Part shown: positions 1 through 64,000 of the stretch, piece by piece | How the letters are laid out: the number at the start of each line of letters is the position of its first letter | How positions within the stretch are numbered: position 1 is the stretch's first letter | NCBI RefSeq assembly: GCF_039645985.1 | Contig: NZ_CP147919.1 | Coordinates: forward strand, 2,232,001-2,296,000 | DNA: 64,000 bases | Source: Sulfurimonas sp. HSL3-7 | GTDB taxonomy: Bacteria; Campylobacterota; Campylobacteria; Campylobacterales; Sulfurimonadaceae | Direction of reading: 5' to 3' | Program-made: the position numbers and the translations under genes | Notes under the pieces: model-generated | What the model was told of the DNA's origin: nothing | Databases searched by the model: none | What the model saw: the letters and a program-made list of their open reading frames with translations, nothing else

Positions 1-416
1 TCGATCGCTTTAAGTATCTTCTCAACCGACTCGGCACTGATCGTCTCTTTTGACTCATTGTCATAACGCAGTATCTGCTGATGCGATGCAATGACACGCG
101 ACTTTTTACTGGTCTTGCGTCCGTTTTGGGTGATCAGCCCTTCGGTCTTTGCCCCGATGGATTTGAGCATGATCGTCAACTCTTTGGCGATCTCGTCATC
201 ACCGACCACGCTGGCGACATTCACGGCTGCACCCAGCGAAATAAGGTTGTTGACCACATTGCCCGCACCCCCGAGGACCGATGTCTCTCTGGCGATATCA
301 ACAACCTGCACCGGTGCTTCGGGCGAAATACGCTCGGCATCACCCCAGAGGTAGTGATCGATCATCAGGTCGCCGACGACTAGGATGTTAGGTTTGGCGT
401 TTTTAAGCACAGTCAT
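1..416 (-). CDS. hldE: Bifunctional heptose kinase/adenylyltransferase HldE, N-terminal part (cut by window edge)
   Basis: HldE phosphorylates D-glycero-D-manno-heptose 7-phosphate at C1 and later adenylylates the 1-phosphate, giving ADP-heptose for the LPS core. Only the first 138 residues are in the window; they are the start of the ribokinase-like (PfkB) kinase domain. Visible motifs are GDLMIDHYLWG at residues 15-25, the substrate-binding stretch RISPEAPVQVV at 29-39, and GGAGN at 49-53. The ATG at 416 is preceded by AAAGGAA. The gene lies downstream of hldD on the same strand, but a triple repeat carrying terminator-like hairpins separates them, so cotranscription may be limited. The adenylyltransferase domain is outside the window. 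Confidence 0.93.
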   Translation of the reverse strand, partial: MTVLKNAKPNILVVGDLMIDHYLWGDAERISPEAPVQVVDIARETSVLGGAGNVVNNLISLGAAVNVASVVGDDEIAKELTIMLKSIGAKTEGLITQNGRKTSKKSRVIASHQQILRYDNESKETISAESVEKILKAI

Positions 417-470
417 GATTATGTAATTCCTTTGTACATCTTTGTGATCTCAACACCACAAACAGAAGTC

Positions 471-725
471 TCCGTGGTTTCGCAAGCTCAACAACACTCC
501 GGTTTCAAAGCTAAAAAAGTGAAGCAGTTCACTTTTTCTAAACGCTACTGATTTTAAGCCTCCGTGGTTTCGCAAGCTCAACAACACTCCGGTTTCAAAG
601 CTAAAAAAGTGAAGCAGTTCACTTTTTCTAAACGCAACTGATTTTAAGCCTCCGTGGTTTCGCAAGCTCAACAACACTCCGGTTTCAAAGCTAAAAAAGT
701 GAAGCAGTTCACTTTTTCTAAACGC
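471..725. repeat. 90-bp tandem repeat, 2.8 copies
   Basis: Three head-to-tail units start at 471, 561 and 651, each beginning TCCGTGGTTTCGCAAGCTCA. Units 1 and 2 differ by one base (CGCTACTG against CGCAACTG). Unit 3 is cut off at about 725, inside the last codons of hldD. Every unit holds the same 24-nt hairpin (514-537, 604-627, 694-717): arms AAAAAGTGAA/TTCACTTTTT with a GCAG loop. The copy at 694-717 follows the hldD stop codon directly, so the array appears to be a triplication of the hldD terminator region. Confidence 0.95.
694..717 (-). terminator. Hairpin terminator of hldD
   Basis: A perfect 10-bp stem (AAAAAGTGAA paired with TTCACTTTTT) and 4-nt loop begin right after the hldD TAG stop at 718-720. 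Read on the minus strand the hairpin ends in a run of T, as in rho-independent terminators. Identical hairpins follow at 604-627 and 514-537 in the next two repeat units. The stem is A/T-rich and nearly symmetric, so it may also act on plus-strand transcripts. Confidence 0.65.
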
Positions 726-1731
726 TTTTCACCTCTTCTTCAAACAGACGTTTGATCTCTGGAATATAGGCTTTGATCCCCTCTTCAAAACTGTAACGCG
801 GCGCATACCCCAGTCCCTCTTTTGTACTCTCGATATTGGCTTCGGTGTGGAATTGGTAACGCCCTATAAAAGGGTTTGGTATATATTCGCAGGCAGATGA
901 TGTGCCCAGCTCTTTTTGCAGGATATCGACCATATCCTGGAAGGAACGCGCATGACCGGTACCGACATTGTAGATACCGCTCTGCTTCGGCTGCATCGCC
1001 AAAATATTGGCCTGAATAACGTCTTCAATAAAGATGAAATCGCGCACGATCTTGTCCGAACCGTCAAAGAGTCTCGGGTTTTTGCCCTGCAGCAGCTGAT
1101 GACCGAACTGGACCACCATAGAAGAGGTCTTATCTTTATAATACTCTCTCGGTCCGTAAACATTAAAATAGCGCAGTCCGACAATACTGATATTCGCGCT
1201 TTTCATTACGTCACGGGAGAGATGGTCCATCATCAGTTTTGAAAAACCGTAAACATTCTGCGGCGCTTCGACACCCACCGTCTGCGGTGAAGGGGCGTTA
1301 CCGTACGTAGCACCCGATGAGGCATAGATCATATTGGCGTTTTGGCGGACTGCCATGTCAAGAAGGTCTTTATAGGCATTGAGATTGGTCCTGATCATCA
1401 GGTCCTGCTCAAGGGCCGTTGTGTCGGAGATGGCCGCTTCATGAAAGATGTAATCGAAGTCATAGTCCGATTCAAGTTTGGCAAGTAAGGCCTTGTCATT
1501 GATGTCGCCGCTGATCACCTCGCCGCTGAAACCGACAAGGTTTTTAAAGTGACCGAAACTCTTCAGATTACCGTTGGAGAGGGTCTCGCCGGAACGAAAA
1601 CTGTCAAGTACCACCACCTTGGCATCGGGATGGTTTTCCTGAAAATAGAAGGCCAGATTTGAGCCGATAAACCCTGCTCCTCCAGTGATCAGGATCGTTT
1701 TTCCCTTTAGGTCATCATCGATATAGCGCAT
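718..1731 (-). CDS. hldD: ADP-L-glycero-D-manno-heptose 6-epimerase HldD
   Basis: HldD epimerises ADP-D,D-heptose to ADP-L,D-heptose, the last step before heptose transfer to the LPS inner core. The 337-residue protein is an extended SDR: Rossmann motif TGGAGFIGS at residues 16-24, catalytic YGFSK (Tyr161, Lys165), and a substrate segment GLRYFNVYGPREYYKDKTSSM. Length fits the family. It belongs functionally with gmhA, gmhB and hldE in this window but is cut off from gmhB by the ccoI/ccoS genes and a plus-strand cytochrome gene. Its stop codon lies within the last copy of the 90-bp repeat. Confidence 0.95.
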   Translation of the reverse strand: MRYIDDDLKGKTILITGGAGFIGSNLAFYFQENHPDAKVVVLDSFRSGETLSNGNLKSFGHFKNLVGFSGEVISGDINDKALLAKLESDYDFDYIFHEAAISDTTALEQDLMIRTNLNAYKDLLDMAVRQNANMIYASSGATYGNAPSPQTVGVEAPQNVYGFSKLMMDHLSRDVMKSANISIVGLRYFNVYGPREYYKDKTSSMVVQFGHQLLQGKNPRLFDGSDKIVRDFIFIEDVIQANILAMQPKQSGIYNVGTGHARSFQDMVDILQKELGTSSACEYIPNPFIGRYQFHTEANIESTKEGLGYAPRYSFEEGIKAYIPEIKRLFEEEVKSV

Positions 1732-1857
1732 TGTCTCTCTTTAATATATGTTGTTTTTTTAGCGGATCACACGTGCTTGACGCATTGTTCGTTTTGTAAG
1801 CGAATTATAGCAAACAGAGGGTTAATGTAGCGAGAGTGCCTTAGTACAATTTAAGAT

Positions 1858-1872
1858 TATAATGCATATAAT
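1858..1872 (+). promoter_or_regulatory. Double -10 box for the cytochrome c gene
   Basis: Two overlapping-spaced TATAAT hexamers lie at 1858-1863 and 1867-1872, 31-45 bases before the cytochrome c start codon. No strong -35 box is visible, which is usual for housekeeping promoters in Campylobacterota. Activity is inferred. Confidence 0.5.
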
Positions 1873-1902
1873 GTTTTGAAATTTTAACTCTGGAGATCAA
1901 AC

Positions 1903-2199
1903 ATGAAAAAAATCGCATTAGCACTACTTGTAGCAAGCGTATCACTAATGGCAGCTGACGGTGCTGCAGCCTATAAGAAATGTGTAAGCTGCCACGGTGC
2001 AAAAGCTGAGAAAAAAGCTCTTAACAAATCTGAGATCATCAACACTTGGGATGCTGCAAAAATCGAAGAATCGCTAAAAGGCTACAAAGCCGGTACACGT
2101 AACGTACACGGTATGGGTGCATTGATGAAAGGTCAAGTTGCGGCTTACGATGATGCTACAATCAAAGCAGTTGCAGAGTACATCACAACTCTTAAATAA
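1903..2199 (+). CDS. Small periplasmic monohaem cytochrome c
   Basis: A 98-residue class I c-type cytochrome. Residues 1-18 are a signal peptide (MKKIALALLVASVSLMA). The haem-binding CVSCH is at 27-31, and the Met axial ligand is probably in HGMGALM (residues 70-75). It would carry electrons in the periplasm, plausibly to a cbb3 oxidase, since ccoS and ccoI are the neighbouring genes, but it is on the opposite strand and has its own promoter. A GGAG ribosome site precedes the ATG. It stands alone between two tandem repeat arrays. Related to the cytochrome c-553 group, though the exact subfamily is not certain. Confidence 0.93.
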   Translation: MKKIALALLVASVSLMAADGAAAYKKCVSCHGAKAEKKALNKSEIINTWDAAKIEESLKGYKAGTRNVHGMGALMKGQVAAYDDATIKAVAEYITTLK

Positions 2200-2218
2200 T
2201 CAGCTCTTCTAATGGATT

Positions 2219-2234
2219 CTCCTTTCAGGAGTTT
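2219..2234 (+). terminator. Possible terminator of the cytochrome c gene
   Basis: A 5-bp stem (CTCCT/AGGAG, 3-nt loop) 20 bases after the stop codon, followed by TTTCC and then T-rich sequence. The stem is short, so this is a weak call. Confidence 0.4.
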
Positions 2235-2250
2235 CCGCTTTCTATAATTT

Positions 2251-2557
2251 TAATACGCTTCGGCGAACAAGTTCCCCTTCACTACGTTAACACTGGGTTT
2301 TCTTCAACAGAATGTTCACACGCAGATAAACCGCGTTTTTATATTAATACGCTTCGGCGAACAAGTTCCCCTTCACTACGTTAACACTGGGTTTTCTTCA
2401 ACAGAATGTTCACACGCAGATAAACCGCGTTTTTATATTAATACGCTTCGGCGAACAAGTTCCCCTTCACTACGTTAACACTGGGTTTTCTTCAACAGAA
2501 TGTTCACACGCAGATAAACCGCGTTTTTATATTAATACGCTTCGGCGAACAAGTTCC
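2251..2557. repeat. 94-bp tandem repeat, 3.3 copies
   Basis: Units start at 2251, 2345, 2439 and 2533 (last partial), each beginning TAATACGCTTCGGCGAACAA. The three full units appear identical. Each contains CGAACAAGTTCC (a short palindrome) and ends AAACCGCGTTTTTATAT. The 94-bp length is not a multiple of three, and no reading frame runs through the array. It lies between the cytochrome c stop and the ccoS stop. No spacer pattern is present, so it is not a CRISPR array. Confidence 0.95.
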
Positions 2558-2596
2558 TCTCAAAAGGGCTTCCCGTATGACCGTTATCCAGCGACA

Positions 2597-2818
2597 TCAC
2601 TCCGGACGGTACTCTTTTCTCTTTTTCAGGGCCTCTTTTTTTGCCTGCTGTTTGGCGGCGGCATTCAGCTCCTCCTCACCGTCATACTGGACCTGGTTCA
2701 AAAACTTCTCTTTATCGTCAAACTGCCCGGACTTGATCGCCCACATGATGCCGAAAAGTGCCAATCCCCCTAAAAAGACGGAAACACCGAGCATCAAAAT
2801 TATGATCCAGCTGTCCAT
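2597..2818 (-). CDS. ccoS: cbb3-type cytochrome oxidase assembly protein CcoS
   Basis: A 73-residue membrane protein with one N-terminal transmembrane helix (about residues 4-27), followed by the CcoS hallmark AIKSGQFDD and a charged, Lys/Ala-rich tail. CcoS is needed to insert cofactors into the catalytic subunit of cbb3 oxidase. It is 66 bases downstream of the copper ATPase gene ccoI on the same strand, the usual ccoI-ccoS arrangement. The structural genes ccoNOQP are not in this window. Confidence 0.9.
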   Translation of the reverse strand: MDSWIIILMLGVSVFLGGLALFGIMWAIKSGQFDDKEKFLNQVQYDGEEELNAAAKQQAKKEALKKRKEYRPE

Positions 2819-2884
2819 TCAACTTCCTTATTCAATAATATCGGTGACCTGTTTTTTACCATAAGGTATCTACGGTACGTCACC

Positions 2885-5299
2885 CTATTTTCTCTTCCAG
2901 CTCCACTGTATACGCATCGAATTTCCGACAACCAACAGTGAACTGATCGACATCGAAATAGCGGCGATCAACGGGATGATAAAACCCGCCATCGCCAATG
3001 GAATCGTTACGGCATTATACACCAGCGAGAGCGCCAGGTTCTGCTTGACGAGTCTGTAGGTCGCGCGTCCGATGCGAAACGACTCTTCAAGCGAACGCAA
3101 TGAATCATTCATCAACACCACATCGCTCACATCAATAGCAATGTCACTTCCGTTGCCCATGGCAATGCCGATCTCTGCCTGTGCAAGGGCCAGGATGTCA
3201 TTCACGCCGTCACCGGCCATAACGACCCTGTGGCCGTCTGCCTGCATATTGGCGATCATCTCGGCTTTATGTTGCGGCGTCAGGTCAGCCTGGTAATGTT
3301 CGATACCGACCTCATCGGCGATACGTTTTGCCACACCTTCATGGTCGCCCGTCAGCATCACGACATCGATACCCGAATGCTGCAGGTCTCTGATGACGTC
3401 AGCCGCATCCGCTTTTGGCATATCCAATAGTTCGAATCGGGCGATGAGCCGATCATCGATCGCAAAATAAAACAGCGTGTGCGTGTTCTCCATCGGCGTA
3501 TCAATGCCCTGCTCCTGCATCAGCACTTTGTTGCCGCCTACAAGCATCTGTTGTTCACAGCGGGCCACCATCCCTTTGGCCGCGATCTGCTGCACCTCAT
3601 TAAGTATCGGAACTGTCGGTTGTTTATCATCACGCAAAAGGTATTCACTCACCCCCGTTGCAACCGGATGTTTCGATGCGTTCAGAAGCGCCAATAGCTT
3701 CAGACTGTGCGACGCACGTTCATGCGATGCATCAAACCACTCCACGCTATGCACTTTCGGCCGCCCCTCCGTGATCGTCCCGGTCTTATCAAGGACCAGC
3801 GTATCTACCTTCGCCAATGTCTCCAGCTGCGCAGCCTCTTTGAACAGAATACCCCGTTTGGCACCCTGCCCCAGTCCGACCAGTGTCGCCACAGGTGTCG
3901 CCAGTGCCAAGGCGCACGGACAGGCGATGACAATGACGGAGATGCCCACCATAAAGGCGGTCTCAAAACTGTGCGGCCAGAACCACCAGACAATAAATGT
4001 ACCCAGCGCCAGCAGCAGGATCACGGCCGAAAAGTATTCCGAAAGGCGGTTTGCCACCTGTTCAATATGCGGTTTTTTGGCCATGGAACGTTCCAGCATG
4101 GTCAGAATATTAGAGAGGGTAGAATGCTCAAAATCTTTTGTCGCCCGGTACTGGACAACGGCGTCGATACTGGTCGTACCGCTCACCACATGCTCGCCGA
4201 CACGCTTGAATATCGGTTCACTCTCTCCGGTAAGACTCGATTCGTCGAAACTGCCTTCACCCTCAATGATCTCACCGTCAATGCCCGCTTTTTCGCCGGC
4301 TTTCAGTAGCAGGATATCACCGATTACGACCTCTTTGACATCAACGTTGACCTGTTCACCGTTTTTAAGAACCGTCACTTCACCCGGGACATGCTTGGAG
4401 AGCAAATCAAGGGTATCGGCTGCACTCTTCTTGCTGAGAACCTCCAGAAACTTCCCGATCAGTACGAAGGTGATGATCATCGTCACCGAATCAAAATAGG
4501 CCTCGCCCTTCTCGAAGATCGTTATATAGATAGAATAGAGGTAAGTTAAGAGGGCCCCCGTTGCGACCAGAATGTCCATGTTGACCGTTTTGGTCTTAAA
4601 GCCGTAATAGGCGCCTCTAAAAAAGACCCAGCCGCTGTAAAACAGCACCGGTGTGGAGAGTATCCATTCGGCAGTATTGAGTATGTTTTTGACACCTTGT
4701 TCCATCCCCGTAAAGAAGCCGGCATACTGTGCCACGGCGATCGTCATGATATTCATCATGACAAAAACGGCGACAGTAATACGAAGGTAGTAGTCTTTGC
4801 GCTCTTTCTCCGCGCGTGCTTCCTGGATCTCAGGATCATACGGAAACGCATCATAGCCGATGGCACGGATCATATCGATTATCGCGGAAAGTTTTACGAT
4901 CTCATCATCCCAGATAATGCGCGCTTTGTTGTTGGTATGGTTGATATGGGCTTCAACGACACCTTCCATTTTCGCCAACGCTTTCTCATTGAGCCAGACG
5001 CAGGCCGAACAGTGGATCCCTTCGATGATCAGTGAGACCTCGTTGAACCCTTCACTGTCAACAGAGACATATCGGGTATAAAAAGCCGGTGAATTGAAGT
5101 TGCTGCTATCTTCAAACTGCTGTGTCGGCGGGGCCAGTTTCTCATCACCCAGCTTGTCGTAAAAACTGTCAAGTCCTTCATCTTTAAGCAGATGGTAGAT
5201 CCCCTGGCACCCTTTGCAGCAAAAATAGTGTTCTCCCTCTTTGATCATGACGGACTCATCAAATTGAAGATGACAATGGTCACACGCTACATTAGACAA
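2885..5299 (-). CDS. ccoI: Copper-transporting P1B-type ATPase CcoI (cbb3 oxidase maturation)
   Basis: CcoI exports Cu+ across the inner membrane to mature cbb3 oxidase. The protein opens with a Cys-rich metal-binding segment (CDHC...CCKGC), then an HMA domain with CSAC near residue 97, then the P-type core: TGES, the CPC ion-binding motif near 460, phosphorylation site DKTGT near 504, TGDHEG, and GDGVND near the C-terminus. I chose the TTG at 5299 (804 residues): a GGAAGG ribosome site lies 7 nt upstream and it nearly abuts the upstream stop (5292-5294). The longer ATG at 5341 (818 residues) has no visible ribosome site and would overlap the upstream gene by 50 bases. ccoS follows. Confidence 0.93.
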   Translation of the reverse strand: MSNVACDHCHLQFDESVMIKEGEHYFCCKGCQGIYHLLKDEGLDSFYDKLGDEKLAPPTQQFEDSSNFNSPAFYTRYVSVDSEGFNEVSLIIEGIHCSACVWLNEKALAKMEGVVEAHINHTNNKARIIWDDEIVKLSAIIDMIRAIGYDAFPYDPEIQEARAEKERKDYYLRITVAVFVMMNIMTIAVAQYAGFFTGMEQGVKNILNTAEWILSTPVLFYSGWVFFRGAYYGFKTKTVNMDILVATGALLTYLYSIYITIFEKGEAYFDSVTMIITFVLIGKFLEVLSKKSAADTLDLLSKHVPGEVTVLKNGEQVNVDVKEVVIGDILLLKAGEKAGIDGEIIEGEGSFDESSLTGESEPIFKRVGEHVVSGTTSIDAVVQYRATKDFEHSTLSNILTMLERSMAKKPHIEQVANRLSEYFSAVILLLALGTFIVWWFWPHSFETAFMVGISVIVIACPCALALATPVATLVGLGQGAKRGILFKEAAQLETLAKVDTLVLDKTGTITEGRPKVHSVEWFDASHERASHSLKLLALLNASKHPVATGVSEYLLRDDKQPTVPILNEVQQIAAKGMVARCEQQMLVGGNKVLMQEQGIDTPMENTHTLFYFAIDDRLIARFELLDMPKADAADVIRDLQHSGIDVVMLTGDHEGVAKRIADEVGIEHYQADLTPQHKAEMIANMQADGHRVVMAGDGVNDILALAQAEIGIAMGNGSDIAIDVSDVVLMNDSLRSLEESFRIGRATYRLVKQNLALSLVYNAVTIPLAMAGFIIPLIAAISMSISSLLVVGNSMRIQWSWKRK

Positions 5300-5774
5300 T
5301 TTCAAACCTTCCTTCCGCTCTGTTCTTTCGGATCTGCTCATGCGGTGCGATAATACCGCTCATGCAGATATAAACACCCGGAGCAGGCCGTGTTGCTGCA
5401 AACCCGAGCGCCATGCCGAGGTTCAGGCTCGCTTCTGTCTGATCAATAGAGTACGGTACCATCGCACCGACAAGGACGATGACCCTGTCATGCAGATGTT
5501 CGGCCAGGGTCTTGGCCGTCAGATCCATCGTGTCTGTCCCGTGCACAACGACGAAGACATCTTCGTCATCCGCCTGCAAGATCGCTGCCAACTGGTCACG
5601 GTCGTTCTGTTCCATATCCAGCGAATCCCGGTAGATCATGCCGGCGACCTCTACATCATAGGAAAAACTGCTGACGATCGACTCGACAGCGCTGTTGTCA
5701 AAAGGAATCTCAAGTCTGCCGCTGATGGGATCATAGCGTTTGTTAAACGTGCCGCCCGTGTTCATTATCTTCAT
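5292..5774 (-). CDS. Short asparaginase-like protein (N-terminal domain only)
   Basis: The 160-residue product matches only the N-terminal domain of type I/II L-asparaginases: the first-Thr motif MNTGGTFN at residues 4-11 and the HGTDTMDLTAKTL motif at 78-90. Full-length asparaginases are about 330 residues and also need a C-terminal domain for the dimeric active site, so its activity is doubtful. The start overlaps the gmhB stop (ATGA) and its end nearly meets ccoI, so it is translated as part of the pgi-gmhA-gmhB run. Short asparaginase-domain proteins are known in databases; I cannot assign a substrate. Confidence 0.88.
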   Translation of the reverse strand: MKIMNTGGTFNKRYDPISGRLEIPFDNSAVESIVSSFSYDVEVAGMIYRDSLDMEQNDRDQLAAILQADDEDVFVVVHGTDTMDLTAKTLAEHLHDRVIVLVGAMVPYSIDQTEASLNLGMALGFAATRPAPGVYICMSGIIAPHEQIRKNRAEGRFEIV

Positions 5775-6280
5775 AGTAACTCTTTCAATGATCTGATGAT
5801 TCTGCTTGCTTCGCTTTGCGTCGCATCCTGGGAGTAGAGATAGCTCTCTTTCACTCCGACCCGGTGCGCGGCAACAATGTCGCGTTCGCTATCCCCCACC
5901 AAAATGGAGTTGGCAAGGTCGATTTTATGCTCTTCGGCTGCATCCAGCAGCATGCCAGGCTCCGGTTTACGGCAGCTGCATGTACCGGAGATATCCGGAT
6001 GGTGCGGGCAGTGGTAGACACCATCGATAACAATGCCCTTCTCTCTGAATGCCTGTATCATCCATGCCGTCAATTTTTCAAAATCATTCTCATTGTAATA
6101 ACCGCGCGCAATGCCCGACTGGTTTGTCACAACAATGATCTTGTAACCGAGGTCCTGATACTTTTTACACAGTGCAAAAATACCGTCGATGAACTCGAAA
6201 TCCTCGATCTTATGAAGATAGTTCTTCTCGACGTTGATCACACCGTCGCGGTCCAGGAAAAGTGCCGGTCGTTTGGTCAT
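5771..6280 (-). CDS. gmhB: D-glycero-beta-D-manno-heptose 1,7-bisphosphate 7-phosphatase GmhB
   Basis: HAD-superfamily phosphatase (169 residues) that removes the 7-phosphate from heptose 1,7-bisphosphate in ADP-heptose synthesis. Motif I DRDGVIN is at residues 10-16 (Asp10, Asp12), motif II is VVTNQSG, the zinc-binding loop is CPHHPDISGTCSC, and motif IV is VGDSERDI. Length is slightly short of the E. coli enzyme. It sits 90 bases after gmhA and its stop overlaps the start of the asparaginase-like gene by 4 bases. Confidence 0.94.
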   Translation of the reverse strand: MTKRPALFLDRDGVINVEKNYLHKIEDFEFIDGIFALCKKYQDLGYKIIVVTNQSGIARGYYNENDFEKLTAWMIQAFREKGIVIDGVYHCPHHPDISGTCSCRKPEPGMLLDAAEEHKIDLANSILVGDSERDIVAAHRVGVKESYLYSQDATQSEASRIIRSLKELL

Positions 6281-6370
6281 CTTACCTCGCGCCTTTATGC
6301 TCTTGCCCGGCTCGGAAATTCTCCGGTTTTAAGGTCAGAAACGCCATCCAGCCCACACTTTTCATCCGCT

Positions 6371-6955
6371 TTATACACCCTCGCCAAACAACTCTTTTTC
6401 AATAATATCACAGAGGATATGTCCGATCAGGATATGGGACTCCTGGATACGCGGCGTGGTATTTGAGGGTACAATCAATGCGTAGTCGGCCATTTGCGCC
6501 ATCTTTCCGCCGTCACGTCCGGTCAGGGCGACCGTCGTGATCCCTTTGGCTTTCGCCGATTCAAATGCATTGATGATATTTTGCGAGTTGCCTGAAGTAG
6601 AGATACCGATAAAAAGATCGCCCTCCTGCCCCATCCCTTCGACCTGGCGCGAAAAGACCCTGTCGTAACCGTAATCATTGCCGATAGCCGTCAGGTTGGA
6701 GCTGTCGGTTGTCAGCGCGAGCGAAGGAATAGAAGGTCGGTCAAAACCGTAACGTCCGACCAGTTCAGCGGCGATATGCTGTGCATCGGCCGCTGAACCG
6801 CCGTTACCCGCCAGCATTGTTTTCTTGTTGCTGCGATAGACATCCAGACAGGCCTGGGCAACCTCTGCTATCTTGGCGATAAACGTCTCATCATTCAATA
6901 TTTTCTGTTTTGTCTCGGCAGAAGCCGCCACTTCTTTTTTAATATATTCGATCAT
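6371..6955 (-). CDS. gmhA: Sedoheptulose 7-phosphate isomerase GmhA
   Basis: GmhA converts sedoheptulose 7-phosphate to D-glycero-D-manno-heptose 7-phosphate, the first committed step of ADP-heptose synthesis. The 194-residue protein is a single SIS domain with GNGGSAADAQHIAAEL (phosphate-binding Ser loop and His), GISTSGNSQN and TGRDGGKM. The C-terminal ESHILIGHILCDIIE helix is typical of the family. Its ATG follows the pgi stop codon directly (TAGATG), indicating coupling to pgi. Confidence 0.95.
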   Translation of the reverse strand: MIEYIKKEVAASAETKQKILNDETFIAKIAEVAQACLDVYRSNKKTMLAGNGGSAADAQHIAAELVGRYGFDRPSIPSLALTTDSSNLTAIGNDYGYDRVFSRQVEGMGQEGDLFIGISTSGNSQNIINAFESAKAKGITTVALTGRDGGKMAQMADYALIVPSNTTPRIQESHILIGHILCDIIEKELFGEGV

Positions 6956-8161
6956 CTACTTGCTTTTCAACTTCTCTTTCAAAATGATTTTTCCCATCTC
7001 GACACCCGGCTGATCATAGGCATTGATATCAAGCATATTGGCCACCAATGCGGTCAACAGCTCATAGTAGAGGATCAGCTGACCGATCTCTGACGCATTG
7101 ACGCTCTCTATCTCGATCACATCGAGCGGGATATTGTCCAATGAGTCGAGCGCTTCGATGATCGAGTCCGCCTGCATGTTGATCAGTTCCGAAAAATCGA
7201 ATCCGTTGATCAGGTCCATCGCCTCAAGATGCTCGAACGAATTATTCGGGATACGCATAGTGTTGTTAAACTCTTTGATCTTGATCACGGTCACCGACTT
7301 GTCGCGCTTTCCTTCGACGATCAGCTGTAGAAAAGAGTGCTGATCGGTCGGTCCGATCAGCCCTACCGGTGTCAAGCCGACATGGAGTTCGCTGTGGCGC
7401 TGTTTTTTACCCAGACTCTCTCCCCAAAGCTGGACATACCAGGCGTTAAACTCCCGAAAGACCTCCGAGTAGGAGAAGAGGCAGTTAATGTTATAGGTGT
7501 TGGCCTGTTGGGCGTAAAACGTCGCCTTTTTCATCAGGTTGTTGCAATACCCCTCATCATTAAAAAAAGCGTTGCGCACCTTGGCCGCCCCTTCCAAAAG
7601 AGCTGTGATATCAACCCCGACCAGCGCCAAAGGGATCAGACCGGCACTGCTTAAAACGGAAAAACGGCCGCCGACGTTCGCCGGGATCTCAAAATGGCCG
7701 ATGCCGCGGGCGTCGGCAAATTTTTCAAGCGCCGAATTTTCATCCGTAATGACCACACAGTTATCGTTTTGTAATCTCTCCACCGCATCGATGTATTTTG
7801 CTACGGCGATCGTCTCGATCGTCGTTCCCGATTTGCTGATGAGGCAGTAAAAAGCGTTATGCATATCAAAACTTTTAAGCTTGCTTTCAAGGATCAATGG
7901 ATCAGTCGTATCTAGAATATGCAGTTTTTTATCGAATGAACGGACAAGATCGAGAAAGTGATGCACAGCCGAAGCGCCCAGAGCACTCCCTCCGATACCG
8001 ATAACAACAATATTGTTTTGCTCTACCTTGGACGCGAGTTCAAGATAGGGTGCTACATCCTGATCACAAAGATCGTAAAAACCTATGCTCTCCCGCTCTT
8101 TGGCAATAGCATCAGACAGTTTGTCATTAACCTTGGGTGCGAACTCAAACGTATTTGTCAT
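6956..8161 (-). CDS. pgi: Glucose-6-phosphate isomerase
   Basis: A 401-residue phosphoglucose isomerase interconverting glucose 6-phosphate and fructose 6-phosphate. Visible motifs are VIGIGGSALGASAV (first SIS signature), SKSGTTIET (phosphate-binding), NVGGRFSVLSSAGLIPLALVG, and QLWGESLGKK. It is shorter than the roughly 550-residue enterobacterial enzyme, as is normal for Campylobacterota. As the first gene before gmhA and gmhB, it feeds hexose phosphate toward the sugar-phosphate pool used for LPS. It is divergent from rho. Confidence 0.94.
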   Translation of the reverse strand: MTNTFEFAPKVNDKLSDAIAKERESIGFYDLCDQDVAPYLELASKVEQNNIVVIGIGGSALGASAVHHFLDLVRSFDKKLHILDTTDPLILESKLKSFDMHNAFYCLISKSGTTIETIAVAKYIDAVERLQNDNCVVITDENSALEKFADARGIGHFEIPANVGGRFSVLSSAGLIPLALVGVDITALLEGAAKVRNAFFNDEGYCNNLMKKATFYAQQANTYNINCLFSYSEVFREFNAWYVQLWGESLGKKQRHSELHVGLTPVGLIGPTDQHSFLQLIVEGKRDKSVTVIKIKEFNNTMRIPNNSFEHLEAMDLINGFDFSELINMQADSIIEALDSLDNIPLDVIEIESVNASEIGQLILYYELLTALVANMLDINAYDQPGVEMGKIILKEKLKSK

Positions 8162-8223
8162 AATTCATCCTCTTTTTTAAAGTATTTCATTTTATCGCAC
8201 TTAAACTCTAGTGAGGCTAAATA

Positions 8224-8248
8224 GACGCGTATTTTACGTTGAAGCGTC
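8224..8248. other. Inverted repeat between pgi and rho
   Basis: A nested inverted repeat, GACG-CGTA-TTT-TACG-TTGAAG-CGTC, lies in the divergent pgi/rho promoter region, just upstream of the rho -35 box. It could be an operator or part of the pgi leader; nothing shows which. Confidence 0.35.
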
Positions 8249-8264
8249 AAAAAAGAACATAAAC

Positions 8265-8292
8265 TTGACATCTGACTCTCAGTTGTTATAAA
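8265..8292 (+). promoter_or_regulatory. Promoter of rho
   Basis: A TTGACA box at 8265-8270 and TATAAA at 8287-8292, separated by 16 bases, give a sigma-70-type promoter with a leader of about 75 nt before the rho start codon. A long rho leader would allow autoregulation, but no specific element is visible. Confidence 0.6.
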
Positions 8293-8372
8293 ATACGGCA
8301 TTGAAAACCTTAAATCACTTCTTCAACTTTACAACTTCTGTAAGAAATTCCACAAATTCCATAAGGTAAATT

Positions 8373-9692
8373 ATGAGCGACACCCGTCAGCAAAAAAACA
8401 ACAAAACCTCCCGAACGCATGTTCCTGTCACCGGCCACACCATTGAAGATCTACGTACCAAAACCTTGGATGAACTTGTCAAAACAGCAGATGAACTTGG
8501 GGTTGAGCAGCCCAATGAACTCAAGCGTCAAGATCTGATATTTGAGATATTGAAGTCACAGACATCGCAAGGCGGGTTTATCCTCTTTACCGGTATTTTG
8601 GAGACCATGCAGGACGGTTACGGCTTTTTACGCTCTATTGACACGACCTTCAGCGACTCGCTTCACGATGCCTACGTCTCAAGCACACAGATCAAGAAGT
8701 TTGCCCTTCGTAACGGTGACGTCGTTACCGGTCAGGTGCGTCCGCCGAAAGACCAGGAGCGTTACTATGCCCTGCTTAAAGTCGAGGCGATCAACTACCT
8801 GCCGCCGGCCGAGAGCAAAAAACGTCCACTGTTTGAAAACCTTACGCCGCTTTATGCACTGGAACAGCTCAAACTTGAGTACAAACCTGAAAAACTGACA
8901 GGCCGTATGCTGGATCTCTTCTCGCCTATCGGTAAAGGTCAGCGCGCGCTGATCGTCGCACCGCCTCGTTCGGGTAAAACAGAGCTGATGAAAGAGATCG
9001 CTCACGGTATTACCTCCAACCATCCGGAAGTCGAATTGATGGTCCTGCTTGTCGACGAACGTCCCGAAGAGGTCACCGATATGGAACGTTCTGTCAAGGG
9101 TGAAGTCTACAGTTCAACCTTTGATATGCCGGCGAAAAACCACGTAAAAGTGGCTGAGATGGTCATCGAACGTGCGAAGCGCCGCGTCGAGATCGGTAAA
9201 GATGTGGTCATCCTGCTCGACTCGATCACACGTCTGGCCCGTGCCTACAATACGGTAACACCGTCAAGCGGTAAAGTACTCTCAGGCGGGGTGGATGCCA
9301 ATGCCCTGCACAAACCGAAGCGCTTTTTCGGTGCGGCGCGTAATATAGAAAACGGCGGTTCGCTGACCATCATCGCTACGGCTCTTGTTGATACCGGCAG
9401 CCGTATGGACGAGGTGATCTTTGAAGAGTTCAAAGGAACAGGAAACTCCGAAGTCGTACTAAGCCGCAAGATCTCAGACCGCCGTATCTTCCCGGCTATC
9501 GACATCTTGAAGTCCGGAACGCGTAAAGAAGAGCTGCTTATCGGACCGGAGATCCTGCAAAAGGTCTTTATTCTGCGTTCAATGCTGCATAAACAAGAAG
9601 ATGAAGTCGAGGCACTTAAATTCCTCTACACCAAGATGAAAAAGATGCCGACCAACGAAGACTTTTTAAATATGATGAACGAAGGCAACTAG
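8373..9692 (+). CDS. rho: Transcription termination factor Rho
   Basis: Hexameric RNA-dependent ATPase that ends transcription of untranslated RNA. The 439-residue protein has an N-terminal Rho domain (about residues 24-65), a cold-shock/OB RNA-binding domain (about 70-145, with DGYGFLRS and Q-loop contacts), and the RecA-like ATPase with Walker A PPRSGKTE at 197-204, [11 protein letters not shown], and [13 protein letters not shown]. The N-terminus carries a short polar extension (residues 1-20). The ATG follows AAGGTAAATT. Confidence 0.97.
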
Positions 9693-9793
9693 GGAATGAC
9701 AAAGATCGAGGGACAAAGAGAGAAGATTGAAGATACCCCTTCTTGTATGCCCCTCTCCGGACCTGTTGTTTATCACTCTTTCAGGACAGAGCA

Positions 9794-10549
9794 TTGAAAG
9801 TCGGCGTATTTGACAGTGGTATAGGCGGATTGACCGTCGTAAAATCACTTTTGGAGCACCAGCTCTTTGAAGAGATCATCTATTTTGGCGATACAGCCCG
9901 TGTGCCTTACGGAGTCAAAGATAAGAACACTATTGTCCGCTACTCCCTCGAAGCCCTGGAGTTCTTCAAAAACTTTGAGATCGATCTGCTGATCACCGCC
10001 TGTAATACAGTCAGCGCCTATGCTCTCGAAGAGATGAAGGCACAGGCCCCTTTCCATGTTATCGGCGTCGTTGAACCGGGTATCATCGCCGCAAAAAATG
10101 CGCTCTCCGACCCCAATGCCAACATTCTTGTCTTAGGTACCAAGGCAACTGTCAATTCCAAAGCCTATGAGAATCTGCTGCATCAACAAGGCTTTACCAA
10201 CACAACAGCCAAAGCAACCGGGCTTTTTGTACCGATCATTGAAGAGGGACTTTTTGAAGGCGAGATTCTAGAGAGCACCATGCACCACTATTTCGGAAAC
10301 CTCGATTGTCCGGACGGCATTATTTTAGGCTGTACCCATTTTCCGCTTATTTCACAGGCAATTGGAAACTATTTCGACAATAAAAGCATTCTGATCCACT
10401 CCGGTGAGGCGATCGTGGAACATCTTGAATCGCATTACGAGTTTACGCACAAGCATCCGCATCCAAAGCTAAAGTTCTTTGCCTCTGAAAATCCGGAAGC
10501 ACTGCGCAGTACAGCACGTCAATGGCTTAACCTGCCTGATGAAATATAA
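9794..10549 (+). CDS. murI: Glutamate racemase MurI
   Basis: MurI supplies D-glutamate for peptidoglycan. I place the start at TTG 9794, seven bases after AGGA, because family members begin MKxGxFDSGIGG and this start gives exactly that; an upstream ATG at 9743 would add 17 unrelated residues. The 251-residue protein has DSGIGGLTV near residues 6-14 and the two catalytic cysteines in TACNTVSA and LGCTHFPL. It follows rho on the same strand by about 100 bases. Confidence 0.94.
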   Translation: MKVGVFDSGIGGLTVVKSLLEHQLFEEIIYFGDTARVPYGVKDKNTIVRYSLEALEFFKNFEIDLLITACNTVSAYALEEMKAQAPFHVIGVVEPGIIAAKNALSDPNANILVLGTKATVNSKAYENLLHQQGFTNTTAKATGLFVPIIEEGLFEGEILESTMHHYFGNLDCPDGIILGCTHFPLISQAIGNYFDNKSILIHSGEAIVEHLESHYEFTHKHPHPKLKFFASENPEALRSTARQWLNLPDEI

Positions 10550-10565
10550 AGACCGGACAAGCCCT

Positions 10566-11339
10566 TTAATTAGACGCCAGTTCGGTATAAATTCTTTTTC
10601 CTACAACATCACCATACAGTGCAATGTCGTTTATGGTTGCGATGGAAGGGAACCCGTCGGCATCCAGGCTGACAAGCAGTTCGCCTTTTCCGTTTTCAAA
10701 ATTGTCTTTATCGATGGCTACCCCGAACAGATCATTGTTTGACACCTCTTTGGCCGGTAGAGTGACCATCACCTCACCCTCATCACTTTTAATGCCTACC
10801 GCGCGCAGCGTTTTCCTTTCACCTGCACTCATAGAGGCCATATAGTGACGACTGTTAAAAAACAGAGAGACGATATCGTTTCGTGCATAATATTCGTTTG
10901 TTTTGGAGGAGAATGAGAACTCCTCTTTTTCTGTTGCGACGATACGCAAGCTTTTAATATCAAGAGAATTACTGCTGACCCTTTTGATCTGCGTGTTCTC
11001 TTTCTGAACGACCTTGTTGATGTGATCAAACGTGTAAACGGTGTATTTTACTTTATCATTTGTCTCTCGTTTTACAACCAGGACATCCGGAACAAATTCG
11101 TCTCCGTCAAAGGTGCCCTGGGAGATATAGGTATCACTTCTCTCTTTCGTCATCTTTGCGGCAATGCCGATCGCCTGGGCATGAAGCGTGATAACATAAT
11201 TGCCGTTCTGCTGGACTTTACTCATCGAAGCCTTTCCGATTGTGCCTACAGCTGATAGATCGACATCATATTGAACCGTAGTGGTCGATGCGTATATAAG
11301 ATTGGTCATAAGTATCATAATAAATAAAAAAATTTTCAT
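10566..11339 (-). CDS. Exported DUF3108-like protein
   Basis: A 257-residue protein with a signal peptide (MKIFLFIMILMTNLIYA) and a mostly beta-strand body. The pattern (YDVDLSAVGTIGKASM near the N-terminus, then alternating strands through SLFFNSRHYMASM and a C-terminal ATINDIALYGDVVG) resembles the DUF3108 family of periplasmic proteins, whose function is unknown. I chose the ATG at 11339, 7 nt after GGAG; the first ATG at 11345 is too close to that site, and the longer frame back to 11399 lacks one. It converges on murI with a 16-base gap and no visible terminator. Confidence 0.85.
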   Translation of the reverse strand: MKIFLFIMILMTNLIYASTTTVQYDVDLSAVGTIGKASMSKVQQNGNYVITLHAQAIGIAAKMTKERSDTYISQGTFDGDEFVPDVLVVKRETNDKVKYTVYTFDHINKVVQKENTQIKRVSSNSLDIKSLRIVATEKEEFSFSSKTNEYYARNDIVSLFFNSRHYMASMSAGERKTLRAVGIKSDEGEVMVTLPAKEVSNNDLFGVAIDKDNFENGKGELLVSLDADGFPSIATINDIALYGDVVGKRIYTELASN

Positions 11340-11663
11340 CTTCATACTCCTTTTTTTACTTAAAAAGTCTACCTTAAGAAAATGTGAAAAAAATGACATT
11401 TTGAATAAAGGTTTTATCCTCTATATACACCGTGAAAGCTGCTCCAAAACTACGACAGGAGCTGTCACGACATCTCGTTTTATGTAAAGCATATTCTAAT
11501 CGGATACAGAGCATCTCTGCCTGAAGTTAAGGGGTGCAATTTCTTTAGCTATGCTAAGGGCATTTTTGACACGGTATGGAATCAGCTATCAAGAAAAGAG
11601 ATACAGTAGGCATACTGTCGGATTACCCTCTTTGAAAGCCATGCTATGTTAAAATAATATAAA
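11340..11663. other. Intergenic region, no gene recognised
   Basis: This contains the upstream region of the DUF3108-like gene and about 250 bases before the MITE. A stretch around 11535-11655 is open for some 45 codons on the plus strand, but it has no start with a ribosome site and no recognisable product. It could be a gene remnant. Confidence 0.4.
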
Positions 11664-11875
11664 GGGCATCTCTAAAACCCCTAGTTGGTTTCAGCGGGAG
11701 TGATAAAGAGAGCGATCTTGCACATAAAGCGCTAAAGCGCAATGCAGGGCGGCACTAAATGCCGCATCGTAGAATTTTCTATCCTCATAGCTATGGCTAT
11801 GACTCAAGAAAAGTTCTGCACCATATCATCTCTCATTCTTCCCTCTGAAGCCAGTTAGGGATTTTAGAGGTGCCC
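11664..11875. mobile_element. MITE-like element, 212 bp
   Basis: The ends are imperfect terminal inverted repeats of about 31 bp: GGGCATCTCTAAAACCCCTA at the left, matching the complement of the right end (GGGCACCTCTAAAATCCCTA), with further match through TTTCAG. The element is flanked on both sides by TAAA (11660-11663 and 11876-11879), a 4-bp target duplication. The inside carries no gene but is full of palindromes, including GCGGCA/TGCCGC and a long hairpin around CATAGC/GCTATG. Size, ends and duplication fit a non-autonomous element, possibly moved by an IS5-family transposase; that assignment is inference. Confidence 0.85.
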
Positions 11876-11899
11876 TAAATTCTATGTAAGGCGTTTTAA

Positions 11900-13684
11900 G
11901 TGAAAGAGAGTTCTGAAGTTTTAGCACGAAAATATCGTCCCGAGAGTTTTAGTGAACTGATCGGCCAGGAGACGATCTCTCAGACTCTCTCACTTGCGCT
12001 TGACTCCAATCGCCTTTCACACGCCTACCTCTTTTCAGGTCTGCGTGGTTCAGGCAAGACATCGACCGCCCGTATCTTTGCCAAAGCGCTTATCTGTGAG
12101 CAGGGACCGACTTCCAATCCCTGCGGTATCTGTGAACATTGTATGATGGCGAAAGAGGGTCGCCATATGGATATCATCGAGATGGACGCCGCCTCAAGCC
12201 GCAAGATCGATGATATCCGCGACCTTATAGAGCACACTAAATATAAACCGGCTGCAGGACAGTACAAGATCTTCATCATTGATGAAGTGCATATGCTCAC
12301 CAAAGAGGCGTTCAATGCGTTGCTCAAGACCCTTGAGGAGCCACCGCCTTATGTCAAGTTCATCTTGGCGACGACCGACCCGCTGAAACTGCCTGCGACC
12401 ATTTTAAGCCGTACCCAGCACTTCCGATTCAAACGTATCTCTATCCTCAATGTCGTCCATCATCTGCAACATATCCTGCAGCTTGAAAATATCACCTATG
12501 AAGATGCCGCGTTGGAAATCCTTGCCCGGAGCGGTTCAGGCAGCCTGCGTGACACGTTGACCCTGCTCGATCAGGCCATTATCTACTCGAAAAACCATGT
12601 TGATATCCAGACCGTCACCGACATGCTCGGCCTTGTCGATCCGCAATCTATCGAAGCGATCTTTAGTGCCATCTTCAACAACGACAGAGAAGCACTTCTT
12701 GCCCATATCCAAGAGCTTGAAGAGTATGAAGCCGAAATGGTCGTTGATGAGCTTATTGCCTTCCTAAAAGAGCGTCTTTATGCGCAAGACGGCCGTTACT
12801 CCATTCTACTGCTCGAGCGCTTCTTCCGCATCCTCTCTGACGCCAAATCACTTTTCAGTATCAATGCGGATGGCGGTTTTGTCTTAAGCATGATCTTTTT
12901 TAAGATGCTCGAAGCGATGAAGGTCAAAGAGATCGACCAGATGATCGAATCTTTGGAAGCACAGATCGGCAGCGGTGCACCGATGCCGAGACCTCAGCAG
13001 ACTCCGCCGGTACAAGCCGCGACAACAGCCGAAAAGGCTGAACCGGCAGCAGAGGTCCCTGCAACGCCAGAAGAGCCTGTAATGCCGGCTGAAAAAGCTG
13101 TAGAACCGCCTGTTGCCAGTGATGCGAAAGAACGTGCTTTATTCAAACAGCTTATCCAGAAAATCGAAGACCGCAGTATCGATCTCGGACGATGCTTCAA
13201 AGAGCAGATCAGCTTTGTCTCTTATCGGGACGATCTTCTTATCTGGGAGAGCTGTGCCGACGAAGAATGCAAAAAGCAGCTCAAACACGGCTACAGTGTG
13301 ATCAAACAGTTTGTTCGTGAGATCTTTGGTTTTGAGACGCAGATCAAAGCACAGAAATGTTCCAAAGCAGCGCCTTCGACACCGCCGGAACCCACACCTA
13401 CGCCAGAACCACAAGCAGAAGGACCCCAAACCACTGCGGCACCTCAGACACCGCCTCAACAGCAGATGCAACAGCCTGTTCCAGATACGATGCAGAATGC
13501 ACCCCAGTCTTCATCGATGACCGAAGAGTCAGAGGTCGGTACCGGTTCCTGTGTTGCAGGCTGCAGCGACAGCGATCAATCCACCAAAGAGTTTGACGGC
13601 CAGGCTATTCTTGACGAGCCGATGATCCAAAAAGCGACCGAACTCTTTGAGGCCACCAAGATCACCATCCAAAACAAAGTCTAG
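11900..13684 (+). CDS. dnaX: DNA polymerase III subunit gamma/tau
   Basis: Clamp-loader ATPase subunit. The 594-residue protein has Walker A GLRGSGKTSTARI near residue 46, a zinc module CEQGPTSNPCGICEHC, DEVHMLTKEAFNALLKTLEEPP (Walker B), and sensor 1 ATTDPLKLP. After domain III comes a Pro/Ala/Gln-rich linker (about 365-415), a small folded segment, then another Pro/Thr/Gln-rich stretch. The start is GTG at 11900, 8 nt after TAAGG. It begins only 25 bases after the MITE, which therefore forms its upstream region. Confidence 0.95.
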   Translation: MKESSEVLARKYRPESFSELIGQETISQTLSLALDSNRLSHAYLFSGLRGSGKTSTARIFAKALICEQGPTSNPCGICEHCMMAKEGRHMDIIEMDAASSRKIDDIRDLIEHTKYKPAAGQYKIFIIDEVHMLTKEAFNALLKTLEEPPPYVKFILATTDPLKLPATILSRTQHFRFKRISILNVVHHLQHILQLENITYEDAALEILARSGSGSLRDTLTLLDQAIIYSKNHVDIQTVTDMLGLVDPQSIEAIFSAIFNNDREALLAHIQELEEYEAEMVVDELIAFLKERLYAQDGRYSILLLERFFRILSDAKSLFSINADGGFVLSMIFFKMLEAMKVKEIDQMIESLEAQIGSGAPMPRPQQTPPVQAATTAEKAEPAAEVPATPEEPVMPAEKAVEPPVASDAKERALFKQLIQKIEDRSIDLGRCFKEQISFVSYRDDLLIWESCADEECKKQLKHGYSVIKQFVREIFGFETQIKAQKCSKAAPSTPPEPTPTPEPQAEGPQTTAAPQTPPQQQMQQPVPDTMQNAPQSSSMTEESEVGTGSCVAGCSDSDQSTKEFDGQAILDEPMIQKATELFEATKITIQNKV

Positions 13685-13959
13685 TGGCGTACCTCAACAG
13701 CTCCTCTTTTCACAAGCGTCTTTTGAACCTCAAAGACGGTGCCTATGATGTCATCTATGAAAACAAACGTTACCTGCTGCGCAAAGAGACCCTCCTGAAT
13801 GGCAGACTGATCAAAGCCTACGCCGAAGAGCTCGGCGGCAACGACTTCATAAGCCTTAATTATTATCCCCAGACGCTTGGCGGCCTCTTGAAGCCGTGTG
13901 AGATGCCGGAAGAGAAGGTCATCTCCTTTATCAACAACTGCCGTACCGTCACACTGTGA
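13684..13959 (+). CDS. Small conserved-looking protein of unknown function, coupled to dnaX
   Basis: A 91-residue soluble protein starting with GTG that shares a base with the dnaX stop (TAGTG), so it is probably translated by termination-reinitiation. Features: RLLNLKDGAYDVIYENKRYLLRKE near the N-terminus, LGGNDFISLNYY in the middle, and KPCEMPEEKVISFI near the end. Codon use resembles the neighbours, supporting a real gene. I do not recognise the family; a role linked to replication is only suggested by position. Confidence 0.8.
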   Translation: MAYLNSSSFHKRLLNLKDGAYDVIYENKRYLLRKETLLNGRLIKAYAEELGGNDFISLNYYPQTLGGLLKPCEMPEEKVISFINNCRTVTL

Positions 13960-14067
13960 TGCAGTTAACAGACATTTAACAATATCAGCGTTTGAGAGAA
14001 AGATGGTGCAACCTCTATCAGTTGTAAATCAGCAGTTGTTTACACAAATACAATACACTACGATATT

Positions 14068-14973
14068 ATGACAAATATAACCGAATTATTGAAACCGTTA
14101 AATCTTATTTATTATGAGTATGACAATCCATCAAAAATGGTGATATTGGATCAAAAGCATACAACAGATGCCTCGATGGAACTGGTAAGCATCACGCACC
14201 TGTTTCAAAAACATAACATTCAATACATTATAGATAAAAAAAAGAACCTCCACATCGTTCACAACCCGTCTTGGATCAAAAAGATTCAATACTCACTTAC
14301 TCCAAGCATAAAGCGTTTTATCAGCAAACAATACGATGTATATGTATTAAGTGATAAAGAAGTTGACTACGCTAAGAACCTTCCTGTCATCGTTACAAAA
14401 CCGATACCTTCAGAGATTGATTTCAACCTGTATGACGGATTGATTTTCACCTCCAAAAATGCGGTCTTTGCAATTGAAAATTTTAATGAAAAATGGAGAC
14501 AGAAACCTGTCTATGCGTTGGCTCCACAAACTGCAAAAGCTGTCAAATCATTAAAAGGCCAGTTAAGATTTGTAGGTAAAAGCCATTACGGAAATGAATT
14601 TGCAAAAGAGTTGATAAAACCATTGAAAGATAAAAAGCTACTCTACCTTCGTGCAAAAGATGTGGCATCCGATTTATGTGATAACCTCAACAGTAAAGGG
14701 GTTTTATGCGATGAAGTGATTGTCTATGAAACGACCTGCAAACAGTTTGATCAAAAGATTGTTCTCCCTAAAAACTCAATCATCATTTTCTCTTCACCAT
14801 CAACAATCAACTGCTTTTTTCAAAACGCCGATTGGGATCCCACTTATACAGCCATAGCAATTGGACATACGACAGCACAGTATTTTCCGAAAGAAATCAC
14901 ACCATATATAGCAGAAACGACCTCTATAGATGCGTGTATACGAAAAGCCATGTCAGTCAAGAAATCTTTGTAA
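14068..14973 (+). CDS. HemD-like protein with an extra N-terminal domain (AT-rich)
   Basis: Residues 100-301 look like uroporphyrinogen-III synthase (HemD): VYVLSDKEV start, DGLIFTSKNAV (the TSxNAV motif), VYALAPQTAKAV, YLRAKDVASDL, VIVYETTC, and IIFSSPSTINCF near the C-terminus. Residues 1-95 form an unrecognised segment with DQKHTTDASMELV and a KKKNLHIVHNP strand. The gene is far richer in A/T than dnaX or atpE and lacks a ribosome site; TACAAT at about 14050 would give a nearly leaderless mRNA. A second HemD lies at 22995-23651. One of the two may have a different role. Confidence 0.8.
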   Translation: MTNITELLKPLNLIYYEYDNPSKMVILDQKHTTDASMELVSITHLFQKHNIQYIIDKKKNLHIVHNPSWIKKIQYSLTPSIKRFISKQYDVYVLSDKEVDYAKNLPVIVTKPIPSEIDFNLYDGLIFTSKNAVFAIENFNEKWRQKPVYALAPQTAKAVKSLKGQLRFVGKSHYGNEFAKELIKPLKDKKLLYLRAKDVASDLCDNLNSKGVLCDEVIVYETTCKQFDQKIVLPKNSIIIFSSPSTINCFFQNADWDPTYTAIAIGHTTAQYFPKEITPYIAETTSIDACIRKAMSVKKSL

Positions 14974-15261
14974 TTATTTACATTTTCAATTCCTTAATAT
15001 TTATGCTTATCCCGTTTTCAATATACTTCTATGGCATCGAGGATTTTTTTGACTTCAGCAGAATCAATGTTGTATCGGTTGCTCTTTAATAATATCTTCT
15101 TGTAATTAACCATTATTTTATATTTTTATTCATTAATGGTCTTGTAGACTTTATCATGAATTGCAAACGCCAATTCAAGTTCGAAATGTTATTGTAACGT
15201 ACTTGATGTTCGTATTTTAGGGGTTTATGTGTATATTTAAGATTTATCTGGAGTTGAATTA
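14974..15261. other. AT-rich intergenic stretch
   Basis: About 290 very A/T-rich bases between the HemD-like gene and tRNA-Leu. Short open frames exist but none has a ribosome site or a recognisable product. Together with the preceding gene it makes an AT-rich island of about 1.2 kb. Confidence 0.6.
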
Positions 15262-15346
15262 TGGTGCGCACGAGAGGATTTGAACCTCCACACCCGTAAG
15301 GCACTACCCCCTCAAGGTAGCGTGTCTACCGTTCCACCACGTGCGC
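15262..15346 (-). tRNA. tRNA-Leu (anticodon GAG)
   Basis: An 85-nt class II tRNA including an encoded CCA. The acceptor stem pairs GCGCACG with CGTGCGC, discriminator A. The anticodon loop is TTGAGGG inside the stem CTACC/GGTAG, giving GAG. The T arm is GGAGGTTCAAATCCTC and the long variable arm marks it as Leu. It reads CTC/CTT codons. It is 52 bases downstream of atpE on the same strand, after a hairpin. Confidence 0.97.
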
Positions 15347-15361
15347 ATTATAAAGAAAGAT

Positions 15362-15380
15362 GTCAGCCATAAAGGCTGAC
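15362..15380 (-). terminator. Hairpin between atpE and tRNA-Leu
   Basis: A perfect 7-bp stem (GTCAGCC/GGCTGAC, 5-nt loop). On the minus strand it is followed by TCTTTCTTT, so it may be the atpE terminator with read-through into the tRNA, or a processing hairpin. Confidence 0.55.
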
Positions 15381-15398
15381 TGAGGGTTACTTAGGTGA

Positions 15399-15713
15399 TT
15401 AACCTAGGTAAGGGTTCGCGTAAAGAGCGATAAGCGCGATAACTAGAGTATAGATAACTTGCGCTTCGATCATTGCAAGAGCGATGAACATTGTAGTCAT
15501 TAGCTTACCGCCAAGACCTGGGTTACGTGCAGTACCGGCGATAGTAGCAGCAGCAGTGTGACCCATACCGATAGCACCACCAAGTGCAGCAAGACCAAGA
15601 CCAACACCTGCAGCGATCATTGAGTACGCTTTAAGAGTTTGGTTCGCAACGTCTGCATCAGCAGCAAATGCAGTAGCAGCAAGTGCTAGCATCATTAATA
15701 CGATTTTTTTCAT
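15399..15713 (-). CDS. atpE: ATP synthase F0 subunit c
   Basis: Ring-forming subunit of the proton-driven ATP synthase. The 104-residue protein starts with a signal-peptide-like segment (MKKIVLMMLALAATAFAA), as in other Campylobacterota, followed by the two-helix hairpin: GLGLAALGGAIGMGHTAAATIAGTARNPG (the RNP loop) and a second helix with the ion-binding Glu in ALAMIEAQVIYTLV. The usual c-subunit is about 75-85 residues, so the N-terminal extension accounts for the difference. ATG at 15713 follows GGAGAAATATA. The gene stands alone, away from the main atp operon, which is normal in this phylum. Confidence 0.96.
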   Translation of the reverse strand: MKKIVLMMLALAATAFAADADVANQTLKAYSMIAAGVGLGLAALGGAIGMGHTAAATIAGTARNPGLGGKLMTTMFIALAMIEAQVIYTLVIALIALYANPYLG

Positions 15714-15822
15714 TATATTTCTCCGTTTAAAAATCAAAGTCCGTTCGGCTAGCGTAACCCACCTTAAGCGGTGAGCCATGACCACATAAATGCGAGCCAT
15801 GTCCCTACTAATTACTTTGTGT

Positions 15823-15839
15823 GCGCAATTATAGTGCGC
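15823..15839 (-). promoter_or_regulatory. atpE promoter -10 inside an inverted repeat
   Basis: On the minus strand TATAAT (15833-15828) is framed by GCGCA/TGCGC arms, 110 bases before the atpE start. The arms could be a regulator-binding site over the -10 box; no such regulator is known to me. Confidence 0.5.
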
Positions 15840-15925
15840 TCTAAATAAATATTATATTAAGAACGCAGATTTTAATGCGTTAAATGCATTTCATCTGCTA
15901 TAAACAGGCAACTGCATTGGCAGTT

Positions 15926-18100
15926 TTATACTGCAGCACGTCCGAGACTGATTTTATTGCCTTTAAATTCCAGGATCTCAACATTGATGGTATCACCGAT
16001 ACTGATCACATCAGTAATATTTTTAATGTGGCCGTCTGAGATTTTGGAGATATGCAACAGTCCATCCACACCACCGGGTAGTTCGATAAAAGCACCGAAA
16101 TCGACAATGCGTTTCACCTTCCCTTCGACAATATCGCCCACCTGATATTCCGGTAACGGCTCGCGCTTTTTGTTTGCGATCTCTTCAATATGTCTGCGCG
16201 CCGCTTTTACCCCCTCACGGTTAAGACCCGACACCTTGACTTTTCCGCCTTTGCGATCGATATCGATCGCGACTTCGAACTTCTCTATGATCGAGCGGAT
16301 TGTTTTGCCTGCCTGACCGATGATCTCGGCAACACGGGCTGGATCAATATGAAAGATGGTATGGGTCGGCAGGTCTGGATTGGTCTCTATCTTTTTTTCG
16401 GCTTCAAGCATAACGTCAATAATATGACCGCGCCCCTCTTTTGCCTGAAACAGTGCTTTCTTAAGCACTTCCAGGTTGATACCGCCGAGTTTAATATCCA
16501 TCTGCAGAGCAGAGATCCCCTCTTTTGAGCCGGCTACCTTGAAGTCCAGATCCCCGTCATGATCTTCAAGGCCGGTAATGTCGGAGAGGATCGCGTATTC
16601 TGAACCTTCCGATACCATCCCCATCGCGATCCCGGCAATCGTATCGGTCAGTTCGATCTCGCCGGCACGCATCGCCATATAGCCGCCGCACACCGTCGCC
16701 ATAGAAGAAGAACCGTTTGACTCCAATATTTCGGAGACAAGGCGGATCGTATGCCCCGGCGATTCAAGCGTACACTCCAGCGCCCGCTTGGCAAGATTGC
16801 CGTGACCGAGTTCGCGGCGTTTGGGCGCACCTATCGGAGAAGCCTCACGTACTGCAAAGCCCGGAAAGTTGTAGTGCACCATAAAACGTTCGCTCTTCTG
16901 AGCCGTGTCGGTAAGACTTTCGTACATCTGGGCATCTTTGTCACCGCCAAGCGTCATAACGACCAGAGCCTGTGTCTGTCCCCGGGTAAACAGGCAGGAC
17001 GCATGGGCAGACGGCAGAATATTGGTTTGTATATCGATCGGGCGGATAGCATTTAACCCACGTCCGTCAGCACGCACACCCTCTTTTAAGATCTGTTCTC
17101 GCACCATCGATTTTTTAACATTGATCAATGCCATTTTGACATGTTCTTTGTCCCACTCTTCATGCTTTGTCAGAACATCATTTCGAATCTTTCGCAAGGC
17201 ATTTGAGCGTTCACTTTTAGCCATCTCTTTAATTGCCTCTTTGACCGCTTCGGCATGCTCTTCAAGAATGTATGCCTCAATTTGCTGTGTGCCGCTCACC
17301 TCGTGCAGTTCCATTGTCATCGGCTCTTTCGCATACGGGTCAAAAGCACTCTCGTATGCTTTATTAGCGGTATTAAGCCTCTCTTGTGCCATAGAAAGGA
17401 TCTCAATAAACTCCTCTTCACTGACAAGGTTGGCATGATAGCTATCCACCGTATCGACGCCCATTGCCGGATCGATCATCGGATCGACCATGGCAGTTGA
17501 GAGCAGTTCAGTCTCCACCGACCCATGTGCTTTCATCTCGATCATCAACAGATCTTCTCTGCTGCCCGCAACATACAGATCCAGCGTACTCTCATGGAGT
17601 TGGGACATAGTCGGATTGGCGATCAGTTCACCTTCGACCCTGGCAATGCGGCACGATGTCACCGAGGTCTTAATATCAATATCAGAGACATAAAGTGCAG
17701 CTGAGGCTGCATTCAGTGCGAGGGCTTGTAAATCGCTCTCTTCATCCGCACTCAAGACTAGAACGGTGATCTGGATCGGGTTGGTAAAACCTTTTGGAAA
17801 AAGCGGACGCAGGGATCGGTCGATGATTCGCGAGGTCAAGGCTTCAAAATCGCTCGGCTTACTCTCGCGTTTGATATACCCTCCCGGAAATTTACCCGCT
17901 GCGTAGGCTTTTTCAATATACTGCACCGTCAACGGTAAAAACTCGCCGCCGGCGAATTCATTTTCGTCTATCACCACTGTTGCCAGCAGAACCGTTTTAC
18001 CGCTTTTTAACCATACTGAACCGTTCGCCTGCTTGGCAACACTTTCCAGGGCATATTCTTCGTTTTTATTATCCAAATCTATTAATACGTTATAGTCCAT
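15926..18100 (-). CDS. pnp: Polyribonucleotide nucleotidyltransferase (PNPase)
   Basis: PNPase degrades RNA 3'-5' by phosphorolysis and works in the degradosome. The 724-residue protein has two RNase PH domains (the second with FTRGQTQALVVMTLGG and GSSSMATVCGG), then a KH domain (about 570-625, ARVAEIIGQAGKTIRSIIE) and a C-terminal S1 domain (GKVKRIVDFGAFIELPGG). The catalytic DFKVAGSKEGISALQMDIK lies near 525. It starts one base after the stop of the phosphoribosyltransferase gene, with GGAGAATAAG overlapping that stop, so the two are coupled. Confidence 0.96.
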   Translation of the reverse strand: MDYNVLIDLDNKNEEYALESVAKQANGSVWLKSGKTVLLATVVIDENEFAGGEFLPLTVQYIEKAYAAGKFPGGYIKRESKPSDFEALTSRIIDRSLRPLFPKGFTNPIQITVLVLSADEESDLQALALNAASAALYVSDIDIKTSVTSCRIARVEGELIANPTMSQLHESTLDLYVAGSREDLLMIEMKAHGSVETELLSTAMVDPMIDPAMGVDTVDSYHANLVSEEEFIEILSMAQERLNTANKAYESAFDPYAKEPMTMELHEVSGTQQIEAYILEEHAEAVKEAIKEMAKSERSNALRKIRNDVLTKHEEWDKEHVKMALINVKKSMVREQILKEGVRADGRGLNAIRPIDIQTNILPSAHASCLFTRGQTQALVVMTLGGDKDAQMYESLTDTAQKSERFMVHYNFPGFAVREASPIGAPKRRELGHGNLAKRALECTLESPGHTIRLVSEILESNGSSSMATVCGGYMAMRAGEIELTDTIAGIAMGMVSEGSEYAILSDITGLEDHDGDLDFKVAGSKEGISALQMDIKLGGINLEVLKKALFQAKEGRGHIIDVMLEAEKKIETNPDLPTHTIFHIDPARVAEIIGQAGKTIRSIIEKFEVAIDIDRKGGKVKVSGLNREGVKAARRHIEEIANKKREPLPEYQVGDIVEGKVKRIVDFGAFIELPGGVDGLLHISKISDGHIKNITDVISIGDTINVEILEFKGNKISLGRAAV

Positions 18101-18101
18101 C

Positions 18102-18752
18102 TTATTCTCCTAGGTATTGCGCGATCTGCGCATCGGTAACAGGTTCAAATGATTCATAATAACTTTTTGTATCAATATAATCATCCAGGGCTGAGATAAA
18201 AAAGATCTCGTCGGTCAAAGGTTCCAGACTGTCAAGCAGATCGCTTGGCAAAACCGGTACCGCGACATAAACGGCTTTGGGTCTCATCGCTAAAACTGTT
18301 TTTATTGCTGCCATCAGCTTTAGACCGCTTTCCGCCCCTTCATCCACCAGCAGTATGGTCCTGCCTTCCATGTCTTCAAAATGCTTACCCTTGCGGTATT
18401 TGTAAATATAACTCAAAATCTTCTCTTCATACTTACGTGAAGCTTCACCGTAAATATAGTCATACTTGATGTCAAATGTTTTCACCAGGCTGTCATTAAT
18501 CACAATCTCTTCATGTTCACTCACCCTGGCCAACTCGCATTCGCTGTTTTTAGGGGCATAAATACCGGCAGAAAAGAGAAAATCCTTCGCTAAATTCAGA
18601 CGTTCATTCATGTAATACATCAGCTCCAAACCTCCGGAAGAGACAGCGACAAGATGCCACTTCTCTTGCTTCATCCGATCCCGGGGAAGATGCTCCTTGA
18701 GCCTGACTGCAGCATCCTTCCGATCTGTAAATATCATTCTGTTCGTACTCAT
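18102..18752 (-). CDS. Phosphoribosyltransferase-like protein
   Basis: A 216-residue protein of the type I phosphoribosyltransferase fold. The PRPP-loop counterpart is ILLVDEGAESGLKLMAAIK (near residues 135-153), where the family consensus has two acidic residues followed by a Thr/Ser-Gly; here the second acidic residue is Glu. An N-terminal LVAVSSGGLELMYYM strand-loop matches the family's first beta strand. Similar proteins act on nucleobases or are regulatory. It is the gene just before pnp and 9 bases after lptD. The substrate cannot be told from sequence. Confidence 0.8.
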   Translation of the reverse strand: MSTNRMIFTDRKDAAVRLKEHLPRDRMKQEKWHLVAVSSGGLELMYYMNERLNLAKDFLFSAGIYAPKNSECELARVSEHEEIVINDSLVKTFDIKYDYIYGEASRKYEEKILSYIYKYRKGKHFEDMEGRTILLVDEGAESGLKLMAAIKTVLAMRPKAVYVAVPVLPSDLLDSLEPLTDEIFFISALDDYIDTKSYYESFEPVTDAQIAQYLGE

Positions 18753-18761
18753 GCAGACTCC

Positions 18762-20939
18762 TTATTGGCTCGTTAGTGTATCGCTGGTTCTGTAGCTCAC
18801 TTCCGAACCGCCGATAGGTTTGAGAATAAGCGTAAAGTAAATATATTTATCAAACGTACTGTCTGTAATACTGTTCTGCCTGAGAACCGGACGGTTATTC
18901 TCCACATAACGCAGCCCAAAATCCCAGCATCGCTTTGTATAGAGAAACCCGATCTCAGAATACTTCTTGATACTGTTTTCCACATCAAATGCATATTTTG
19001 TAAAGTACTTATAGTGTTTATTATAGCGATAAGAGGCATCAGCATTCAAGTAGTTTGTATAGGGGTTGAGCTTATCTTTGTAGGCTTTGTTCTCATACAG
19101 ATAGGAAAAGCCTATATTAAAAGCTTTGTCCTGATATCGCAGGGTATTAAGTGTCTTCACCCATTCATTACGCTGAAAACTGTAAAACGTATCGTCGTAA
19201 AATGATATTTTATCCGTTATATTCCATCTAAACTCATTTTCGAAGTCGCCTAACCCTTCCTCTTGCGAATTGGATGTCGTCAGCAGTACCGGTTGCGAAA
19301 GGCGATGGTATATCTTCTCTCTGCCACTGTTGTCAATGATATACTGTGTAAACTGAAGGTTCACATTGTCTTCTATATTTGATAAGGTATAGAACTCACA
19401 ATTCTGCGGATATAAAGGAAGATCACTCGTACAATCGTTTTCTACAAGTGCATAGTAACCGCCTTTTTTATCACTGCCGAACTTTGTGTACGTTCCGGAA
19501 AACACCATAGTATGGGAATACTCTTCATAGCCTTTTGTCAGATAGGAGTCCACGTTTACGTTATGCGATAAACGTCCGTAATATCCCCGTTTATAAATAT
19601 CTTGTGTCACGCTTGCATCGGCTTCACTTCTAAAGTCGATCAGCCTGCCGTAAAGCTGCGCCTTATATGCGACGTTGATATAATCATCGAGAAAAGCACT
19701 CTGCAGAGTAACAGGGATGTTCAACTCAAGTTCTTCACCCTCTTTTCCCTCTTGTCGCACATAATTGTTGGCAGTCATGTTGAGTGTGTAATAGAGGTGC
19801 TGATCCAAATAGGCGTCAAGATAGTGATGGTATTGAAGAATAGGAAGTTTTTGGATCGTTGCTTTACGTTTATCGGCGTCTTGGGGATTAAGATCAAGAT
19901 AATATTTCAGATAAGCGCCATAGTAGTTCTTCTCTTCATTGTAAAAAAGGTTGACACGCGAATAGACCTGGTTGGAAGTGACCGAGTTAATGGTATCGTT
20001 ACTTGAAAGATTGAGATAATCGACATCATTCATCCATTGGACATCGCTGTATAGACCCGATTGCCCGCCAAGATCAAGTCCAAACCAATGTTGCAAAACG
20101 CTTCTGTTCTGGTACTTGAATCCGAACCCGTAATGTCTGTCATTTTGAAGGTTATTCTCCAAAAAATAGCTATTTTTTTCTTCAAAATACCCTAAGGTAA
20201 GGCTTCCTCTGGAATCCTTGGAATCCACAAATCGAAGGGTACCGTAAAGCCCTTGTCCACGGGAGGTACGCAGTTGCGGCTTAAGTTCGATATCAGCACT
20301 GTCTCCCAAAACGATGTAGAGCGGCTGCTCATAATAGAGACCCTCTGAACCTGAAACACCGAAAGAGGGAATCAACAGACCGCTTCGGCGTGACCGGTCC
20401 AGAGAGTATCCGAAATAGGGAAAATAGAGCAGCGGGATCCCCCCGAAATGGAACCGAGCATTATAGATATTGAGCCATTTGCTCTCACTGTTGTAATCTG
20501 AACTGCTGAAATAGATCTCCCAGAGCGGATTACTGGGCTCACATCCTGAGATAATACCTTTTTCGATATTGACAGTATTTTCGCACGCCTGGGATTTTTG
20601 CGAAGAGAGCCAGACCTTTGACTCTTTGTCCAACATATAAAACGGTGATATTTCACGCTCTTTTCTGTCAATATTGAGCTTCATATAGTCGCCAATGAAC
20701 TGGTATTCACTCCCTTTGAGTGTCACAACGTTTCCGAAAAGTTCAAGTACCGTACTGTTCTTGTCATAGCTGGCTTTTTCAGCGCTGATATAGCTGTCCT
20801 GATAAATGACCAGGACATCACCTTCTGCATAGACTTTATCTCCATGCATATTCAGATCTTTGGCATAGAACTCTACCGGATCGCCTGCATAAAGTATCGG
20901 TGTCAGGAAAAAAAAGAGAAGCAGATACCTAAGATGCAT
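18762..20939 (-). CDS. lptD: LPS assembly outer-membrane protein LptD
   Basis: LptD with LptE inserts LPS into the outer leaflet of the outer membrane. The 725-residue protein has a signal peptide (MHLRYLLLFFFLTPILYA), an N-terminal OstA/LptA-like jellyroll (FYAKDLNMHGDKVYAEGDVLVIY), then the LptD_C beta-barrel, with the conserved PYFGYSLDRSRRSGLLIPSFGVS stretch near residue 190. The start at 20939 overlaps the RDD gene by 11 bases. Cysteines near residues 130 and 145 could form disulfides. It fits with the heptose genes elsewhere in the window as part of LPS supply. Confidence 0.93.
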   Translation of the reverse strand: MHLRYLLLFFFLTPILYAGDPVEFYAKDLNMHGDKVYAEGDVLVIYQDSYISAEKASYDKNSTVLELFGNVVTLKGSEYQFIGDYMKLNIDRKEREISPFYMLDKESKVWLSSQKSQACENTVNIEKGIISGCEPSNPLWEIYFSSSDYNSESKWLNIYNARFHFGGIPLLYFPYFGYSLDRSRRSGLLIPSFGVSGSEGLYYEQPLYIVLGDSADIELKPQLRTSRGQGLYGTLRFVDSKDSRGSLTLGYFEEKNSYFLENNLQNDRHYGFGFKYQNRSVLQHWFGLDLGGQSGLYSDVQWMNDVDYLNLSSNDTINSVTSNQVYSRVNLFYNEEKNYYGAYLKYYLDLNPQDADKRKATIQKLPILQYHHYLDAYLDQHLYYTLNMTANNYVRQEGKEGEELELNIPVTLQSAFLDDYINVAYKAQLYGRLIDFRSEADASVTQDIYKRGYYGRLSHNVNVDSYLTKGYEEYSHTMVFSGTYTKFGSDKKGGYYALVENDCTSDLPLYPQNCEFYTLSNIEDNVNLQFTQYIIDNSGREKIYHRLSQPVLLTTSNSQEEGLGDFENEFRWNITDKISFYDDTFYSFQRNEWVKTLNTLRYQDKAFNIGFSYLYENKAYKDKLNPYTNYLNADASYRYNKHYKYFTKYAFDVENSIKKYSEIGFLYTKRCWDFGLRYVENNRPVLRQNSITDSTFDKYIYFTLILKPIGGSEVSYRTSDTLTSQ

Positions 20940-21381
20940 TGACCACCAAAGTTCGAGCCGTCTTGTCATGCCAGCTCTGTCTATTTTTATCATAAAAAGC
21001 CCAGATAAAGCCGAGGTAGAAGATCATCTCGCTGATGATACGGAACACACCCCGGTTGAGCGCACTGCTGAAGATCGGCCTCTGCATCGTCACCGCATCG
21101 ACAATGTTGATCTTCATCACCATTTTTCCCAACGTAGCACCGTAAAGATAGACAAAAAACGTTTGATAGATGATCTTGATAAGAAGGTACTCAAAGGTAA
21201 ACGTGTTGATAAGAGCGACAATCGCATCCGGGTCGTTCACTGCCGAGAGCTGGTCCCAGATGATGATCAAAAACAGAAACGCAAGGATCAGCTCGTCAAT
21301 AAAAAATGCGAGTGCACGTTTTTGTATACTGGATAACTCCAATCCGGCATTGAGAAGACGACGCTGAACCTCATCATTCAC
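20929..21381 (-). CDS. RDD-family membrane protein
   Basis: A 150-residue protein with three probable transmembrane helices (about 24-44, 60-80, 115-130). It has the RDD hallmarks: KRALAFFIDELIL (with an Arg and Asp of the name) and YGATLGKMVMKINIVD. The molecular role of this family is mostly unknown, though some members affect ion transport. It is between purD (9 bases upstream) and lptD (11-base overlap) in one minus-strand run. Confidence 0.88.
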   Translation of the reverse strand: MNDEVQRRLLNAGLELSSIQKRALAFFIDELILAFLFLIIIWDQLSAVNDPDAIVALINTFTFEYLLIKIIYQTFFVYLYGATLGKMVMKINIVDAVTMQRPIFSSALNRGVFRIISEMIFYLGFIWAFYDKNRQSWHDKTARTLVVNAS

Positions 21382-21390
21382 GGATAAAGC

Positions 21391-22656
21391 CTAGAGTGCT
21401 TGGTAGGCGATATCGGTACGTAACTTCTTACCGGCAAAATGGACCTGACCGCAAAGTGCGTAAGCACGATCCCGCGCTTCACGGATCGTATCACCAAGGC
21501 CCACGCAGACAAGTACCCGCCCGCCGTCAGCATAAAGTATACCGTCTTCTTCACTGACACCGGCATAAGAGATATGGGTGTGTTCTTTAATATCTTCATG
21601 CACGATCTCATCAACAACGATCTCGGCAGGCGGCGTTGAACTGTACGGGTAATCTTTACTTGCCATAACAACGCCGACAGCATACTCGTCTGAAAATTCC
21701 ACATTCAGTGTATCAAGCTGTTTTGTCGCTGCTTTATAAAAGAGTTCGGAAGCAGGTGTTTTGAGAAGCGGCATCAGAATCTCACACTCCGGATCACCGA
21801 ACCGGACATTGAACTCCAGTGTAATAGGCTCACCGTTGACCACCATGATACCGATAAAGAGGACACCCTCAAAAGGTGCGCCCTCGGCTTTCATCCCTTT
21901 AAGTGTCGGACGGATAATACGCGCTTTAACCTTCTCATACAAGGTATCATCGACAAGCGGTGTCGGCGCATACGCCCCCATCCCGCCTGTATTCGGTCCC
22001 TGATCACCATCCAGAAGGCGCTTATGGTCTTGGGCGGCTTGAAGCAGGATAAAATCATCCCCATCACAGATAGCGAACATAGAGAGTTCATAACCGTCAA
22101 GAAACTCTTCTACGATGACCTTCTTGCCTGCGTCTCCGAAAGCTTTACCACTGAGCATCTCGCCGACTGTTTTTTTCGCTTCATCGTGGGACTGGGCGAT
22201 GATAACCCCTTTACCGGCACACAGACCATCCGCTTTAACAACAATCGGCGTCGGCAAGGTCTCAATAAACTTATAGGCGGCTTCGATGTTGTCCGTTTCA
22301 ATGTAACGTGCTGTCGGAATGTCATATTTCGCCAAAAAGTTTTTCATATAGACTTTTGAACCCTCAAGCTGCGCTGCCTCTTTGCTCGGGCCAAAAATTG
22401 TCAGCCCTTTGGCCTTAAAGATATCGACGACGCCGTCGACAAGCGGTGCTTCCGGCCCAACGATCGTCAGATCGATCTTGTTCTCGATCGCAAAATCAGC
22501 CAATGCATCATACTCTTTGATACTAAGATTTTCACCCAGTTCACGTGTCGCGCCATTGCCTGGCGCAAAAAAGAGTTTCTCAACTGCTTCATCTTTTTTC
22601 AGGGCACGCCCGATAGAGTATTCGCGTCCGCCGCTGCCTAGTACCAATATGTTCAT
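21391..22656 (-). CDS. purD: Phosphoribosylamine-glycine ligase PurD
   Basis: Second step of purine synthesis: joins glycine to 5-phosphoribosylamine using ATP. The 421-residue ATP-grasp protein begins [16 protein letters not shown], then GNGAT, a [12 protein letters not shown] stretch, the ATP-grasp loop [14 protein letters not shown], and [10 protein letters not shown]. The metal-binding [10 protein letters not shown] is near 290. It heads the purD-RDD-lptD-PRTase-pnp run. A probable 6S RNA is encoded just upstream on the same strand. Confidence 0.96.
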
Positions 22657-22737
22657 CTTAACTCCAAATATGATCGATCAAAATTTTTATAAAAACAGAC
22701 ATTGTACATTTTAATAAAAATTCAGGAAAACCTTAAT

Positions 22738-22942
22738 GGACTCTTCAAGAAGTCCGAGTGGCCGGTCCGCACTAAGCTTTGGTTCTCAAAGCCGAAAAAA
22801 CAGCAAAGTGAGTGTTCCATCAGGCCGCAATCTCTCTGGTTTGACCCATCAAACGAGACCACCGCACACAAGAACATCTACAGCATTCACAAAAAGAAAA
22901 TGTAGAACCCTCATAATTGCGAGAAATCGCACCACCCAGGCT
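22738..22942 (-). ncRNA. ssrS: Probable 6S RNA
   Basis: The minus strand has a TATAAT box at 22955-22950, so transcription should begin near 22942. From there to about 22756 (187 nt) the RNA folds as a rod about a central point near 22847: terminal hairpin GTTTGA-TGGG-TCAAAC (22854-22839), then TGTTC/GAACA at 22876-22872 and 22817-22813, GGTTCT/AGAACC at 22909-22904 and 22786-22781, and end pairing GGGTGG/CCACTC at 22937-22932 and 22761-22756. All pairs are symmetric about the centre. A local hairpin GCTTTG-AGAAC-CAAAGC sits in the 3' central region. Length, rod shape and position beside purD fit 6S RNA, the sigma-70 RNA polymerase regulator. A hairpin at 22755-22738 may end transcription. 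Confidence 0.68.
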
Positions 22943-22949
22943 AATTAAT

Positions 22950-22955
22950 ATTATA
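22950..22955 (-). promoter_or_regulatory. -10 box of the probable 6S RNA
   Basis: TATAAT on the minus strand, preceded by a T-rich stretch (CTGTTTTTG) as is common upstream of Campylobacterota -10 boxes. It may also serve purD by read-through. Confidence 0.6.
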
Positions 22956-22994
22956 CAAAAACAGAGCTTTTTCGGGGCTAAATCGAAAGCCCAT

Positions 22995-23651
22995 TTAGAA
23001 GGTCTGTAAGAGTTTTTCAGCCAATAAGACAGATGCATCGACAGTCGGAAGATCAGGCATATGATATTTTATGTTTTCAGGCAATGCTTTTGCCGTCGTC
23101 TTTCCGATCACGACAACTTTATAACTGGATTTAAAGCTAAAGAGCGTCATAAAACAGGCTATCGTCAACGGTGACGTGAAGACGAGTATTGCATTGTCAG
23201 GAAGTTCGATATCTCGGCACGCATCATTGCAATAGGTTTCATAGACAATGATATCGTCCATGTGAACACCGGCTTGTTTCACATGTTCTTTAAAATCTGA
23301 GGCGACCACTGCAGGACGGGGATACAGCCAGCGATATGAAGCGTAATTGTCTATAATGATATCCGTCAGAGAGTCGCCGTACCCTTCCCCTTTTTCAAGC
23401 AGTTCCCCTCCCGCTTTTTCGACCGCATAAGCAGTCTTGGAAGCGACACACAAAGCAGGCAGCACTTTCCAGTTTGAAGAGATCTTTTCCAAAGCCGTGA
23501 CTGCCTGTTTGGATGTCAATACAATAGCATCATATGCGCTGAAGTCTATCACCGGCTGGAAAAAACGGGTCGCTAAAATAGGGATGTGTGTTACATGGGG
23601 ATGTGAAGTCGTGGAAAAAAGAAAGATGGCGTTTTTACTATCTTGCGTCAT
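22995..23651 (-). CDS. hemD: Uroporphyrinogen-III synthase HemD
   Basis: HemD closes hydroxymethylbilane into uroporphyrinogen III in haem synthesis. The 218-residue protein has the family's two-lobed pattern: YDAIVLTSKQAV (TSxxAV near residue 44), LCVASKTAYAVEKAG, YGDSLTDII, WLYPRPAVVASDF, DIIVYETYC, ILVFTSPLTIACF and VVIGKTTAKAL. Its composition matches the genome, so it is the more likely housekeeping enzyme of the two HemD-like genes here. It lies upstream of the 6S RNA and purD on the same strand. Confidence 0.9.
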   Translation of the reverse strand: MTQDSKNAIFLFSTTSHPHVTHIPILATRFFQPVIDFSAYDAIVLTSKQAVTALEKISSNWKVLPALCVASKTAYAVEKAGGELLEKGEGYGDSLTDIIIDNYASYRWLYPRPAVVASDFKEHVKQAGVHMDDIIVYETYCNDACRDIELPDNAILVFTSPLTIACFMTLFSFKSSYKVVVIGKTTAKALPENIKYHMPDLPTVDASVLLAEKLLQTF

Positions 23652-23680
23652 TGTGGCCTCGATTTAGACATAAAAATTGT

Positions 23681-23707
23681 AGATTCCGGATCAAGTCCAA
23701 AATGACA
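23681..23707. repeat. Degenerate REP-like palindrome
   Basis: ATTCCGGATCAAGTCCAAAAT followed by GACAG resembles the palindrome ATTCCGGA-TCAAG-TCCGGAAT that I recall from intergenic regions of many proteobacteria; the right arm has two changes. It is between hemD and guaA. Confidence 0.45.
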
Positions 23708-23754
23708 GAGTTTATTATGCTCTACCTTCACAGCAGTAAAAATGGGGAGTTTGT

Positions 23755-23843
23755 GTAGGTTGTGCAAAAGTGATCCCGAAGGCGTACATCGGTACACCGA
23801 ACGGTGAACTTCAGTGCAAGACAGCCGGGGGGCTGGACCCTAC
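23755..23843. repeat. Dispersed hairpin element, copy A
   Basis: The core 23760-23828 matches the core of copy B (42848-42916) at roughly two thirds of positions without gaps, sharing GTGATCCCGA, GGTGAACT and TGCAA. The ends GTAGG/CCTAC are complementary. It ends about 20 bases beyond the guaA stop codon. The inner stem is GTAC/GTAC (23784-23787, 23792-23795). Confidence 0.7.
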
Positions 23844-23865
23844 GCCGAAATCGTCGTTTTTTACT

Positions 23866-25404
23866 TTATTCCCATTCGATCGTTGCCGGAGGCTTGGATG
23901 AGATATCGTACACTACGCGGTTGATGCCGTCAACCTCGTTGATGATACGGCGGGAGATACGTTCCAGCAGATCGTGCGGCAGGTGTGCGAACGTCGCCGT
24001 CATACCGTCGACTGCCTCAACAACACGGACACATACCGTATTGTCATAGGTTCGGTTGTCACCCATGACACCGACTGATTTAACATTCAACAGAACGGCA
24101 AAAGCCTGCCATGTACGGGTGTAATAGCCGCTTGCTTTCAGCTCGTCCAGAAGAATAGCATCTGCTTCGCGCAAGAGGTCAAGGTCGGGACGGTTTACAT
24201 CGCCCATAATACGGATCGCAAGACCCGGTCCAGGGAACGGATGGCGGTTGATCATGCTTGAAGGGAGGCCAAGTTCAAGTCCCATTTTACGGACCTCGTC
24301 TTTGAAGAGCTCACGTAACGGCTCGATCAGTTCAAAATCCATCCAATCAGGCAGACCACCCACATTGTGGTGTGACTTGATGACCTCGGACGGCCCTTTG
24401 ACTGAGATTGACTCGATAACATCCGGGTAAAGTGTCCCTTGTGCCAAGAACTTGATGCCTTCATGCTTTTTTGCTTCCGCTTCAAACTCTTCGATAAAGG
24501 TGTGGCCGATGATCTTGCGTTTTGTCTCAGGGTCACTGACACCGGCAAGCTTGCCCAGGAAGTTATCGACAGCATCAACCGTAATCAAAGGCACTTTCAG
24601 GTTGATTTTAAAGACCTCTTCGACCTGCTCGCGTTCACCTTTACGAAGCAAACCGTTGTCGACAAAGACCGGCACCAGCTGATCACCGATCGCTTCATAA
24701 AGCAGTGCAGCAACAACAGAGGAGTCTACCCCGCCGCTTAGACCGCAAAGCACTTTCCCGTCGCCCACTTTTTCACGGATGATCTTGATCTGCTCTTTTA
24801 AGAAGTGACCCATCTCCCACTTCTCAGTCACACCACAGATCTTGCGTGCGAAGTTGCGAAGCATCAAGTAACCTTCAACCGAGTGATTGACCTCAGGGTG
24901 GAACTGCATTGCGTAGACTTTTTTATCTTCGTTTGCAATGGCAGCATACGGCGAATTAGCCGAGATCGCAATCGGTTCAAAGCCTTCCGGCAGTTCATCT
25001 ACGCGGTCACTATGGCTCATCCAGACGGTTGTGCCGTTATCGACGTCATCGAAAAGCAGTGACGGTTTAACAATCTCCAGTTCGGCTTTGCCGTATTCAT
25101 GGTGATCAGAACGGATAACCGAGCCGCCAAAATCGACTGCGATGCGCTGCATACCGTAACAGATACCAAGTACCGGAATACCCATATTGTAAACTTCCTG
25201 GTCAACTTCATAGGCATCTTTGCTGTAAACCGATGAAGGGCCACCGCTTAAGATGATCCCCTGTGGGTTTTTTGCCTTGATAGCATCGGCCTTTGTATAG
25301 TAAGGAAGAATCTCACAATAGATCTTCTCTTCACGCATACGACGTGCGATCAGCTGTGTGTACTGAGAACCAAAATCTAAAACGACAATACTGACGTGTT
25401 TCAA
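23866..25404 (-). CDS. guaA: GMP synthase (glutamine-hydrolysing)
   Basis: Converts XMP to GMP with glutamine nitrogen. The 512-residue protein has an N-terminal class I amidotransferase domain (nucleophile Cys in VLGICYGMQ near residue 80; His-Glu in [10 protein letters not shown]), the ATP-pyrophosphatase P-loop [11 protein letters not shown] near 222, and a C-terminal dimerisation domain ending [17 protein letters not shown]. All catalytic motifs are intact. It appears monocistronic between hemD and nhaD, and copy A of the hairpin element follows it. Confidence 0.97.
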
Positions 25405-25527
25405 AACAGTGCCTTTAAAAGTAAAGTAAGTATGACAGGATATCCTAAAGAGGATTAGAGGCGGCTTTTATAAATAAAATAGTACAGGGTATGCATATTG
25501 CAGAGCAGACGCCCTGCATGAAAGAGT

Positions 25528-26835
25528 TTAGTAAAGTCCCAGGACCTGGAACTGAACGTACCAGAGTCCCATCGATAGAATATAACCGGCCAAAATCGTC
25601 CAGGCGTACTTCATATGCGAACCGAAGGTATAGATACCGCGAAGACGCCCCATAACACCGACACCGGCAGCTGACCCGAAACTGATCAGACTGCCGCCGA
25701 TACCCGCCGTCAGGGTGACAAGCATCCATTGGTCAAGCGACATCTCCGGACTTGCTTTCAAAATGGCGCTCATGACAGGGACGTTGTCCACAATTGCCGA
25801 GATGAAACCGACCCCGATATTGGCCGCAGTCGGTCCGACCAGACTGTAAAGATCATGAATGTAGTTCAAGAATCCGACATAGTGCAGTGCTCCGACTGCC
25901 GAAAGGATCCCGAAGAAAAAGAGAAGCGTATCATTTTCGATTTTTTTCATATTGACAAAAATATCGAAGGAGTCCGCTTGCTGGCGTGTCAAATGGAACG
26001 AATAGAGTTTCAGGATCGACAGACCGAACAGCATGCCCCACATTGCCGGAAAATGGAAGAACTGATGGCCCATAACAGCTACAAAGATTGTAAACACACC
26101 CAGCCAGACAACGACCATGCCGCCATCACGCATCTTTGGTTTCTCCTCGCTTGTAGCATCAAAAGGCGGCTGTCCCGTCGGTACGGCTCTGCTAAGCAGC
26201 CACGCCGTAAACAGCCATCCGCCTATAGAAGGGACAAAAAGGAAGAGAAAATCGATAAACTCGCCTTTTTGGGCTGTCCACGCCATCAAGGTCGTAATGT
26301 CACCGAAAGGGCTCCAGGCACCGCCGGCATTGGCGGCAACGACAATGTTGATCGCACCGGGGACCAGGAATTTATGGTTCTCTTTGTCAATCGTAAAAAG
26401 CACCGTTGACAGGATCAGCGCCGTTGTCAGGTTATCTGCGACCGGGGAGATAAAAAATGCCAGAAGGCCGGTAAGCCAGAATAGCTTTTTATACGTGTAC
26501 CCCTTCGAAACGAGGTTGTACTTCATCAGATCGAACACGCCGCGTTCGATCAGTGTCTCGATAAAAGTCATCGCGACAAAGAGGAAGAAAAAGATCTCGG
26601 CGATCTCTTCGATCAACAGCGTCATCTCATGATGCAGCGGCGTCGGGTCCATCCCGTTCAGGGTATAGTAAATACCGATCAGCATAAAAGAGAAGGTTCC
26701 GATAAACAGTGCCGGTTTGGCCTTGTTGATCTCGTACTTCTCCTCTGTCGCGATAAAATAATATCCGATTATAAAAACCGCCAGTACAGCGATTCCCACC
26801 CATGTTGTCGATAAATTCAGCATGTCTTCATGCAT
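25528..26835 (-). CDS. nhaD: Na+/H+ antiporter NhaD
   Basis: A 435-residue inner-membrane protein of the ion-transporter superfamily with about 12 transmembrane helices. NhaD-type signatures: FFISPVADNLTTALILSTV, the NIVVAANAGGAWSPFGDITTLM loop, and GFISAIVDNVPVMSAIL with a Gly-rich GGSLISFGSAAGVGVMG near the C-terminus. It exports Na+ (or Li+) in exchange for H+. A marine or saline habitat is suggested. ATG at 26835 follows GGGAGTATTAT. It probably shares a transcript with guaA or stands alone; no terminator is clear. Confidence 0.88.
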   Translation of the reverse strand: MHEDMLNLSTTWVGIAVLAVFIIGYYFIATEEKYEINKAKPALFIGTFSFMLIGIYYTLNGMDPTPLHHEMTLLIEEIAEIFFFLFVAMTFIETLIERGVFDLMKYNLVSKGYTYKKLFWLTGLLAFFISPVADNLTTALILSTVLFTIDKENHKFLVPGAINIVVAANAGGAWSPFGDITTLMAWTAQKGEFIDFLFLFVPSIGGWLFTAWLLSRAVPTGQPPFDATSEEKPKMRDGGMVVVWLGVFTIFVAVMGHQFFHFPAMWGMLFGLSILKLYSFHLTRQQADSFDIFVNMKKIENDTLLFFFGILSAVGALHYVGFLNYIHDLYSLVGPTAANIGVGFISAIVDNVPVMSAILKASPEMSLDQWMLVTLTAGIGGSLISFGSAAGVGVMGRLRGIYTFGSHMKYAWTILAGYILSMGLWYVQFQVLGLY

Positions 26836-26877
26836 ATAATACTCCCAGTTAGAATAGATAATACACCTCCGGTGCGA

Positions 26878-28320
26878 TTACCCTTGTCGGTAATGAACGC
26901 CCACCGATTCTTTTCGCGCCAGCGCTGAACGGACGATCTCTTTCGCCGTCAGCAGACGAAGTTTCAGCAGGCGGCCGATAGGTTCATGAAGCATCTCTTC
27001 GATCGCTTCAAATGCCTCTTGCAGACCTTGCGTCGTCCGCACGATGGAAACCTTCTCCCACATTATACGGCGCAGCCGCTCTTTTTTCTCTTTATCACCC
27101 TCGATATAAAGCAATTCGGTGTTCTTCGCAAAAGGGCCGCTGCAATGCGTGCCCTCTTCACTGACGAGCGCTTGCGCCGCGCGTTTGGCAAACACCAGTC
27201 CTTCAAGCAAAGAGTTGCTCGCAAGACGGTTCGCGCCATGCACACCGGTCGACGCAACTTCACCGACCGCATAAAGCCCTTTTATCGACGGTACATGGCC
27301 TCTAAGGTCTGTTTTTATGCCGCCGATAGCATAGTGAAAAGCGGGCGAAATGGGCACCTTGTCTTTCGGCAGGTTGAAACCCAGAGCTGAAAAACGGTTC
27401 TCGATATTGGGAAAACGGTGTTTAAAGTAGTCGTAATCAAAACTTGTAAAAGAGAGGTAGACCTGCTTTTTCGTTTTCTGCGCGTAATCAAAGATCGCGC
27501 GGCTTACGATGTCCCGCGGTGCCATCTCGCCGCGTTTGTCATAATCAAATAAAAAACGGTATCCCAGATCATCCACGATCTGGGCCCCTTCGCCGCGCAG
27601 GGCTTCGGTAAGCAGCTGCTTTTGTGCGGTATTGTTATCCACATAGACCGTAGGGTGGAACTGCAGCATCTCCATCTTTTCAAGTGCGATACCCTTTTCC
27701 AGACAGATACCATGCAGTTCGCCGCTGATACTTGAGGCATTGGTGTGATACTCAAACAGTGCCCCGACACCCCCGCTTGCAATGACGACGGAACGGGCCA
27801 GGATCTCTTTTCGTTCCCCCCGATGCATCACCACGATGCCGCAGATCTGCTCCTCTTCGAGCAGCAGATCGATAACGATCGCATTTTCAAGCATCGGATG
27901 CGGATTCTTTTCAAGCAGAAAATGGTGAAGATAACGCCCTGTTGCATCCCCGCCGGCATGCAGAATCCGTTTTTGCGAATGGGCAGCTTCCTGAGTATAG
28001 AGCAGTTCCCCCTTCTCATTAACATCAAAATGAAACCCGCGTGCAATAAGATCATGGATCACTTCCTGAGAATTTTGGCTCAACACCTCAACAGCCTCTT
28101 TATTGCAAAGCCCTGCACCGGCATTCAACGTATCATTAATATGCACAGGAATGTCGCTGTCGTCTTTAGCCGTCGTCACACCGCCTTGGGCATAAAAGGT
28201 ATTGCATTCCCAGGGATGAGCCTTATTGACAATAAGTACCTTTTTATTTCGGGGCAGATTCATTGCAGTATACAAACCCGCAATTCCGGCGCCGATGATC
28301 ACAACATCATAATGCATCAT
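26878..28320 (-). CDS. nadB: L-aspartate oxidase NadB
   Basis: FAD enzyme oxidising L-aspartate to iminoaspartate, first step of NAD synthesis. The 480-residue protein has the FAD motif VVIIGAGIAGLYTA at residues 6-19, FYAQGGVTTAKDD, AHSQKRILHAGGDATGR, HPTVY, and the C-terminal GLYAVGEVASTGVHGANRLASNSLLEGLVFAKRAA signature region. The C-terminus is shorter than in E. coli. Divergent from the next plus-strand gene. Confidence 0.95.
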   Translation of the reverse strand: MMHYDVVIIGAGIAGLYTAMNLPRNKKVLIVNKAHPWECNTFYAQGGVTTAKDDSDIPVHINDTLNAGAGLCNKEAVEVLSQNSQEVIHDLIARGFHFDVNEKGELLYTQEAAHSQKRILHAGGDATGRYLHHFLLEKNPHPMLENAIVIDLLLEEEQICGIVVMHRGERKEILARSVVIASGGVGALFEYHTNASSISGELHGICLEKGIALEKMEMLQFHPTVYVDNNTAQKQLLTEALRGEGAQIVDDLGYRFLFDYDKRGEMAPRDIVSRAIFDYAQKTKKQVYLSFTSFDYDYFKHRFPNIENRFSALGFNLPKDKVPISPAFHYAIGGIKTDLRGHVPSIKGLYAVGEVASTGVHGANRLASNSLLEGLVFAKRAAQALVSEEGTHCSGPFAKNTELLYIEGDKEKKERLRRIMWEKVSIVRTTQGLQEAFEAIEEMLHEPIGRLLKLRLLTAKEIVRSALARKESVGVHYRQG

Positions 28321-28415
28321 TTTCTCTTTCGTTTCATCTATTTTTCCTGTGCAGACGGCGCATAAAATGGGTCGTCTTTATAGCCACAGCCAGATAAAGT
28401 TAACAAGGCAACTGT

Positions 28416-28421
28416 TATAAT
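28416..28421 (+). promoter_or_regulatory. -10 box giving a probable leaderless mRNA
   Basis: TATAAT ends 7 bases before the ATG at 28428, so the transcript should begin at or within a base or two of the start codon. No ribosome site precedes that ATG. Confidence 0.55.
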
Positions 28422-28427
28422 TGTTGC

Positions 28428-28871
28428 ATGAAAAACTCGGCTCAGGTTCTCGCTCATCTTGTTACTCAACCTCAATATAAAAAATTAACACAACAGCGTT
28501 GTATTGATACGATCAAAACACTATTGCCGCCCCATCTTCAGCCGATGGTTCAGTTTGCCTACATCAAACACAAAGTGCTCTATTTTGTACTCAATCATCC
28601 CGGCGCCAAACAAGAGTTCGATATTATAATAGCTTCAATTAAAACGCCTTTAAAACTTCATCCTCCAAAAACCTGCCAGGATTTGCCGTTTGAGGATATC
28701 CGCGCCTATGTCTCACACAAACCGGTAACAAAAAATATTGATGTCAAAAAAGAGACGGCACCCGAATATGTTGAGCGTTCCGCCGGTACCTTCGACAACC
28801 CTGTAACCGATACAAAACTTCACAATATTATTGAAAAGATACGCAACAGCATTCATGATAAACACCATTAG
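28428..28871 (+). CDS. DUF721-like protein
   Basis: A 147-residue protein. The central [33 protein letters not shown] pattern (a basic strand-turn-strand then helix) resembles the DUF721/DciA family, whose members load the replicative helicase in bacteria lacking DnaC. The C-terminal half is charged and probably flexible. It overlaps the uvrC start by 17 bases. Family assignment is by general pattern only. Confidence 0.7.
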
Positions 28872-30651
28872 AAACCTTCCCAAATCACCCGGTATCTATC
28901 AATATTTTGACCGAAACGGCAAGCTACTCTATGTAGGTAAAGCGAAAAACCTTTACAACCGGGTCAAAAGCTACTTCCTATTCAGTCCGACACTGCGGCC
29001 AAACAGCAAACTTTCACCTCGTATTGTCAAGATGCTCGGCGAGACTACATCGATGCACTACATCGTTGTCAAAAGCGAACACGACGCCCTGATCCTGGAA
29101 AACTCGCTGATCAAACAGCTCAAACCCAAATACAATATTCTGTTGCGCGATGACAAGACCTACCCCTATATCTATATCGACACCAGTGAGCCCTTCCCTA
29201 GATTCGAGATCACCCGAAAACTTCTTAAAGGCAGTCATATAGCGTATTTCGGCCCCTATTCCGTCGGCGCGCGCGATATTCTGGACTCTGTGTACGAGCT
29301 CTGCAAGCTGGTTCAGAAGAAGAGCTGTCTCAAGGGCAAGAAAGCCTGTCTTTACTACCAGATGGATCAATGCCTTGCCCCTTGTGAAAAAAAAGTCACT
29401 CCGGAGGTTTACAATGCGATCGTGCAAGAGGGTATCCGCTATATCGAAAACAAAAATGTTTTGATTTCGAAACTTAAAGAGAAGATGGCTTTTTATGCAG
29501 AAAACCTGCGCTTTGAGGAGGCAGGCACACTTCGCGATCGCATTGAGCGGATCGCCAAAAGCGAGCTGATCTCACAGATCGATCTCGCTTCAACCGAGAA
29601 CTATGACATCTTTGCCATCAGCCACAACAATCAACGTGCAGCAGTGGTACGGCTTTTTATGCGTTCGGGCAGGATTATCTCCTCTTCACACGACATTATA
29701 AACCTTAACAGCGGATTCGATATCGATGAAGCGTATGAGCGTGCTTTACTGGAGTTTTACGGCCATGAAAAACCTCCTATTATCGCACCGATTCTAGTGG
29801 CCCATGACTTTAAAGAAAGAGCACTCGTTGAAGAGCACCTCTCGCTTCTTTTTGAGAAAAAAGCGACGATCACTCTACCGCAGCGCGGCAACAAGAAACG
29901 CCTTACCGAGCTCGCCTTGACCAATGCAGACGAGCTCCTGCGCCAAAAGAAAAACAACACGACTGAAACTATCGCGAAACAGCTTCAGGAACTGCTCACA
30001 CTTGAGCGGTTGCCCCGCAGGATAGAGGCCTTTGACAACTCGCATATGGCAGGAGAAGCGACGGTTGGCGGTATGATCGTCTTTGACAATGAAGGATTCG
30101 ACAAGTCAGGTTATCGTCACTACCACCTTGAAGCACGCGATGAATACGGACAGATGCGGGAGACACTCTCACGGCGAATCGCAGGTTTTGAAGAGAACCC
30201 GCCTCCTGACCTATGGCTCATCGACGGCGGTACAACACTTTTGACACTGGCCAAAGAGCTTTTGGAATCTGCCGGCGTCAACCTGGACGTTATCGCCATC
30301 TCCAAAGAGAAGATCGATGCCAAGTCCCATCGGGCCAAAGGAAGCGCTCACGATCAACTCCACAGTATAACGGAGAGTTTTAAGCTGTCACCTTCGGATA
30401 AACGGCTGCAGTGGATGCAGCGGCTGCGGGATGAAGCGCACCGCTATGCTATCACCTTCCATAAAAAGACCAAGCTCAAACGTGACCAAGCCTCAAAGCT
30501 CTTAAATACACACGGCATATCACAGGCAAAAGTGGTCAAGCTTCTTCAGCATTTTGGCACTTTCGATGCATTGAAAAATGCCACTCAAGAAGAGATTACA
30601 GCCATACTGAACCAAAGTGATGCAAAAAAAATCAAGATGATATATAAATAA
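28855..30651 (+). CDS. uvrC: Excinuclease ABC subunit C
   Basis: UvrC makes the dual incisions in nucleotide excision repair. The 598-residue protein has the GIY-YIG domain ([27 protein letters not shown], residues 6-32), a Cys-rich segment ([13 protein letters not shown]), the UvrB-interaction motif ([22 protein letters not shown], near 210), the UvrC/RNase H-like endonuclease ([30 protein letters not shown]) and C-terminal helix-hairpin-helix motifs. I chose ATG 28855 because homologues start a few residues before the LPxxPG motif; an ATG at 28831 is in frame. Confidence 0.96.
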
Positions 30652-30735
30652 GTTATATTTGCTTTTAATTATGATATATTTGCTGAAACTCCCAAAATAT
30701 TTGGTTGATTTAAGAAAAATAAAGGTTTCTAAAAA

Positions 30736-31149
30736 ATGGAAAGACCTGAACCTATTGATGAAGAATATCTCTTTGAAGGACGTGTAATTATCAGTGAAAC
30801 GGACACCAAAGGTGTCATTACATTTGCCAATCGTAAATTCTGCGAGATCGCCGGTTATACAGCAGATGAACTCAAAGGCCAACCCCATAACATCATTCGT
30901 CATCCCGATATGCCGAAAGCAGCCTTTGCCCAGATGTGGGAGACGATCAAAGGCGGTCAGTCATGGCATGGGATCGTAAAAAATTTGCGTAAAGACGGAC
31001 TTTACTACTGGGTTGAGACAGAAATCTCTCCCGTCCACGATGACGAAGGCAATATCACTGGTTATATCGCCGCTCGCAAACCTGCCAGTCGTAAAAATAT
31101 CGATGAGATCATAAAGACCTATAAAACAATGTTAGAAAAAGAGAAGTAA
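30736..31149 (+). CDS. Single PAS-domain protein (Aer-like)
   Basis: A 137-residue soluble protein that is one PAS domain. VIISETDTKGVITFANRKFCEIAGY is the PAS core entry, and NIIRHPDMPKAAFAQMWETIKGG followed by GIVKNLRKDGLYYWV is the pattern of aerotaxis-receptor PAS domains, which bind FAD and sense redox state. No output domain is present, so it probably acts with the Hpt/kinase proteins encoded directly downstream (9-base gap). FAD binding is an inference from this similarity. Confidence 0.9.
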   Translation: MERPEPIDEEYLFEGRVIISETDTKGVITFANRKFCEIAGYTADELKGQPHNIIRHPDMPKAAFAQMWETIKGGQSWHGIVKNLRKDGLYYWVETEISPVHDDEGNITGYIAARKPASRKNIDEIIKTYKTMLEKEK

Positions 31150-31158
31150 GGAGCGTAT

Positions 31159-32844
31159 GTGCTAATATATGATCACAATAAAGAGTTCGTAGGAATAGAT
31201 GATGAGAGCTTAAAGCTCCTCGGATACAGCCGGTTCGAAGATCTTCTTCATGAACATAAAGATGTCGCCGAACTTTTTGTTAAAAAACCAGGATATATTC
31301 ACAATTTCACCAATTTTCCCTGGATTGATTTTATCCTTCATGCAGAGTCTGAAGAGGCCAAGGTCATCATTGCAGGTAAAAGCAACGCTTTCTCTGCAAC
31401 AATAGACATCACAAAACTGCATTTAACGAAAGCCCCTGATGAAGAGGCGTATCTGATTAAACTCAAAAATGTACAAAACTATCAGCTTGATGCTTCGGAA
31501 AGACCGGCACCGACACCACCGCCTATTGACCTCGAGGCAAAATCTTTTAATACACCACAAGAGATGCCAAAAGCTGCAGCACAGCCTGTTATCGAAGCGG
31601 AACCACCAGTAGAACAACCGCCTTTAACCCTGGATGAAGATCTTTTCATCAAAGAAGAGCCGATTGTTGAAGAAGAGACCGTTATGCCGTTCGCCCCGTC
31701 TAAAACACCTGATGACGAAGAATTCGATATCTTTTTCGATGATGAAGAGGAGTTGTTTGCTGAACCGGAACCTGAATTGCCGCCATTGCCGAAATCCGTT
31801 TTGGACAATCTTAAAGAAGAGAAGAGCACACCGATGCTGGGAGCCCAACTCAGTGAGGAAGACAAGGAGTACCTGAAGGATCTTGAATTTAGCGATGATT
31901 ATCTCTATGACCCACAGATCGCAGCAGATGAGCTTGGTCTTCCGGTTGATCTCATTGAAGAGTTTATTGGCGATTTCATCAAACAGGCGCATGAATTTAA
32001 AGAACAGCTTTTCAATGCTATTAAAAATGAAGATTTTGATACGATCAAAGTTCTTTCGCACAAACTCAAAGGGGTCGCAGCCAACCTTCGTATCGAGGAC
32101 TCGTTTGAAGTTCTTAGAAATGTCAATGAATCTGCAGATGCCAAAGAGTGCGAGGCTAATCTGAAAAAATTCTATCTCACTATTGCCAAACTCGAAGGCA
32201 AAGATATAGAAGAGGTCAAATTTGAGCTTGATAAGCAAGAAGAGGAAGAAGAGTTATATGATCTAACCCCTAAATTTAACGAGCCGAATGTTGAAGAAGA
32301 GATTTTTCCAACGTTGGACCTTCCGGAGCTTGAACCGCAGGAAGATCAGGCCCCGGTCATCCAGGAACACATTGCAGAGCCTTCTATAGTTGAACCTGAA
32401 CAAGATCAAACGTCTGACATCTATGACTTCGGATTGATACAGAAGGATACCGATGAACCTCTTATATTTATGGACAATGAAGATGAAGTCATCTCAGATA
32501 TTCAGGATTTTGAACCTCAGACCGAAGCGAAAGAGACTGCACCTCTCCTCACTTTTGACATCAAAAGAGCTGCAGCAGAAATCGGACTGAGCACTGATCT
32601 TGTCACAGCACTGATTGACGACTATATTATTGAAGCAAACGAGATGAAGAACAAACTTACCGAAGCAGTCGAAGCTGATGATGCTATGCGCTGGAAAGGG
32701 TATGCGACCCAACTCAAAGGGGTGAGCGACAATCTCCGTATCAAAGACATCTCAGACACTCTTCTGAAGCTGATCAGCAGCACGGACAAAATCCAAGCAA
32801 AAGCCGTTATGAAAGAATTTTACGGCTTTATAAACCAACTTTAA
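31159..32844 (+). CDS. Protein with PAS-like N-terminus and two Hpt domains (second lacks His)
   Basis: A 561-residue, very acidic soluble protein starting at GTG, 6 nt after AAGGAG. Residues 1-110 have a PAS-like pattern. An acidic, Pro-rich linker follows. Hpt domain 1 spans about 255-350 with the phospho-acceptor in LSHKLKGVAANLRI (His301). A second acidic linker leads to Hpt domain 2 (about 470-555), where the same site reads ATQLKGVSDNLRI with Gln518 in place of His. Domain 1 would pass phosphate between the hybrid kinase next door and a response regulator; domain 2 can only bind. The order with its neighbours supports a single phosphorelay. Confidence 0.88.
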   Translation: MLIYDHNKEFVGIDDESLKLLGYSRFEDLLHEHKDVAELFVKKPGYIHNFTNFPWIDFILHAESEEAKVIIAGKSNAFSATIDITKLHLTKAPDEEAYLIKLKNVQNYQLDASERPAPTPPPIDLEAKSFNTPQEMPKAAAQPVIEAEPPVEQPPLTLDEDLFIKEEPIVEEETVMPFAPSKTPDDEEFDIFFDDEEELFAEPEPELPPLPKSVLDNLKEEKSTPMLGAQLSEEDKEYLKDLEFSDDYLYDPQIAADELGLPVDLIEEFIGDFIKQAHEFKEQLFNAIKNEDFDTIKVLSHKLKGVAANLRIEDSFEVLRNVNESADAKECEANLKKFYLTIAKLEGKDIEEVKFELDKQEEEEELYDLTPKFNEPNVEEEIFPTLDLPELEPQEDQAPVIQEHIAEPSIVEPEQDQTSDIYDFGLIQKDTDEPLIFMDNEDEVISDIQDFEPQTEAKETAPLLTFDIKRAAAEIGLSTDLVTALIDDYIIEANEMKNKLTEAVEADDAMRWKGYATQLKGVSDNLRIKDISDTLLKLISSTDKIQAKAVMKEFYGFINQL

Positions 32845-32859
32845 CAGGAGCTAAAAACT

Positions 32860-35800
32860 ATGATAGCACTTAAAAACAGACTGCGTCTGATCAGTCTATT
32901 TCCTATTCTGATTCTCTTCGCGCTAGCAAGTTATTATGTATATAACGCATATGGAAGTTACCAGGCGGCAAAAGTCTTGCAAGCAAAACTGGATGAGAAT
33001 CTCTTTTTAAATGACCTGATCCGTAACCTTTCACGTGAACGCGGTATGACCGTCATGTATCTGGGTAACCAGTCAGAGACAACGAAAAAATCATTGAATG
33101 CACAGCGCAACATTGTTGATGAGAAACTTGCCGCGTTTGACAAGCACCTTGCTCAGAATAAACTTTTGCATGATCACAGCGGCAAAACTGCGTGTGCTGC
33201 CTGTGAAAGTCAAAAAAATATTGATGAACGTTTTCGTGTTATTGCTGAAAAACGTGCAGAGATCGATGCCGGTGACCTTGAGTTTGGAGACATCTACGAC
33301 ACAATCTACGGTGCTGCTGAAAAGGAAGTACTACAAGAGCTGAGAACCATCGGGGCCTTCGAAGTGGATCCTGATATCGCTTCGCTTGCAAGTGCCTATA
33401 TCAATATTCTTGATGCAAAACACTACACGGGGGACGAGCGTGACTTCATCAGTTACGCCCTTGCCCGTGCTACCCGATTTGATGCCGAAGAACTTAATAT
33501 CTGGATTACCCTGATCGGTAAAGCTGACTCGATCAATTACGAAGGGGTACTGGACCCGGCTGTCAAAGCAGAACTTGCCGCTATCTTTAATGATGAAGAC
33601 AATGCTGAACTTTTTGAAGATATCACGACGGAACGTGCCGAGATCATGCAAGCCGTCAATGACGGTCTCTACTCTACCGAATCAGGTATCTGGTTCACCA
33701 TGTTATCAGAGAAGACAAACCTTCTCTCTGAAGCTGAGAAGGTCCTAATTGATGCAATGGGAGCACGTTCTAACGTTGTTCAAGAGAATGCGATACAGGT
33801 TCTTGCCATTGCAGTTGCGATTTGGGTTGCCTCCATTCTTCTTGCATTCCTGGCCATTGTTCTTTCCAATGATATCGCGCGTAACATCAAAAATCTTGAG
33901 TCGGTCCTTAACCGTGTTGCAGAAGATACGGCTGAAGAAGATACGGACCTTGCTCATAAAATCAATCTTGATACAGCAGATGGTACAGCACAGGCCTACG
34001 CGCTTCTTGAAAGTGTTATTGAGCAGACAAAACAAGAGACAGAAAATGCAAAAGAGGCTTCTGAAGCCAAATCAATGTTCCTTGCTAATATGTCCCATGA
34101 GATCCGTACACCGCTTAACGGTATCGTCGGATTTACGGAGCTGTTAAAAGACACTGATCTTCAAGAAGAACAGCGTGAATTTATCGACATTATCGAAAAA
34201 AGTTCTGAAAACCTTCTTGAGATTATCAATAACATTCTTGACCTTTCCAAAATCGAAAGTAATAAACTCGAAATCGAAGAGATCGTATTCAATCCTATTG
34301 AAGAGTTTGATTCTGCGGTTGAAGTCTACGGGGTCCGTGCTTCTGAGAAACATATTGACCTCGGCTGTTTTGTCGATCCTGAACTTGAGCGCCCTATCAA
34401 AGGTGACCCGACCAAACTTAAAGAGATCATTATCAACCTTCTCTCCAATGCGGTCAAATTTACGAGCAGCGGCGGTTCTGTTAATGTGGATATCCGTAAA
34501 GTTCCTATCGATGAGCCAAACCGCACGCGTATCCGATTCTCTGTAGAAGACAGTGGTATCGGTGTAACCGCAGAGCAAAAAGCGAATATCTTTGAAGCAT
34601 TTGGCCAGGCAGATATTTCAACGTCACGTAAATATGGCGGTACCGGTCTCGGTCTAACCATTTCCAGCCGTTTTGTTGAACTTATGGGCGGTAAACTTGA
34701 CCTTGAGAGTGAACCAGGCCATGGTACTACCTTCTTCTTTGAACTTGAATTTGAAGAGATCGAAACACTAAATGAATCAGTGAGCGGTACGTTCAGTTAT
34801 ATCAATGCATTGATCCTTGAATCTGACACCAAAGCTAAACGTCAAGAGACCTATCTTAAACAGTATCTTGACTTTTACGGTGTGAGCTATACAACATTTA
34901 AAGATATCACGGAACTTCAGAAGCTTGAACGTCAGATCAATTATGACATGCTTTTTGTAGACTATGATTACACCAGTGAGGATAATTTAGCGGAATTTGC
35001 CAAGACGCAAGAAGAGCTTATTCTGATTACCAAATCATATTACATGAAGAAAATCGACTCGATGGGTCTGGATATTTTTAAAGTCATGTACGAGCCTATG
35101 AACGGGACTAAGATCAAATCAATTCTTGAGTCCTTCGATCTGGAGTCCTTCAACAACAAAAAAGCTCAGAAGATCCGTCACAAAAAATTTGATGCGGAAA
35201 CGTCAAAATTCAAAGCAAAAGCACTGGTTGCTGAAGACAATATCATCAACCAAAAACTGATCCGCCGCACATTGGAAGATCTCGGTCTTGATATCACGTT
35301 GGCCAATAACGGTCTTGAAGCCTTCGAAAAACGCAAAAACGGCAACTTTGATGTTATCTTCATGGATATTCAGATGCCGGTACTAGACGGTGTCGAAGCA
35401 ACACAAGAGATCCTTGATTATGAAGAGGACTTCAACGTTCCGCATATTCCGATCATCGCCTTGACAGCAAACGCGCTCAAAGGCGACCGTGAACGTTTCC
35501 TTGAAGCAGGTATGGATGAGTATACGACCAAACCTCTGGTACGTACCGAGTTAACCTCTCTGCTCAACCATTTCCTCTCAGATAAGATCATTGATCTTGC
35601 TGATCTTGAGCAAGGTCCAGAGAGTAGAGAAGAAGTAGCTCAAGAAGTTCAAGAGAGCGAAAAAGAAGTAGCTAAAGTTGTTGAAGTGGCTGAAGCAGTT
35701 CAAAGTCCTGAAGAACCGGTAGCAGAAAAAGAGGTCCAAGCACTCGATATTCTGCTTGCCAAAAAAAGTCCTATCGAAACAAAACTGTTCTCAATGCTGC

Positions 35801-36090
35801 TTGACGAATTGAAATGCGACTATATCACTTCTGCGTCTTTCAACGTACTATTAAACGATATTAAAGCGAAAAACCCTCGCATGGTACTGATCGATAAAGA
35901 GATGGCAGATATTGACTATGCCGTGTTGAAAGAGACTGTCGACGGACTGCCTAATAAAACAGCTATCGTCATGATGGTCGATCCAGCAGCCCAGGAAAAT
36001 ACTGAGCATAATGAAATTGCGGACGAGATCATCAACAATCTTGTCAATAAAGATCTATTACGTCTAATCGTAGAAAAATATACAAAATAA
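32860..36090 (+). CDS. Hybrid histidine kinase with NIT-like sensor and three receiver-type domains
   Basis: A 1076-residue inner-membrane kinase. Transmembrane helix 1 is about 9-28 and helix 2 about 306-332. Between them is a helical periplasmic sensor with LIRNLSRERGMTVMYL (residues 53-68), as in nitrate/nitrite-sensing NIT domains, plus an inserted CAAC pair at 112-115. Cytoplasmic part: HisKA with FLANMSHEIRTPLNG (His413), HATPase with NLLSNAVKFT, DSGIGV and GGTGLGL; a receiver-like domain near 645-760 lacking the phospho-site; an intact receiver (VAEDNIINQ...FMDIQMP, Asp836); then an acidic linker and another degenerate receiver. Likely ends in a relay with the Hpt and CheY-like neighbours. 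Confidence 0.92.
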   Translation: MIALKNRLRLISLFPILILFALASYYVYNAYGSYQAAKVLQAKLDENLFLNDLIRNLSRERGMTVMYLGNQSETTKKSLNAQRNIVDEKLAAFDKHLAQNKLLHDHSGKTACAACESQKNIDERFRVIAEKRAEIDAGDLEFGDIYDTIYGAAEKEVLQELRTIGAFEVDPDIASLASAYINILDAKHYTGDERDFISYALARATRFDAEELNIWITLIGKADSINYEGVLDPAVKAELAAIFNDEDNAELFEDITTERAEIMQAVNDGLYSTESGIWFTMLSEKTNLLSEAEKVLIDAMGARSNVVQENAIQVLAIAVAIWVASILLAFLAIVLSNDIARNIKNLESVLNRVAEDTAEEDTDLAHKINLDTADGTAQAYALLESVIEQTKQETENAKEASEAKSMFLANMSHEIRTPLNGIVGFTELLKDTDLQEEQREFIDIIEKSSENLLEIINNILDLSKIESNKLEIEEIVFNPIEEFDSAVEVYGVRASEKHIDLGCFVDPELERPIKGDPTKLKEIIINLLSNAVKFTSSGGSVNVDIRKVPIDEPNRTRIRFSVEDSGIGVTAEQKANIFEAFGQADISTSRKYGGTGLGLTISSRFVELMGGKLDLESEPGHGTTFFFELEFEEIETLNESVSGTFSYINALILESDTKAKRQETYLKQYLDFYGVSYTTFKDITELQKLERQINYDMLFVDYDYTSEDNLAEFAKTQEELILITKSYYMKKIDSMGLDIFKVMYEPMNGTKIKSILESFDLESFNNKKAQKIRHKKFDAETSKFKAKALVAEDNIINQKLIRRTLEDLGLDITLANNGLEAFEKRKNGNFDVIFMDIQMPVLDGVEATQEILDYEEDFNVPHIPIIALTANALKGDRERFLEAGMDEYTTKPLVRTELTSLLNHFLSDKIIDLADLEQGPESREEVAQEVQESEKEVAKVVEVAEAVQSPEEPVAEKEVQALDILLAKKSPIETKLFSMLLDELKCDYITSASFNVLLNDIKAKNPRMVLIDKEMADIDYAVLKETVDGLPNKTAIVMMVDPAAQENTEHNEIADEIINNLVNKDLLRLIVEKYTK

Positions 36091-36103
36091 AAGGAAATAA
36101 ACT

Positions 36104-36478
36104 ATGGCACAAAATTTAAAAGTATTAGCAGTCGATGACGATATGATCAACTTGAAGCTTCTAAAGTCAATGTTAATGAAAACAGGAAATGTTGCAGAGG
36201 TCGTCGAAGCAAGAAACGGAGCCGATGCGATCAATGCACTGAAAGAGCGCAATGATATTGATATTATCCTACTTGACATCATCATGCCTGTCATGGGTGG
36301 TATTGAGATGCTTAAAGTCGTTCGTGCAGATGAGAATCTTAATCAGCTTCCTATCATCGTTTTAACAACTGATGAAACAAAGAAAAATGAAGCGCTTGAG
36401 GCAGGTGCGAACGGTTTCTTGATGAAACCTGTTCGTGCAGCTGATGTCGCACAGAAGATCTCCGAAGTCATTCTGTAA
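36104..36478 (+). CDS. CheY-like single-domain response regulator
   Basis: A 124-residue receiver with no output domain. VDDD at residues 10-13 forms the acidic pocket, phospho-acceptor Asp58 is in ILLDIIMPVMGG, Thr switch is in IVLTTDE, and the Lys is in FLMKPV. It is 13 bases after the hybrid kinase with AAGGAAATAAACT before the ATG. As the last gene of the signalling run it is the probable phosphate sink or output, acting by protein contact, perhaps on motility or on another protein. Confidence 0.93.
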   Translation: MAQNLKVLAVDDDMINLKLLKSMLMKTGNVAEVVEARNGADAINALKERNDIDIILLDIIMPVMGGIEMLKVVRADENLNQLPIIVLTTDETKKNEALEAGANGFLMKPVRAADVAQKISEVIL

Positions 36479-36486
36479 TCTCTTCC

Positions 36487-36505
36487 TTGCAGCATTGTGC
36501 TGCAA
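36487..36505 (+). terminator. Hairpin after the signalling operon
   Basis: A perfect 8-bp stem TTGCAGCA/TGCTGCAA with a 3-nt loop, 9 bases after the response-regulator stop. No T run follows, so it may end or protect the transcript. Confidence 0.45.
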
Positions 36506-36565
36506 ATCAACTCCTCCCAATCAACCCTTATATTATATTCAAGCTCTTGCCTCTGTTATGACAAA

Positions 36566-36586
36566 GTGAAGCGTGAAGCGTGAAGC
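36566..36586. repeat. Heptanucleotide repeat GTGAAGC x3
   Basis: Three perfect tandem copies of GTGAAGC in the gap between the signalling operon and lon, 65 bases before hairpin element C. Confidence 0.85.
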
Positions 36587-36650
36587 GATTATGAAAAGGT
36601 AGCGATACCCAAGGGGGCAGACCCAGCTCACCTGAAATTAAACTGACCTG

Positions 36651-36806
36651 TTAGAGTTTCAGATTTGGAGCAGATTCTGCCAAACTGAGGCCGAAAGCGA
36701 AGAAGAGCAAACAGCTCACTCCAGTAAACAACTAAATGGTGAGTCAGGCTAGTGTGTGTCGGACCTGCCGCAGTTCGGTGCAAGGTGTGCCGAAGCTGGA
36801 ACTTTA
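36651..36806. repeat. Dispersed hairpin element, copy C
   Basis: The 5' end TTAGAGTTTCAGATTTGGAG pairs with the 3' end (CCGAAGCTGGAACTTTAA): over 22 positions about 16 are Watson-Crick and 4 are G-U. The 3' end GTGCCGAAGCTGGAACTTTA is nearly the same as that of copy B. The lon stop codon (36804-36806) is the last triplet of the element. Confidence 0.72.
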
Positions 36807-39227
36807 AACCAGCATCTTCTCCAAAACCTCTTCAATGCGAGAGACCGGCGTGATAACGAGTGCCTCTTTAACCTCGTCAGGAATGTCATCGAGATCACGT
36901 TCATAGTTTTTCTGCGGTATCAGCACCTCTTTCATACCAGCCTTATGTGCCGCGATCAGTTTCTCTTTCAGCCCGCCAATCGGCATGACAATACCCGTCA
37001 GCGAAACTTCTCCCGTCATCGCAAAGTCGGAACGGATCTTTTTCCCGCTTAATATCGAAGCGATCGTTGTACACATCGCTATACCCGCACTCGGTCCGTC
37101 TTTAGGCGTCGCACCGTCCGGTACGTGGATATGAAGATCATAGCGTTTGTACACCTCGCTTGGATCAATAGTGATCTTCTCTTCCAGCTCTTTTGGCGTC
37201 ACAGGGACTTGATCCGGACTGACTATGAGCTTTTTCGTATCGATCAGCGTCTTCACGACACTCATCGCAATACGTGCTGACTCTTTCATCACGTCGCCAA
37301 GACTTCCTGTCAGCTGGAAAGTCCCCTTCCCTTTGATGCGGATACTCTCGATCTTAAGGACATCGCCGCCGACTGCCGTCCACGCCAATCCGTTGGCGAC
37401 ACCGACTCTGTCAATATTATCCGTTTTGTCGATCTCAAAGACCGTCTTCTCAAGAAACTGCTTGATGTTTTTGAGTGATACCGTGATCTTGCTCTTTTCC
37501 GGATCTTCCAAGATCATCTTAGCCGCTTTACGTGTCACATCGGCTATACGGCGGCGAAGGTTACGCACACCCGCTTCGCGGGTGTAGCTGGCAATGATCT
37601 CTTTAAGTGCCGGCTTTGAGATAGTGAGTTCAGAGGCTTTAAGCCCATGTTTCTTCAGCTCCTGAGGCAGAAGATAGCGTTTAGCTATCTCATACTTCTC
37701 CTGCGGCGTGTATGAGCTTACACCGATAAACTCCATACGGTCACGTAGCGGTGCAGGAATACGCCCTACATCGTTGGCCGTAGCGATGAAGATCACATTG
37801 CTCAGGTCAATATTGAAGTTGGTATAGTAGTCTCTGAATGCGCTGTTTTGTTCAGGATCGAGGATCTCAAGCAGAACAGCGGTCGGATCGCCTCGCTGAG
37901 AGCGTCCTACCTTGTCGATCTCATCCAAAACGATGATGGGGTTCATCTTCTTGGCGTCGATCAGCCCCTGAACGATACGGCCCGGCATTGCACCGATATA
38001 GGTGCGGCGGTGGCCGCGAAGCTCATTGACATCTTCCAAGCCGCCCAATGCTATTCTGACGAGAGGACGTTTCAGTGCCGTAGCAATCGAATTCGCCAAA
38101 GAGGTCTTACCCACACCCGGAGGGCCTGCAAAACAGAGGATTGCACCGCCGCTCTCTTTGTTTTTCTTACCGCGCAGCTCCAAAAGTTCTTTCACGGAAA
38201 AATATTCAGCTATCCTCTCTTTTGGCTTCTTCAGCGAAAAGTGGTCTTTGTTGAGCTGCTCTTCGACTTTGGTAATATCGAGTTTTTTCTTGGCGAAATC
38301 ACCGAAAGGAATCTCCAACACCCACTCAAGATAGCTTTGGATCATCCCAGCGTCGGCAGAGTCGGGATGCATACGGGCAAAGCGTTCAAGCTGTTTGCTG
38401 ATCTCCTTATAGGCCTCTTCTCCCATTTTTGTTTTTTTAGCTTCAAGCTTTTTACGATACTCCTCGATCTCCTCTTCACGCTGATTATCGGTGCCTAGCT
38501 CTTTTTGGATCTGTTTAAGCTGTTCTTTTAAAAAATACTCTTTATTGACCTTTTCAATACGGCTTTGGACTTTGCTCCGGATCTCTTTTTGCAGCTTATT
38601 CGCTTCGATCTCGGAGACCAGGATGTCGATCAGCATCAAAAAACGTTTCTCGATGTCGGCTTCGATAAAGAGCTTGTAGGCCTCATCTTTTTTCATCTTT
38701 ATCGTGCTGCAGATAAGGTCGGCTATACGGTTGTGTTCATGGTTCTCTTCGATCGTACGAAGAAGATCAGGCGGAAAGTAACCGCTGACCTGAGACAGTG
38801 TGCGTACCTTTTCACGTACCACCTCGATGATGGCATCCATTTTAAGTTCATTGACTTCGGAAGGTTCTATCGTATCCACTGTAGCATGTAGTATCGGTTC
38901 AGTCGTTAACGGCTTGACGACACGACCACGCGCCAGACCTTGAAAAAGCACTTTGACACGTCCGTCAGGAAGTGCCACTTTACGCATAATCGAACCGATC
39001 ACCCCCGCATCATAGATCGCTTCAAAATCACGTTCGCCTTCATGGCTGTCTTTGGTAGGACAGACAATGATCAGTGAATCATTTTCAATCGCTTCGGTTG
39101 CTGCTGCGATATTTTTATCATCACTCAAAAATAGCGGTGAGATCATAAAAGGGTATAAAAATATATCATCTTCTGCTATAACGGGCAGGTCTGTTGGAAA
39201 ATTATCATAATTGTCTAATTGCATCAT
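36804..39227 (-). CDS. lon: ATP-dependent protease Lon
   Basis: Cytoplasmic AAA+ serine protease that removes damaged and regulatory proteins. The 807-residue protein has the N-terminal LON substrate domain (about 8-200), coiled coil, AAA+ module with GPPGVGKTS Walker A near 365 and IVLDEIDKV Walker B, and the protease domain with catalytic Ser in KDGPSAGIAM near 697 and Lys in KEKLIAAHKAG. All catalytic residues are present. Two adjacent ATGs are possible; the second (39224) is better spaced from AGGAG. The last codon lies at the edge of hairpin element C. Confidence 0.97.
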   Translation of the reverse strand: MMQLDNYDNFPTDLPVIAEDDIFLYPFMISPLFLSDDKNIAAATEAIENDSLIIVCPTKDSHEGERDFEAIYDAGVIGSIMRKVALPDGRVKVLFQGLARGRVVKPLTTEPILHATVDTIEPSEVNELKMDAIIEVVREKVRTLSQVSGYFPPDLLRTIEENHEHNRIADLICSTIKMKKDEAYKLFIEADIEKRFLMLIDILVSEIEANKLQKEIRSKVQSRIEKVNKEYFLKEQLKQIQKELGTDNQREEEIEEYRKKLEAKKTKMGEEAYKEISKQLERFARMHPDSADAGMIQSYLEWVLEIPFGDFAKKKLDITKVEEQLNKDHFSLKKPKERIAEYFSVKELLELRGKKNKESGGAILCFAGPPGVGKTSLANSIATALKRPLVRIALGGLEDVNELRGHRRTYIGAMPGRIVQGLIDAKKMNPIIVLDEIDKVGRSQRGDPTAVLLEILDPEQNSAFRDYYTNFNIDLSNVIFIATANDVGRIPAPLRDRMEFIGVSSYTPQEKYEIAKRYLLPQELKKHGLKASELTISKPALKEIIASYTREAGVRNLRRRIADVTRKAAKMILEDPEKSKITVSLKNIKQFLEKTVFEIDKTDNIDRVGVANGLAWTAVGGDVLKIESIRIKGKGTFQLTGSLGDVMKESARIAMSVVKTLIDTKKLIVSPDQVPVTPKELEEKITIDPSEVYKRYDLHIHVPDGATPKDGPSAGIAMCTTIASILSGKKIRSDFAMTGEVSLTGIVMPIGGLKEKLIAAHKAGMKEVLIPQKNYERDLDDIPDEVKEALVITPVSRIEEVLEKMLV

Positions 39228-39366
39228 TGCTCCTGAAATATATGGGTAGTATTATAAACATTAAGGTTAGCCAATGGGTAAACAAATGTTATTGGTTGAA
39301 ATATTTAAGCTTCACGGCAAATCAAAAAGTTATGTAACCAGGCTCAACAGCACGATAATACACAAT

Positions 39367-40113
39367 TTATTCTTTCCCACTGCTGCCTTCATCCGACGTT
39401 TTGACCTGACCTTGACTGTTGCGCGAAACAACACTTTGGGTATCCGGAATTATAAAAGCATACCAACTCTCTGTCCCGTCACCTTCAAAGATCTCTTTGT
39501 ACCAGGCAACGTCCGCTTTTTCGACCTCGTTCCAATCGATCCACTCCTCTTTGCGCACATTATGATAATGTTCTGCACCCATCGGTTTGTCAAGGCGTTC
39601 ATAAAGCAGCGCAATACTTTCATTGAGCGCAGCACGTGCCAGGATCAACCGTGTCACCATGGTGTCGACAACAGGATAATAGATAGAGTGTGGGTACTTC
39701 ATTTTGAAATGGTTTCCTGCCGTGATCGCTTCATTGATCAGACCTTGATCACGGCGCGGGTTCGGCAGTGCCATATACTTTGCTTTGATCTTAAGGTATT
39801 CACTGTATTCGAGTTCACTTGGCGTCGCATATCGCTTGATGTATTCGTTTAAGAAATGCTCAGCCAAAAGATACTCTTCATACTGCAGATGCGACTGTGC
39901 CATGATCATCGTCGCTTCTGGCAGGAGGGGCGACCCGATATGTTCGCTCTGCAGAGAGCTGTAGTAGTTGTCCGCTTTATCAAGATTGCCCGCAGAAACC
40001 GATTCGATCATACGCTTATACCAGTAAGCTGCCGGTTTGTTATACTCTTCGATATCTTTGCTACAGCCTGTCACAAAAAGAAGAAAGGCTGCCAGTAAAA
40101 AAATGTGTTTCAT
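39367..40113 (-). CDS. bamD: Outer-membrane assembly lipoprotein BamD
   Basis: BamD is the essential lipoprotein of the BAM complex that inserts outer-membrane beta-barrels. The 248-residue precursor has a lipobox LFVTGC with Cys17, then TPR-like helices: PAAYWYKRMIESVSAGNLDKADNYYSSL, EATMIMAQSHLQYEEYLLAEHFLNEYIKRYATP and PRRDQGLINEAITAGNHFKMKYPHSIY. The C-terminus is hydrophilic. It precedes lon on the same strand with a 139-base gap. Confidence 0.92.
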   Translation of the reverse strand: MKHIFLLAAFLLFVTGCSKDIEEYNKPAAYWYKRMIESVSAGNLDKADNYYSSLQSEHIGSPLLPEATMIMAQSHLQYEEYLLAEHFLNEYIKRYATPSELEYSEYLKIKAKYMALPNPRRDQGLINEAITAGNHFKMKYPHSIYYPVVDTMVTRLILARAALNESIALLYERLDKPMGAEHYHNVRKEEWIDWNEVEKADVAWYKEIFEGDGTESWYAFIIPDTQSVVSRNSQGQVKTSDEGSSGKE

Positions 40114-40273
40114 TTGCTCTCAATATTATTTAGGTATTTGTCATCACACATACTCCGATATTCCGGTAACAGACAGGAATGAGATAATGTACGATAGTCA
40201 TGTTATTAAAAAGCCTATTTTATCGAAGTTGTTATTAATCATGGATACTTTTGTCAGATAATCGCATTATTCA

Positions 40274-42112
40274 ATGATTTGGCGTTATACTAAAAATAAA
40301 AAAAGGCCTCTATCGTTGATTGAGCAAAAAGATCTGGACAGATTCAAACGTCTTGGCGTACATAGCATCACCGCGCTCTCGACGATTGCGCCGGTCTCAT
40401 ATGAGGACAAACGCATCGCAGCAAAGATGCAGGTCGACAAGATGCAGGTGATCGATGCGACTGTCGAACAGGTATCGCATTCGCCGAAACGCACGCTCAT
40501 CACCCTCTTTGCCCATAATTTCAACCACCGCATTGAAGCGGTGCTTTTTCAGCCCAAACCTTATATGCTTCGCCATTTTGTCATCGGTGAACAGAGCTTT
40601 TTTTACGGGAAGATCAGCTGCAACAGTGGTCATTGCCAAATGATGCACCCCCTAAAAATCGACCATGTCGGCACCATCGTTCCCAAATACAAAACAGTCC
40701 TGAGAACCGATGTGATGCGGCGCCTGATAGAACGGTACATAAACCGTGACAACCTGAAAGCGGAAGGGTTGCCGGACGCCGTCATTGATATTCTTCTTAG
40801 TATCCATTTCCCTAACCAGGAGCAAGGTGACAGGCTCTCTCCAAGACAGCTCCAGGCCCTGAAATTTGCGGAGCTGTATGATTATATGAAAGTGCTGGGT
40901 AAAAAGAGACGTTACTTTCCCTCTCTTTATAAACTTGAGGGAGAGTGGAGAGATTGGGCAGCAACACTCCCTTTTACATTGACACACGAGCAGACCGCCG
41001 CAATCGAAGCAGTAGAAAACGACCTCAAAGAGGATGTTGCGGCAAAACGTATGATCGTCGGTGATGTCGGCGCGGGGAAGACCATGGTCATCCTCGCTTC
41101 GGCACTCATTGCACAGCCGCATCGTGCCATTTTGATGGCGCCGACGACCATTTTGGCCAACCAGCTTTTTGAAGAGGCGCAAAAACATCTTCCGAACCTC
41201 AACAGTGTTCTCGTACAAAACAGCACAAAAAAATCCCTTGACTTGTCTCAATACAATTTCATTATCGGCACGCATGCCCTGCTTTACAGGGAACTGCCTG
41301 AGAGCGGCCTTATCATGATCGATGAACAGCACCGCTTTGGTACGGGACAGCGAAAACTGCTAGAAAATCTCATTAGCAGCCATGACAGACGCCCCCACTT
41401 CCTGCAATTCTCTGCTACGCCCATCCCCCGGACTCAGGCAATGATCGACTCGGCGCATATCGATGTGAGCCTCATCACTCAGACCCCTTTCGAAAAGGAG
41501 ATCACCACCTCCGTCATCCGTAAAAACGATTTTACAGATCTCTTAAAAAAGATCGAAGATGAATTGGGAAAAAGACATCAGGTCCTCATCATCTATCCTC
41601 TGGTCGAACAGAGTGAAGCGCTCGACTATCAGAGCATCGAAGAAGCCCGCGGCTACTGGGAAAAAAGGTTCAAAGAGGTTTATGTCACTCACGGCAAAGA
41701 CAGGAACAAAGAAGAGGTGCTGCTCAAGTTCAGAGAACAGGGCAATATCCTGCTTGCCACCACCGTTGTCGAAGTCGGTATCTCGCTGCCGAGATTGACG
41801 ACTATCATTATCGTAGGAGCAGAAAGGCTCGGACTCTCCACCTTGCATCAGCTCCGCGGCCGTGTCAGCCGTAATGGCCTCACAGGCTACTGCTATCTCT
41901 ACACCAATCAAGCCAAAAGCGAACGGCTCGATGCCTTTGTCAATACCGATAACGGCTTCGATATTGCCGCACTTGATCTAAAATTTCGAAAGAGCGGCGA
42001 TCTTCTTGCTGGCAAAATACAGAGCGGCGACAAATTTCGATGGGTAGACATGGGTGAAGATGAAGCAATCGTAAAAAAAGTCATAAAGTATCTTAATCCC
42101 GATAAGGTGTGA
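40274..42112 (+). CDS. recG: ATP-dependent DNA helicase RecG
   Basis: RecG remodels stalled replication forks and branched DNA. The 612-residue protein is shorter than the roughly 690 residues of E. coli RecG, mostly in the N-terminal wedge region, as in other Campylobacterota. Helicase motifs: Walker A VGDVGAGKTMV near 258, APTTILANQ, DEQHRFG (motif II), QFSATPIPRTQA (III), VVEVGIS (V) and QLRGRVSR (VI). Start ATG at 40274 lacks an obvious ribosome site. Its stop overlaps an in-frame ATG of the next region but hpf has its own promoter. Confidence 0.94.
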   Translation: MIWRYTKNKKRPLSLIEQKDLDRFKRLGVHSITALSTIAPVSYEDKRIAAKMQVDKMQVIDATVEQVSHSPKRTLITLFAHNFNHRIEAVLFQPKPYMLRHFVIGEQSFFYGKISCNSGHCQMMHPLKIDHVGTIVPKYKTVLRTDVMRRLIERYINRDNLKAEGLPDAVIDILLSIHFPNQEQGDRLSPRQLQALKFAELYDYMKVLGKKRRYFPSLYKLEGEWRDWAATLPFTLTHEQTAAIEAVENDLKEDVAAKRMIVGDVGAGKTMVILASALIAQPHRAILMAPTTILANQLFEEAQKHLPNLNSVLVQNSTKKSLDLSQYNFIIGTHALLYRELPESGLIMIDEQHRFGTGQRKLLENLISSHDRRPHFLQFSATPIPRTQAMIDSAHIDVSLITQTPFEKEITTSVIRKNDFTDLLKKIEDELGKRHQVLIIYPLVEQSEALDYQSIEEARGYWEKRFKEVYVTHGKDRNKEEVLLKFREQGNILLATTVVEVGISLPRLTTIIIVGAERLGLSTLHQLRGRVSRNGLTGYCYLYTNQAKSERLDAFVNTDNGFDIAALDLKFRKSGDLLAGKIQSGDKFRWVDMGEDEAIVKKVIKYLNPDKV

Positions 42113-42186
42113 TCAACGCTTCAAGAGCATTACGGGGAATCATTATCTTGATTCTTCTTTCTATACCACGTTCTTCATCACTGTGT

Positions 42187-42192
42187 TATAAT
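42187..42192 (+). promoter_or_regulatory. -10 box of hpf
   Basis: TATAAT 28 bases before the hpf ATG gives a leader of about 20 nt holding AAAAAGGAAAA as ribosome site. It lies in the gap after recG, indicating that hpf is separately transcribed. Confidence 0.6.
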
Positions 42193-42219
42193 AGTTCCAA
42201 ATTAGAAAAAGGAAAACAT

Positions 42220-42753
42220 ATGAATGTATCACTTACAGGACGACAGATCGAACTTACCGAGCCGATTAAAGACTACATAAATGCTTCATTGCTTTCCATG
42301 GAAAAATACAATTTAGACATTATCTCTGCCAGTGTTGTTGTAGCTAAGCAGGAACGTAACCGCGGGGTTTCTCTTGAATACACCATCAACGTTGCCGGTA
42401 AAAACACCATTATCATCAAACAACGCGATGACGATCTTTATGCTGCAGCCGATCTGGCTACCGACCGCGCGCAAAAAGCGATGCGCCGGCTAAACGACAA
42501 GTTAAACGACCATCACAATGAAAGTATCAATGAAGCCAAAAAAGAGTCTTCCAATACGAATGTGATCAACGCGTCGGAGCGTTTCGAAGATGAGATCGTC
42601 CCGCATGACCTCGATATCCACAAGCCTAGAGAGACCGGGGAGGTTCTGGAGGAACTCAAAGAGAGCAATAAACAGTTTGAGATCTTTAATGATATGGATG
42701 GTAAAACACGCGTTCTTTACAAACGCAGTGATGGGCGTTACGGGCTGTATTAA
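42220..42753 (+). CDS. hpf: Ribosome hibernation promoting factor (long form)
   Basis: HPF binds the 30S subunit and, in its long form, dimerises ribosomes into inactive 100S particles during starvation. The 177-residue protein has the N-terminal S30AE domain (residues 1-95: MNVSLTGRQIELTEPIKDYI, DDDLYAAADLATDRAQKAMRRL), a polar linker, and a C-terminal dimerisation domain (KQFEIFNDMDGKTRVLYKRSDGRYGLY). I chose ATG 42220 with AAGGAAAACAT upstream and a TATAAT box; the frame stays open back to 42109 but that part overlaps recG and is not conserved-looking. Confidence 0.93.
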   Translation: MNVSLTGRQIELTEPIKDYINASLLSMEKYNLDIISASVVVAKQERNRGVSLEYTINVAGKNTIIIKQRDDDLYAAADLATDRAQKAMRRLNDKLNDHHNESINEAKKESSNTNVINASERFEDEIVPHDLDIHKPRETGEVLEELKESNKQFEIFNDMDGKTRVLYKRSDGRYGLY

Positions 42754-42755
42754 GA

Positions 42756-42783
42756 GTGCTAAGTGCTAAGTGCTAAGTGCTAA
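42756..42783. repeat. Heptanucleotide repeat GTGCTAA x4
   Basis: Four perfect tandem copies of GTGCTAA begin two bases after the hpf stop, 40 bases before hairpin element B. Confidence 0.9.
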
Positions 42784-42822
42784 GAAAGATGGCACAGCGC
42801 ATCTTTAAAAGTTCGTACTCCG

Positions 42823-42931
42823 TTAAAAGCTTCAGAAGTGGTGCGAGTTGTGTTTAAGTGATCCCGATAGCGCACGAGTGTGCGTAGAGTGGTGAACTGA
42901 AATGCAAATCGTGCCGCAGCTGAAACTTTTA
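42823..42931. repeat. Dispersed hairpin element, copy B
   Basis: The ends pair over about 22 positions (TTAAAAGCTTCAGAAGTGGT with the 3' strand GCCGCAGCTGAAACTTTTA), including G-U pairs. Inside is a 6-bp hairpin GCGCAC-GAGT-GTGCGT (42870-42885). The stop codon of the PilX-like gene (42929-42931) is the last triplet of the element. The core resembles copy A. Confidence 0.75.
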
Positions 42932-43411
42932 GAGTTTTTGCATTGTACGGCGATGATAGCGTACCGGTTCGTCTAACCCCAGATTTGGGTTATCTTGAAC
43001 ATATACATCGATCAGCATCGTACCTAATGACTCCGCCGTTTGAATCGTTCCTACTGTGCCAGCCGTAAACAATGGTGCACACCCATCCCCGAATCCAAAA
43101 TAGTTGATTGTTACGGTAATGTCATACATTGGGTCTGCAGCGTTAGGATATTGTGCGGTAAAACCTGGCAAGCAGTTGGTATTGGTTGCACCCCGATCTA
43201 CTCCAGAAACTCTTAAGATCGCATATTCTGTAGCGCTTTTTGCAAGCAGTTGCGCCTGTTCGTTGACATAAGTCTTCGTCGTACGTTCGGCCGTCTCAGC
43301 GGATGAACCCAGCATAGACAGCAGGAGTGTTGCCATAATGACCATGAAAAAAATTGCCGTTATCATGGCAAATCCATTTCTCTCTTTTAGAAAACGACTT
43401 TTTCTTTGCAT
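42929..43411 (-). CDS. PilX/MshP-like minor pilin
   Basis: A 160-residue inner-membrane/pilus protein with a pilin-like N-terminus: basic leader MQRKSRFLKERNG, then FAMITAIFFMVIMATLLLSMLGSSAE. The prepilin peptidase site would be G/F at 13/14, but the usual Glu5 of the mature pilin is replaced (FAMIT), as in PilX-type proteins. Two Cys residues (CLPGF, GCAPLF) could form a disulfide. Start at ATG 43411 with GGGGAG upstream; it overlaps the PilW-like gene by 25 bases. It is last in the run of pilus genes. Confidence 0.82.
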   Translation of the reverse strand: MQRKSRFLKERNGFAMITAIFFMVIMATLLLSMLGSSAETAERTTKTYVNEQAQLLAKSATEYAILRVSGVDRGATNTNCLPGFTAQYPNAADPMYDITVTINYFGFGDGCAPLFTAGTVGTIQTAESLGTMLIDVYVQDNPNLGLDEPVRYHRRTMQKL

Positions 43412-44217
43412 AATGAATACTCCCCTAGTCCCGCAGCATTGTTGTCCGTAAGACAAACCTGTACAATTATAGTATCACCGACAGATGCAAATTGAAATGA
43501 TTTTACATTTTCCATCAGCACCCTGCCATTGGCCATACCTTCTCCATTCCAGGGCTGATAACCGCTGTATAGTACAAGGTCACTTCCCTCCAAACTGACC
43601 GCATACGCCGTCTTTGAAAATTGATAAAACTCGTAGACACCGCCGGCCGCATCTGAAAAATCACCACCGACCGGTGTGATAATACTACCGTCCTGACCGC
43701 CTACAGTACCCGCTGTAATACTAACGGGGTGCATCGATGCGCTTTGATCACCTATTGCGCCTCCTCCCCAGCCGAAATTCGATGTCAGGTCCACATCCGA
43801 ACCGATAAAGAAGAGCGCACCGCTACCAGCCGCACCGCCGCCGGGTGAAAAAAGCTGCCCCGCGGTCGAGGCACGCAAATCAACAAAGCCGCTCCATAGA
43901 GGGGCGCCGGAACTTCTCCATCCATCGATATCTATACCTATCCACTCTAACACTTTTTCGTTTCCGCTGATACTGCCTATCGGCACCGCAGTACCCCCGA
44001 CAGCAGTCCGCGCTATTGTCGAGTCTTTTATTCGGTACTGCAGACGGTTGGCTATCTGTTTAACCGTCATCTCACTCTCATTTTCCAATCTGTTGAATGT
44101 GTTACTCGAGATATAGTTTTCATAGGTCTTATAAAGCAATTCAACGCCGAATTTAGCCATAATCCCCATGACCACAATGACAAAAACCAGTTCAAGCAGA
44201 GTAAACCCTTTACGCAT
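43387..44217 (-). CDS. PilW/MshO-like minor pilin
   Basis: A 276-residue prepilin: KG/FTLLELVFVIVVMGIMAKFG is a canonical class III signal with cleavage after Gly4 and Glu5 of the mature chain. The soluble domain is rich in Gly and beta-strand, with two cysteines near the C-terminus (VCLTD, LCKEKV). Such proteins prime pilus or pseudopilus assembly. The start ATG shares a base with the upstream TGA and follows GAGG. It overlaps the next gene by 25 bases. Confidence 0.87.
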   Translation of the reverse strand: MRKGFTLLELVFVIVVMGIMAKFGVELLYKTYENYISSNTFNRLENESEMTVKQIANRLQYRIKDSTIARTAVGGTAVPIGSISGNEKVLEWIGIDIDGWRSSGAPLWSGFVDLRASTAGQLFSPGGGAAGSGALFFIGSDVDLTSNFGWGGGAIGDQSASMHPVSITAGTVGGQDGSIITPVGGDFSDAAGGVYEFYQFSKTAYAVSLEGSDLVLYSGYQPWNGEGMANGRVLMENVKSFQFASVGDTIIVQVCLTDNNAAGLGEYSLCKEKVVF

Positions 44218-44909
44218 CAGAATATCCTCTTGGCATAATCGGCTTCGCCGATATTAGCAGTATAGGCGCGCAGTCTTGCCACAGCACCATTATCATCAGA
44301 TATCGTAACCTCAGTCATCTTTAGATTACTGACACCAAGACCGGCAGCCGGCGTTGTAAAGATATCTGTTGCATCATCGACATAAATACGTCTTCCGCTC
44401 ACGGTATAAGCAGATTTGTACCCGGTAATTGCAGCGACAGAGTTGTCTATGGCGACGGTGAAACCGGCATCTCCTACCGGTTTCGGCTGTTCGCTTGCTG
44501 CCTTGCTTGAATTGTAGTCAAAGAACTGACGGTGTCTATCTTCACGCAGACCGCCGATACGGATATTGCTGATTTCACCGTTTATTGTTGCGCGGGCATA
44601 AGGTGATCCTGAATCTGCATCATTGACATCCAGAATCTTGGATGCCACATAAACGTCGCTTTCTCCTGTATCGACAATCGACATCGTATCCCAGGCTTCT
44701 GTTGTCGCTACCGACAAGACAGAAGAGGCTAAAAACACTGCTTCCTGTGCAAGACTTCGTTCCAATGCTCTGTTATTTGTTTCTATCATCAACGGCACAC
44801 TCAAAAGTGCGACAGCGATCACGACAATGGCAAAGATTAGTTCAATCATAGTAAAAGCGCTTCGCCTTAAAGAAGCGCTAGACCATTTATAATGAGCCGG
44901 GACTACCAT
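44217..44909 (-). CDS. PilV/MshD-like minor pilin
   Basis: A 230-residue prepilin with an 18-residue leader and the motif RRSA/FTMIELIFAIVVIAVALLSVPL: Glu5 is present but residue -1 is Ala, not the usual Gly, which would slow or change prepilin peptidase cleavage. The globular part has no Cys. The ATG at 44909 overlaps the end of the giant secreted protein gene by 7 bases, with CGGAG as ribosome site inside that gene. A minor pilin in the tip complex is the likely role. Confidence 0.86.
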   Translation of the reverse strand: MVVPAHYKWSSASLRRSAFTMIELIFAIVVIAVALLSVPLMIETNNRALERSLAQEAVFLASSVLSVATTEAWDTMSIVDTGESDVYVASKILDVNDADSGSPYARATINGEISNIRIGGLREDRHRQFFDYNSSKAASEQPKPVGDAGFTVAIDNSVAAITGYKSAYTVSGRRIYVDDATDIFTTPAAGLGVSNLKMTEVTISDDNGAVARLRAYTANIGEADYAKRIF

Positions 44910-47900
44910 CTAATTCTCCGGTTGATTTTTTTCTTACCCTCGGTTATGTTGGTGTGGGTCTCATTACTGCCGCCGGATGTCCATGCACCTGGTCCGTAAT
45001 ATTCAATTTCACCGCTCATCTGAGTGGGATTTGCATTGTACGGATCATAGATAAGCCATTGCTGCACACCGGTAGGAGACGTGACCGTGACCGTGTCTTT
45101 ATACGGGAACCCGCTGCCGGCGTTGTAGGTAAAAGGGCTGTCTGTTTCGCCGCGACTTGTTGTAAAGGCACCTGATGCAATCGCCGCGGATTGCGTTGTT
45201 GCGGTAACGGCACCATCTGAGATGTTGTGTTCAGCATTTCGATACCAATTTACACTGTCAAGGCTGCGTTGTCTTTTGTTGCTCGGCAGCAATGCAGTGA
45301 TCCATGCTTTTTCTTGCGCCGTCAATGTTTCGTCTGCATAAAATTCATAGTAAAATGTCATATCACCTGTACACGCTGCTGTACTGCTTGCACACATCAC
45401 ACGTTTTCTCGGGGCGTTCACACGTCCGTAGAGATAGATAACCGTTGCATCAACTGTTTTAGTCCCTTCTGGTTCATGAATAGCCGTCATATTTGCATAA
45501 CTTTGACAATTTGCTGCCGTCGTACACGATACATTTAAATCACCATATGTGATTCCGATAGGGTTAACAGGCGTATTACCAAACCTGTCGAAATTAAGAT
45601 GCAGCGTCACATCGGCTTTTCCGTCTGTCGTACCGCGAAAGCTTGTTGCTGGGACACTGATTACATTTAATTCAGGCAATCCTCCACTGGTTCCATTGGT
45701 ATCTCTGATAACAACGGGAACATTATCACGCTCGAATAATCTGTATCTAAATATCGGTGTTGCAGGTAACGGTGACGTTTCGACATCCAAGTCAATCGAT
45801 TGTGCATAACAGTCTGCTACAAAGTTACTTAGGTCTAAATCATCAGCGCCTCTGGCTTTAATAAAGCCATCATAACGTGCTGACATATTGGCATCTTGAG
45901 TCAGGGTATTCATATAAACGAATGAGTTATTGTTAACGACCGTGTTTTGTACACCCCTGTAAAACGAAACAAGATCCAGGTCAAATTTGAACGGATGAAC
46001 GGTGATGTTGTAATCAGCATACTCTTTGGATAGATCAACATTAGTGTGTGTACTTGATATAGAGCATCCTACTGGATCAGTATATGGTGATAGACCGGTC
46101 GATGGGACATCGGCACTATCAACAACACAGTCATTACCAAGGTAATAATAACTGCCTGTATGATGTTCTGGCGCCTGGTCGACGACTGTCCATGCTTTAT
46201 CTATCATCGCCAGATCATACCGGCCGACATTGTCACTTTTGTTTTGCTGATTAAGCGCTATACCGTCTACTAAATGCCCGTAGACATATTTAGCCGTTGT
46301 GTCATTACATGCAATTGCTGCTGTAATAGGGTCCCATTTGTACATGAGACTACGGTTTTCGTCAGGCGCCGCAACAAAAGTATTGGTATACCCTAGAACA
46401 GGGTTTTCATCGCTATGCGAAACAGCGGTCAGATCATAACGGTAGTTATAACCCGCCGCAATATTGCCAGGGTTTGGAACAAGTGTCGTCGGATCGCCAT
46501 TATTTACAGATTGGGCATTGTCGAAGATCTCTACTTTGAACGCTTCCGGACGAATTGAAAAATTATCGCGGGAACAGACACTTAAGGTGCGGTACCCATA
46601 CAGACACTCATTACATATGGCCATCTCCTGCCCTGTTATACCGTTACCCTGTCCCGCATTTTGACAGGCGACAGGAACCAGTGATGTTTCATTCCCGTTT
46701 GGCATGACAACAGGCTGTTTACATGTGTGATAGTCCTGTACAAGATCTGTAAAGTTTGTGATGTAAAAATTGCCGTTGGGTGCATGTTCCCACTGGACAA
46801 GGTCCTCACCCTCCCTTACAACGTTAAAAGAGATCCTAAAGGCTGTATTCTCTCGAGCAACGCCATAAAACTCATCCAATGACGCGGTCGTCATACCAGT
46901 TGCTATCGCCTCTGCAATGTCGACCTCTGTTTTGGCAGGCGGTGTTAGTGACCCGTCTCCAGCTATAACCCAAACTCTAGGCGTAATGGCTGACTTGGGA
47001 TCTTGACATGATGCATTCACATCATGATAAGGTTTAGCGTCAATGAGTTCAAGAGCGACAATGGTATTAACGCCTTTCATTGTGTGAATATTTTCAGGGT
47101 CATACGCAACAAGGTCAAAATCGAACGGCCGTTTAGCGACCTGCGTATAGAGGTTATACTTGCCGGTACCCGAGATTGCACGCTCTTCGATATTGAAAAC
47201 AGACCATTCCGGCGTATATACAAAGTTGCTGCCGGAACATATAGGCATGTTTTGATCAATAATACTGCTGAAGTCAACGACGACATCACCTGTCGGGAAC
47301 GGGAACGTCACGGAGTAATCGACTTTCATGTCCAGCGGTGTATCCAAGCTGCTGGTTTTGGTATCAACGGAGTAATAGACAAAGAACTCTTCTGTACTGC
47401 CGATATCACCTACCGGGATACCCAATATATCCGTTATGTTCGGTGAGCTGCCAACGACGTCAAACGAGGCATCCGGAACAGGGGTCGGAGCAAAATCGCC
47501 TGGATTGGTGACCGATACGGTCTCCGGTTGGTACGAGATTTGTGTATTATCCATATCTATCACGCTAAAGTGTACATTGGTCGCATCAAAATCAGACTCT
47601 TCTGTATTGCGTACCGAAATCCGTATTTCAACCGGTTCGCCGCTAACCACATTTCCCCGAAGGATCGGTCCTTCCAAAGGATCATACACATCTGTAAAAA
47701 ATCGGTCGTACTGAGAATAAGCGTAATCATAGCAGAGGCGGGGAACATACAGATCGGTTGCAAAACCGTACATCGAGACAAAAACCCTGTCATCTTTGGA
47801 CGTTACTGTGATGGTCGTTTCTGACTGGTCATTGCCGATGACACTGCTGACGTCTATGTAGTCGATATCGACACCCAAAGTGTTTGCAAAATTCGGATTA

Positions 47901-49279
47901 CGTGTTGTAACATTAGCGCCGTTTTTGGAAACGGTACCATTGAGTACATTATTGGTGTCTGCCAATGTATCTTGCAGGGCTACCGGTGTACCTGCTTTAT
48001 TGGTTAGTGTGACGGTATCATCCAGACTTCTGTCGCTTTCTCCGCCAAAAATAATGAGGTTGGCATTGACTGTACCTGTTTTAGGCGTTCTGAATCTATC
48101 CAGTGTAGAACTGACGCTGTCCGGGTACTCATTACTTTCATTATAGATACCTTCAAACCCATCATACAAAGCAATGTTTTTCATCGTACGGATTTGTGAG
48201 GTTGTGTCTTTGATAATAACAGCCAATGCCCAGCCCGAGCCTTGATTATACATCTCTGTTGCCTGCAGATCGGCTACCCAGTACGTCCCGCCGTTTTGAA
48301 CATGTTCTGTTACGTCAGCAGCACCGCCATAATCAAAGTAATCTCCTTCGATCATCCAATTAAATTTGTTTACTTCGGCATTAATCGTAATGTAGCCGTT
48401 TGAGTCGGGTGTTTTCAAACGCACGGTATTGGCACTACTCTTTTTCGCTCTTTCTGTATCATTATTAGTGTATATACGCCCAATCCAATAGAGCCATGCC
48501 TCCACAACAACATCATCTTCGCCTAAGACCAGATCGGCAGATGTTGAGTTGACATACCCGTTGGCTGCCGCGTCAGGATCAAGGTTGATATGTTTTTGAT
48601 AGACTGAATTGTTATTTGCGCCGTTACCAGGATCAATACACGTTGATCCGTATCCCTGATAACATAGCGATTGGTTTCCGATAACATCGAGATCGCCGTA
48701 GATGTTTGTGTCCCCGTTCACTTTCGTGAATGGCCTCGGATTGCTCTCTTCCACATCGACACATGGATTGACTTTGCCACGATACATTTCACCGTTTTTC
48801 ATATAGGTCGCATAGAGAATATCGCCTCCAAAACAGCTAGCTGACAAAAAGTTCTTTGTCCATATCTGGTTGCTGTTGTCACCGACAAGCATATCGTTAT
48901 CAATATTAAACGTTGTTGCCTGTCCGAAAAGACCGATAGGCCCAAGATCTATGTCACTTGCAGCCTGACATGAGCCCGAAGGGTTCACACCGCAGTCATT
49001 ACTGAAGGTACCACCTATCCCATCTTCATTGTAAATAGCCATAACGTCGACAAGCGTACCATCACCGATATTTTTTAACGGATATGCATTGATACAGCCG
49101 ATACCACCTGAACAAATACCGAGGTCAATACATAACAGTCCACTGCTGATGTGATTTTCATAGCAAAGATCATTCGCATTATCATGTACGGTTACGGTTG
49201 CCCCCCATCCAGATACAGTAAACATCATTAGCAAACTAAAAGTGACAATTAGCCGCGGTAATTTATTAAAAATTTTCAT
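44903..49279 (-). CDS. Giant secreted Cys-rich surface protein, MshQ/PilY1-like in position
   Basis: A 1458-residue protein with a signal peptide (cut near GWGA, residue 27) and no other membrane segment. It is rich in Asp/Asn/Thr and has many Cys, often in pairs, as expected for a disulfide-stabilised exported protein. Residues about 240-520 form a module with VVVEAWLYWIGR, AADVTEHV, GSGWALAVII and IALYDGFEG, a pattern I recall from other large secreted proteins. A later segment (CSRDNFSIRPEAFKVEIF, near 910) resembles the MshQ-type region. The C-terminus ends in a basic RRIRW. It heads the coupled minor-pilin genes, so it is probably a pilus-associated adhesin; I cannot confirm the family. 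Confidence 0.85.
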   Translation of the reverse strand: MKIFNKLPRLIVTFSLLMMFTVSGWGATVTVHDNANDLCYENHISSGLLCIDLGICSGGIGCINAYPLKNIGDGTLVDVMAIYNEDGIGGTFSNDCGVNPSGSCQAASDIDLGPIGLFGQATTFNIDNDMLVGDNSNQIWTKNFLSASCFGGDILYATYMKNGEMYRGKVNPCVDVEESNPRPFTKVNGDTNIYGDLDVIGNQSLCYQGYGSTCIDPGNGANNNSVYQKHINLDPDAAANGYVNSTSADLVLGEDDVVVEAWLYWIGRIYTNNDTERAKKSSANTVRLKTPDSNGYITINAEVNKFNWMIEGDYFDYGGAADVTEHVQNGGTYWVADLQATEMYNQGSGWALAVIIKDTTSQIRTMKNIALYDGFEGIYNESNEYPDSVSSTLDRFRTPKTGTVNANLIIFGGESDRSLDDTVTLTNKAGTPVALQDTLADTNNVLNGTVSKNGANVTTRNPNFANTLGVDIDYIDVSSVIGNDQSETTITVTSKDDRVFVSMYGFATDLYVPRLCYDYAYSQYDRFFTDVYDPLEGPILRGNVVSGEPVEIRISVRNTEESDFDATNVHFSVIDMDNTQISYQPETVSVTNPGDFAPTPVPDASFDVVGSSPNITDILGIPVGDIGSTEEFFVYYSVDTKTSSLDTPLDMKVDYSVTFPFPTGDVVVDFSSIIDQNMPICSGSNFVYTPEWSVFNIEERAISGTGKYNLYTQVAKRPFDFDLVAYDPENIHTMKGVNTIVALELIDAKPYHDVNASCQDPKSAITPRVWVIAGDGSLTPPAKTEVDIAEAIATGMTTASLDEFYGVARENTAFRISFNVVREGEDLVQWEHAPNGNFYITNFTDLVQDYHTCKQPVVMPNGNETSLVPVACQNAGQGNGITGQEMAICNECLYGYRTLSVCSRDNFSIRPEAFKVEIFDNAQSVNNGDPTTLVPNPGNIAAGYNYRYDLTAVSHSDENPVLGYTNTFVAAPDENRSLMYKWDPITAAIACNDTTAKYVYGHLVDGIALNQQNKSDNVGRYDLAMIDKAWTVVDQAPEHHTGSYYYLGNDCVVDSADVPSTGLSPYTDPVGCSISSTHTNVDLSKEYADYNITVHPFKFDLDLVSFYRGVQNTVVNNNSFVYMNTLTQDANMSARYDGFIKARGADDLDLSNFVADCYAQSIDLDVETSPLPATPIFRYRLFERDNVPVVIRDTNGTSGGLPELNVISVPATSFRGTTDGKADVTLHLNFDRFGNTPVNPIGITYGDLNVSCTTAANCQSYANMTAIHEPEGTKTVDATVIYLYGRVNAPRKRVMCASSTAACTGDMTFYYEFYADETLTAQEKAWITALLPSNKRQRSLDSVNWYRNAEHNISDGAVTATTQSAAIASGAFTTSRGETDSPFTYNAGSGFPYKDTVTVTSPTGVQQWLIYDPYNANPTQMSGEIEYYGPGAWTSGGSNETHTNITEGKKKINRRIRW

Positions 49280-49706
49280 TTAATCCTCCTCAGGATTTTC
49301 AGTGCAGCACAATACAGGGCTCGGTAAATGATTATTATAGTCCCGAAAATTATGCTACTGCACCCATCGGTATGTCAACCGATCTTAAAATCTTTTCCAT
49401 TCTTAAACAAAGAAAAGATGCCATAATTACAAGTGTATTAAAGCTAATATTAAAGTGTGGTTAAATTATATTTGATCTGAGTTCTCTTAGAGGCGTGCTT
49501 CCATGACTGATAGACAAGTGACGTGCTGCGGTTCATTAACCAAATCAAAAAGATTTCTCATCACTTACTGCGTATTAAAATACGCGTACTAGATTATAGT
49601 CCAAGTCGCTCACATTTTAATAGTGGCTAAATTATACATAATTTATATGTTGCAAGATTTGTACACACCTGATTTTAGTGATTTGATTATATATGCGAAG
49701 AATGTA
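49280..49706. other. Upstream region of the giant secreted protein gene
   Basis: About 430 A/T-rich bases. It holds a sigma-70-type promoter (see next entry) and a strong ribosome site AGGAGGATTAA directly before the ATG. The rest, including a short palindrome near 49570 (TGCGTATTAAAATACGCGTA), has no recognised gene. The length leaves room for a regulated leader. Confidence 0.5.
49349..49378 (-). promoter_or_regulatory. Promoter of the giant protein/minor-pilin run
   Basis: TTGACA (49378-49373) and CATAAT (49354-49349), 18 bases apart, on the minus strand, 70 bases before the start codon. Confidence 0.6.
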
Positions 49707-49732
49707 ACGTGTTACCAGAATCGGTAACACGT
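49707..49732 (-). terminator. Hairpin after the outer-membrane protein gene
   Basis: A perfect 10-bp inverted repeat ACGTGTTACC/GGTAACACGT with a 6-nt loop, 19 bases after the stop codon. There is no T run, so termination may be weak; a protein-binding site is the alternative. Confidence 0.5.
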
Positions 49733-49750
49733 CGTAAGTATAATGTGGGT

Positions 49751-50338
49751 TTAGTAAGCACCGGTAAATTTGAACACTAAAGAGGCATAGCCTTCTGCAA
49801 GATAGTCTACCGTTCCGATTTCATTCTGGTCGCCCAGTGATTTGTTGGCCCGTATACCAAGTTCAACACCGAAATTGTCGACAATATCAATGTTTACACC
49901 GACATCGGCACCGGCATACGGGTTATTTGTAGTGTATTCCGTTTCACCTATCGTTGTCTGAGCACTCATGAGACCGCCATTGAGACCTAAAAAGATGTTA
50001 AAATGCTCACCTGCGCGGATAAGATACTGCATCTCAAGACCGACAGTTGATACGTAGTCATAATCTTCGACATCATGATAACGTGCCGATAAAAAGAAAC
50101 GATAGTCCTCGGATTCGCCGCCGAGCTTAAGACCGCCGCCAAACGAAGTGCCGTTCTCATTTAAAATAACATGATCACCACCACTTGGACTTGACTCTGT
50201 CAATTTTGTCTGCGCTGTACCAAAAGCACCCTCAAGTGCGATCAGGCCTTTAGCATCCCATGCTGTTTGAAAATAGTTCTCACCTGCTGTTGCATATACA
50301 CTTGTCAGAAGTAAAACTGATCCTAATACTTTTTTCAT
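49751..50338 (-). CDS. Outer-membrane beta-barrel protein
   Basis: A 195-residue protein with a signal peptide (MKKVLGSVLLLTSVYATA, cut near residue 18). The body shows alternating amphipathic strands (SFGGGLKLGGESEDYRFFLSARYH, GLEMQYLIRAGEHFNIFLGLN, GADVGVNIDIVDNFGVELGIR) and ends in an aromatic residue (FKFTGAY), as in small 8-strand outer-membrane barrels of the OmpA/OmpW-like kind. No OmpA peptidoglycan domain. It is 45 bases after the lipoprotein gene on the same strand. Function unknown. Confidence 0.85.
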   Translation of the reverse strand: MKKVLGSVLLLTSVYATAGENYFQTAWDAKGLIALEGAFGTAQTKLTESSPSGGDHVILNENGTSFGGGLKLGGESEDYRFFLSARYHDVEDYDYVSTVGLEMQYLIRAGEHFNIFLGLNGGLMSAQTTIGETEYTTNNPYAGADVGVNIDIVDNFGVELGIRANKSLGDQNEIGTVDYLAEGYASLVFKFTGAY

Positions 50339-50382
50339 TTTTTCCCTTTATATTCAATCTATTTATTGCAGTCGGAAGCGAA

Positions 50383-52590
50383 TTAGAATTCACCCCAAAT
50401 TACGTTTTTGACTTCCATAGTGACTGTTCCACCCTTGTCATTTCCTGGAACTGGGTCATCAACATAAACTGTCACAAACGTCGACCCGTCGTAATCACAG
50501 TTATACATTCTGTATCCGCCGTTTGCACCCAGTCCCAATTGATAAGAAACAACTCTCGGTGTTGCACTTTCCGCTGCATCTCCAGTAAATTTCAGCGTGT
50601 AGACAAACCTGGAGTTTCTTAAGAATACCGGTGTATCGACCACACTAATACCTGAAAAGTTGATTGGCATAGCTACAGCACCCTCCGGAATGTTAAAGGT
50701 ATCAGTATATTCAAGCCCGTGTCCGCGAAGAGTATGTACCATTGTCTCACCGCCACGAACATCACCTACCGAACCGCCATTCACATGTGTTACGACATTT
50801 GCATAGATGGCAACTGTCTTGGCAACAAGATAATAGTCATAATAGACATCTATAACAGCATTTCCGTTAGCGTCCAGTTTATAGGTACCATCTCCTGATG
50901 AAACATAAGCTGTCGCCTTTGCACCTGTCTGCGAACAGACCTCTTGACGGTAGTTGTGCCCGATGACATAACCCATATTTGCTTCAGTCGGCATCGTCGT
51001 TGCATATTCATCCAGCAGATCTATCGTGCTTCCAGCCACAGATGACATATCCCATTTACCTGAAGCGTGGAACGGATAATCATACAAATCACTTCGGAAA
51101 GTAGTCAATTTATCATTCGCCAGATCAATTGTCGTGTTGGCAATATTCGCAGCAGTCAGTTGAGCTCCGCTGCCTGCATTCTCAATGGTTGCGATACCCA
51201 CCGGAGCATGGTCGATGATCGGTGTCAGACTGACAGCATATTGGTTTCCGACAACACTTGAGCTATTTAATTCATATGTTTCATCTCTGGCATAACCGGT
51301 GATAACCCCCGCAGAAATTGTCGATCCCCTATTGACTTTGTTACCATATTCATCGACGGCAGAGATCACGATATGCTCAATGAATTTTGCATTATCAGCG
51401 TCTTGGCCTGTGCCCGCATAACTCATACTGAATGCAGTTGGCGGCCCCGAAAGAATGACAACAGAAAATAACTTGCTCACTGTCTGGGCGACGCCATTAA
51501 CGTCGGTAAAACTGAAACTAACCTCGATAGGCAATAAACCTGATTTGTTAAAACTCAAAAGCGATACTGTCACGTTGTTTGTAGTTTTTGCAATCGTTGT
51601 GTCTTGTACCGTACCGTCAGAGTCGATCAAATCCGCAATTTGCGAGTTCAGCAGCGTAATCGACATGGCTGATATAGCATCGTCAGAAACGACGTTACCA
51701 TCTTTATCTTTTAGAAAAAAGCTGAGCACACGCGTTTTATTGAGATCCATTGTCACATTTTCATCATCTATTGATGAAGTGATAAGATATTCTGTTTGAA
51801 TGACTTGTGTCGGATCAGGGTTAAATGTGAATGTAACACTTGTACTTGTCAGTGGGTTCAACGTATCAAAAAACACAAAATCATAACTGGTACCATTCAG
51901 GTTGCTGATATCTGAAGGTGCAGTATAGACGAATTTTGCTTCTCCGTTTACAACTGCAACCTCTTCTATAGGGTTCATAATACCGGCATTTAAAGCAGAC
52001 GGATAACGTACACCGATAGTTCCTTCAGAGATAGGAACAAAATTACTGTTACGCACCTGCAATACGATCTCTCTCTGCTCCGAGTTCAGCGTGATATTGT
52101 GCGATGCAATATCTACAGTAATCGCTGCAATTGGAGAAACATCCGCTACAGGAAGCGATGCTTGAATTGATGTCGTTGCCTTAAATGGCCACGTGATGTT
52201 TTGATCATTTATCTCGTCCGCTGTCAATGTCAAAGAAGTTGATGTACAAGGTTCTGTGAAACCGATAGTAACACCGGATTGTACATCGCTGTTATCTGTA
52301 TAAGATATTGTATTGTTCGTCCCAATGGTATACGATTGGATAGTACATCCATCAACCTTCGGCACTATATTAGTGACTTCTGCATTACCTTCGAGTGTGT
52401 ACTTGGTAGTTACTGTACCACTGACACTCAAACTTGTGCTGTCAAAGCTCAAAGAGCTGTTACTCAGTACGACACCGCTAGTTTTCAGGGGATCATTCGA
52501 TTGTGCATCCCCACATCCAGATAGCATTCCCATCAAAGCTGTAAGCATCAGGAAACTAGCTGTCTGTTTTAGTCCAAATTTCATTTTCAT
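50383..52590 (-). CDS. Large lipoprotein with Ig-like repeats
   Basis: A 735-residue lipoprotein: lipobox LSGC with Cys26 and Gly at +2, predicting the outer membrane. The body is made of beta-sandwich repeats of bacterial Ig-like (invasin-type) pattern, e.g. DIASHNITLNSEQREIVLQVRN with later KDKDGNVVSDDAIS and SAVDEYGNKVNRGSTISAG. It has few Cys apart from the N-terminal region. A surface or adhesion role is likely. It is transcribed toward the OMP and giant-protein genes, but each may have its own promoter. Confidence 0.83.
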   Translation of the reverse strand: MKMKFGLKQTASFLMLTALMGMLSGCGDAQSNDPLKTSGVVLSNSSLSFDSTSLSVSGTVTTKYTLEGNAEVTNIVPKVDGCTIQSYTIGTNNTISYTDNSDVQSGVTIGFTEPCTSTSLTLTADEINDQNITWPFKATTSIQASLPVADVSPIAAITVDIASHNITLNSEQREIVLQVRNSNFVPISEGTIGVRYPSALNAGIMNPIEEVAVVNGEAKFVYTAPSDISNLNGTSYDFVFFDTLNPLTSTSVTFTFNPDPTQVIQTEYLITSSIDDENVTMDLNKTRVLSFFLKDKDGNVVSDDAISAMSITLLNSQIADLIDSDGTVQDTTIAKTTNNVTVSLLSFNKSGLLPIEVSFSFTDVNGVAQTVSKLFSVVILSGPPTAFSMSYAGTGQDADNAKFIEHIVISAVDEYGNKVNRGSTISAGVITGYARDETYELNSSSVVGNQYAVSLTPIIDHAPVGIATIENAGSGAQLTAANIANTTIDLANDKLTTFRSDLYDYPFHASGKWDMSSVAGSTIDLLDEYATTMPTEANMGYVIGHNYRQEVCSQTGAKATAYVSSGDGTYKLDANGNAVIDVYYDYYLVAKTVAIYANVVTHVNGGSVGDVRGGETMVHTLRGHGLEYTDTFNIPEGAVAMPINFSGISVVDTPVFLRNSRFVYTLKFTGDAAESATPRVVSYQLGLGANGGYRMYNCDYDGSTFVTVYVDDPVPGNDKGGTVTMEVKNVIWGEF

Positions 52591-52663
52591 TTATTCACCC
52601 TTGTGAAGTGCAAAATTTATATTTTGTACTCAAGTAGTTTGATCAACTCTTCCATCATGGACC

Positions 52664-52680
52664 GTGTAAAATATTTACAC
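52664..52680. promoter_or_regulatory. Palindrome in the lipoprotein leader
   Basis: GTGTAAA-ATA-TTTACAC, 7-bp arms, lies about 35 bases downstream of a minus-strand -10 box (TATAAT, 52721-52716) and 74 bases before the lipoprotein start. A regulator-binding site is plausible; no partner is identified. Confidence 0.45.
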
Positions 52681-52715
52681 AGAATCACTCTTAAGAATTG
52701 ACACACTTTTGGACC

Positions 52716-52721
52716 ATTATA
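52716..52721 (-). promoter_or_regulatory. -10 box of the Ig-like lipoprotein gene
   Basis: TATAAT on the minus strand within GGGTGTATAATGG, 126 bases before the start codon, implying a leader of about 120 nt. Confidence 0.5.
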
Positions 52722-52826
52722 CACCCTTCGAATTTAACTATTCTTAAATATTATAAAACTTTCTAAATTATCTTCAAATAGATGTAATTTTGTTAATAAT
52801 TGCTTTTCAAGACAGACTGAGAAGCC

Positions 52827-53993
52827 CTATATTCCTGTAATATTTTTTGCCACGGCAACGGCTGAACTGAAGGCCCACTGGAAGTTGTAGCCGCCGAGCT
52901 CTCCCGTGACATCGAGCACTTCGCCGGCAAAGTACAACCCTTCAACCAGATTGCTCTCCAAGGTCCAGCTATTGATATTATCGGTTCGTATACCGCCCTT
53001 GCACACCTCGGCTTTCGAAAATCCATAAGTGCCTGCCGGTGCAAAAGTGTAGTAGTGAAACAAGTGTTCAAGCGTTTTCAGCTCATCTTCTTTATAGCTG
53101 TTGCAGGGCTTCTCTTTTATAGCCGCCGCATCCAGTAACGCCTGCGTAAAACGTTTTGGCAGAGGCAGCGCTGTGGAGAGCAGTTTTCTGTTGTTGTGCA
53201 TCAGTTCGCGAAGAGTCGACCCGGGGAGAAAATTAATGCTGATCTCGCCTCTGGACCAATAGAGCGAAGCACTCAGTATAACCGGACCGCTCAGGCCGCG
53301 GTGGGTCAACAGCATATCCTCGCGCAATATCTTGTCATCCACAGAGACCTCAGCAGGAAAGCTGATACCGCTGAGCTCTTTCATCCAGAACTCTCCGGCC
53401 TGCAGAGTCAATCCGGCCAGAGCCGGAACAAAAGGTTTGACGGCGTGCCCGAAATGGCGGGCCAGTTCCAAACCGATCTCGCTGGCACCCAGGGCGGCGA
53501 AACTTTTTGCCCCGGTCGCTATCACGACATTCTTTGCTTTGAAACGACCTTGATCTGTTACAAGTTCAAAACAGTCGGACTTGACTAGCGAGTGTATCTT
53601 TTGATTAAACACATACCTGGATTTCCGACTTGCTCGTGCCAGGATCGAGATGATTTCATCGGAGCTTTTAGGGCAAAAATAGTACTGCTCTTTTCGGATA
53701 ACAGGAGTCAGGCCCCTCTTCTCCAACCATAGCAGCAGATCGTCTTTGGAAAACTGCGAGAAGATGGACTCGATAAGCTCTTCATCGCCCAGATAGTTGT
53801 GCGGCGTCACAGAGACATTCGTGATATTGCACTTGCCGCCGCCGGATATCTTGAGCTTTTTGGCCGCTTTTTCATTGCCTTCGACCACCAGCACCTTCAG
53901 ATCGCTCAGTTCGTTAAGTTGTGCGGCACACATCATCCCGCTTGCACCCGCGCCCAATATCATTACATCATTGATAATCTCTTCTTTTCTCAC
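52827..53993 (-). CDS. FAD-dependent oxidoreductase, HI0933/BaiN family
   Basis: A 388-residue flavoprotein: FAD motif VMILGAGASGMMCAAQL at residues 10-26, GNEKAAKKLKISGGGKCNITN (the HI0933 signature), VVIATGAKSFAALGASEIGLELA, LLTHRGLSGPVIL, and a C-terminal GLYFAGEVLDVTGELGGYNFQWAFSSG-like stretch. The physiological substrate is unknown for most members. It stands alone, divergent from rimO. Assigning a pathway from context is not possible. Confidence 0.9.
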   Translation of the reverse strand: MRKEEIINDVMILGAGASGMMCAAQLNELSDLKVLVVEGNEKAAKKLKISGGGKCNITNVSVTPHNYLGDEELIESIFSQFSKDDLLLWLEKRGLTPVIRKEQYYFCPKSSDEIISILARASRKSRYVFNQKIHSLVKSDCFELVTDQGRFKAKNVVIATGAKSFAALGASEIGLELARHFGHAVKPFVPALAGLTLQAGEFWMKELSGISFPAEVSVDDKILREDMLLTHRGLSGPVILSASLYWSRGEISINFLPGSTLRELMHNNRKLLSTALPLPKRFTQALLDAAAIKEKPCNSYKEDELKTLEHLFHYYTFAPAGTYGFSKAEVCKGGIRTDNINSWTLESNLVEGLYFAGEVLDVTGELGGYNFQWAFSSAVAVAKNITGI

Positions 53994-54130
53994 ATCTGTC
54001 CTGTTCGTATCGTCTTGAAATCATAGCATAAGTGACAAAGCGCGTTTTGCCGGATTGGGCATGAAAATAAAAATATCATTACACTATATATTTACATTAT
54101 TAGACTGAAAATCTTCCCCCTTAACTATGT

Positions 54131-54136
54131 TATAAT
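54131..54136 (+). promoter_or_regulatory. -10 box of rimO-tilS
   Basis: TATAAT 24 bases before the rimO ATG, with CAAGGG as ribosome site between them. Confidence 0.6.
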
Positions 54137-54160
54137 TCCACCACTAAAACAAGGGTACAT

Positions 54161-55480
54161 ATGAGTAACAAACTACACATCGTCTCTCTCGGATGCAACA
54201 AAAATCTTGTCGATACCGAGGTGATGCTTGGGCGTCTGAAAGCCTATGAGCTGACCGATGATGCCGCTGATGCCGATGTCATTATCGTCAACACCTGCGG
54301 CTTTATCGATGCCGCCAAGTCAGAATCCATCAACACCATGCTGAACCTTGATGCAGGTCGTAAAGAGGAGTCTGTTCTGGTCATGGCGGGCTGTATGAGC
54401 GAGCGCTACAAAGAAGAGCTTTCCAAGGAGCTGACCGAGGTCGACATCTTTACCGGGGTGGGCGATTATGCCAAGATCGATGAACTGCTGGCTGAGAAGC
54501 AGAGCCGTTTCAGTGACGCGGTCTACCTCATTGACGGCGAAGAACGTGTGGTAACGGGTTCAAGCTACCACGCCTACGTTAAAATCTCCGAAGGGTGCAA
54601 CCAGGCTTGCTCATTTTGTGCCATTCCCTCTTTTAAAGGCAAACTGCACTCCCGCGACCTTGACAGTATCGCCAGAGAGGTCGAGGGGCTCGTTGCCAAA
54701 GGCTATTATGACTTCAGCTTTATCTCGCAGGATTCAAGCTCATTTTTGAGAGACCAGAACGTCAAAGACGGTCTGATCCATCTCATCAAACGCATTGAGC
54801 TGATCGACGGTGTCAAGAGTGCGCGCATCCTCTACCTCTACCCGAGTACCACCAGCATGAAACTGCTGCAGGCTATTGCAGACTCCAAGCTTTTTCACAA
54901 CTACTTCGACATGCCGATCCAGCATATCAACGACGATATGCTGCGCATGATGAAACGCGGTTTCGGCAAAGAGAAGACACTTGAACAGCTCAACTTTATG
55001 CGATCGCTGCCGGACGCTTTTGTCCGAACGACCTTTATCGTCGGCCATCCGGGCGAAACGCAGGCGATGTTTGACGAGCTTTGCGACTTTGTCAGGGAGT
55101 TCGGATTTGACCGCGCCAATGTCTTCGGCTACTCTGATGAAGAGGGGACTTCGGCATTCACCGCAGCCGACAAACTCCCCCAGGAAGTGATCGATGAACG
55201 TGCCGAAATCCTAGGCGAGATCGCCGCTGAGGCAGAGACGCTCTCGCTTATGGCGGAGATCGGCAAGACGATAGAGATCGTTATCGACGGCGAAAGCGAA
55301 GAACATGAATTCCTGCTCTCAGCCCGCAAATTGATCTGGGCACCCGATATCGACGGCGAGATCTATGTCAACGACAAAGAGATCGATGAAGAGCTGGAGT
55401 TCGGTGTCATCTACAGAGCAAAAGTGACCGATATCGTCGGAACAACGCTGACAGCTACCGTCATCGGGCATGCTGAGTAA
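54161..55480 (+). CDS. rimO: Ribosomal protein S12 methylthiotransferase RimO
   Basis: Radical-SAM enzyme that adds a methylthio group to Asp of ribosomal protein S12. The 439-residue protein has the N-terminal UPF0004 domain with Cys for the second cluster (SLGCNKNLVDTEV, VNTCGFI, MAGCMSERY), the radical-SAM CxxxCxxC in CNQACSFCAIPSFKG, and a C-terminal TRAM domain. FKGKLHSRDL and the SLGCNKNLVD start separate RimO from MiaB, which is also in this window. It overlaps tilS by 11 bases. Confidence 0.95.
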   Translation: MSNKLHIVSLGCNKNLVDTEVMLGRLKAYELTDDAADADVIIVNTCGFIDAAKSESINTMLNLDAGRKEESVLVMAGCMSERYKEELSKELTEVDIFTGVGDYAKIDELLAEKQSRFSDAVYLIDGEERVVTGSSYHAYVKISEGCNQACSFCAIPSFKGKLHSRDLDSIAREVEGLVAKGYYDFSFISQDSSSFLRDQNVKDGLIHLIKRIELIDGVKSARILYLYPSTTSMKLLQAIADSKLFHNYFDMPIQHINDDMLRMMKRGFGKEKTLEQLNFMRSLPDAFVRTTFIVGHPGETQAMFDELCDFVREFGFDRANVFGYSDEEGTSAFTAADKLPQEVIDERAEILGEIAAEAETLSLMAEIGKTIEIVIDGESEEHEFLLSARKLIWAPDIDGEIYVNDKEIDEELEFGVIYRAKVTDIVGTTLTATVIGHAE

Positions 55481-56480
55481 AGAGCCCCTCTCCTTACTCC
55501 GGGATGGTAAAAACCTTCTTGCCTTTTCAGGCGGTGTAGACTCCACTGCCCTCTTTTTTCTGCTTCTGCGCGAAAACATCCCTTTTGACATCGCGATTGT
55601 CAACTATCAGACCCGTGAGCAGTCTTCCGAGGAAACGGCCTATGCCCAAACGCTGGCAGATAAGTTCGGAAAAGAGTGTTTTATCTTAACGACCAGATTA
55701 TCAGAACAAAACTTCGAAGCCAATGCGCGTCATGCCCGTTACGACTTTTTTGAAACAGTGATCAAAGAACACGGCTCCACCAACCTCCTTACCGCACATC
55801 AGCTCGATGACCGTCTGGAGTGGCTCTTGATGCAGTTGAGCAAAGGAGCCGGTCTTTACGAGCTTCTCGGGATGCAGAGCATTGAGCAACGAGACGGCTA
55901 CAAACTAGTACGCCCGCTTTTAGAGACATCCAAAGCCGAGCTGAAAACTTTTTTGCGTGACAACAGCATCCCCTATTTTGAAGACGAGAGCAACCGTGAT
56001 GAGAAGTACAAACGCAATTTCTTTCGCCATAACATTGCGGCACCTCTGCTTGAAAAGTACGGCAGCGGCATCAAAAAGAGCTTTGCCTACCTCAACGAAG
56101 ATCTCGATGAGCGGCTTGAACAGAATATAGAAGTAACGACAATCAGGGAACTTCACATGTTCAGACGCCCCGCATCCCGACGCAGCGCCGTCATCAAGAT
56201 CGACCGTATTTTAAAAGAGCACGGTTTTTTGATGCGTCAAGGCGACAAAGAAAGCCTGAAGAGTGAAGATGAGCATGTTGTCGGCAGACGCTTTGTTGTC
56301 AGTTTTCATACGGACTACTGTTTTATCGCACCCTATACGACACGCGGCATGTCTAAGAGGTTTAAAGAGCAGTGCCGGCTGCTCGGCGTACCCAAAAAAC
56401 TTCGTCCCTATCTTTTTGAAAATGAAGAGATGTTTGAGGCCGTGGCGGCATTGCTAAAGATCAAGGCAGGACTGGCATAA
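55470..56480 (+). CDS. tilS: tRNA(Ile)-lysidine synthase TilS
   Basis: TilS converts C34 of the AUA-reading tRNA-Ile to lysidine. The 336-residue protein has the PP-loop FSGGVDSTALF near residues 19-29, the HxxDD-like THQLDDRLEWLL pattern and RPLLETSKAEL. The C-terminal part is short, as in other Campylobacterota. It overlaps rimO by 11 bases and converges on pilO with an 8-base gap. Confidence 0.93.
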   Translation: MLSKEPLSLLRDGKNLLAFSGGVDSTALFFLLLRENIPFDIAIVNYQTREQSSEETAYAQTLADKFGKECFILTTRLSEQNFEANARHARYDFFETVIKEHGSTNLLTAHQLDDRLEWLLMQLSKGAGLYELLGMQSIEQRDGYKLVRPLLETSKAELKTFLRDNSIPYFEDESNRDEKYKRNFFRHNIAAPLLEKYGSGIKKSFAYLNEDLDERLEQNIEVTTIRELHMFRRPASRRSAVIKIDRILKEHGFLMRQGDKESLKSEDEHVVGRRFVVSFHTDYCFIAPYTTRGMSKRFKEQCRLLGVPKKLRPYLFENEEMFEAVAALLKIKAGLA

Positions 56481-56488
56481 GAGTCAGG

Positions 56489-56998
56489 TTACGGTGCCTT
56501 TGTATAAACCTGCAAAGTAAAATGGGTGGCAATGCCATCGGCTTCTCCCTTGAATTGCAACGCTCCCACAACCTCGCCCACCCAATCAAACTCATTCAAA
56601 GCGTCGATAAAGCGGTAATATTCTGCAGGCGAAGCGATCTTGGCGCGGACATCAAGTGTATCCACCTGAAGCTTATTGCTTTTTGTACTGCTTATGCCGG
56701 TAAGCGTCAATGCTGAAAAGTAGTGCTGCAGATACCCTTCCAAACCTTTTTGATCAAAAGATTTGTGCAATGCAATATCTATCTTCTTCTCTTTCTCCTG
56801 AAGAGCTTGGAGCCTGCCGTACTCTTTGTCGAACTCTTTTTCCAGGCTCTTAACATCTTCAGCCGTCTGCTCTATCCCGATAGATAACGCACGATAGGCT
56901 TTGATCTTGGGGGTAAAGACAAAAAATCCAAAAAGCACCACACCGCTCAAAAGCAGAAAAAGCAGCACGGTAAATCCGAAAGAGGTACCCTTGCTCAC
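56489..56998 (-). CDS. PilO-like pilus alignment protein
   Basis: A 169-residue protein with one transmembrane helix (about 8-30), a coiled-coil (about 40-70) and a C-terminal ferredoxin-like domain, the PilO pattern. It would form the inner-membrane alignment subcomplex with PilN. It abuts the PilN-like gene (one shared base) and is the last gene of a run from the HP0268-family gene. Assignment rests on topology, size and order rather than strong motifs. Confidence 0.8.
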   Translation of the reverse strand: MSKGTSFGFTVLLFLLLSGVVLFGFFVFTPKIKAYRALSIGIEQTAEDVKSLEKEFDKEYGRLQALQEKEKKIDIALHKSFDQKGLEGYLQHYFSALTLTGISSTKSNKLQVDTLDVRAKIASPAEYYRFIDALNEFDWVGEVVGALQFKGEADGIATHFTLQVYTKAP

Positions 56999-57504
56999 TA
57001 CTCCTCCTCCATGATCGAAATATTGTTAAAACGGTAGCTGCCGTCTTTGAGTTTTGTAAACGTTGTGGTACTGCGGCTAAAGCGTGATGCCAATAAAAGT
57101 TGAAAAGAGGTGTTGAACTGCTCTTTGTTTTGCGTAAAGCCTTTGAGCCGAAGCGTGTTGTCACGGAACTCTGCCAGCTCCAAGGTTACACCGCCTGGCA
57201 CTAGGTCGAAGAAATTTTTGACATTCTCTTTCTGAAGTCTGTTTTTAGTACTGATCTTTTCACGCAGTTTATCCAACTTCTGCAGTCTCGCGATTTCTGC
57301 GATGACCATTTTTTTCTCACCGTCAAGTTTCTGTTTTCTTACCTCCAGGGTAGTCAGCTCTTGCTCATAGCGTTCAATCGCATAATGTAAAAAGATAAAA
57401 CTGCCCGACATGACCAGCAGAAGAAGCAGGAATGCCGCAAAGAGCCACTTGAGCTCTGCACCAATGATTTTTTTACGGCGGGGCGCTATAAAACTATGTT
57501 TCAA
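56998..57504 (-). CDS. PilN-like pilus alignment protein
   Basis: A 168-residue protein: short basic cytoplasmic N-terminus, transmembrane helix (about 20-40), coiled coil (about 45-85, EQELTTLEVRKQKLDGEKKM), then a small alpha/beta domain with FFDLVPGGVTLELAEFRDNTLRLKGFTQ, which matches PilN. Its start overlaps the PilM-like gene by 4 bases. No pilus motor or secretin genes are nearby in the window. Confidence 0.85.
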   Translation of the reverse strand: MKHSFIAPRRKKIIGAELKWLFAAFLLLLLVMSGSFIFLHYAIERYEQELTTLEVRKQKLDGEKKMVIAEIARLQKLDKLREKISTKNRLQKENVKNFFDLVPGGVTLELAEFRDNTLRLKGFTQNKEQFNTSFQLLLASRFSRSTTTFTKLKDGSYRFNNISIMEEE

Positions 57505-58280
57505 GTGAGCTCCATTTCGCCTAACACGGCAAGTTCATGAGGCAGCTCTACACTGCGCTTTTCTACTTCGACAAACAGCTCCTCTTCAAGTCTGTTTTCC
57601 AGACGTACATCGAAGTCCAATGCATCCGCCATGTGAATCTTCTCGATGAACATTGCCCCATCTGCTTTTGCCTCATAAAAATCCTTCACAATCGATTGCA
57701 TCGTATGCACATAGTCATCAAGAATCGCGTTCTCTTCATGCAAAGAGAGAGGCTTCTGCATCTTTATCAATGTCCCGTAAAGCAAGGCGCCGTTTTTAAC
57801 GACACTGCCGACTATAAACCCCTCACCCAAAAGAAGGTAGAGACCATCATCTTTCTGCATGCTTTGCTGATAAACGTTGTATAAAAGGGAAAACGGCGAG
57901 AAGATAAAGTCAAGTCCGATATTTTTATAGTCACGTTGGCGTTCAAACAGCGCGTCCTTATCCATATAGATGCCCCACTTGTCGTCAACACAAATCTTCT
58001 CAAAATGGCTCGGATCGGCCACTTCCATCCGATTGCAATCGCTCAATAGTCCCTGGGCTGCTTCTGTCTCCAACAAAGCGATATAGCTGACAGCGCTTTC
58101 ACGTTCAAGCTGTCTGAGCTTTTTTTCCAGACTCTCAACGCTTTTAACCGTCTGCTCCTCAAACCGTTTGATCATCTTTGCATTTTTACGGAGTTCGGCG
58201 TACAGCTTTACCCCCTCCTCTGAAGGTGTCAGCGTAATAAAAAGCTTCGGCAAAAGAGATTCAAGAGTTTTCATCATCAT
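57501..58280 (-). CDS. PilM-like protein (degenerate actin fold)
   Basis: A 259-residue soluble protein without transmembrane segments. Its order before PilN-like and PilO-like genes, and a DGLYLLLGEGFIVGSVVKNGALLYG pattern like the second actin-fold lobe, suggest PilM/MshI. The ATP-binding phosphate loops are not clear, so it may not bind nucleotide. It overlaps the xerH stop by 20 bases, with three in-frame ATGs in a row at its start. Confidence 0.72.
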   Translation of the reverse strand: MMMKTLESLLPKLFITLTPSEEGVKLYAELRKNAKMIKRFEEQTVKSVESLEKKLRQLERESAVSYIALLETEAAQGLLSDCNRMEVADPSHFEKICVDDKWGIYMDKDALFERQRDYKNIGLDFIFSPFSLLYNVYQQSMQKDDGLYLLLGEGFIVGSVVKNGALLYGTLIKMQKPLSLHEENAILDDYVHTMQSIVKDFYEAKADGAMFIEKIHMADALDFDVRLENRLEEELFVEVEKRSVELPHELAVLGEMELT

Positions 58281-59106
58281 CCTGACACAAAGGGTGTGCT
58301 TTTAGATAGTTTTGCATTTTCAAACTGCTTCCGAGTTTAGTATAGATCTGTGTTGTTGCCATCGAGGCATGTCCCAAGAGTTCACTTACATCAGCAATCC
58401 GCGCATTGTTGTTCAGCAGTGCCGTCGCATAGGAGTGGCGCAATTGGTGGGGCGTGACTTTAAGCCCAATGCGTTTGAAACACTTTGTTACCAGATATCT
58501 TAGACTATTTTCACTTAATTGACCTTGTTCGGACTCAAAGAGGAAGCGCCGCGGCCGCATTTCATCGATATAGGCCTGCATCAGTGCATGGGTCGAAGAA
58601 AGCAGTGGTATGTCACGGCTTTTTTGCCCCTTCCCCGTTACGCGTACCCACTTGCTTGAGATCTCTTTCAACTCTAGAGAGACAAGTTCTGAAATACGGA
58701 GTCCCAGTGTGTACAGCAGTATGACGACCAGCTTCTCATTCAGCGGCGCCTGTGAAAGGGCCTCTTGAATATGGGTATCGTTGATCGGTTTGGGAAGTGA
58801 AGCCGGCACCTTGATACTCTCATCCGCTTTGAGCGAGACCTTCTCGCCCTGATCGTTAAGGTAACTGCAAAAACTGCGCATCGCAGAGACCTTTTTGGAG
58901 ATGGTCTTGGCCTTAAGATGAGCGATATGGAGACGATAAGGCATAAGATTGAAAGTGGTGTGACTCCCCTGCTCTTCGACTTCCAAAAAAGAGAAGGCCT
59001 CTTTGAGCGATTCGTCATAACTTTTTAGCGTAAGATCGGAGTAGCCCCGAAATTTATCAAGGTAGATCAAAAACGCTTTCCGGTAATGATCAAGGCTCTG
59101 TTTCAT
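58261..59106 (-). CDS. xerH: Tyrosine recombinase XerH
   Basis: Site-specific recombinase that resolves chromosome dimers at a dif-type site; Campylobacterota have a single such enzyme. The 281-residue protein has an N-terminal SAM-like DNA-binding domain and the catalytic set: Arg in TLGLRISELVSLEL, Lys in VTGKGQKSRDIPL, HxxR in THPHQLRHSYATALL-type segment HQLRHSYATALL, His in LGHASM, and the nucleophile Tyr in TTQIYTKLG. It is embedded in a run of unrelated genes (acyltransferase upstream, PilM-like downstream). Confidence 0.9.
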   Translation of the reverse strand: MKQSLDHYRKAFLIYLDKFRGYSDLTLKSYDESLKEAFSFLEVEEQGSHTTFNLMPYRLHIAHLKAKTISKKVSAMRSFCSYLNDQGEKVSLKADESIKVPASLPKPINDTHIQEALSQAPLNEKLVVILLYTLGLRISELVSLELKEISSKWVRVTGKGQKSRDIPLLSSTHALMQAYIDEMRPRRFLFESEQGQLSENSLRYLVTKCFKRIGLKVTPHQLRHSYATALLNNNARIADVSELLGHASMATTQIYTKLGSSLKMQNYLKAHPLCQDDDENS

Positions 59107-59109
59107 GGC

Positions 59110-59748
59110 TTAATAGTCGTGTATAAGCAGTTTTTCTTTGATCAGCGTTTTTGCCTCTTCCAGCTCCATGCCGCTGACGTCCAGGGCTTCAGAAGCATAA
59201 AAATCCAGACGCGTAAACGGCTTGGGAATGGTAAAACGGTCCCAACTCTTAAACTGCCAGTAACTCTTTGGGACGCACGACAAAGTAATGATCTTGGCAT
59301 TTGTCTTCTGCGCCATCACAACAATGCCGTCAGCAACTTCATGGCGCGGCCCTTTGGGGCCATCCGGTGTGATTCCGATATCGATACCGTTTTTAAGCGA
59401 CTTCATTGCCGCGATCAAGACTTTGGCACCGCCGCGCGTCGTAGAGCCGTGAATGGTGCCTATTCTGAAATAGCGGGTGATCTTTGCAATGATCTGCCCG
59501 TCAAAATGTTCACTGATCACAACATTGGCATTAGGCTTATCGCGCAACTTCAGATAGAGGTAAGGCAGATAAAAGAGGTCTCCGTGCCAGCAGGCGACGA
59601 TAATGGGTTCTTGCGGAACGTCCTCGGGCAGATGAAAATATCGTTTTGAACTGTAGTAGAAAAGGCGTATGAAAAGTGCCCCGACGGGCGGTAGAAAAAA
59701 GAGTGCCAGTGAGCGAAGCAGACGCTTACGCAAGCAACTCACCTTCAA
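59110..59748 (-). CDS. DUF374 lysophospholipid acyltransferase-like protein
   Basis: A 212-residue membrane-associated protein with an N-terminal hydrophobic helix (about 10-30). DUF374 pattern: [17 protein letters not shown] (the H in the HxxxxD-like region), [18 protein letters not shown], and [25 protein letters not shown]. The family relates to acyltransferases and often lies with lipid A/LPS genes. It overlaps the miaB end by 23 bases and precedes xerH by 3 bases. Confidence 0.88.
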
Positions 59749-61027
59749 GGTGCATTCTGGCAGCTTTGGTTATCTTCACATCGGCAATCTTGCCAAGCAG
59801 CTCTTCCGAACCTTTTACCTTGACCAGGAAGTTGTTACTGCTGCGTCCGGCTACGTAGCCGTCGGCACGCAGCTCTTCAAAATAGACGTCATAGATCTTA
59901 CCGATCTGGCGCTGCATGATCTTGTCAAGGATCGTATCCTGAAAGGTCTGCAGCTGTTTCAGACGTTCCGAAGCGACTTCAGGATCGACCACGTTGGTAT
60001 ACTCCGCCGCTTCCGTCAACGGACGGGGTGAATAGATAAAGCTGAATATCTGTTCAAACTCCACCTCACGTACGACCTTCATCGTCGCATCAAAATCTGC
60101 GTCGCTCTCGCCCGGGAAACCGACGATAATATCGGTACTGATACTAACATCGGGCACCATCTCCCTAAGTTTGCCCGTACGGTTTAAAAACCATTCCTGA
60201 GAGTAACCGCGTTTCATCGCTTTGAGCAACTCGGTCGAGCCACTCTGAAGCGGTACATGCATAGACTTGCAGATCTTGGGGTTGGATGCAAATTCTTCGA
60301 TAAACTCATCATCCATGTGCAGCGGATGCGGCGACGTAAAACGAATACGTTCCACGCCATAGACGGCACTGACACGGCGCAGCAGCTCGGTAAAGTTGAT
60401 CTTCTCGTGTTCGCCTGAAAAACGGCGGCCGTAATTGTTGACATTCTGACCCAGTAAAAAGATCTCTTTGGCACCACTTTTAACAGCTTTTTGCGCCTCT
60501 TTGACGATCAGGTCGGCCGGAATAGAGATCTCATCACCGCGTGTCTTCGGTACGATGCAGAAGGTACAGCTTTTGTCACATCCGATAGAGATATTGATAA
60601 AGGCTTTAAAAGGGGAAGAACGGAAATCTTTAAAAGCGAAATCGGACTCGTCATAGTTGATATCGGTCTCGACCGCTTTGTCTTTGTTAACCACTTCACC
60701 GATCTTGGAGACGTTGCGTGCACCCAGTACAAAGTTGACATAAGGGGCGCGCTTGATGATATCTTTTCCGAGATGCGATGCGGTACAACCGGCCACACCG
60801 ATCTTTGCACCCTCTTTTTTCTTTTTGTTGAAAGCACCGAGTTCTGAGAAGAGTTTATGGACAGGACGTTCACGGACCGAACAGGTATTGATGATGATGA
60901 GATCAGCCTCGGTAGAATCCTGTGTAAGTTCATACCCTTCTTTGGCATTCAACTCGGCTATCATATGCTCGCTGTCGCGAACATTCATCTGACAGCCAAG
61001 GGTCTCAATAAACAGCTTTTTTGACAT
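59726..61027 (-). CDS. miaB: tRNA-2-methylthio-N6-dimethylallyladenosine synthase MiaB
   Basis: Radical-SAM methylthiotransferase acting on A37 of tRNAs reading UNN codons. The 433-residue protein has the UPF0004 domain ([36 protein letters not shown]), CxxxCxxC in [16 protein letters not shown], and a C-terminal TRAM domain. The GCQMN and VRDSEH segments mark it as MiaB rather than RimO. It is second in the run after the HP0268-family gene. Confidence 0.96.
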
Positions 61028-61042
61028 TAAACCAAATACACC

Positions 61043-61285
61043 TTATAAGATGTGTACTTCGTACATATATTCATTGTCTGCAAGGCCGTAACGCACCTCG
61101 CGCATATAAAAGCTTTTACCCTCATTTTCAAAATGGTCCTGAAGAGAGAGAAGGTCTTTATGTGAGTTGTCACGATCAAAATAGAGAATGACCGTCCCCT
61201 CTTTTTTGACCATATCCTCTATCTTTTTCACATCAATCTTTTTTGGTTTTGACGTAACATCCGTACGTGCGATTTTAAGCTCCAT
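61043..61285 (-). CDS. HP0268-family small nuclease-like protein
   Basis: An 80-residue protein resembling HP0268 of Helicobacter pylori, which was described as a nicking endonuclease and RNase: KKIDVKKIEDMVKKEGTVILYFDRDNSHKD, then SFYMREVRYGLADNEYMYEVHIL. In H. pylori it is also next to miaB. It is restricted to Campylobacterota, so it supports the taxonomic call. Fifteen bases separate it from miaB, and its own -10 box lies 34 bases upstream. Confidence 0.87.
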   Translation of the reverse strand: MELKIARTDVTSKPKKIDVKKIEDMVKKEGTVILYFDRDNSHKDLLSLQDHFENEGKSFYMREVRYGLADNEYMYEVHIL

Positions 61286-61611
61286 CTGAGTCCTTTGCTG
61301 CAGTTTTATAATTACTGCATTATAACCCCCAAAGAGTTAATTTTGGCATAAATATCCGGGGGGATTTTTATTAGCAGATAAAAACTATGCCTATTTCCCT
61401 GTTTTATGGACATTTTATAACATAAACAAATTTGCAATATTTTCGCTATTTTGATTTTATTTTTACCGCCGACAATAGTTTTTTCTGCTGTTTTATAAAC
61501 GCCATTAATGATACAGAGACCAAATTATGCTATACTTTTACTCTTCCTGGAAATGAATCACAAAACATCTTTTTTTGGAACAACAGTCTTGAGAATAACG
61601 GAGCATATATT
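61286..61611. promoter_or_regulatory. Divergent promoter region of the HP0268-family gene and nusA
   Basis: The minus strand has TATAAT at 61324-61319 for the HP0268-family gene; the plus strand has TATACT at 61531-61536 for nusA, giving a leader of about 70 nt. No gene is present in these 326 bases. The nusA frame is open far upstream but without a ribosome site. Confidence 0.5.
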
Positions 61612-62769
61612 ATGGAAAATGTATTAGATATCATTGATGCACTCGCCCATGAAAAGGGGTTAAGCCCAGAGAGTGTCAAAGGTGCCCTTAAAAGTGCTTT
61701 TATCAAAACAGCACAACGTCTGATCAACCCGGATTTTACCTACGATGCAGAGATCGATGAAAAGACAAAAAGCATTCGTGTCTATCAGACTATCACTGTC
61801 GTGGATGATGAAGATGATGACCATCTTTATACAGAAGACGGCGATGTCAATCAGGGGTACATCTCGCTTTCACGTGCACGTGAAGAGGTCGATCCTGATG
61901 TTGATGTAGGCGATGAGTTCCAGATCGAACATGATATTGAAAGCCACGGCCGTACTGCGGCAATGACGCTTTATCGCGAGATCGAGTACCATGTACAGCG
62001 TCTTGTCGAAGATGAGCTCTACAATAAGTACAAAGAGAAGATCGGTACCATCGTCAATGGTCGCGTCACCCGTGTGGATGATAAAAACAACACCTATATC
62101 GAGATGGATGAAGTACGCGCGATACTCCCGATGAAAAGCCGTATCAAAGGCGAAGTCTTTAAAGTAGGCGATGTTATCAAAGCTGTTGTTCGCCGTGTAA
62201 ACATTGACAAGGTCAACGGTATCCAGATCGAGCTCTCCCGCACCTCGCCTAAATTCCTTGAAGGTCTTCTAGCCCTTGAGGTGCCTGAGATCGCTGATGA
62301 AGTCGTGGTGATCGAAAAATGTGCCCGTATCCCCGGAGAACGCGCAAAAGTCGCACTTATCTCTATGCACCCGCAGGTCGATCCTGTCGGTGCGACTGTA
62401 GGGGTCAAAGGGGTCCGTATCAATGCTGTCAGTGAAGAGCTCATGGGCGAGAACATCGACTGTATCGAATACACAAGCGTCCCGGAACTTTTTATTGCAC
62501 GCGTGATGAGTCCGGCGATCATCAGCTCTGTTGTCATCGAAGGCACGCCTGGTGATGAAGAGAACCCGCCTAAAGCCATCGTAACGCTGCCGTCGGACCA
62601 GAAATCCAAAGCGATCGGTAAAAGCGGTATCAATATCCGCCTTGCCTCTATGCTGACGGGTTATACTATCGAGCTTGTTGAACAGGCCGGCGGTGCGACA
62701 GCTGAGGAGACCGGCAAACCTGAAGAGAAAAAAGAAGACATCTCTTCACTCGAAGCACTTTTCGGTTAA
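61612..62769 (+). CDS. nusA: Transcription elongation/termination factor NusA
   Basis: NusA binds RNA polymerase and modulates pausing, termination and antitermination. The 385-residue protein has the N-terminal polymerase-binding domain (HEKGLSPESVKGALKSAFIKTA), an S1 domain (about 135-200, GTIVNGRVTRVDDKNNTYIEM), and two KH domains (VGATVGVKGVRINAVSEEL and KAIGKSGINIRLASMLTGY). It lacks the C-terminal acidic repeats of E. coli, as usual outside Gammaproteobacteria. ATG 61612 has GGAG nine bases upstream; it is not in the usual rimP-nusA-infB order. Confidence 0.95.
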   Translation: MENVLDIIDALAHEKGLSPESVKGALKSAFIKTAQRLINPDFTYDAEIDEKTKSIRVYQTITVVDDEDDDHLYTEDGDVNQGYISLSRAREEVDPDVDVGDEFQIEHDIESHGRTAAMTLYREIEYHVQRLVEDELYNKYKEKIGTIVNGRVTRVDDKNNTYIEMDEVRAILPMKSRIKGEVFKVGDVIKAVVRRVNIDKVNGIQIELSRTSPKFLEGLLALEVPEIADEVVVIEKCARIPGERAKVALISMHPQVDPVGATVGVKGVRINAVSEELMGENIDCIEYTSVPELFIARVMSPAIISSVVIEGTPGDEENPPKAIVTLPSDQKSKAIGKSGINIRLASMLTGYTIELVEQAGGATAEETGKPEEKKEDISSLEALFG

Positions 62770-62840
62770 ACATTACTAAGTGCTATTATAAATATTGACA
62801 AGGTCTCAAAACCCTGTCAAATATTTTCCCCTCAACACTT

Positions 62841-63803
62841 CTAACGTTCCCGTTTCGCATACGGGTTCAATTTCAAAAGCAACATATCCGCCATCATATT
62901 GCCCAGAAGCGTTAAAAAAGCAGTAATTATCAGGATTCCCATGATCACCGGATAATCACGGCTCAGCGCACTCAGGTAAAAGAGCTGTCCCATTCCTTCG
63001 ATACTAAAGATAGTCTCCAGGATAACACTACCGCCGATGAGCCCCGGAAGCGAAAGCCCGAGCAGCGTTACGACCGGCGGTAGGAGATTGCGTAAAATAT
63101 AGCGGCGTAAAAGTAGACTCTCCGCCAGACCGCGGGAACGGGCAAAATAGTAATAGTCACTCTTGAGTATCTCCAGCGTCAACGACCTGATATAGACAAT
63201 CATGCTGCCCAGACTCACGAAGACCATCACCCCGATCGGCAAAATAAGGTGCCGCGCCATATCGCTATAATAGGCAATTCCCTCTTTCGGTTCGACCGAG
63301 TGCAGGCCTGCGATCGGCAGGAGTTCTAGCTCAACACTGAAGAAAAGCATCAGCAGCAGTGCCAAATAAAACGACGGCATCGCAAAAGAGATCAGTGAAA
63401 GCTGTCGGATGCCAGAGTCTAGCCACGATCCATGACCCAGTGCCGCTTTGATACCCAGATAGATAGAGATCACCAGGACCAGAAAGAGAGAGACGATATT
63501 TATAAGAAGGGTGATCGGCAACCGTTTTGCTATTTCGCTGCTTACATCAGCCCCGGTAACGAACGAAATACCAAAATTAAGATGGGCAAGGTTGACAACC
63601 CAGTCGATGTACTGCTGGTGAAGCGGTTTGTCCAGCCCGTAAACCGCTTTCAGCTGGGCAATGGCCTCTTCGGTCATATTGGGGTTCAGCTCCCCTGCTC
63701 CAAAAAAGCTGTTCGGTGCGGCATGAATGGCCATGAAAGAGATCAGTGAGATCAACAGCAGCATCAAGATGATATAACGTAGTTTAATCAGACCTGTCTT
63801 CAT
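62841..63803 (-). CDS. Dipeptide/oligopeptide-type ABC transporter permease (DppB/OppB family)
   Basis: A 320-residue inner-membrane permease with six probable helices. Family marks: an N-terminal IKLRYIILMLLLISLISFMAI helix, YGLDKPLHQQYIDWV and NFGISF in the periplasmic loop, the AFAMPSFYLALLLM-like core, and the EAA loop KSDYYYFARSRGLAESLLLRRYILRN that contacts the ATPase, followed by GGSVILETIFSIEGMGQLF. It imports peptides or nickel-type substrates. The matching second permease and ATPases would lie outside the window. Confidence 0.9.
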   Translation of the reverse strand: MKTGLIKLRYIILMLLLISLISFMAIHAAPNSFFGAGELNPNMTEEAIAQLKAVYGLDKPLHQQYIDWVVNLAHLNFGISFVTGADVSSEIAKRLPITLLINIVSLFLVLVISIYLGIKAALGHGSWLDSGIRQLSLISFAMPSFYLALLLMLFFSVELELLPIAGLHSVEPKEGIAYYSDMARHLILPIGVMVFVSLGSMIVYIRSLTLEILKSDYYYFARSRGLAESLLLRRYILRNLLPPVVTLLGLSLPGLIGGSVILETIFSIEGMGQLFYLSALSRDYPVIMGILIITAFLTLLGNMMADMLLLKLNPYAKRER

Positions 63804-63851
63804 ATAAATCTTTTCTTATCAGATAGGCAATTATAACGCGATGTGAATGAA

Positions 63852-63995
63852 TCAAAACGGCTGGTCCGGCTCCTGTAACTGAAAATCGCGTCTGATGATG
63901 CTGCCCATACCGTAAACAAAGAGCCATAAGACGATCAAAGGGATGACAATACTGTTGACGATAAAGATGGTGATCAGCGATATGATACTATCCAT
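63852..63995 (-). CDS. Small membrane protein, possibly cut by the window edge
   Basis: Minus-strand frame of 47 residues from ATG 63995 to TGA 63852, with one strongly hydrophobic helix (ISLITIFIVNSIVIPLIVLW) and an acidic tail ending EPDQPF. The frame stays open to the window edge, so the start may lie upstream. It ends 48 bases before the permease gene start. I do not recognise it; the single-helix pattern and position are the evidence. Confidence 0.55.
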   Translation of the reverse strand: MDSIISLITIFIVNSIVIPLIVLWLFVYGMGSIIRRDFQLQEPDQPF

Positions 63996-64000
63996 CGCCG

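Follow-up and report, generated by a model that had tools for sequence, protein, structure and literature searches.

The window that we analysed, a 64,000-nucleotide stretch of the genome of Sulfurimonas sp. HSL3-7, raises the question of what is encoded between hemD and purD. 6S RNA is a small RNA that mimics an open promoter and restrains RNA polymerase, and a first-pass annotation had proposed it for this place. We conclude that the locus is very probably the 6S RNA gene of this Sulfurimonadaceae bacterium, with a sigma-70-type promoter, an end before purD, a fold that mimics an open promoter, and release of the polymerase through product RNA synthesis. The features on which this reading draws are listed here in the direction of transcription.

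22995 to 23651, minus strand: hemD, the upstream gene (PF02602, E 8.9e-27)
22950 to 22955, minus strand: perfect -10 box TATAAT of the predicted 6S RNA promoter, read from the sequence
22752 to 22942, minus strand: probable 6S RNA gene, its ends placed from the -10 box (5') and from the conserved closing stem (3')
22928 to 22939, minus strand: closing stem, 5' strand (pairs with 22754-22764)
22919 to 22921, minus strand: second short helix (helix 2), 5' strand (pairs with 22768-22770)
22905 to 22909, minus strand: P2, the downstream duplex (helix 3), 5' strand GGUUC
22875 to 22904, minus strand: 5' side of the central bubble, flanked by helices 3 and 4; the product RNA probably starts here, as judged from C. 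jejuni
22815 to 22874, minus strand: apical arm with the terminal hairpin (22844-22848 with 22837-22841), helices 4-6 of the covariation test
22775 to 22793, minus strand: 3' central-bubble hairpin GGCUUUG-AGAAC-CAAAGCU (local fold -7.4 kcal/mol)
22781 to 22785, minus strand: P2, 3' strand GAACC (pairs with 22905-22909)
22754 to 22764, minus strand: closing stem, 3' strand (pairs with 22928-22939)
22752 to 22881, minus strand: match to the Rfam "purD RNA motif" RF01069 at 65.1 bits (E 4.8e-10; cut-off 41), covering the 3' two thirds of the RNA
22681 to 22723, minus strand: weak, A+U-rich hairpin, a possible terminator between the 6S RNA and purD (-6.3 kcal/mol; stronger in relatives)
21391 to 22656, minus strand: purD, the downstream gene (TIGR00877, 496.6 bits)

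The RNA unit lies on the minus strand, as does purD, and its 3' end near 22752 is followed 95 nt further on by the purD start codon (22656). Among named genomes, the nearest PurD relatives are from Helicobacteraceae/Sulfurimonadaceae metagenome bins, followed by Sulfuricurvum and Sulfurimonas. The -10 box noted in the first pass is an exact TATAAT at 22955-22950 on the minus strand, and the +1 is inferred at about 22942, 7-8 nt past it. The RNA would thus be 191 nt long with a 3' end at 22752, or 187 nt, the length originally given, with an end at 22756. Directly 5' of the RNA, 71 of 80 loci have an exact TATAAT, versus 10 of 1407 control slices; for loci from named genomes the figures are 74 of 75 versus 19 of 1523. 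In 66 of 72 named loci (three of the 75, with gaps shorter than 45 nt, were left out), the gap that separates the RNA from purD contains a hairpin of -8 kcal/mol or lower, compared with 15 of 72 mononucleotide-shuffled copies. The median energies are -15.75 and -5.6 kcal/mol, respectively, and several named loci have T tracts directly after the hairpin. With TATAAT on its 5' side and a hairpin before purD, the unit therefore looks like a transcript of its own.

The complementary ends reported earlier (22939-22928 with 22754-22764) form a closing stem, and the complementary blocks described as symmetric about a central hairpin correspond to nested pairs that enclose a single apical hairpin (22844-22848/22837-22841). 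Complementarity within one sequence is weak evidence because the fold energy is unremarkable: with a z of -0.9, and with 34 of 200 shuffles folding at least equally well, it lies within the range of chance, and single-sequence folding was rejected as proof of the rod. We instead used an alignment (A1) of 57 loci extended to full length, out of 80 fetched (L001-L080). RNAalifold recovered the rod from A1 unaided, with 38 consensus pairs, of which 36 entered the covariation test, the weak pairs between columns 168-169 and 179-180 having been left out beforehand. Over these 36 pairs, 92.9% of cells in the 57 homologues are paired, versus 76.1% after shuffling and 39-45% with slid partners; the covariation score is 0.604, versus 0.287 (shuffled) and 0.12-0.18 (slid). 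None of 500 shuffles equalled the rod on any measure. Two-sided changes were found in 29 of the 36 pairs, a count of changes and not of events, as the rows of A1 are often related. The closing stem (helix 1) is paired in 96.5% of cells, with two-sided changes in six pairs, and P2 in 98.6%; all five P2 pairs are kept in 55 of the 57 rows, and the other two (L043 and L071) keep three. A second alignment, A2, of 19 of 21 rows from the window's family, yields a rod of 48 pairs. The rod with its closing stem, central bubble and apical hairpin is kept by covariation, which had been put forward at the outset as a test that might break it.

Some loci depart from this plan at the apical end. Most of the apical hairpin is missing from L080 (537-708), and the RF01069 match spans only 107 nt in L081-L083; the apical arm seems to be partly dispensable in some lineages.

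A full-length model, R1, was built from A1, most of whose 57 rows come from genomes that were later searched. In the window it matches 22945-22752 (170 bits, E 1.1e-43; the window sequence is part of the training alignment). Of 298 phylum genomes, 294 yield one R1 copy each, and 58 of 59 genera are represented; four near-complete phylum genomes (G007, G174, G274 and G283) have no match at E<=0.01. Searched with filters off against 784 bases of E. coli, R1 placed the annotated ssrS first (11.5 bits, runner-up 2.9 bits), matching 301-479 of a gene annotated at 301-484; the match is weak and its E-value of 9.1e-4 is rough. The plan of E. coli ssrS is common to the window RNA.

The RNA was located by R1 upstream of purD in 75 of 80 named loci found via purD (L090-L169). 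In three of the remaining loci the stretch that precedes purD is too short for the RNA (29 nt in L127, 37 nt in L131 and 256 nt in L140). The other two, L143 and L168, have enough space, and R1 finds no RNA there. In both of these, a Sulfuricurvum bin (L143, 700-1200) and Candidatus Sulfurimonas ponti (L168, 200-660), a TATAAT is kept before purD. In a separate set, purD is downstream on the same strand at 59 of 60 loci; linkage counts lean upward in both sets, since L001-L060 are the best-scoring matches and L090-L169 were located through purD itself. At L034 (1501-1630, minus strand) purD is absent and the RNA is flanked by an FBPase gene (PF00316) and by a divergent gene for a formyl-transferase (PF00551, purN-like), so that it still adjoins a purine-pathway-like gene. 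Downstream of E. coli ssrS (L089, 301-784) is fau, a gene of one-carbon metabolism. A position of 6S RNA genes beside genes for purine or folate metabolism may be a recurring feature, also in distantly related groups.

Only two matches exceeded their cut-off when the window was scanned against Rfam 15: a tRNA (15265-15346) and RF01069, which at 65.1 bits is well above the 41 required. A single RF01069 copy is carried by 282 of 298 phylum genomes and by 34 of 41 relatives, and 14 control genomes have none. The model begins about 60 nt inside the RNA, and neither the closing stem nor P2 has its 5' strand in it. Rfam 15 assigns it the type Cis-reg. The mislabelling as a purD regulatory motif arises from this type and from the missing strands.

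The 6S model RF00013, which the first-pass annotation had named as a check, did not match anywhere in the window's genome, even at E values as high as 10, and a permissive Rfam scan of 22600-23060 gave no 6S match. Matches to mir-232 and VrrA in the permissive scan were disregarded, being far below cut-off. The identical RF00013 search is positive in E. coli, B. subtilis and others. None of the 298 phylum genomes exceeds its curated cut-off of 46.4 bits, which is a threshold of the tool and not a property of the RNA. At E<=1 there are seven matches in these genomes, and all seven lie on an RF01069 match; under one of them (L085, RF00013 E 0.96) the RF01069 match is itself sub-threshold, at 26.6 bits. 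Full-length RF00013 matches below cut-off, at the same locus and on the same strand, were found in two of 15 loci scanned (L035, 33.9 bits; L037, 29.4 bits). They were also found in five of eight loci that were scanned because RF00013 had pointed there (L081, 38.2; L082, 35.1; L083, 31.4; L084, 29.8; L086, 31.6 bits). In 40 relatives, three matches were recorded at E<=10, one of them on an RF01069 match. Two matches off RF01069 (L087 and L088, E about 1.5) were taken as chance. RF00013 was rejected as sole test of 6S identity, as it is blind to the window's genome. We take its sub-cut-off result to be a limit of the model, because, on the strength of transcripts and product RNAs, 6S RNA is reported at this place in C. 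jejuni and H. pylori. R1 on ssrS, weakly, and RF00013 on relatives show homology to a proven 6S RNA.

The link between 6S RNA and purD in other Campylobacterota, raised with some doubt in the first pass, is indeed published. In C. jejuni, a 185-nt transcript upstream of purD is the most abundant non-coding RNA after rRNA and tRNA and is read as 6S RNA. It begins further upstream than the "purine riboswitch" described earlier, and has a 13-nt product RNA (PMC3847290). The same text assigns the corresponding region upstream of purD in H. pylori to 6S RNA (PMC3847290), and a review notes validation of this RNA by northern blot (PMC8322730). The C. jejuni and H. pylori RNAs and the window RNA are alike in their site before purD, length class, rod with central bubble and own sigma-70 promoter (PMC3847290); they differ in sequence. 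The original 6S reading is thus supported by RF00013 on relatives, R1 on the window and on ssrS, covariation, and the published relatives. The analysis thus shows a promoter box, a covarying rod with conserved P2 and hairpin, a single copy throughout most of the phylum, and homology to 6S RNA; the promoter box and the downstream hairpin make the RNA look like a separate transcript.

The Cis-reg label corresponds to an explanation in which the RNA is the purD 5' UTR, a leader or riboswitch sensing a metabolite of the purine pathway. The same-strand position of purD at 59 of 60 loci would suit a leader, as would the short distance from the RNA 3' end (median 78 nt in the named loci). However, the conserved unit extends about 60 nt further 5' than the Rfam model and starts directly behind a -10 box, and in most loci the RNA is set apart from purD by a strong hairpin, which in many cases has a T run after it. 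Nor is the RNA always in a purD 5' UTR, given that L034 carries it without purD, whereas L143 and L168 carry purD without it. The C. jejuni RNA is moreover discrete, 185 nt long and highly abundant (PMC3847290). We consider a cis-acting leader very improbable. Less probable still is a small protein. The 70-codon plus-strand frame that was pointed out in the first pass is present and open (22736-22948) and covers the 6S RNA region, but it has zero matches in NCBIfam and Pfam, and conservation tracks base pairing on the opposite strand.

An RNA with two roles deserves more weight, although we regard it as doubtful: 6S RNA acting in trans, with some read-through into purD, so that release of polymerase and purine synthesis would rise together. 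It is compatible with the 6S RNA explanation, and our confidence in the two overlaps. The persistent synteny with purD, the position of E. coli ssrS likewise before the one-carbon metabolism gene fau, and the weakness of the window's own hairpin before purD (-6.3 kcal/mol) are in its favour, whereas most relatives have strong hairpins at this place.

As a 6S RNA, the transcript would be made from its own sigma-70-type promoter and would end before purD. By analogy with the family, the rod and central bubble would mimic an open promoter and thereby bind the housekeeping (sigma-70) holoenzyme. When nucleotides are plentiful, the polymerase would copy a short product RNA from the 5' side of the central bubble (22904-22875) into the P2 5' strand. 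This synthesis would open P2, the 3' central-bubble hairpin would form or tighten, and the polymerase would be released. In E. coli, P2 opens during product RNA synthesis and the 3'-P2 strand joins an extended 3' central-bubble hairpin, which drives release (PMC8876501). B. subtilis 6S-1 has a short hairpin on the 3' side of the central bubble that is able to form ahead of product RNA synthesis (PMC8876501).

The P2 3' strand is placed differently in the window's family and in the remainder of A1. In the 36 A1 rows outside the window's family, this strand doubles as the 3' arm of a local hairpin, and in 33 of the 36 four or five of its five nucleotides are able to pair either way. The sharing of this strand between P2 and the release hairpin resembles that of E. 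coli ssrS (PMC8876501). Shared bases vary together with both partners. Given in the order P2 partner, shared base, hairpin partner, the bases at column 198 are G/C/G in 27 rows and A/U/A in seven, the A-U variant being confined to one group of seven rows. At column 199 they are G/C/G in 29 rows and A/U/A in three, and at column 197 U/G/C in 29 rows and U/A/U in four.

In the window, by contrast, the P2 3' strand lies mostly inside the loop of the 3' central-bubble hairpin. P2 is GGUUC:GAACC in all 75 named rows of the window's family, versus GAUCC:GGGUC in the L002/L007 group of A1. In most named rows, GAACC gives at most its last base to the local stem and the rest is in the loop: one base is in the stem in 45 rows, two in five, four in two, and none in 23, a class that includes hairpins and possibly also rows without one. 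P2 and the hairpin could coexist in the Sulfurimonadaceae as a loop-strand pseudoknot. Folding of the 191-nt RNA gives a minimum of -58.9 kcal/mol without constraint, -58.5 when constrained to the rod, and -57.5 when P2 is opened in favour of the hairpin. The states are about 1 kcal/mol apart and the energies therefore do not choose between them. The window's family may resemble B. subtilis 6S-1, with a hairpin before product RNA synthesis. We suggest, tentatively, that 6S RNAs of Campylobacterota act as a bistable release switch with two forms, one of the E. coli type, in which the P2 3' strand is a hairpin arm, and a loop-strand pseudoknot in the Sulfurimonadaceae with a different route of release. 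The two arrangements were not found described in the 6S RNA literature on Epsilonproteobacteria, Campylobacterota and Sulfurimonas or on the central bubble and product RNA, as represented by the accessible parts of PMC3847290, PMC8322730, PMC3656092 and PMC8876501, with subscription journals mostly outside this coverage.

6S RNA at purD is already known from C. jejuni and H. pylori (PMC3847290), and the window RNA is a further member. Automatic annotation would name the locus a purD cis-regulatory motif, or leave a gap. That gap is settled here, as RF00013 at its cut-off misses 298 of 298 phylum genomes and the full-length R1 recovers 294. The interest of the locus thus lies in a misnamed and truncated Rfam family and in the comparison of central regions, where the two arrangements constitute a comparative test of how 6S RNA frees polymerase.

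Follow-up and report, generated by a model that had tools for sequence, protein, structure and literature searches.

In the 64,000 nucleotides analysed (positions 2,232,001 to 2,296,000 of contig NZ_CP147919.1 of Sulfurimonas sp. HSL3-7, hereafter the window) we found a cluster of four overlapping genes that probably encodes the minor pilins and tip of an MSHA-type type IV pilus, including a divergent MshQ whose outer modules would do the binding; we give this reading a probability of about two in three. The genes run on the minus strand from a 1458-residue secreted protein (the giant) through a PilV-like and a PilW-like to a PilX-like prepilin, with overlaps of 7, 1 and 25 bases, an order and spacing that the original prediction had claimed and that the open reading frames confirmed. 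The features of the region are as follows.

49349..49378, minus strand: candidate promoter TTGACA-18-CATAAT, about 70 bases upstream of the giant start; an 11/12 consensus match and not evidence of function
44903..49279, minus strand: giant secreted MshQ-like protein, 1458 aa; open reading frame and homologues in relatives
49199..49279, minus strand: putative signal peptide (about 27 aa) at the N-terminus of the giant, read by eye from the sequence
48752..49198, minus strand: variable N-terminal stretch of the giant, residues 28-176; low identity and occupancy in the alignment
47483..48751, minus strand: conserved beta-sandwich module of the giant, residues 177-599; Thermus match and AlphaFold model
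44906..46642, minus strand: C-terminal domain of the giant, residues 880-1458, a divergent DUF6701 (MshQ family) domain by homology to a relative's giant (L097); AlphaFold model
44903..44909, minus strand: 7-base overlap ATGGTAG, spanning the last Trp codon and stop of the giant together with the PilV start
44217..44909, minus strand: PilV/MshD-like minor prepilin, 230 aa; TIGR02532 above cut-off, position conserved in relatives
43387..44217, minus strand: PilW/MshO-like minor prepilin, 276 aa; PF07963 and TIGR02532 above cut-off, position conserved in relatives
42929..43411, minus strand: PilX/MshP-like (GspK-like) minor prepilin, 160 aa, without Glu5; weak GspK match, conserved C-terminus

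The presumed signal peptide of the giant (MKIFNKLPRLIVTFSLLMMFTVSGWGA) has a basic start, a hydrophobic core and small residues ahead of the presumed cleavage site, and a strong ribosome-binding site, AGGAGG, lies directly 5' of the giant's ATG. Against TIGR02532, the type III prepilin motif, the PilV-like protein scored 17.5 bits and the PilW-like protein 24.2 bits (cut-off 16.3), and the latter also passed PF07963 (21.6 bits against a cut-off of 21.2). The PilX-like protein has the sequence GFAMITAIFF and, like GspK and PilX, lacks Glu at position 5; its match to GspK was weak (E 3.5e-6, below cut-off), and its C-terminus, RRT.QK, is kept among relatives. Its coordinates use the ATG start at 43411, where the mechanical ORF list instead opens at an upstream TTG (43456). 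Downstream of PilX lie convergent HPF-like and RecG-like genes, and then Lon. Upstream of the giant (window 49751-52590, minus strand) are a lipoprotein-like protein of 735 residues that belongs to no Pfam family and a protein of 195 residues resembling an outer-membrane beta-barrel, neither of which stands beside the giant in the relatives' loci that were read. Elsewhere the window encodes two uroporphyrinogen-III synthase (HemD)-like proteins (14068-14973, plus strand, and 22995-23651, minus strand), one of them with an N-terminal extension.

The canonical MSHA order is D-O-P-Q, with MshQ last, and the original prediction had taken the cluster to match the MshD/O/P plus MshQ part of such loci with the giant exceptionally first. 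The MshQ/DUF6701 relation and the MSHA machinery, both described below, bear out the likeness, but the position of the giant turned out to be no oddity of this genome. Homologues of the giant were found by tblastn in 120 of 200 related genomes, and a profile search found its last ~580 residues in 169 of the 200. A contig scan of a second collection gave no match with the window giant as single query and 133 matches with the C-terminal profile; from this collection we kept 79 loci, every one titled as a Campylobacterota-type organism (Sulfurimonas, Sulfuricurvum, Sulfurovum, Sulfurospirillum, Hydrogenimonas, Nitratifractor, Arcobacter and uncultured kin). The two locus sets have some genomes in common, and each count is drawn from a single set. 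In 69 of the 74 fetched Campylobacterota loci with enough downstream sequence, the start of a prepilin falls between 90 bases before and 60 bases after the stop of the giant, so the arrangement is not due to chance and "giant first" is the rule in Campylobacterota; the loci that were read one gene at a time showed the same order. The commonest overlap in relatives is of the type NTGGTRR, in which the last Trp codon and the stop are read through the pilin start, and Trp is the last residue of the giant in 64 of the 74 loci. Since the terminal Trp is also retained in giants that lack the overlap or have no pilins next to them (L066, L067, L092), it is not merely a by-product of the overlap. Two or three giants stand in tandem in three loci (L057, L059, L093), two of these arrays preceding a single pilin set, which looks like adhesin duplication and divergence. 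We also saw lone giants near murI, with no adjacent pilins and still ending in Trp (L067, L092, L093, L102), and, in one genome (G152), a second giant near its msh genes.

No DUF6701 (PF20419) match above the curated cut-off was found in the window's own genome, nor by hmmscan of the whole giant or of its C-terminus, and searches of the giant against Pfam, NCBIfam and the PDB gave no direct match of note; a Caf1 match was too weak (E 0.12) to be used. PF05567 (PilY1) was found neither in the giant nor in the genome search, in which control genomes gave no match either. About 16-17 genomes among the 298 examined from the phylum had DUF6701 above cut-off, often in frames that also match the window giant, and the window giant is homologous to DUF6701-positive proteins across the DUF6701 region. 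The giant of L097 matches DUF6701 at residues 765-1059 (81.8 bits, cut-off 27), and residues 1091-1458 of the window giant align with it from 903 to its end (E about 4e-14 to 7e-13), while along the N-terminal module the two proteins match with an E-value of 1e-41. The alignment to the L067 giant extends over 1250 residues (E 3e-117); this frame gave a DUF6701 match of 54 bits in a more sensitive genome search and no such match by hmmscan. Residues 880-1458, which end in NRRIRW, have a CSRDNFxIRP stretch and other invariant positions in common with L097 and L067. Because it is homologous to these DUF6701-positive proteins, and is encoded beside MSHA-type minor pilins (D/O/P), we place the giant in the MshQ line, of which it is, judged by sequence, a divergent member itself below Pfam detection; the assignment runs through relatives and not through direct comparison with gammaproteobacterial MshQ. 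The HMM search for DUF6701 and PilY1 proposed in the original prediction thus had a mixed outcome, with DUF6701 recovered only by way of relatives and PilY1 not found, and the middle and end of the giant, which had been called unrecognised, can now be partly recognised as a DUF11-type module shared with Thermus and a divergent DUF6701 domain. No DUF6701 relatives were found in the plasmid sequences searched.

In contrast to its base, the outer part of the giant is highly variable: residues 1-150 have a mean identity of 7-14% and low occupancy in our alignment (A1), and domains of the Big_9, cadherin, choice-of-anchor L, Laminin_G_3 or H-lectin type occur in the giants of relatives (H-lectin in L095 and L100, and Laminin_G_3 also in L095). 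Residues 183-599 match DUF11 proteins of a Thermus megaplasmid by tblastn (30% identity, E 2e-26), which suggests a surface module exchanged between distant phyla. AlphaFold models of residues 177-720 (pLDDT 86, pTM 0.84) and 880-1458 (pLDDT 80) were both fairly confident and mostly beta-sandwich, and Foldseek searches of both against the PDB returned generic beta-sandwiches at low TM-scores and nothing informative. The matches of the N-region to streptococcal antigen I/II C-domains (TM about 0.2-0.3) and of the C-region to axoneme Ig-like proteins were not used as functional evidence.

The genome (one contig, 2.87 Mb) encodes an MSHA-type operon at about 955-965 kb. Its MshL scored 276.7 bits against TIGR02519 (cut-off 250.2), and in one operon with mshL are mshE (T2SSE with an MshEN domain), mshG (T2SSF), MshN-like TPR proteins and I/J/K-like genes; an AAA_22 ATPase adjoining mshL is MshM-like by its position. 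Short pilins with an N_methyl motif, possible candidates for the major pilin MshA, lie at 441-445 kb, there is one prepilin peptidase, and the cut-off of the PilT family (TIGR01420) was exceeded three times by PilT/PilU-family ATPases (L033, L034 and L035, at genome C1:1363574, 581835 and 2810584). The T2SS is encoded separately, with G, H, I and J genes and a K-like gene of its own. The tip operon, at 2.275-2.281 Mb, lies 1.3 Mb from the MSHA machine, so that the two do not form the single locus that is usual for MSH systems. Adjacent PilM-, PilN- and PilO-like genes (259, 168 and 169 aa; window 56489-58280, minus strand) lie 7 kb upstream of the cluster; the PilM-like protein had no Pfam or NCBIfam match, and the MSHA and T2SS loci seem to own separate PilM/N/O-type sets besides these.

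The original prediction had named a genome without pilus machinery, or pilins belonging only to a type II secretion system, as findings that would count against it; the MSHA machinery is present, and across genomes the cluster goes with MSHA and not with the T2SS. In 51 near-complete genomes (at most 10 contigs), MshL, with presence set at E below 1e-60, was found in 43 of the 44 that have the giant domain and in two of the seven without it, and GspG above cut-off was absent from half of the former (22/44), all counts ignoring kinship; in the single exception (G016) the giant domain is present and the secretin match only weak. These figures argue against the prepilins and giant being T2SS pseudopilins with a large secreted substrate or a pseudopilus-tip factor, as might be supposed from the GspK-like PilX, the N-terminal resemblance of the other two prepilins to pseudopilins and the presence of a T2SS in this genome. 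That T2SS has its own G to K-type genes, and in two relatives the cluster adjoins MshL-type genes: in L095 (G168) the giant and the D, O and P genes form an unbroken run with mshI-J-K-L-M-N-like genes, the secretin scoring 248.4 bits against MshL, just below cut-off and far above its GspD score, and L100 (G152) has the same arrangement with two genes inserted after the giant. We consider the T2SS explanation largely refuted and very improbable. Somewhat less improbable, though still unlikely, is that the cluster serves another type IV filament, for example with the PilM/N/O-like genes, and not the MSHA machine. The extra PilM/N/O-like set upstream and the usual separation of these clusters from msh genes would fit such a filament, but the PilB/GspE-type extension ATPases of the genome number just two, an MshE-type and a T2SS-type enzyme, and the cluster tracks MshL across genomes.

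If the cluster is indeed the tip operon of the MSHA-type pilus, the giant would be exported by Sec and its DUF6701-like C-terminal end held by a complex of MshD, MshO and MshP (PilV, PilW and PilX); the three minor pilins would prime assembly and end at the tip carrying the giant, a location suggested by analogy with MSHA and PilY1. The N-terminal beta-sandwich modules would then point outward, where their targets may be a surface, mineral particles or another cell; MshE and MshG would power extension, with the MshL secretin as the outlet, and a PilT-family ATPase would power retraction. The co-evolution test lent the docking step no support, as a partial Mantel test of the giant C-terminus against the pilins, with species signal taken into account, fell short of significance (r 0.14, p 0.06); PilV-PilW co-evolution was strong (r 0.73). 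We infer that a tip adhesin is the best reading of the giant, because MshQ of V. cholerae is a putative MSHA adhesin (PMC7096442) and relatives of the giant carry lectin domains; MshQ has also been listed as an MSHA protein whose function is unknown (PMC9815625). V. cholerae lacking mshQ has less MSHA on its surface (PMC7096442), and this, like the invariant C-terminal residues and nearly invariant last Trp, which point to a conserved structural role, would suit a PilY1-like factor that starts and stabilises pilus assembly and leaves adhesion to the major pilin. Such a role in place of adhesion seems unlikely to us: the N-terminus is strongly variable, with lectin, cadherin and Big domains exchanged from one species to the next, as suits ligand binding, and adhesin and priming functions can coexist, as they do for PilY1.

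A broader form of the tip-adhesin reading, which we offer tentatively and would not yet favour, is that Campylobacterota possess a phylum-wide, split MSHA pilus whose modular, fast-changing tip adhesin, built of a constant DUF6701-like base and exchangeable outer domains, sets each species' sticking target, such as elemental sulfur or neighbouring cells. A family in which the base stays constant and the outer domains vary, widespread among sulfur-oxidising bacteria of vents and sediments, is a natural series in which to test MshQ as a tip adhesin. In Sulfurovum indicum, mshL was reported to be raised in growth on elemental sulfur (PMC10045233), and the giant is a candidate for the hold on sulfur particles.

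MSH systems of Epsilonproteobacteria were already reported by Denise et al. 2019 (PMC6668835), whose model has mshL, mshE, mshG and mshM as mandatory genes, allows mshA to be a loner and finds MSH almost exclusively in one locus. The Campylobacterota cluster very probably belongs to that same system; MshQ has 0 occurrences in the main text of the paper, and the present operon is not described in the passages of it on which we draw. Since MSH in Epsilonproteobacteria was thus known, and since the gene order recurs across relatives, what we describe is no new kind of system; it is a divergent variant of a known pilus, with a split tip operon, the giant first and an MshQ below family detection. 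Like the MSHA loci of Vibrio, Shewanella and Aeromonas, it has V/W/X-type minor pilins beside a very large secreted DUF6701-type protein, in a genome that also encodes a secretin, an ATPase and an AAA protein of MSHA type; unlike them, it has the giant first and not last, the operon apart from the machine and a giant that escapes Pfam. In the match to the DUF11 surface proteins of the Thermus megaplasmid only residues 183-599 of the giant are shared, its DUF6701-like end being unmatched there. To PilY1 with PilV, PilW and PilX of the type IVa pili of Pseudomonas and Myxococcus the likeness is one of plan, a large secreted protein with three minor pilins that is expected at the tip, whereas the gene order and the protein family of the giant are different.
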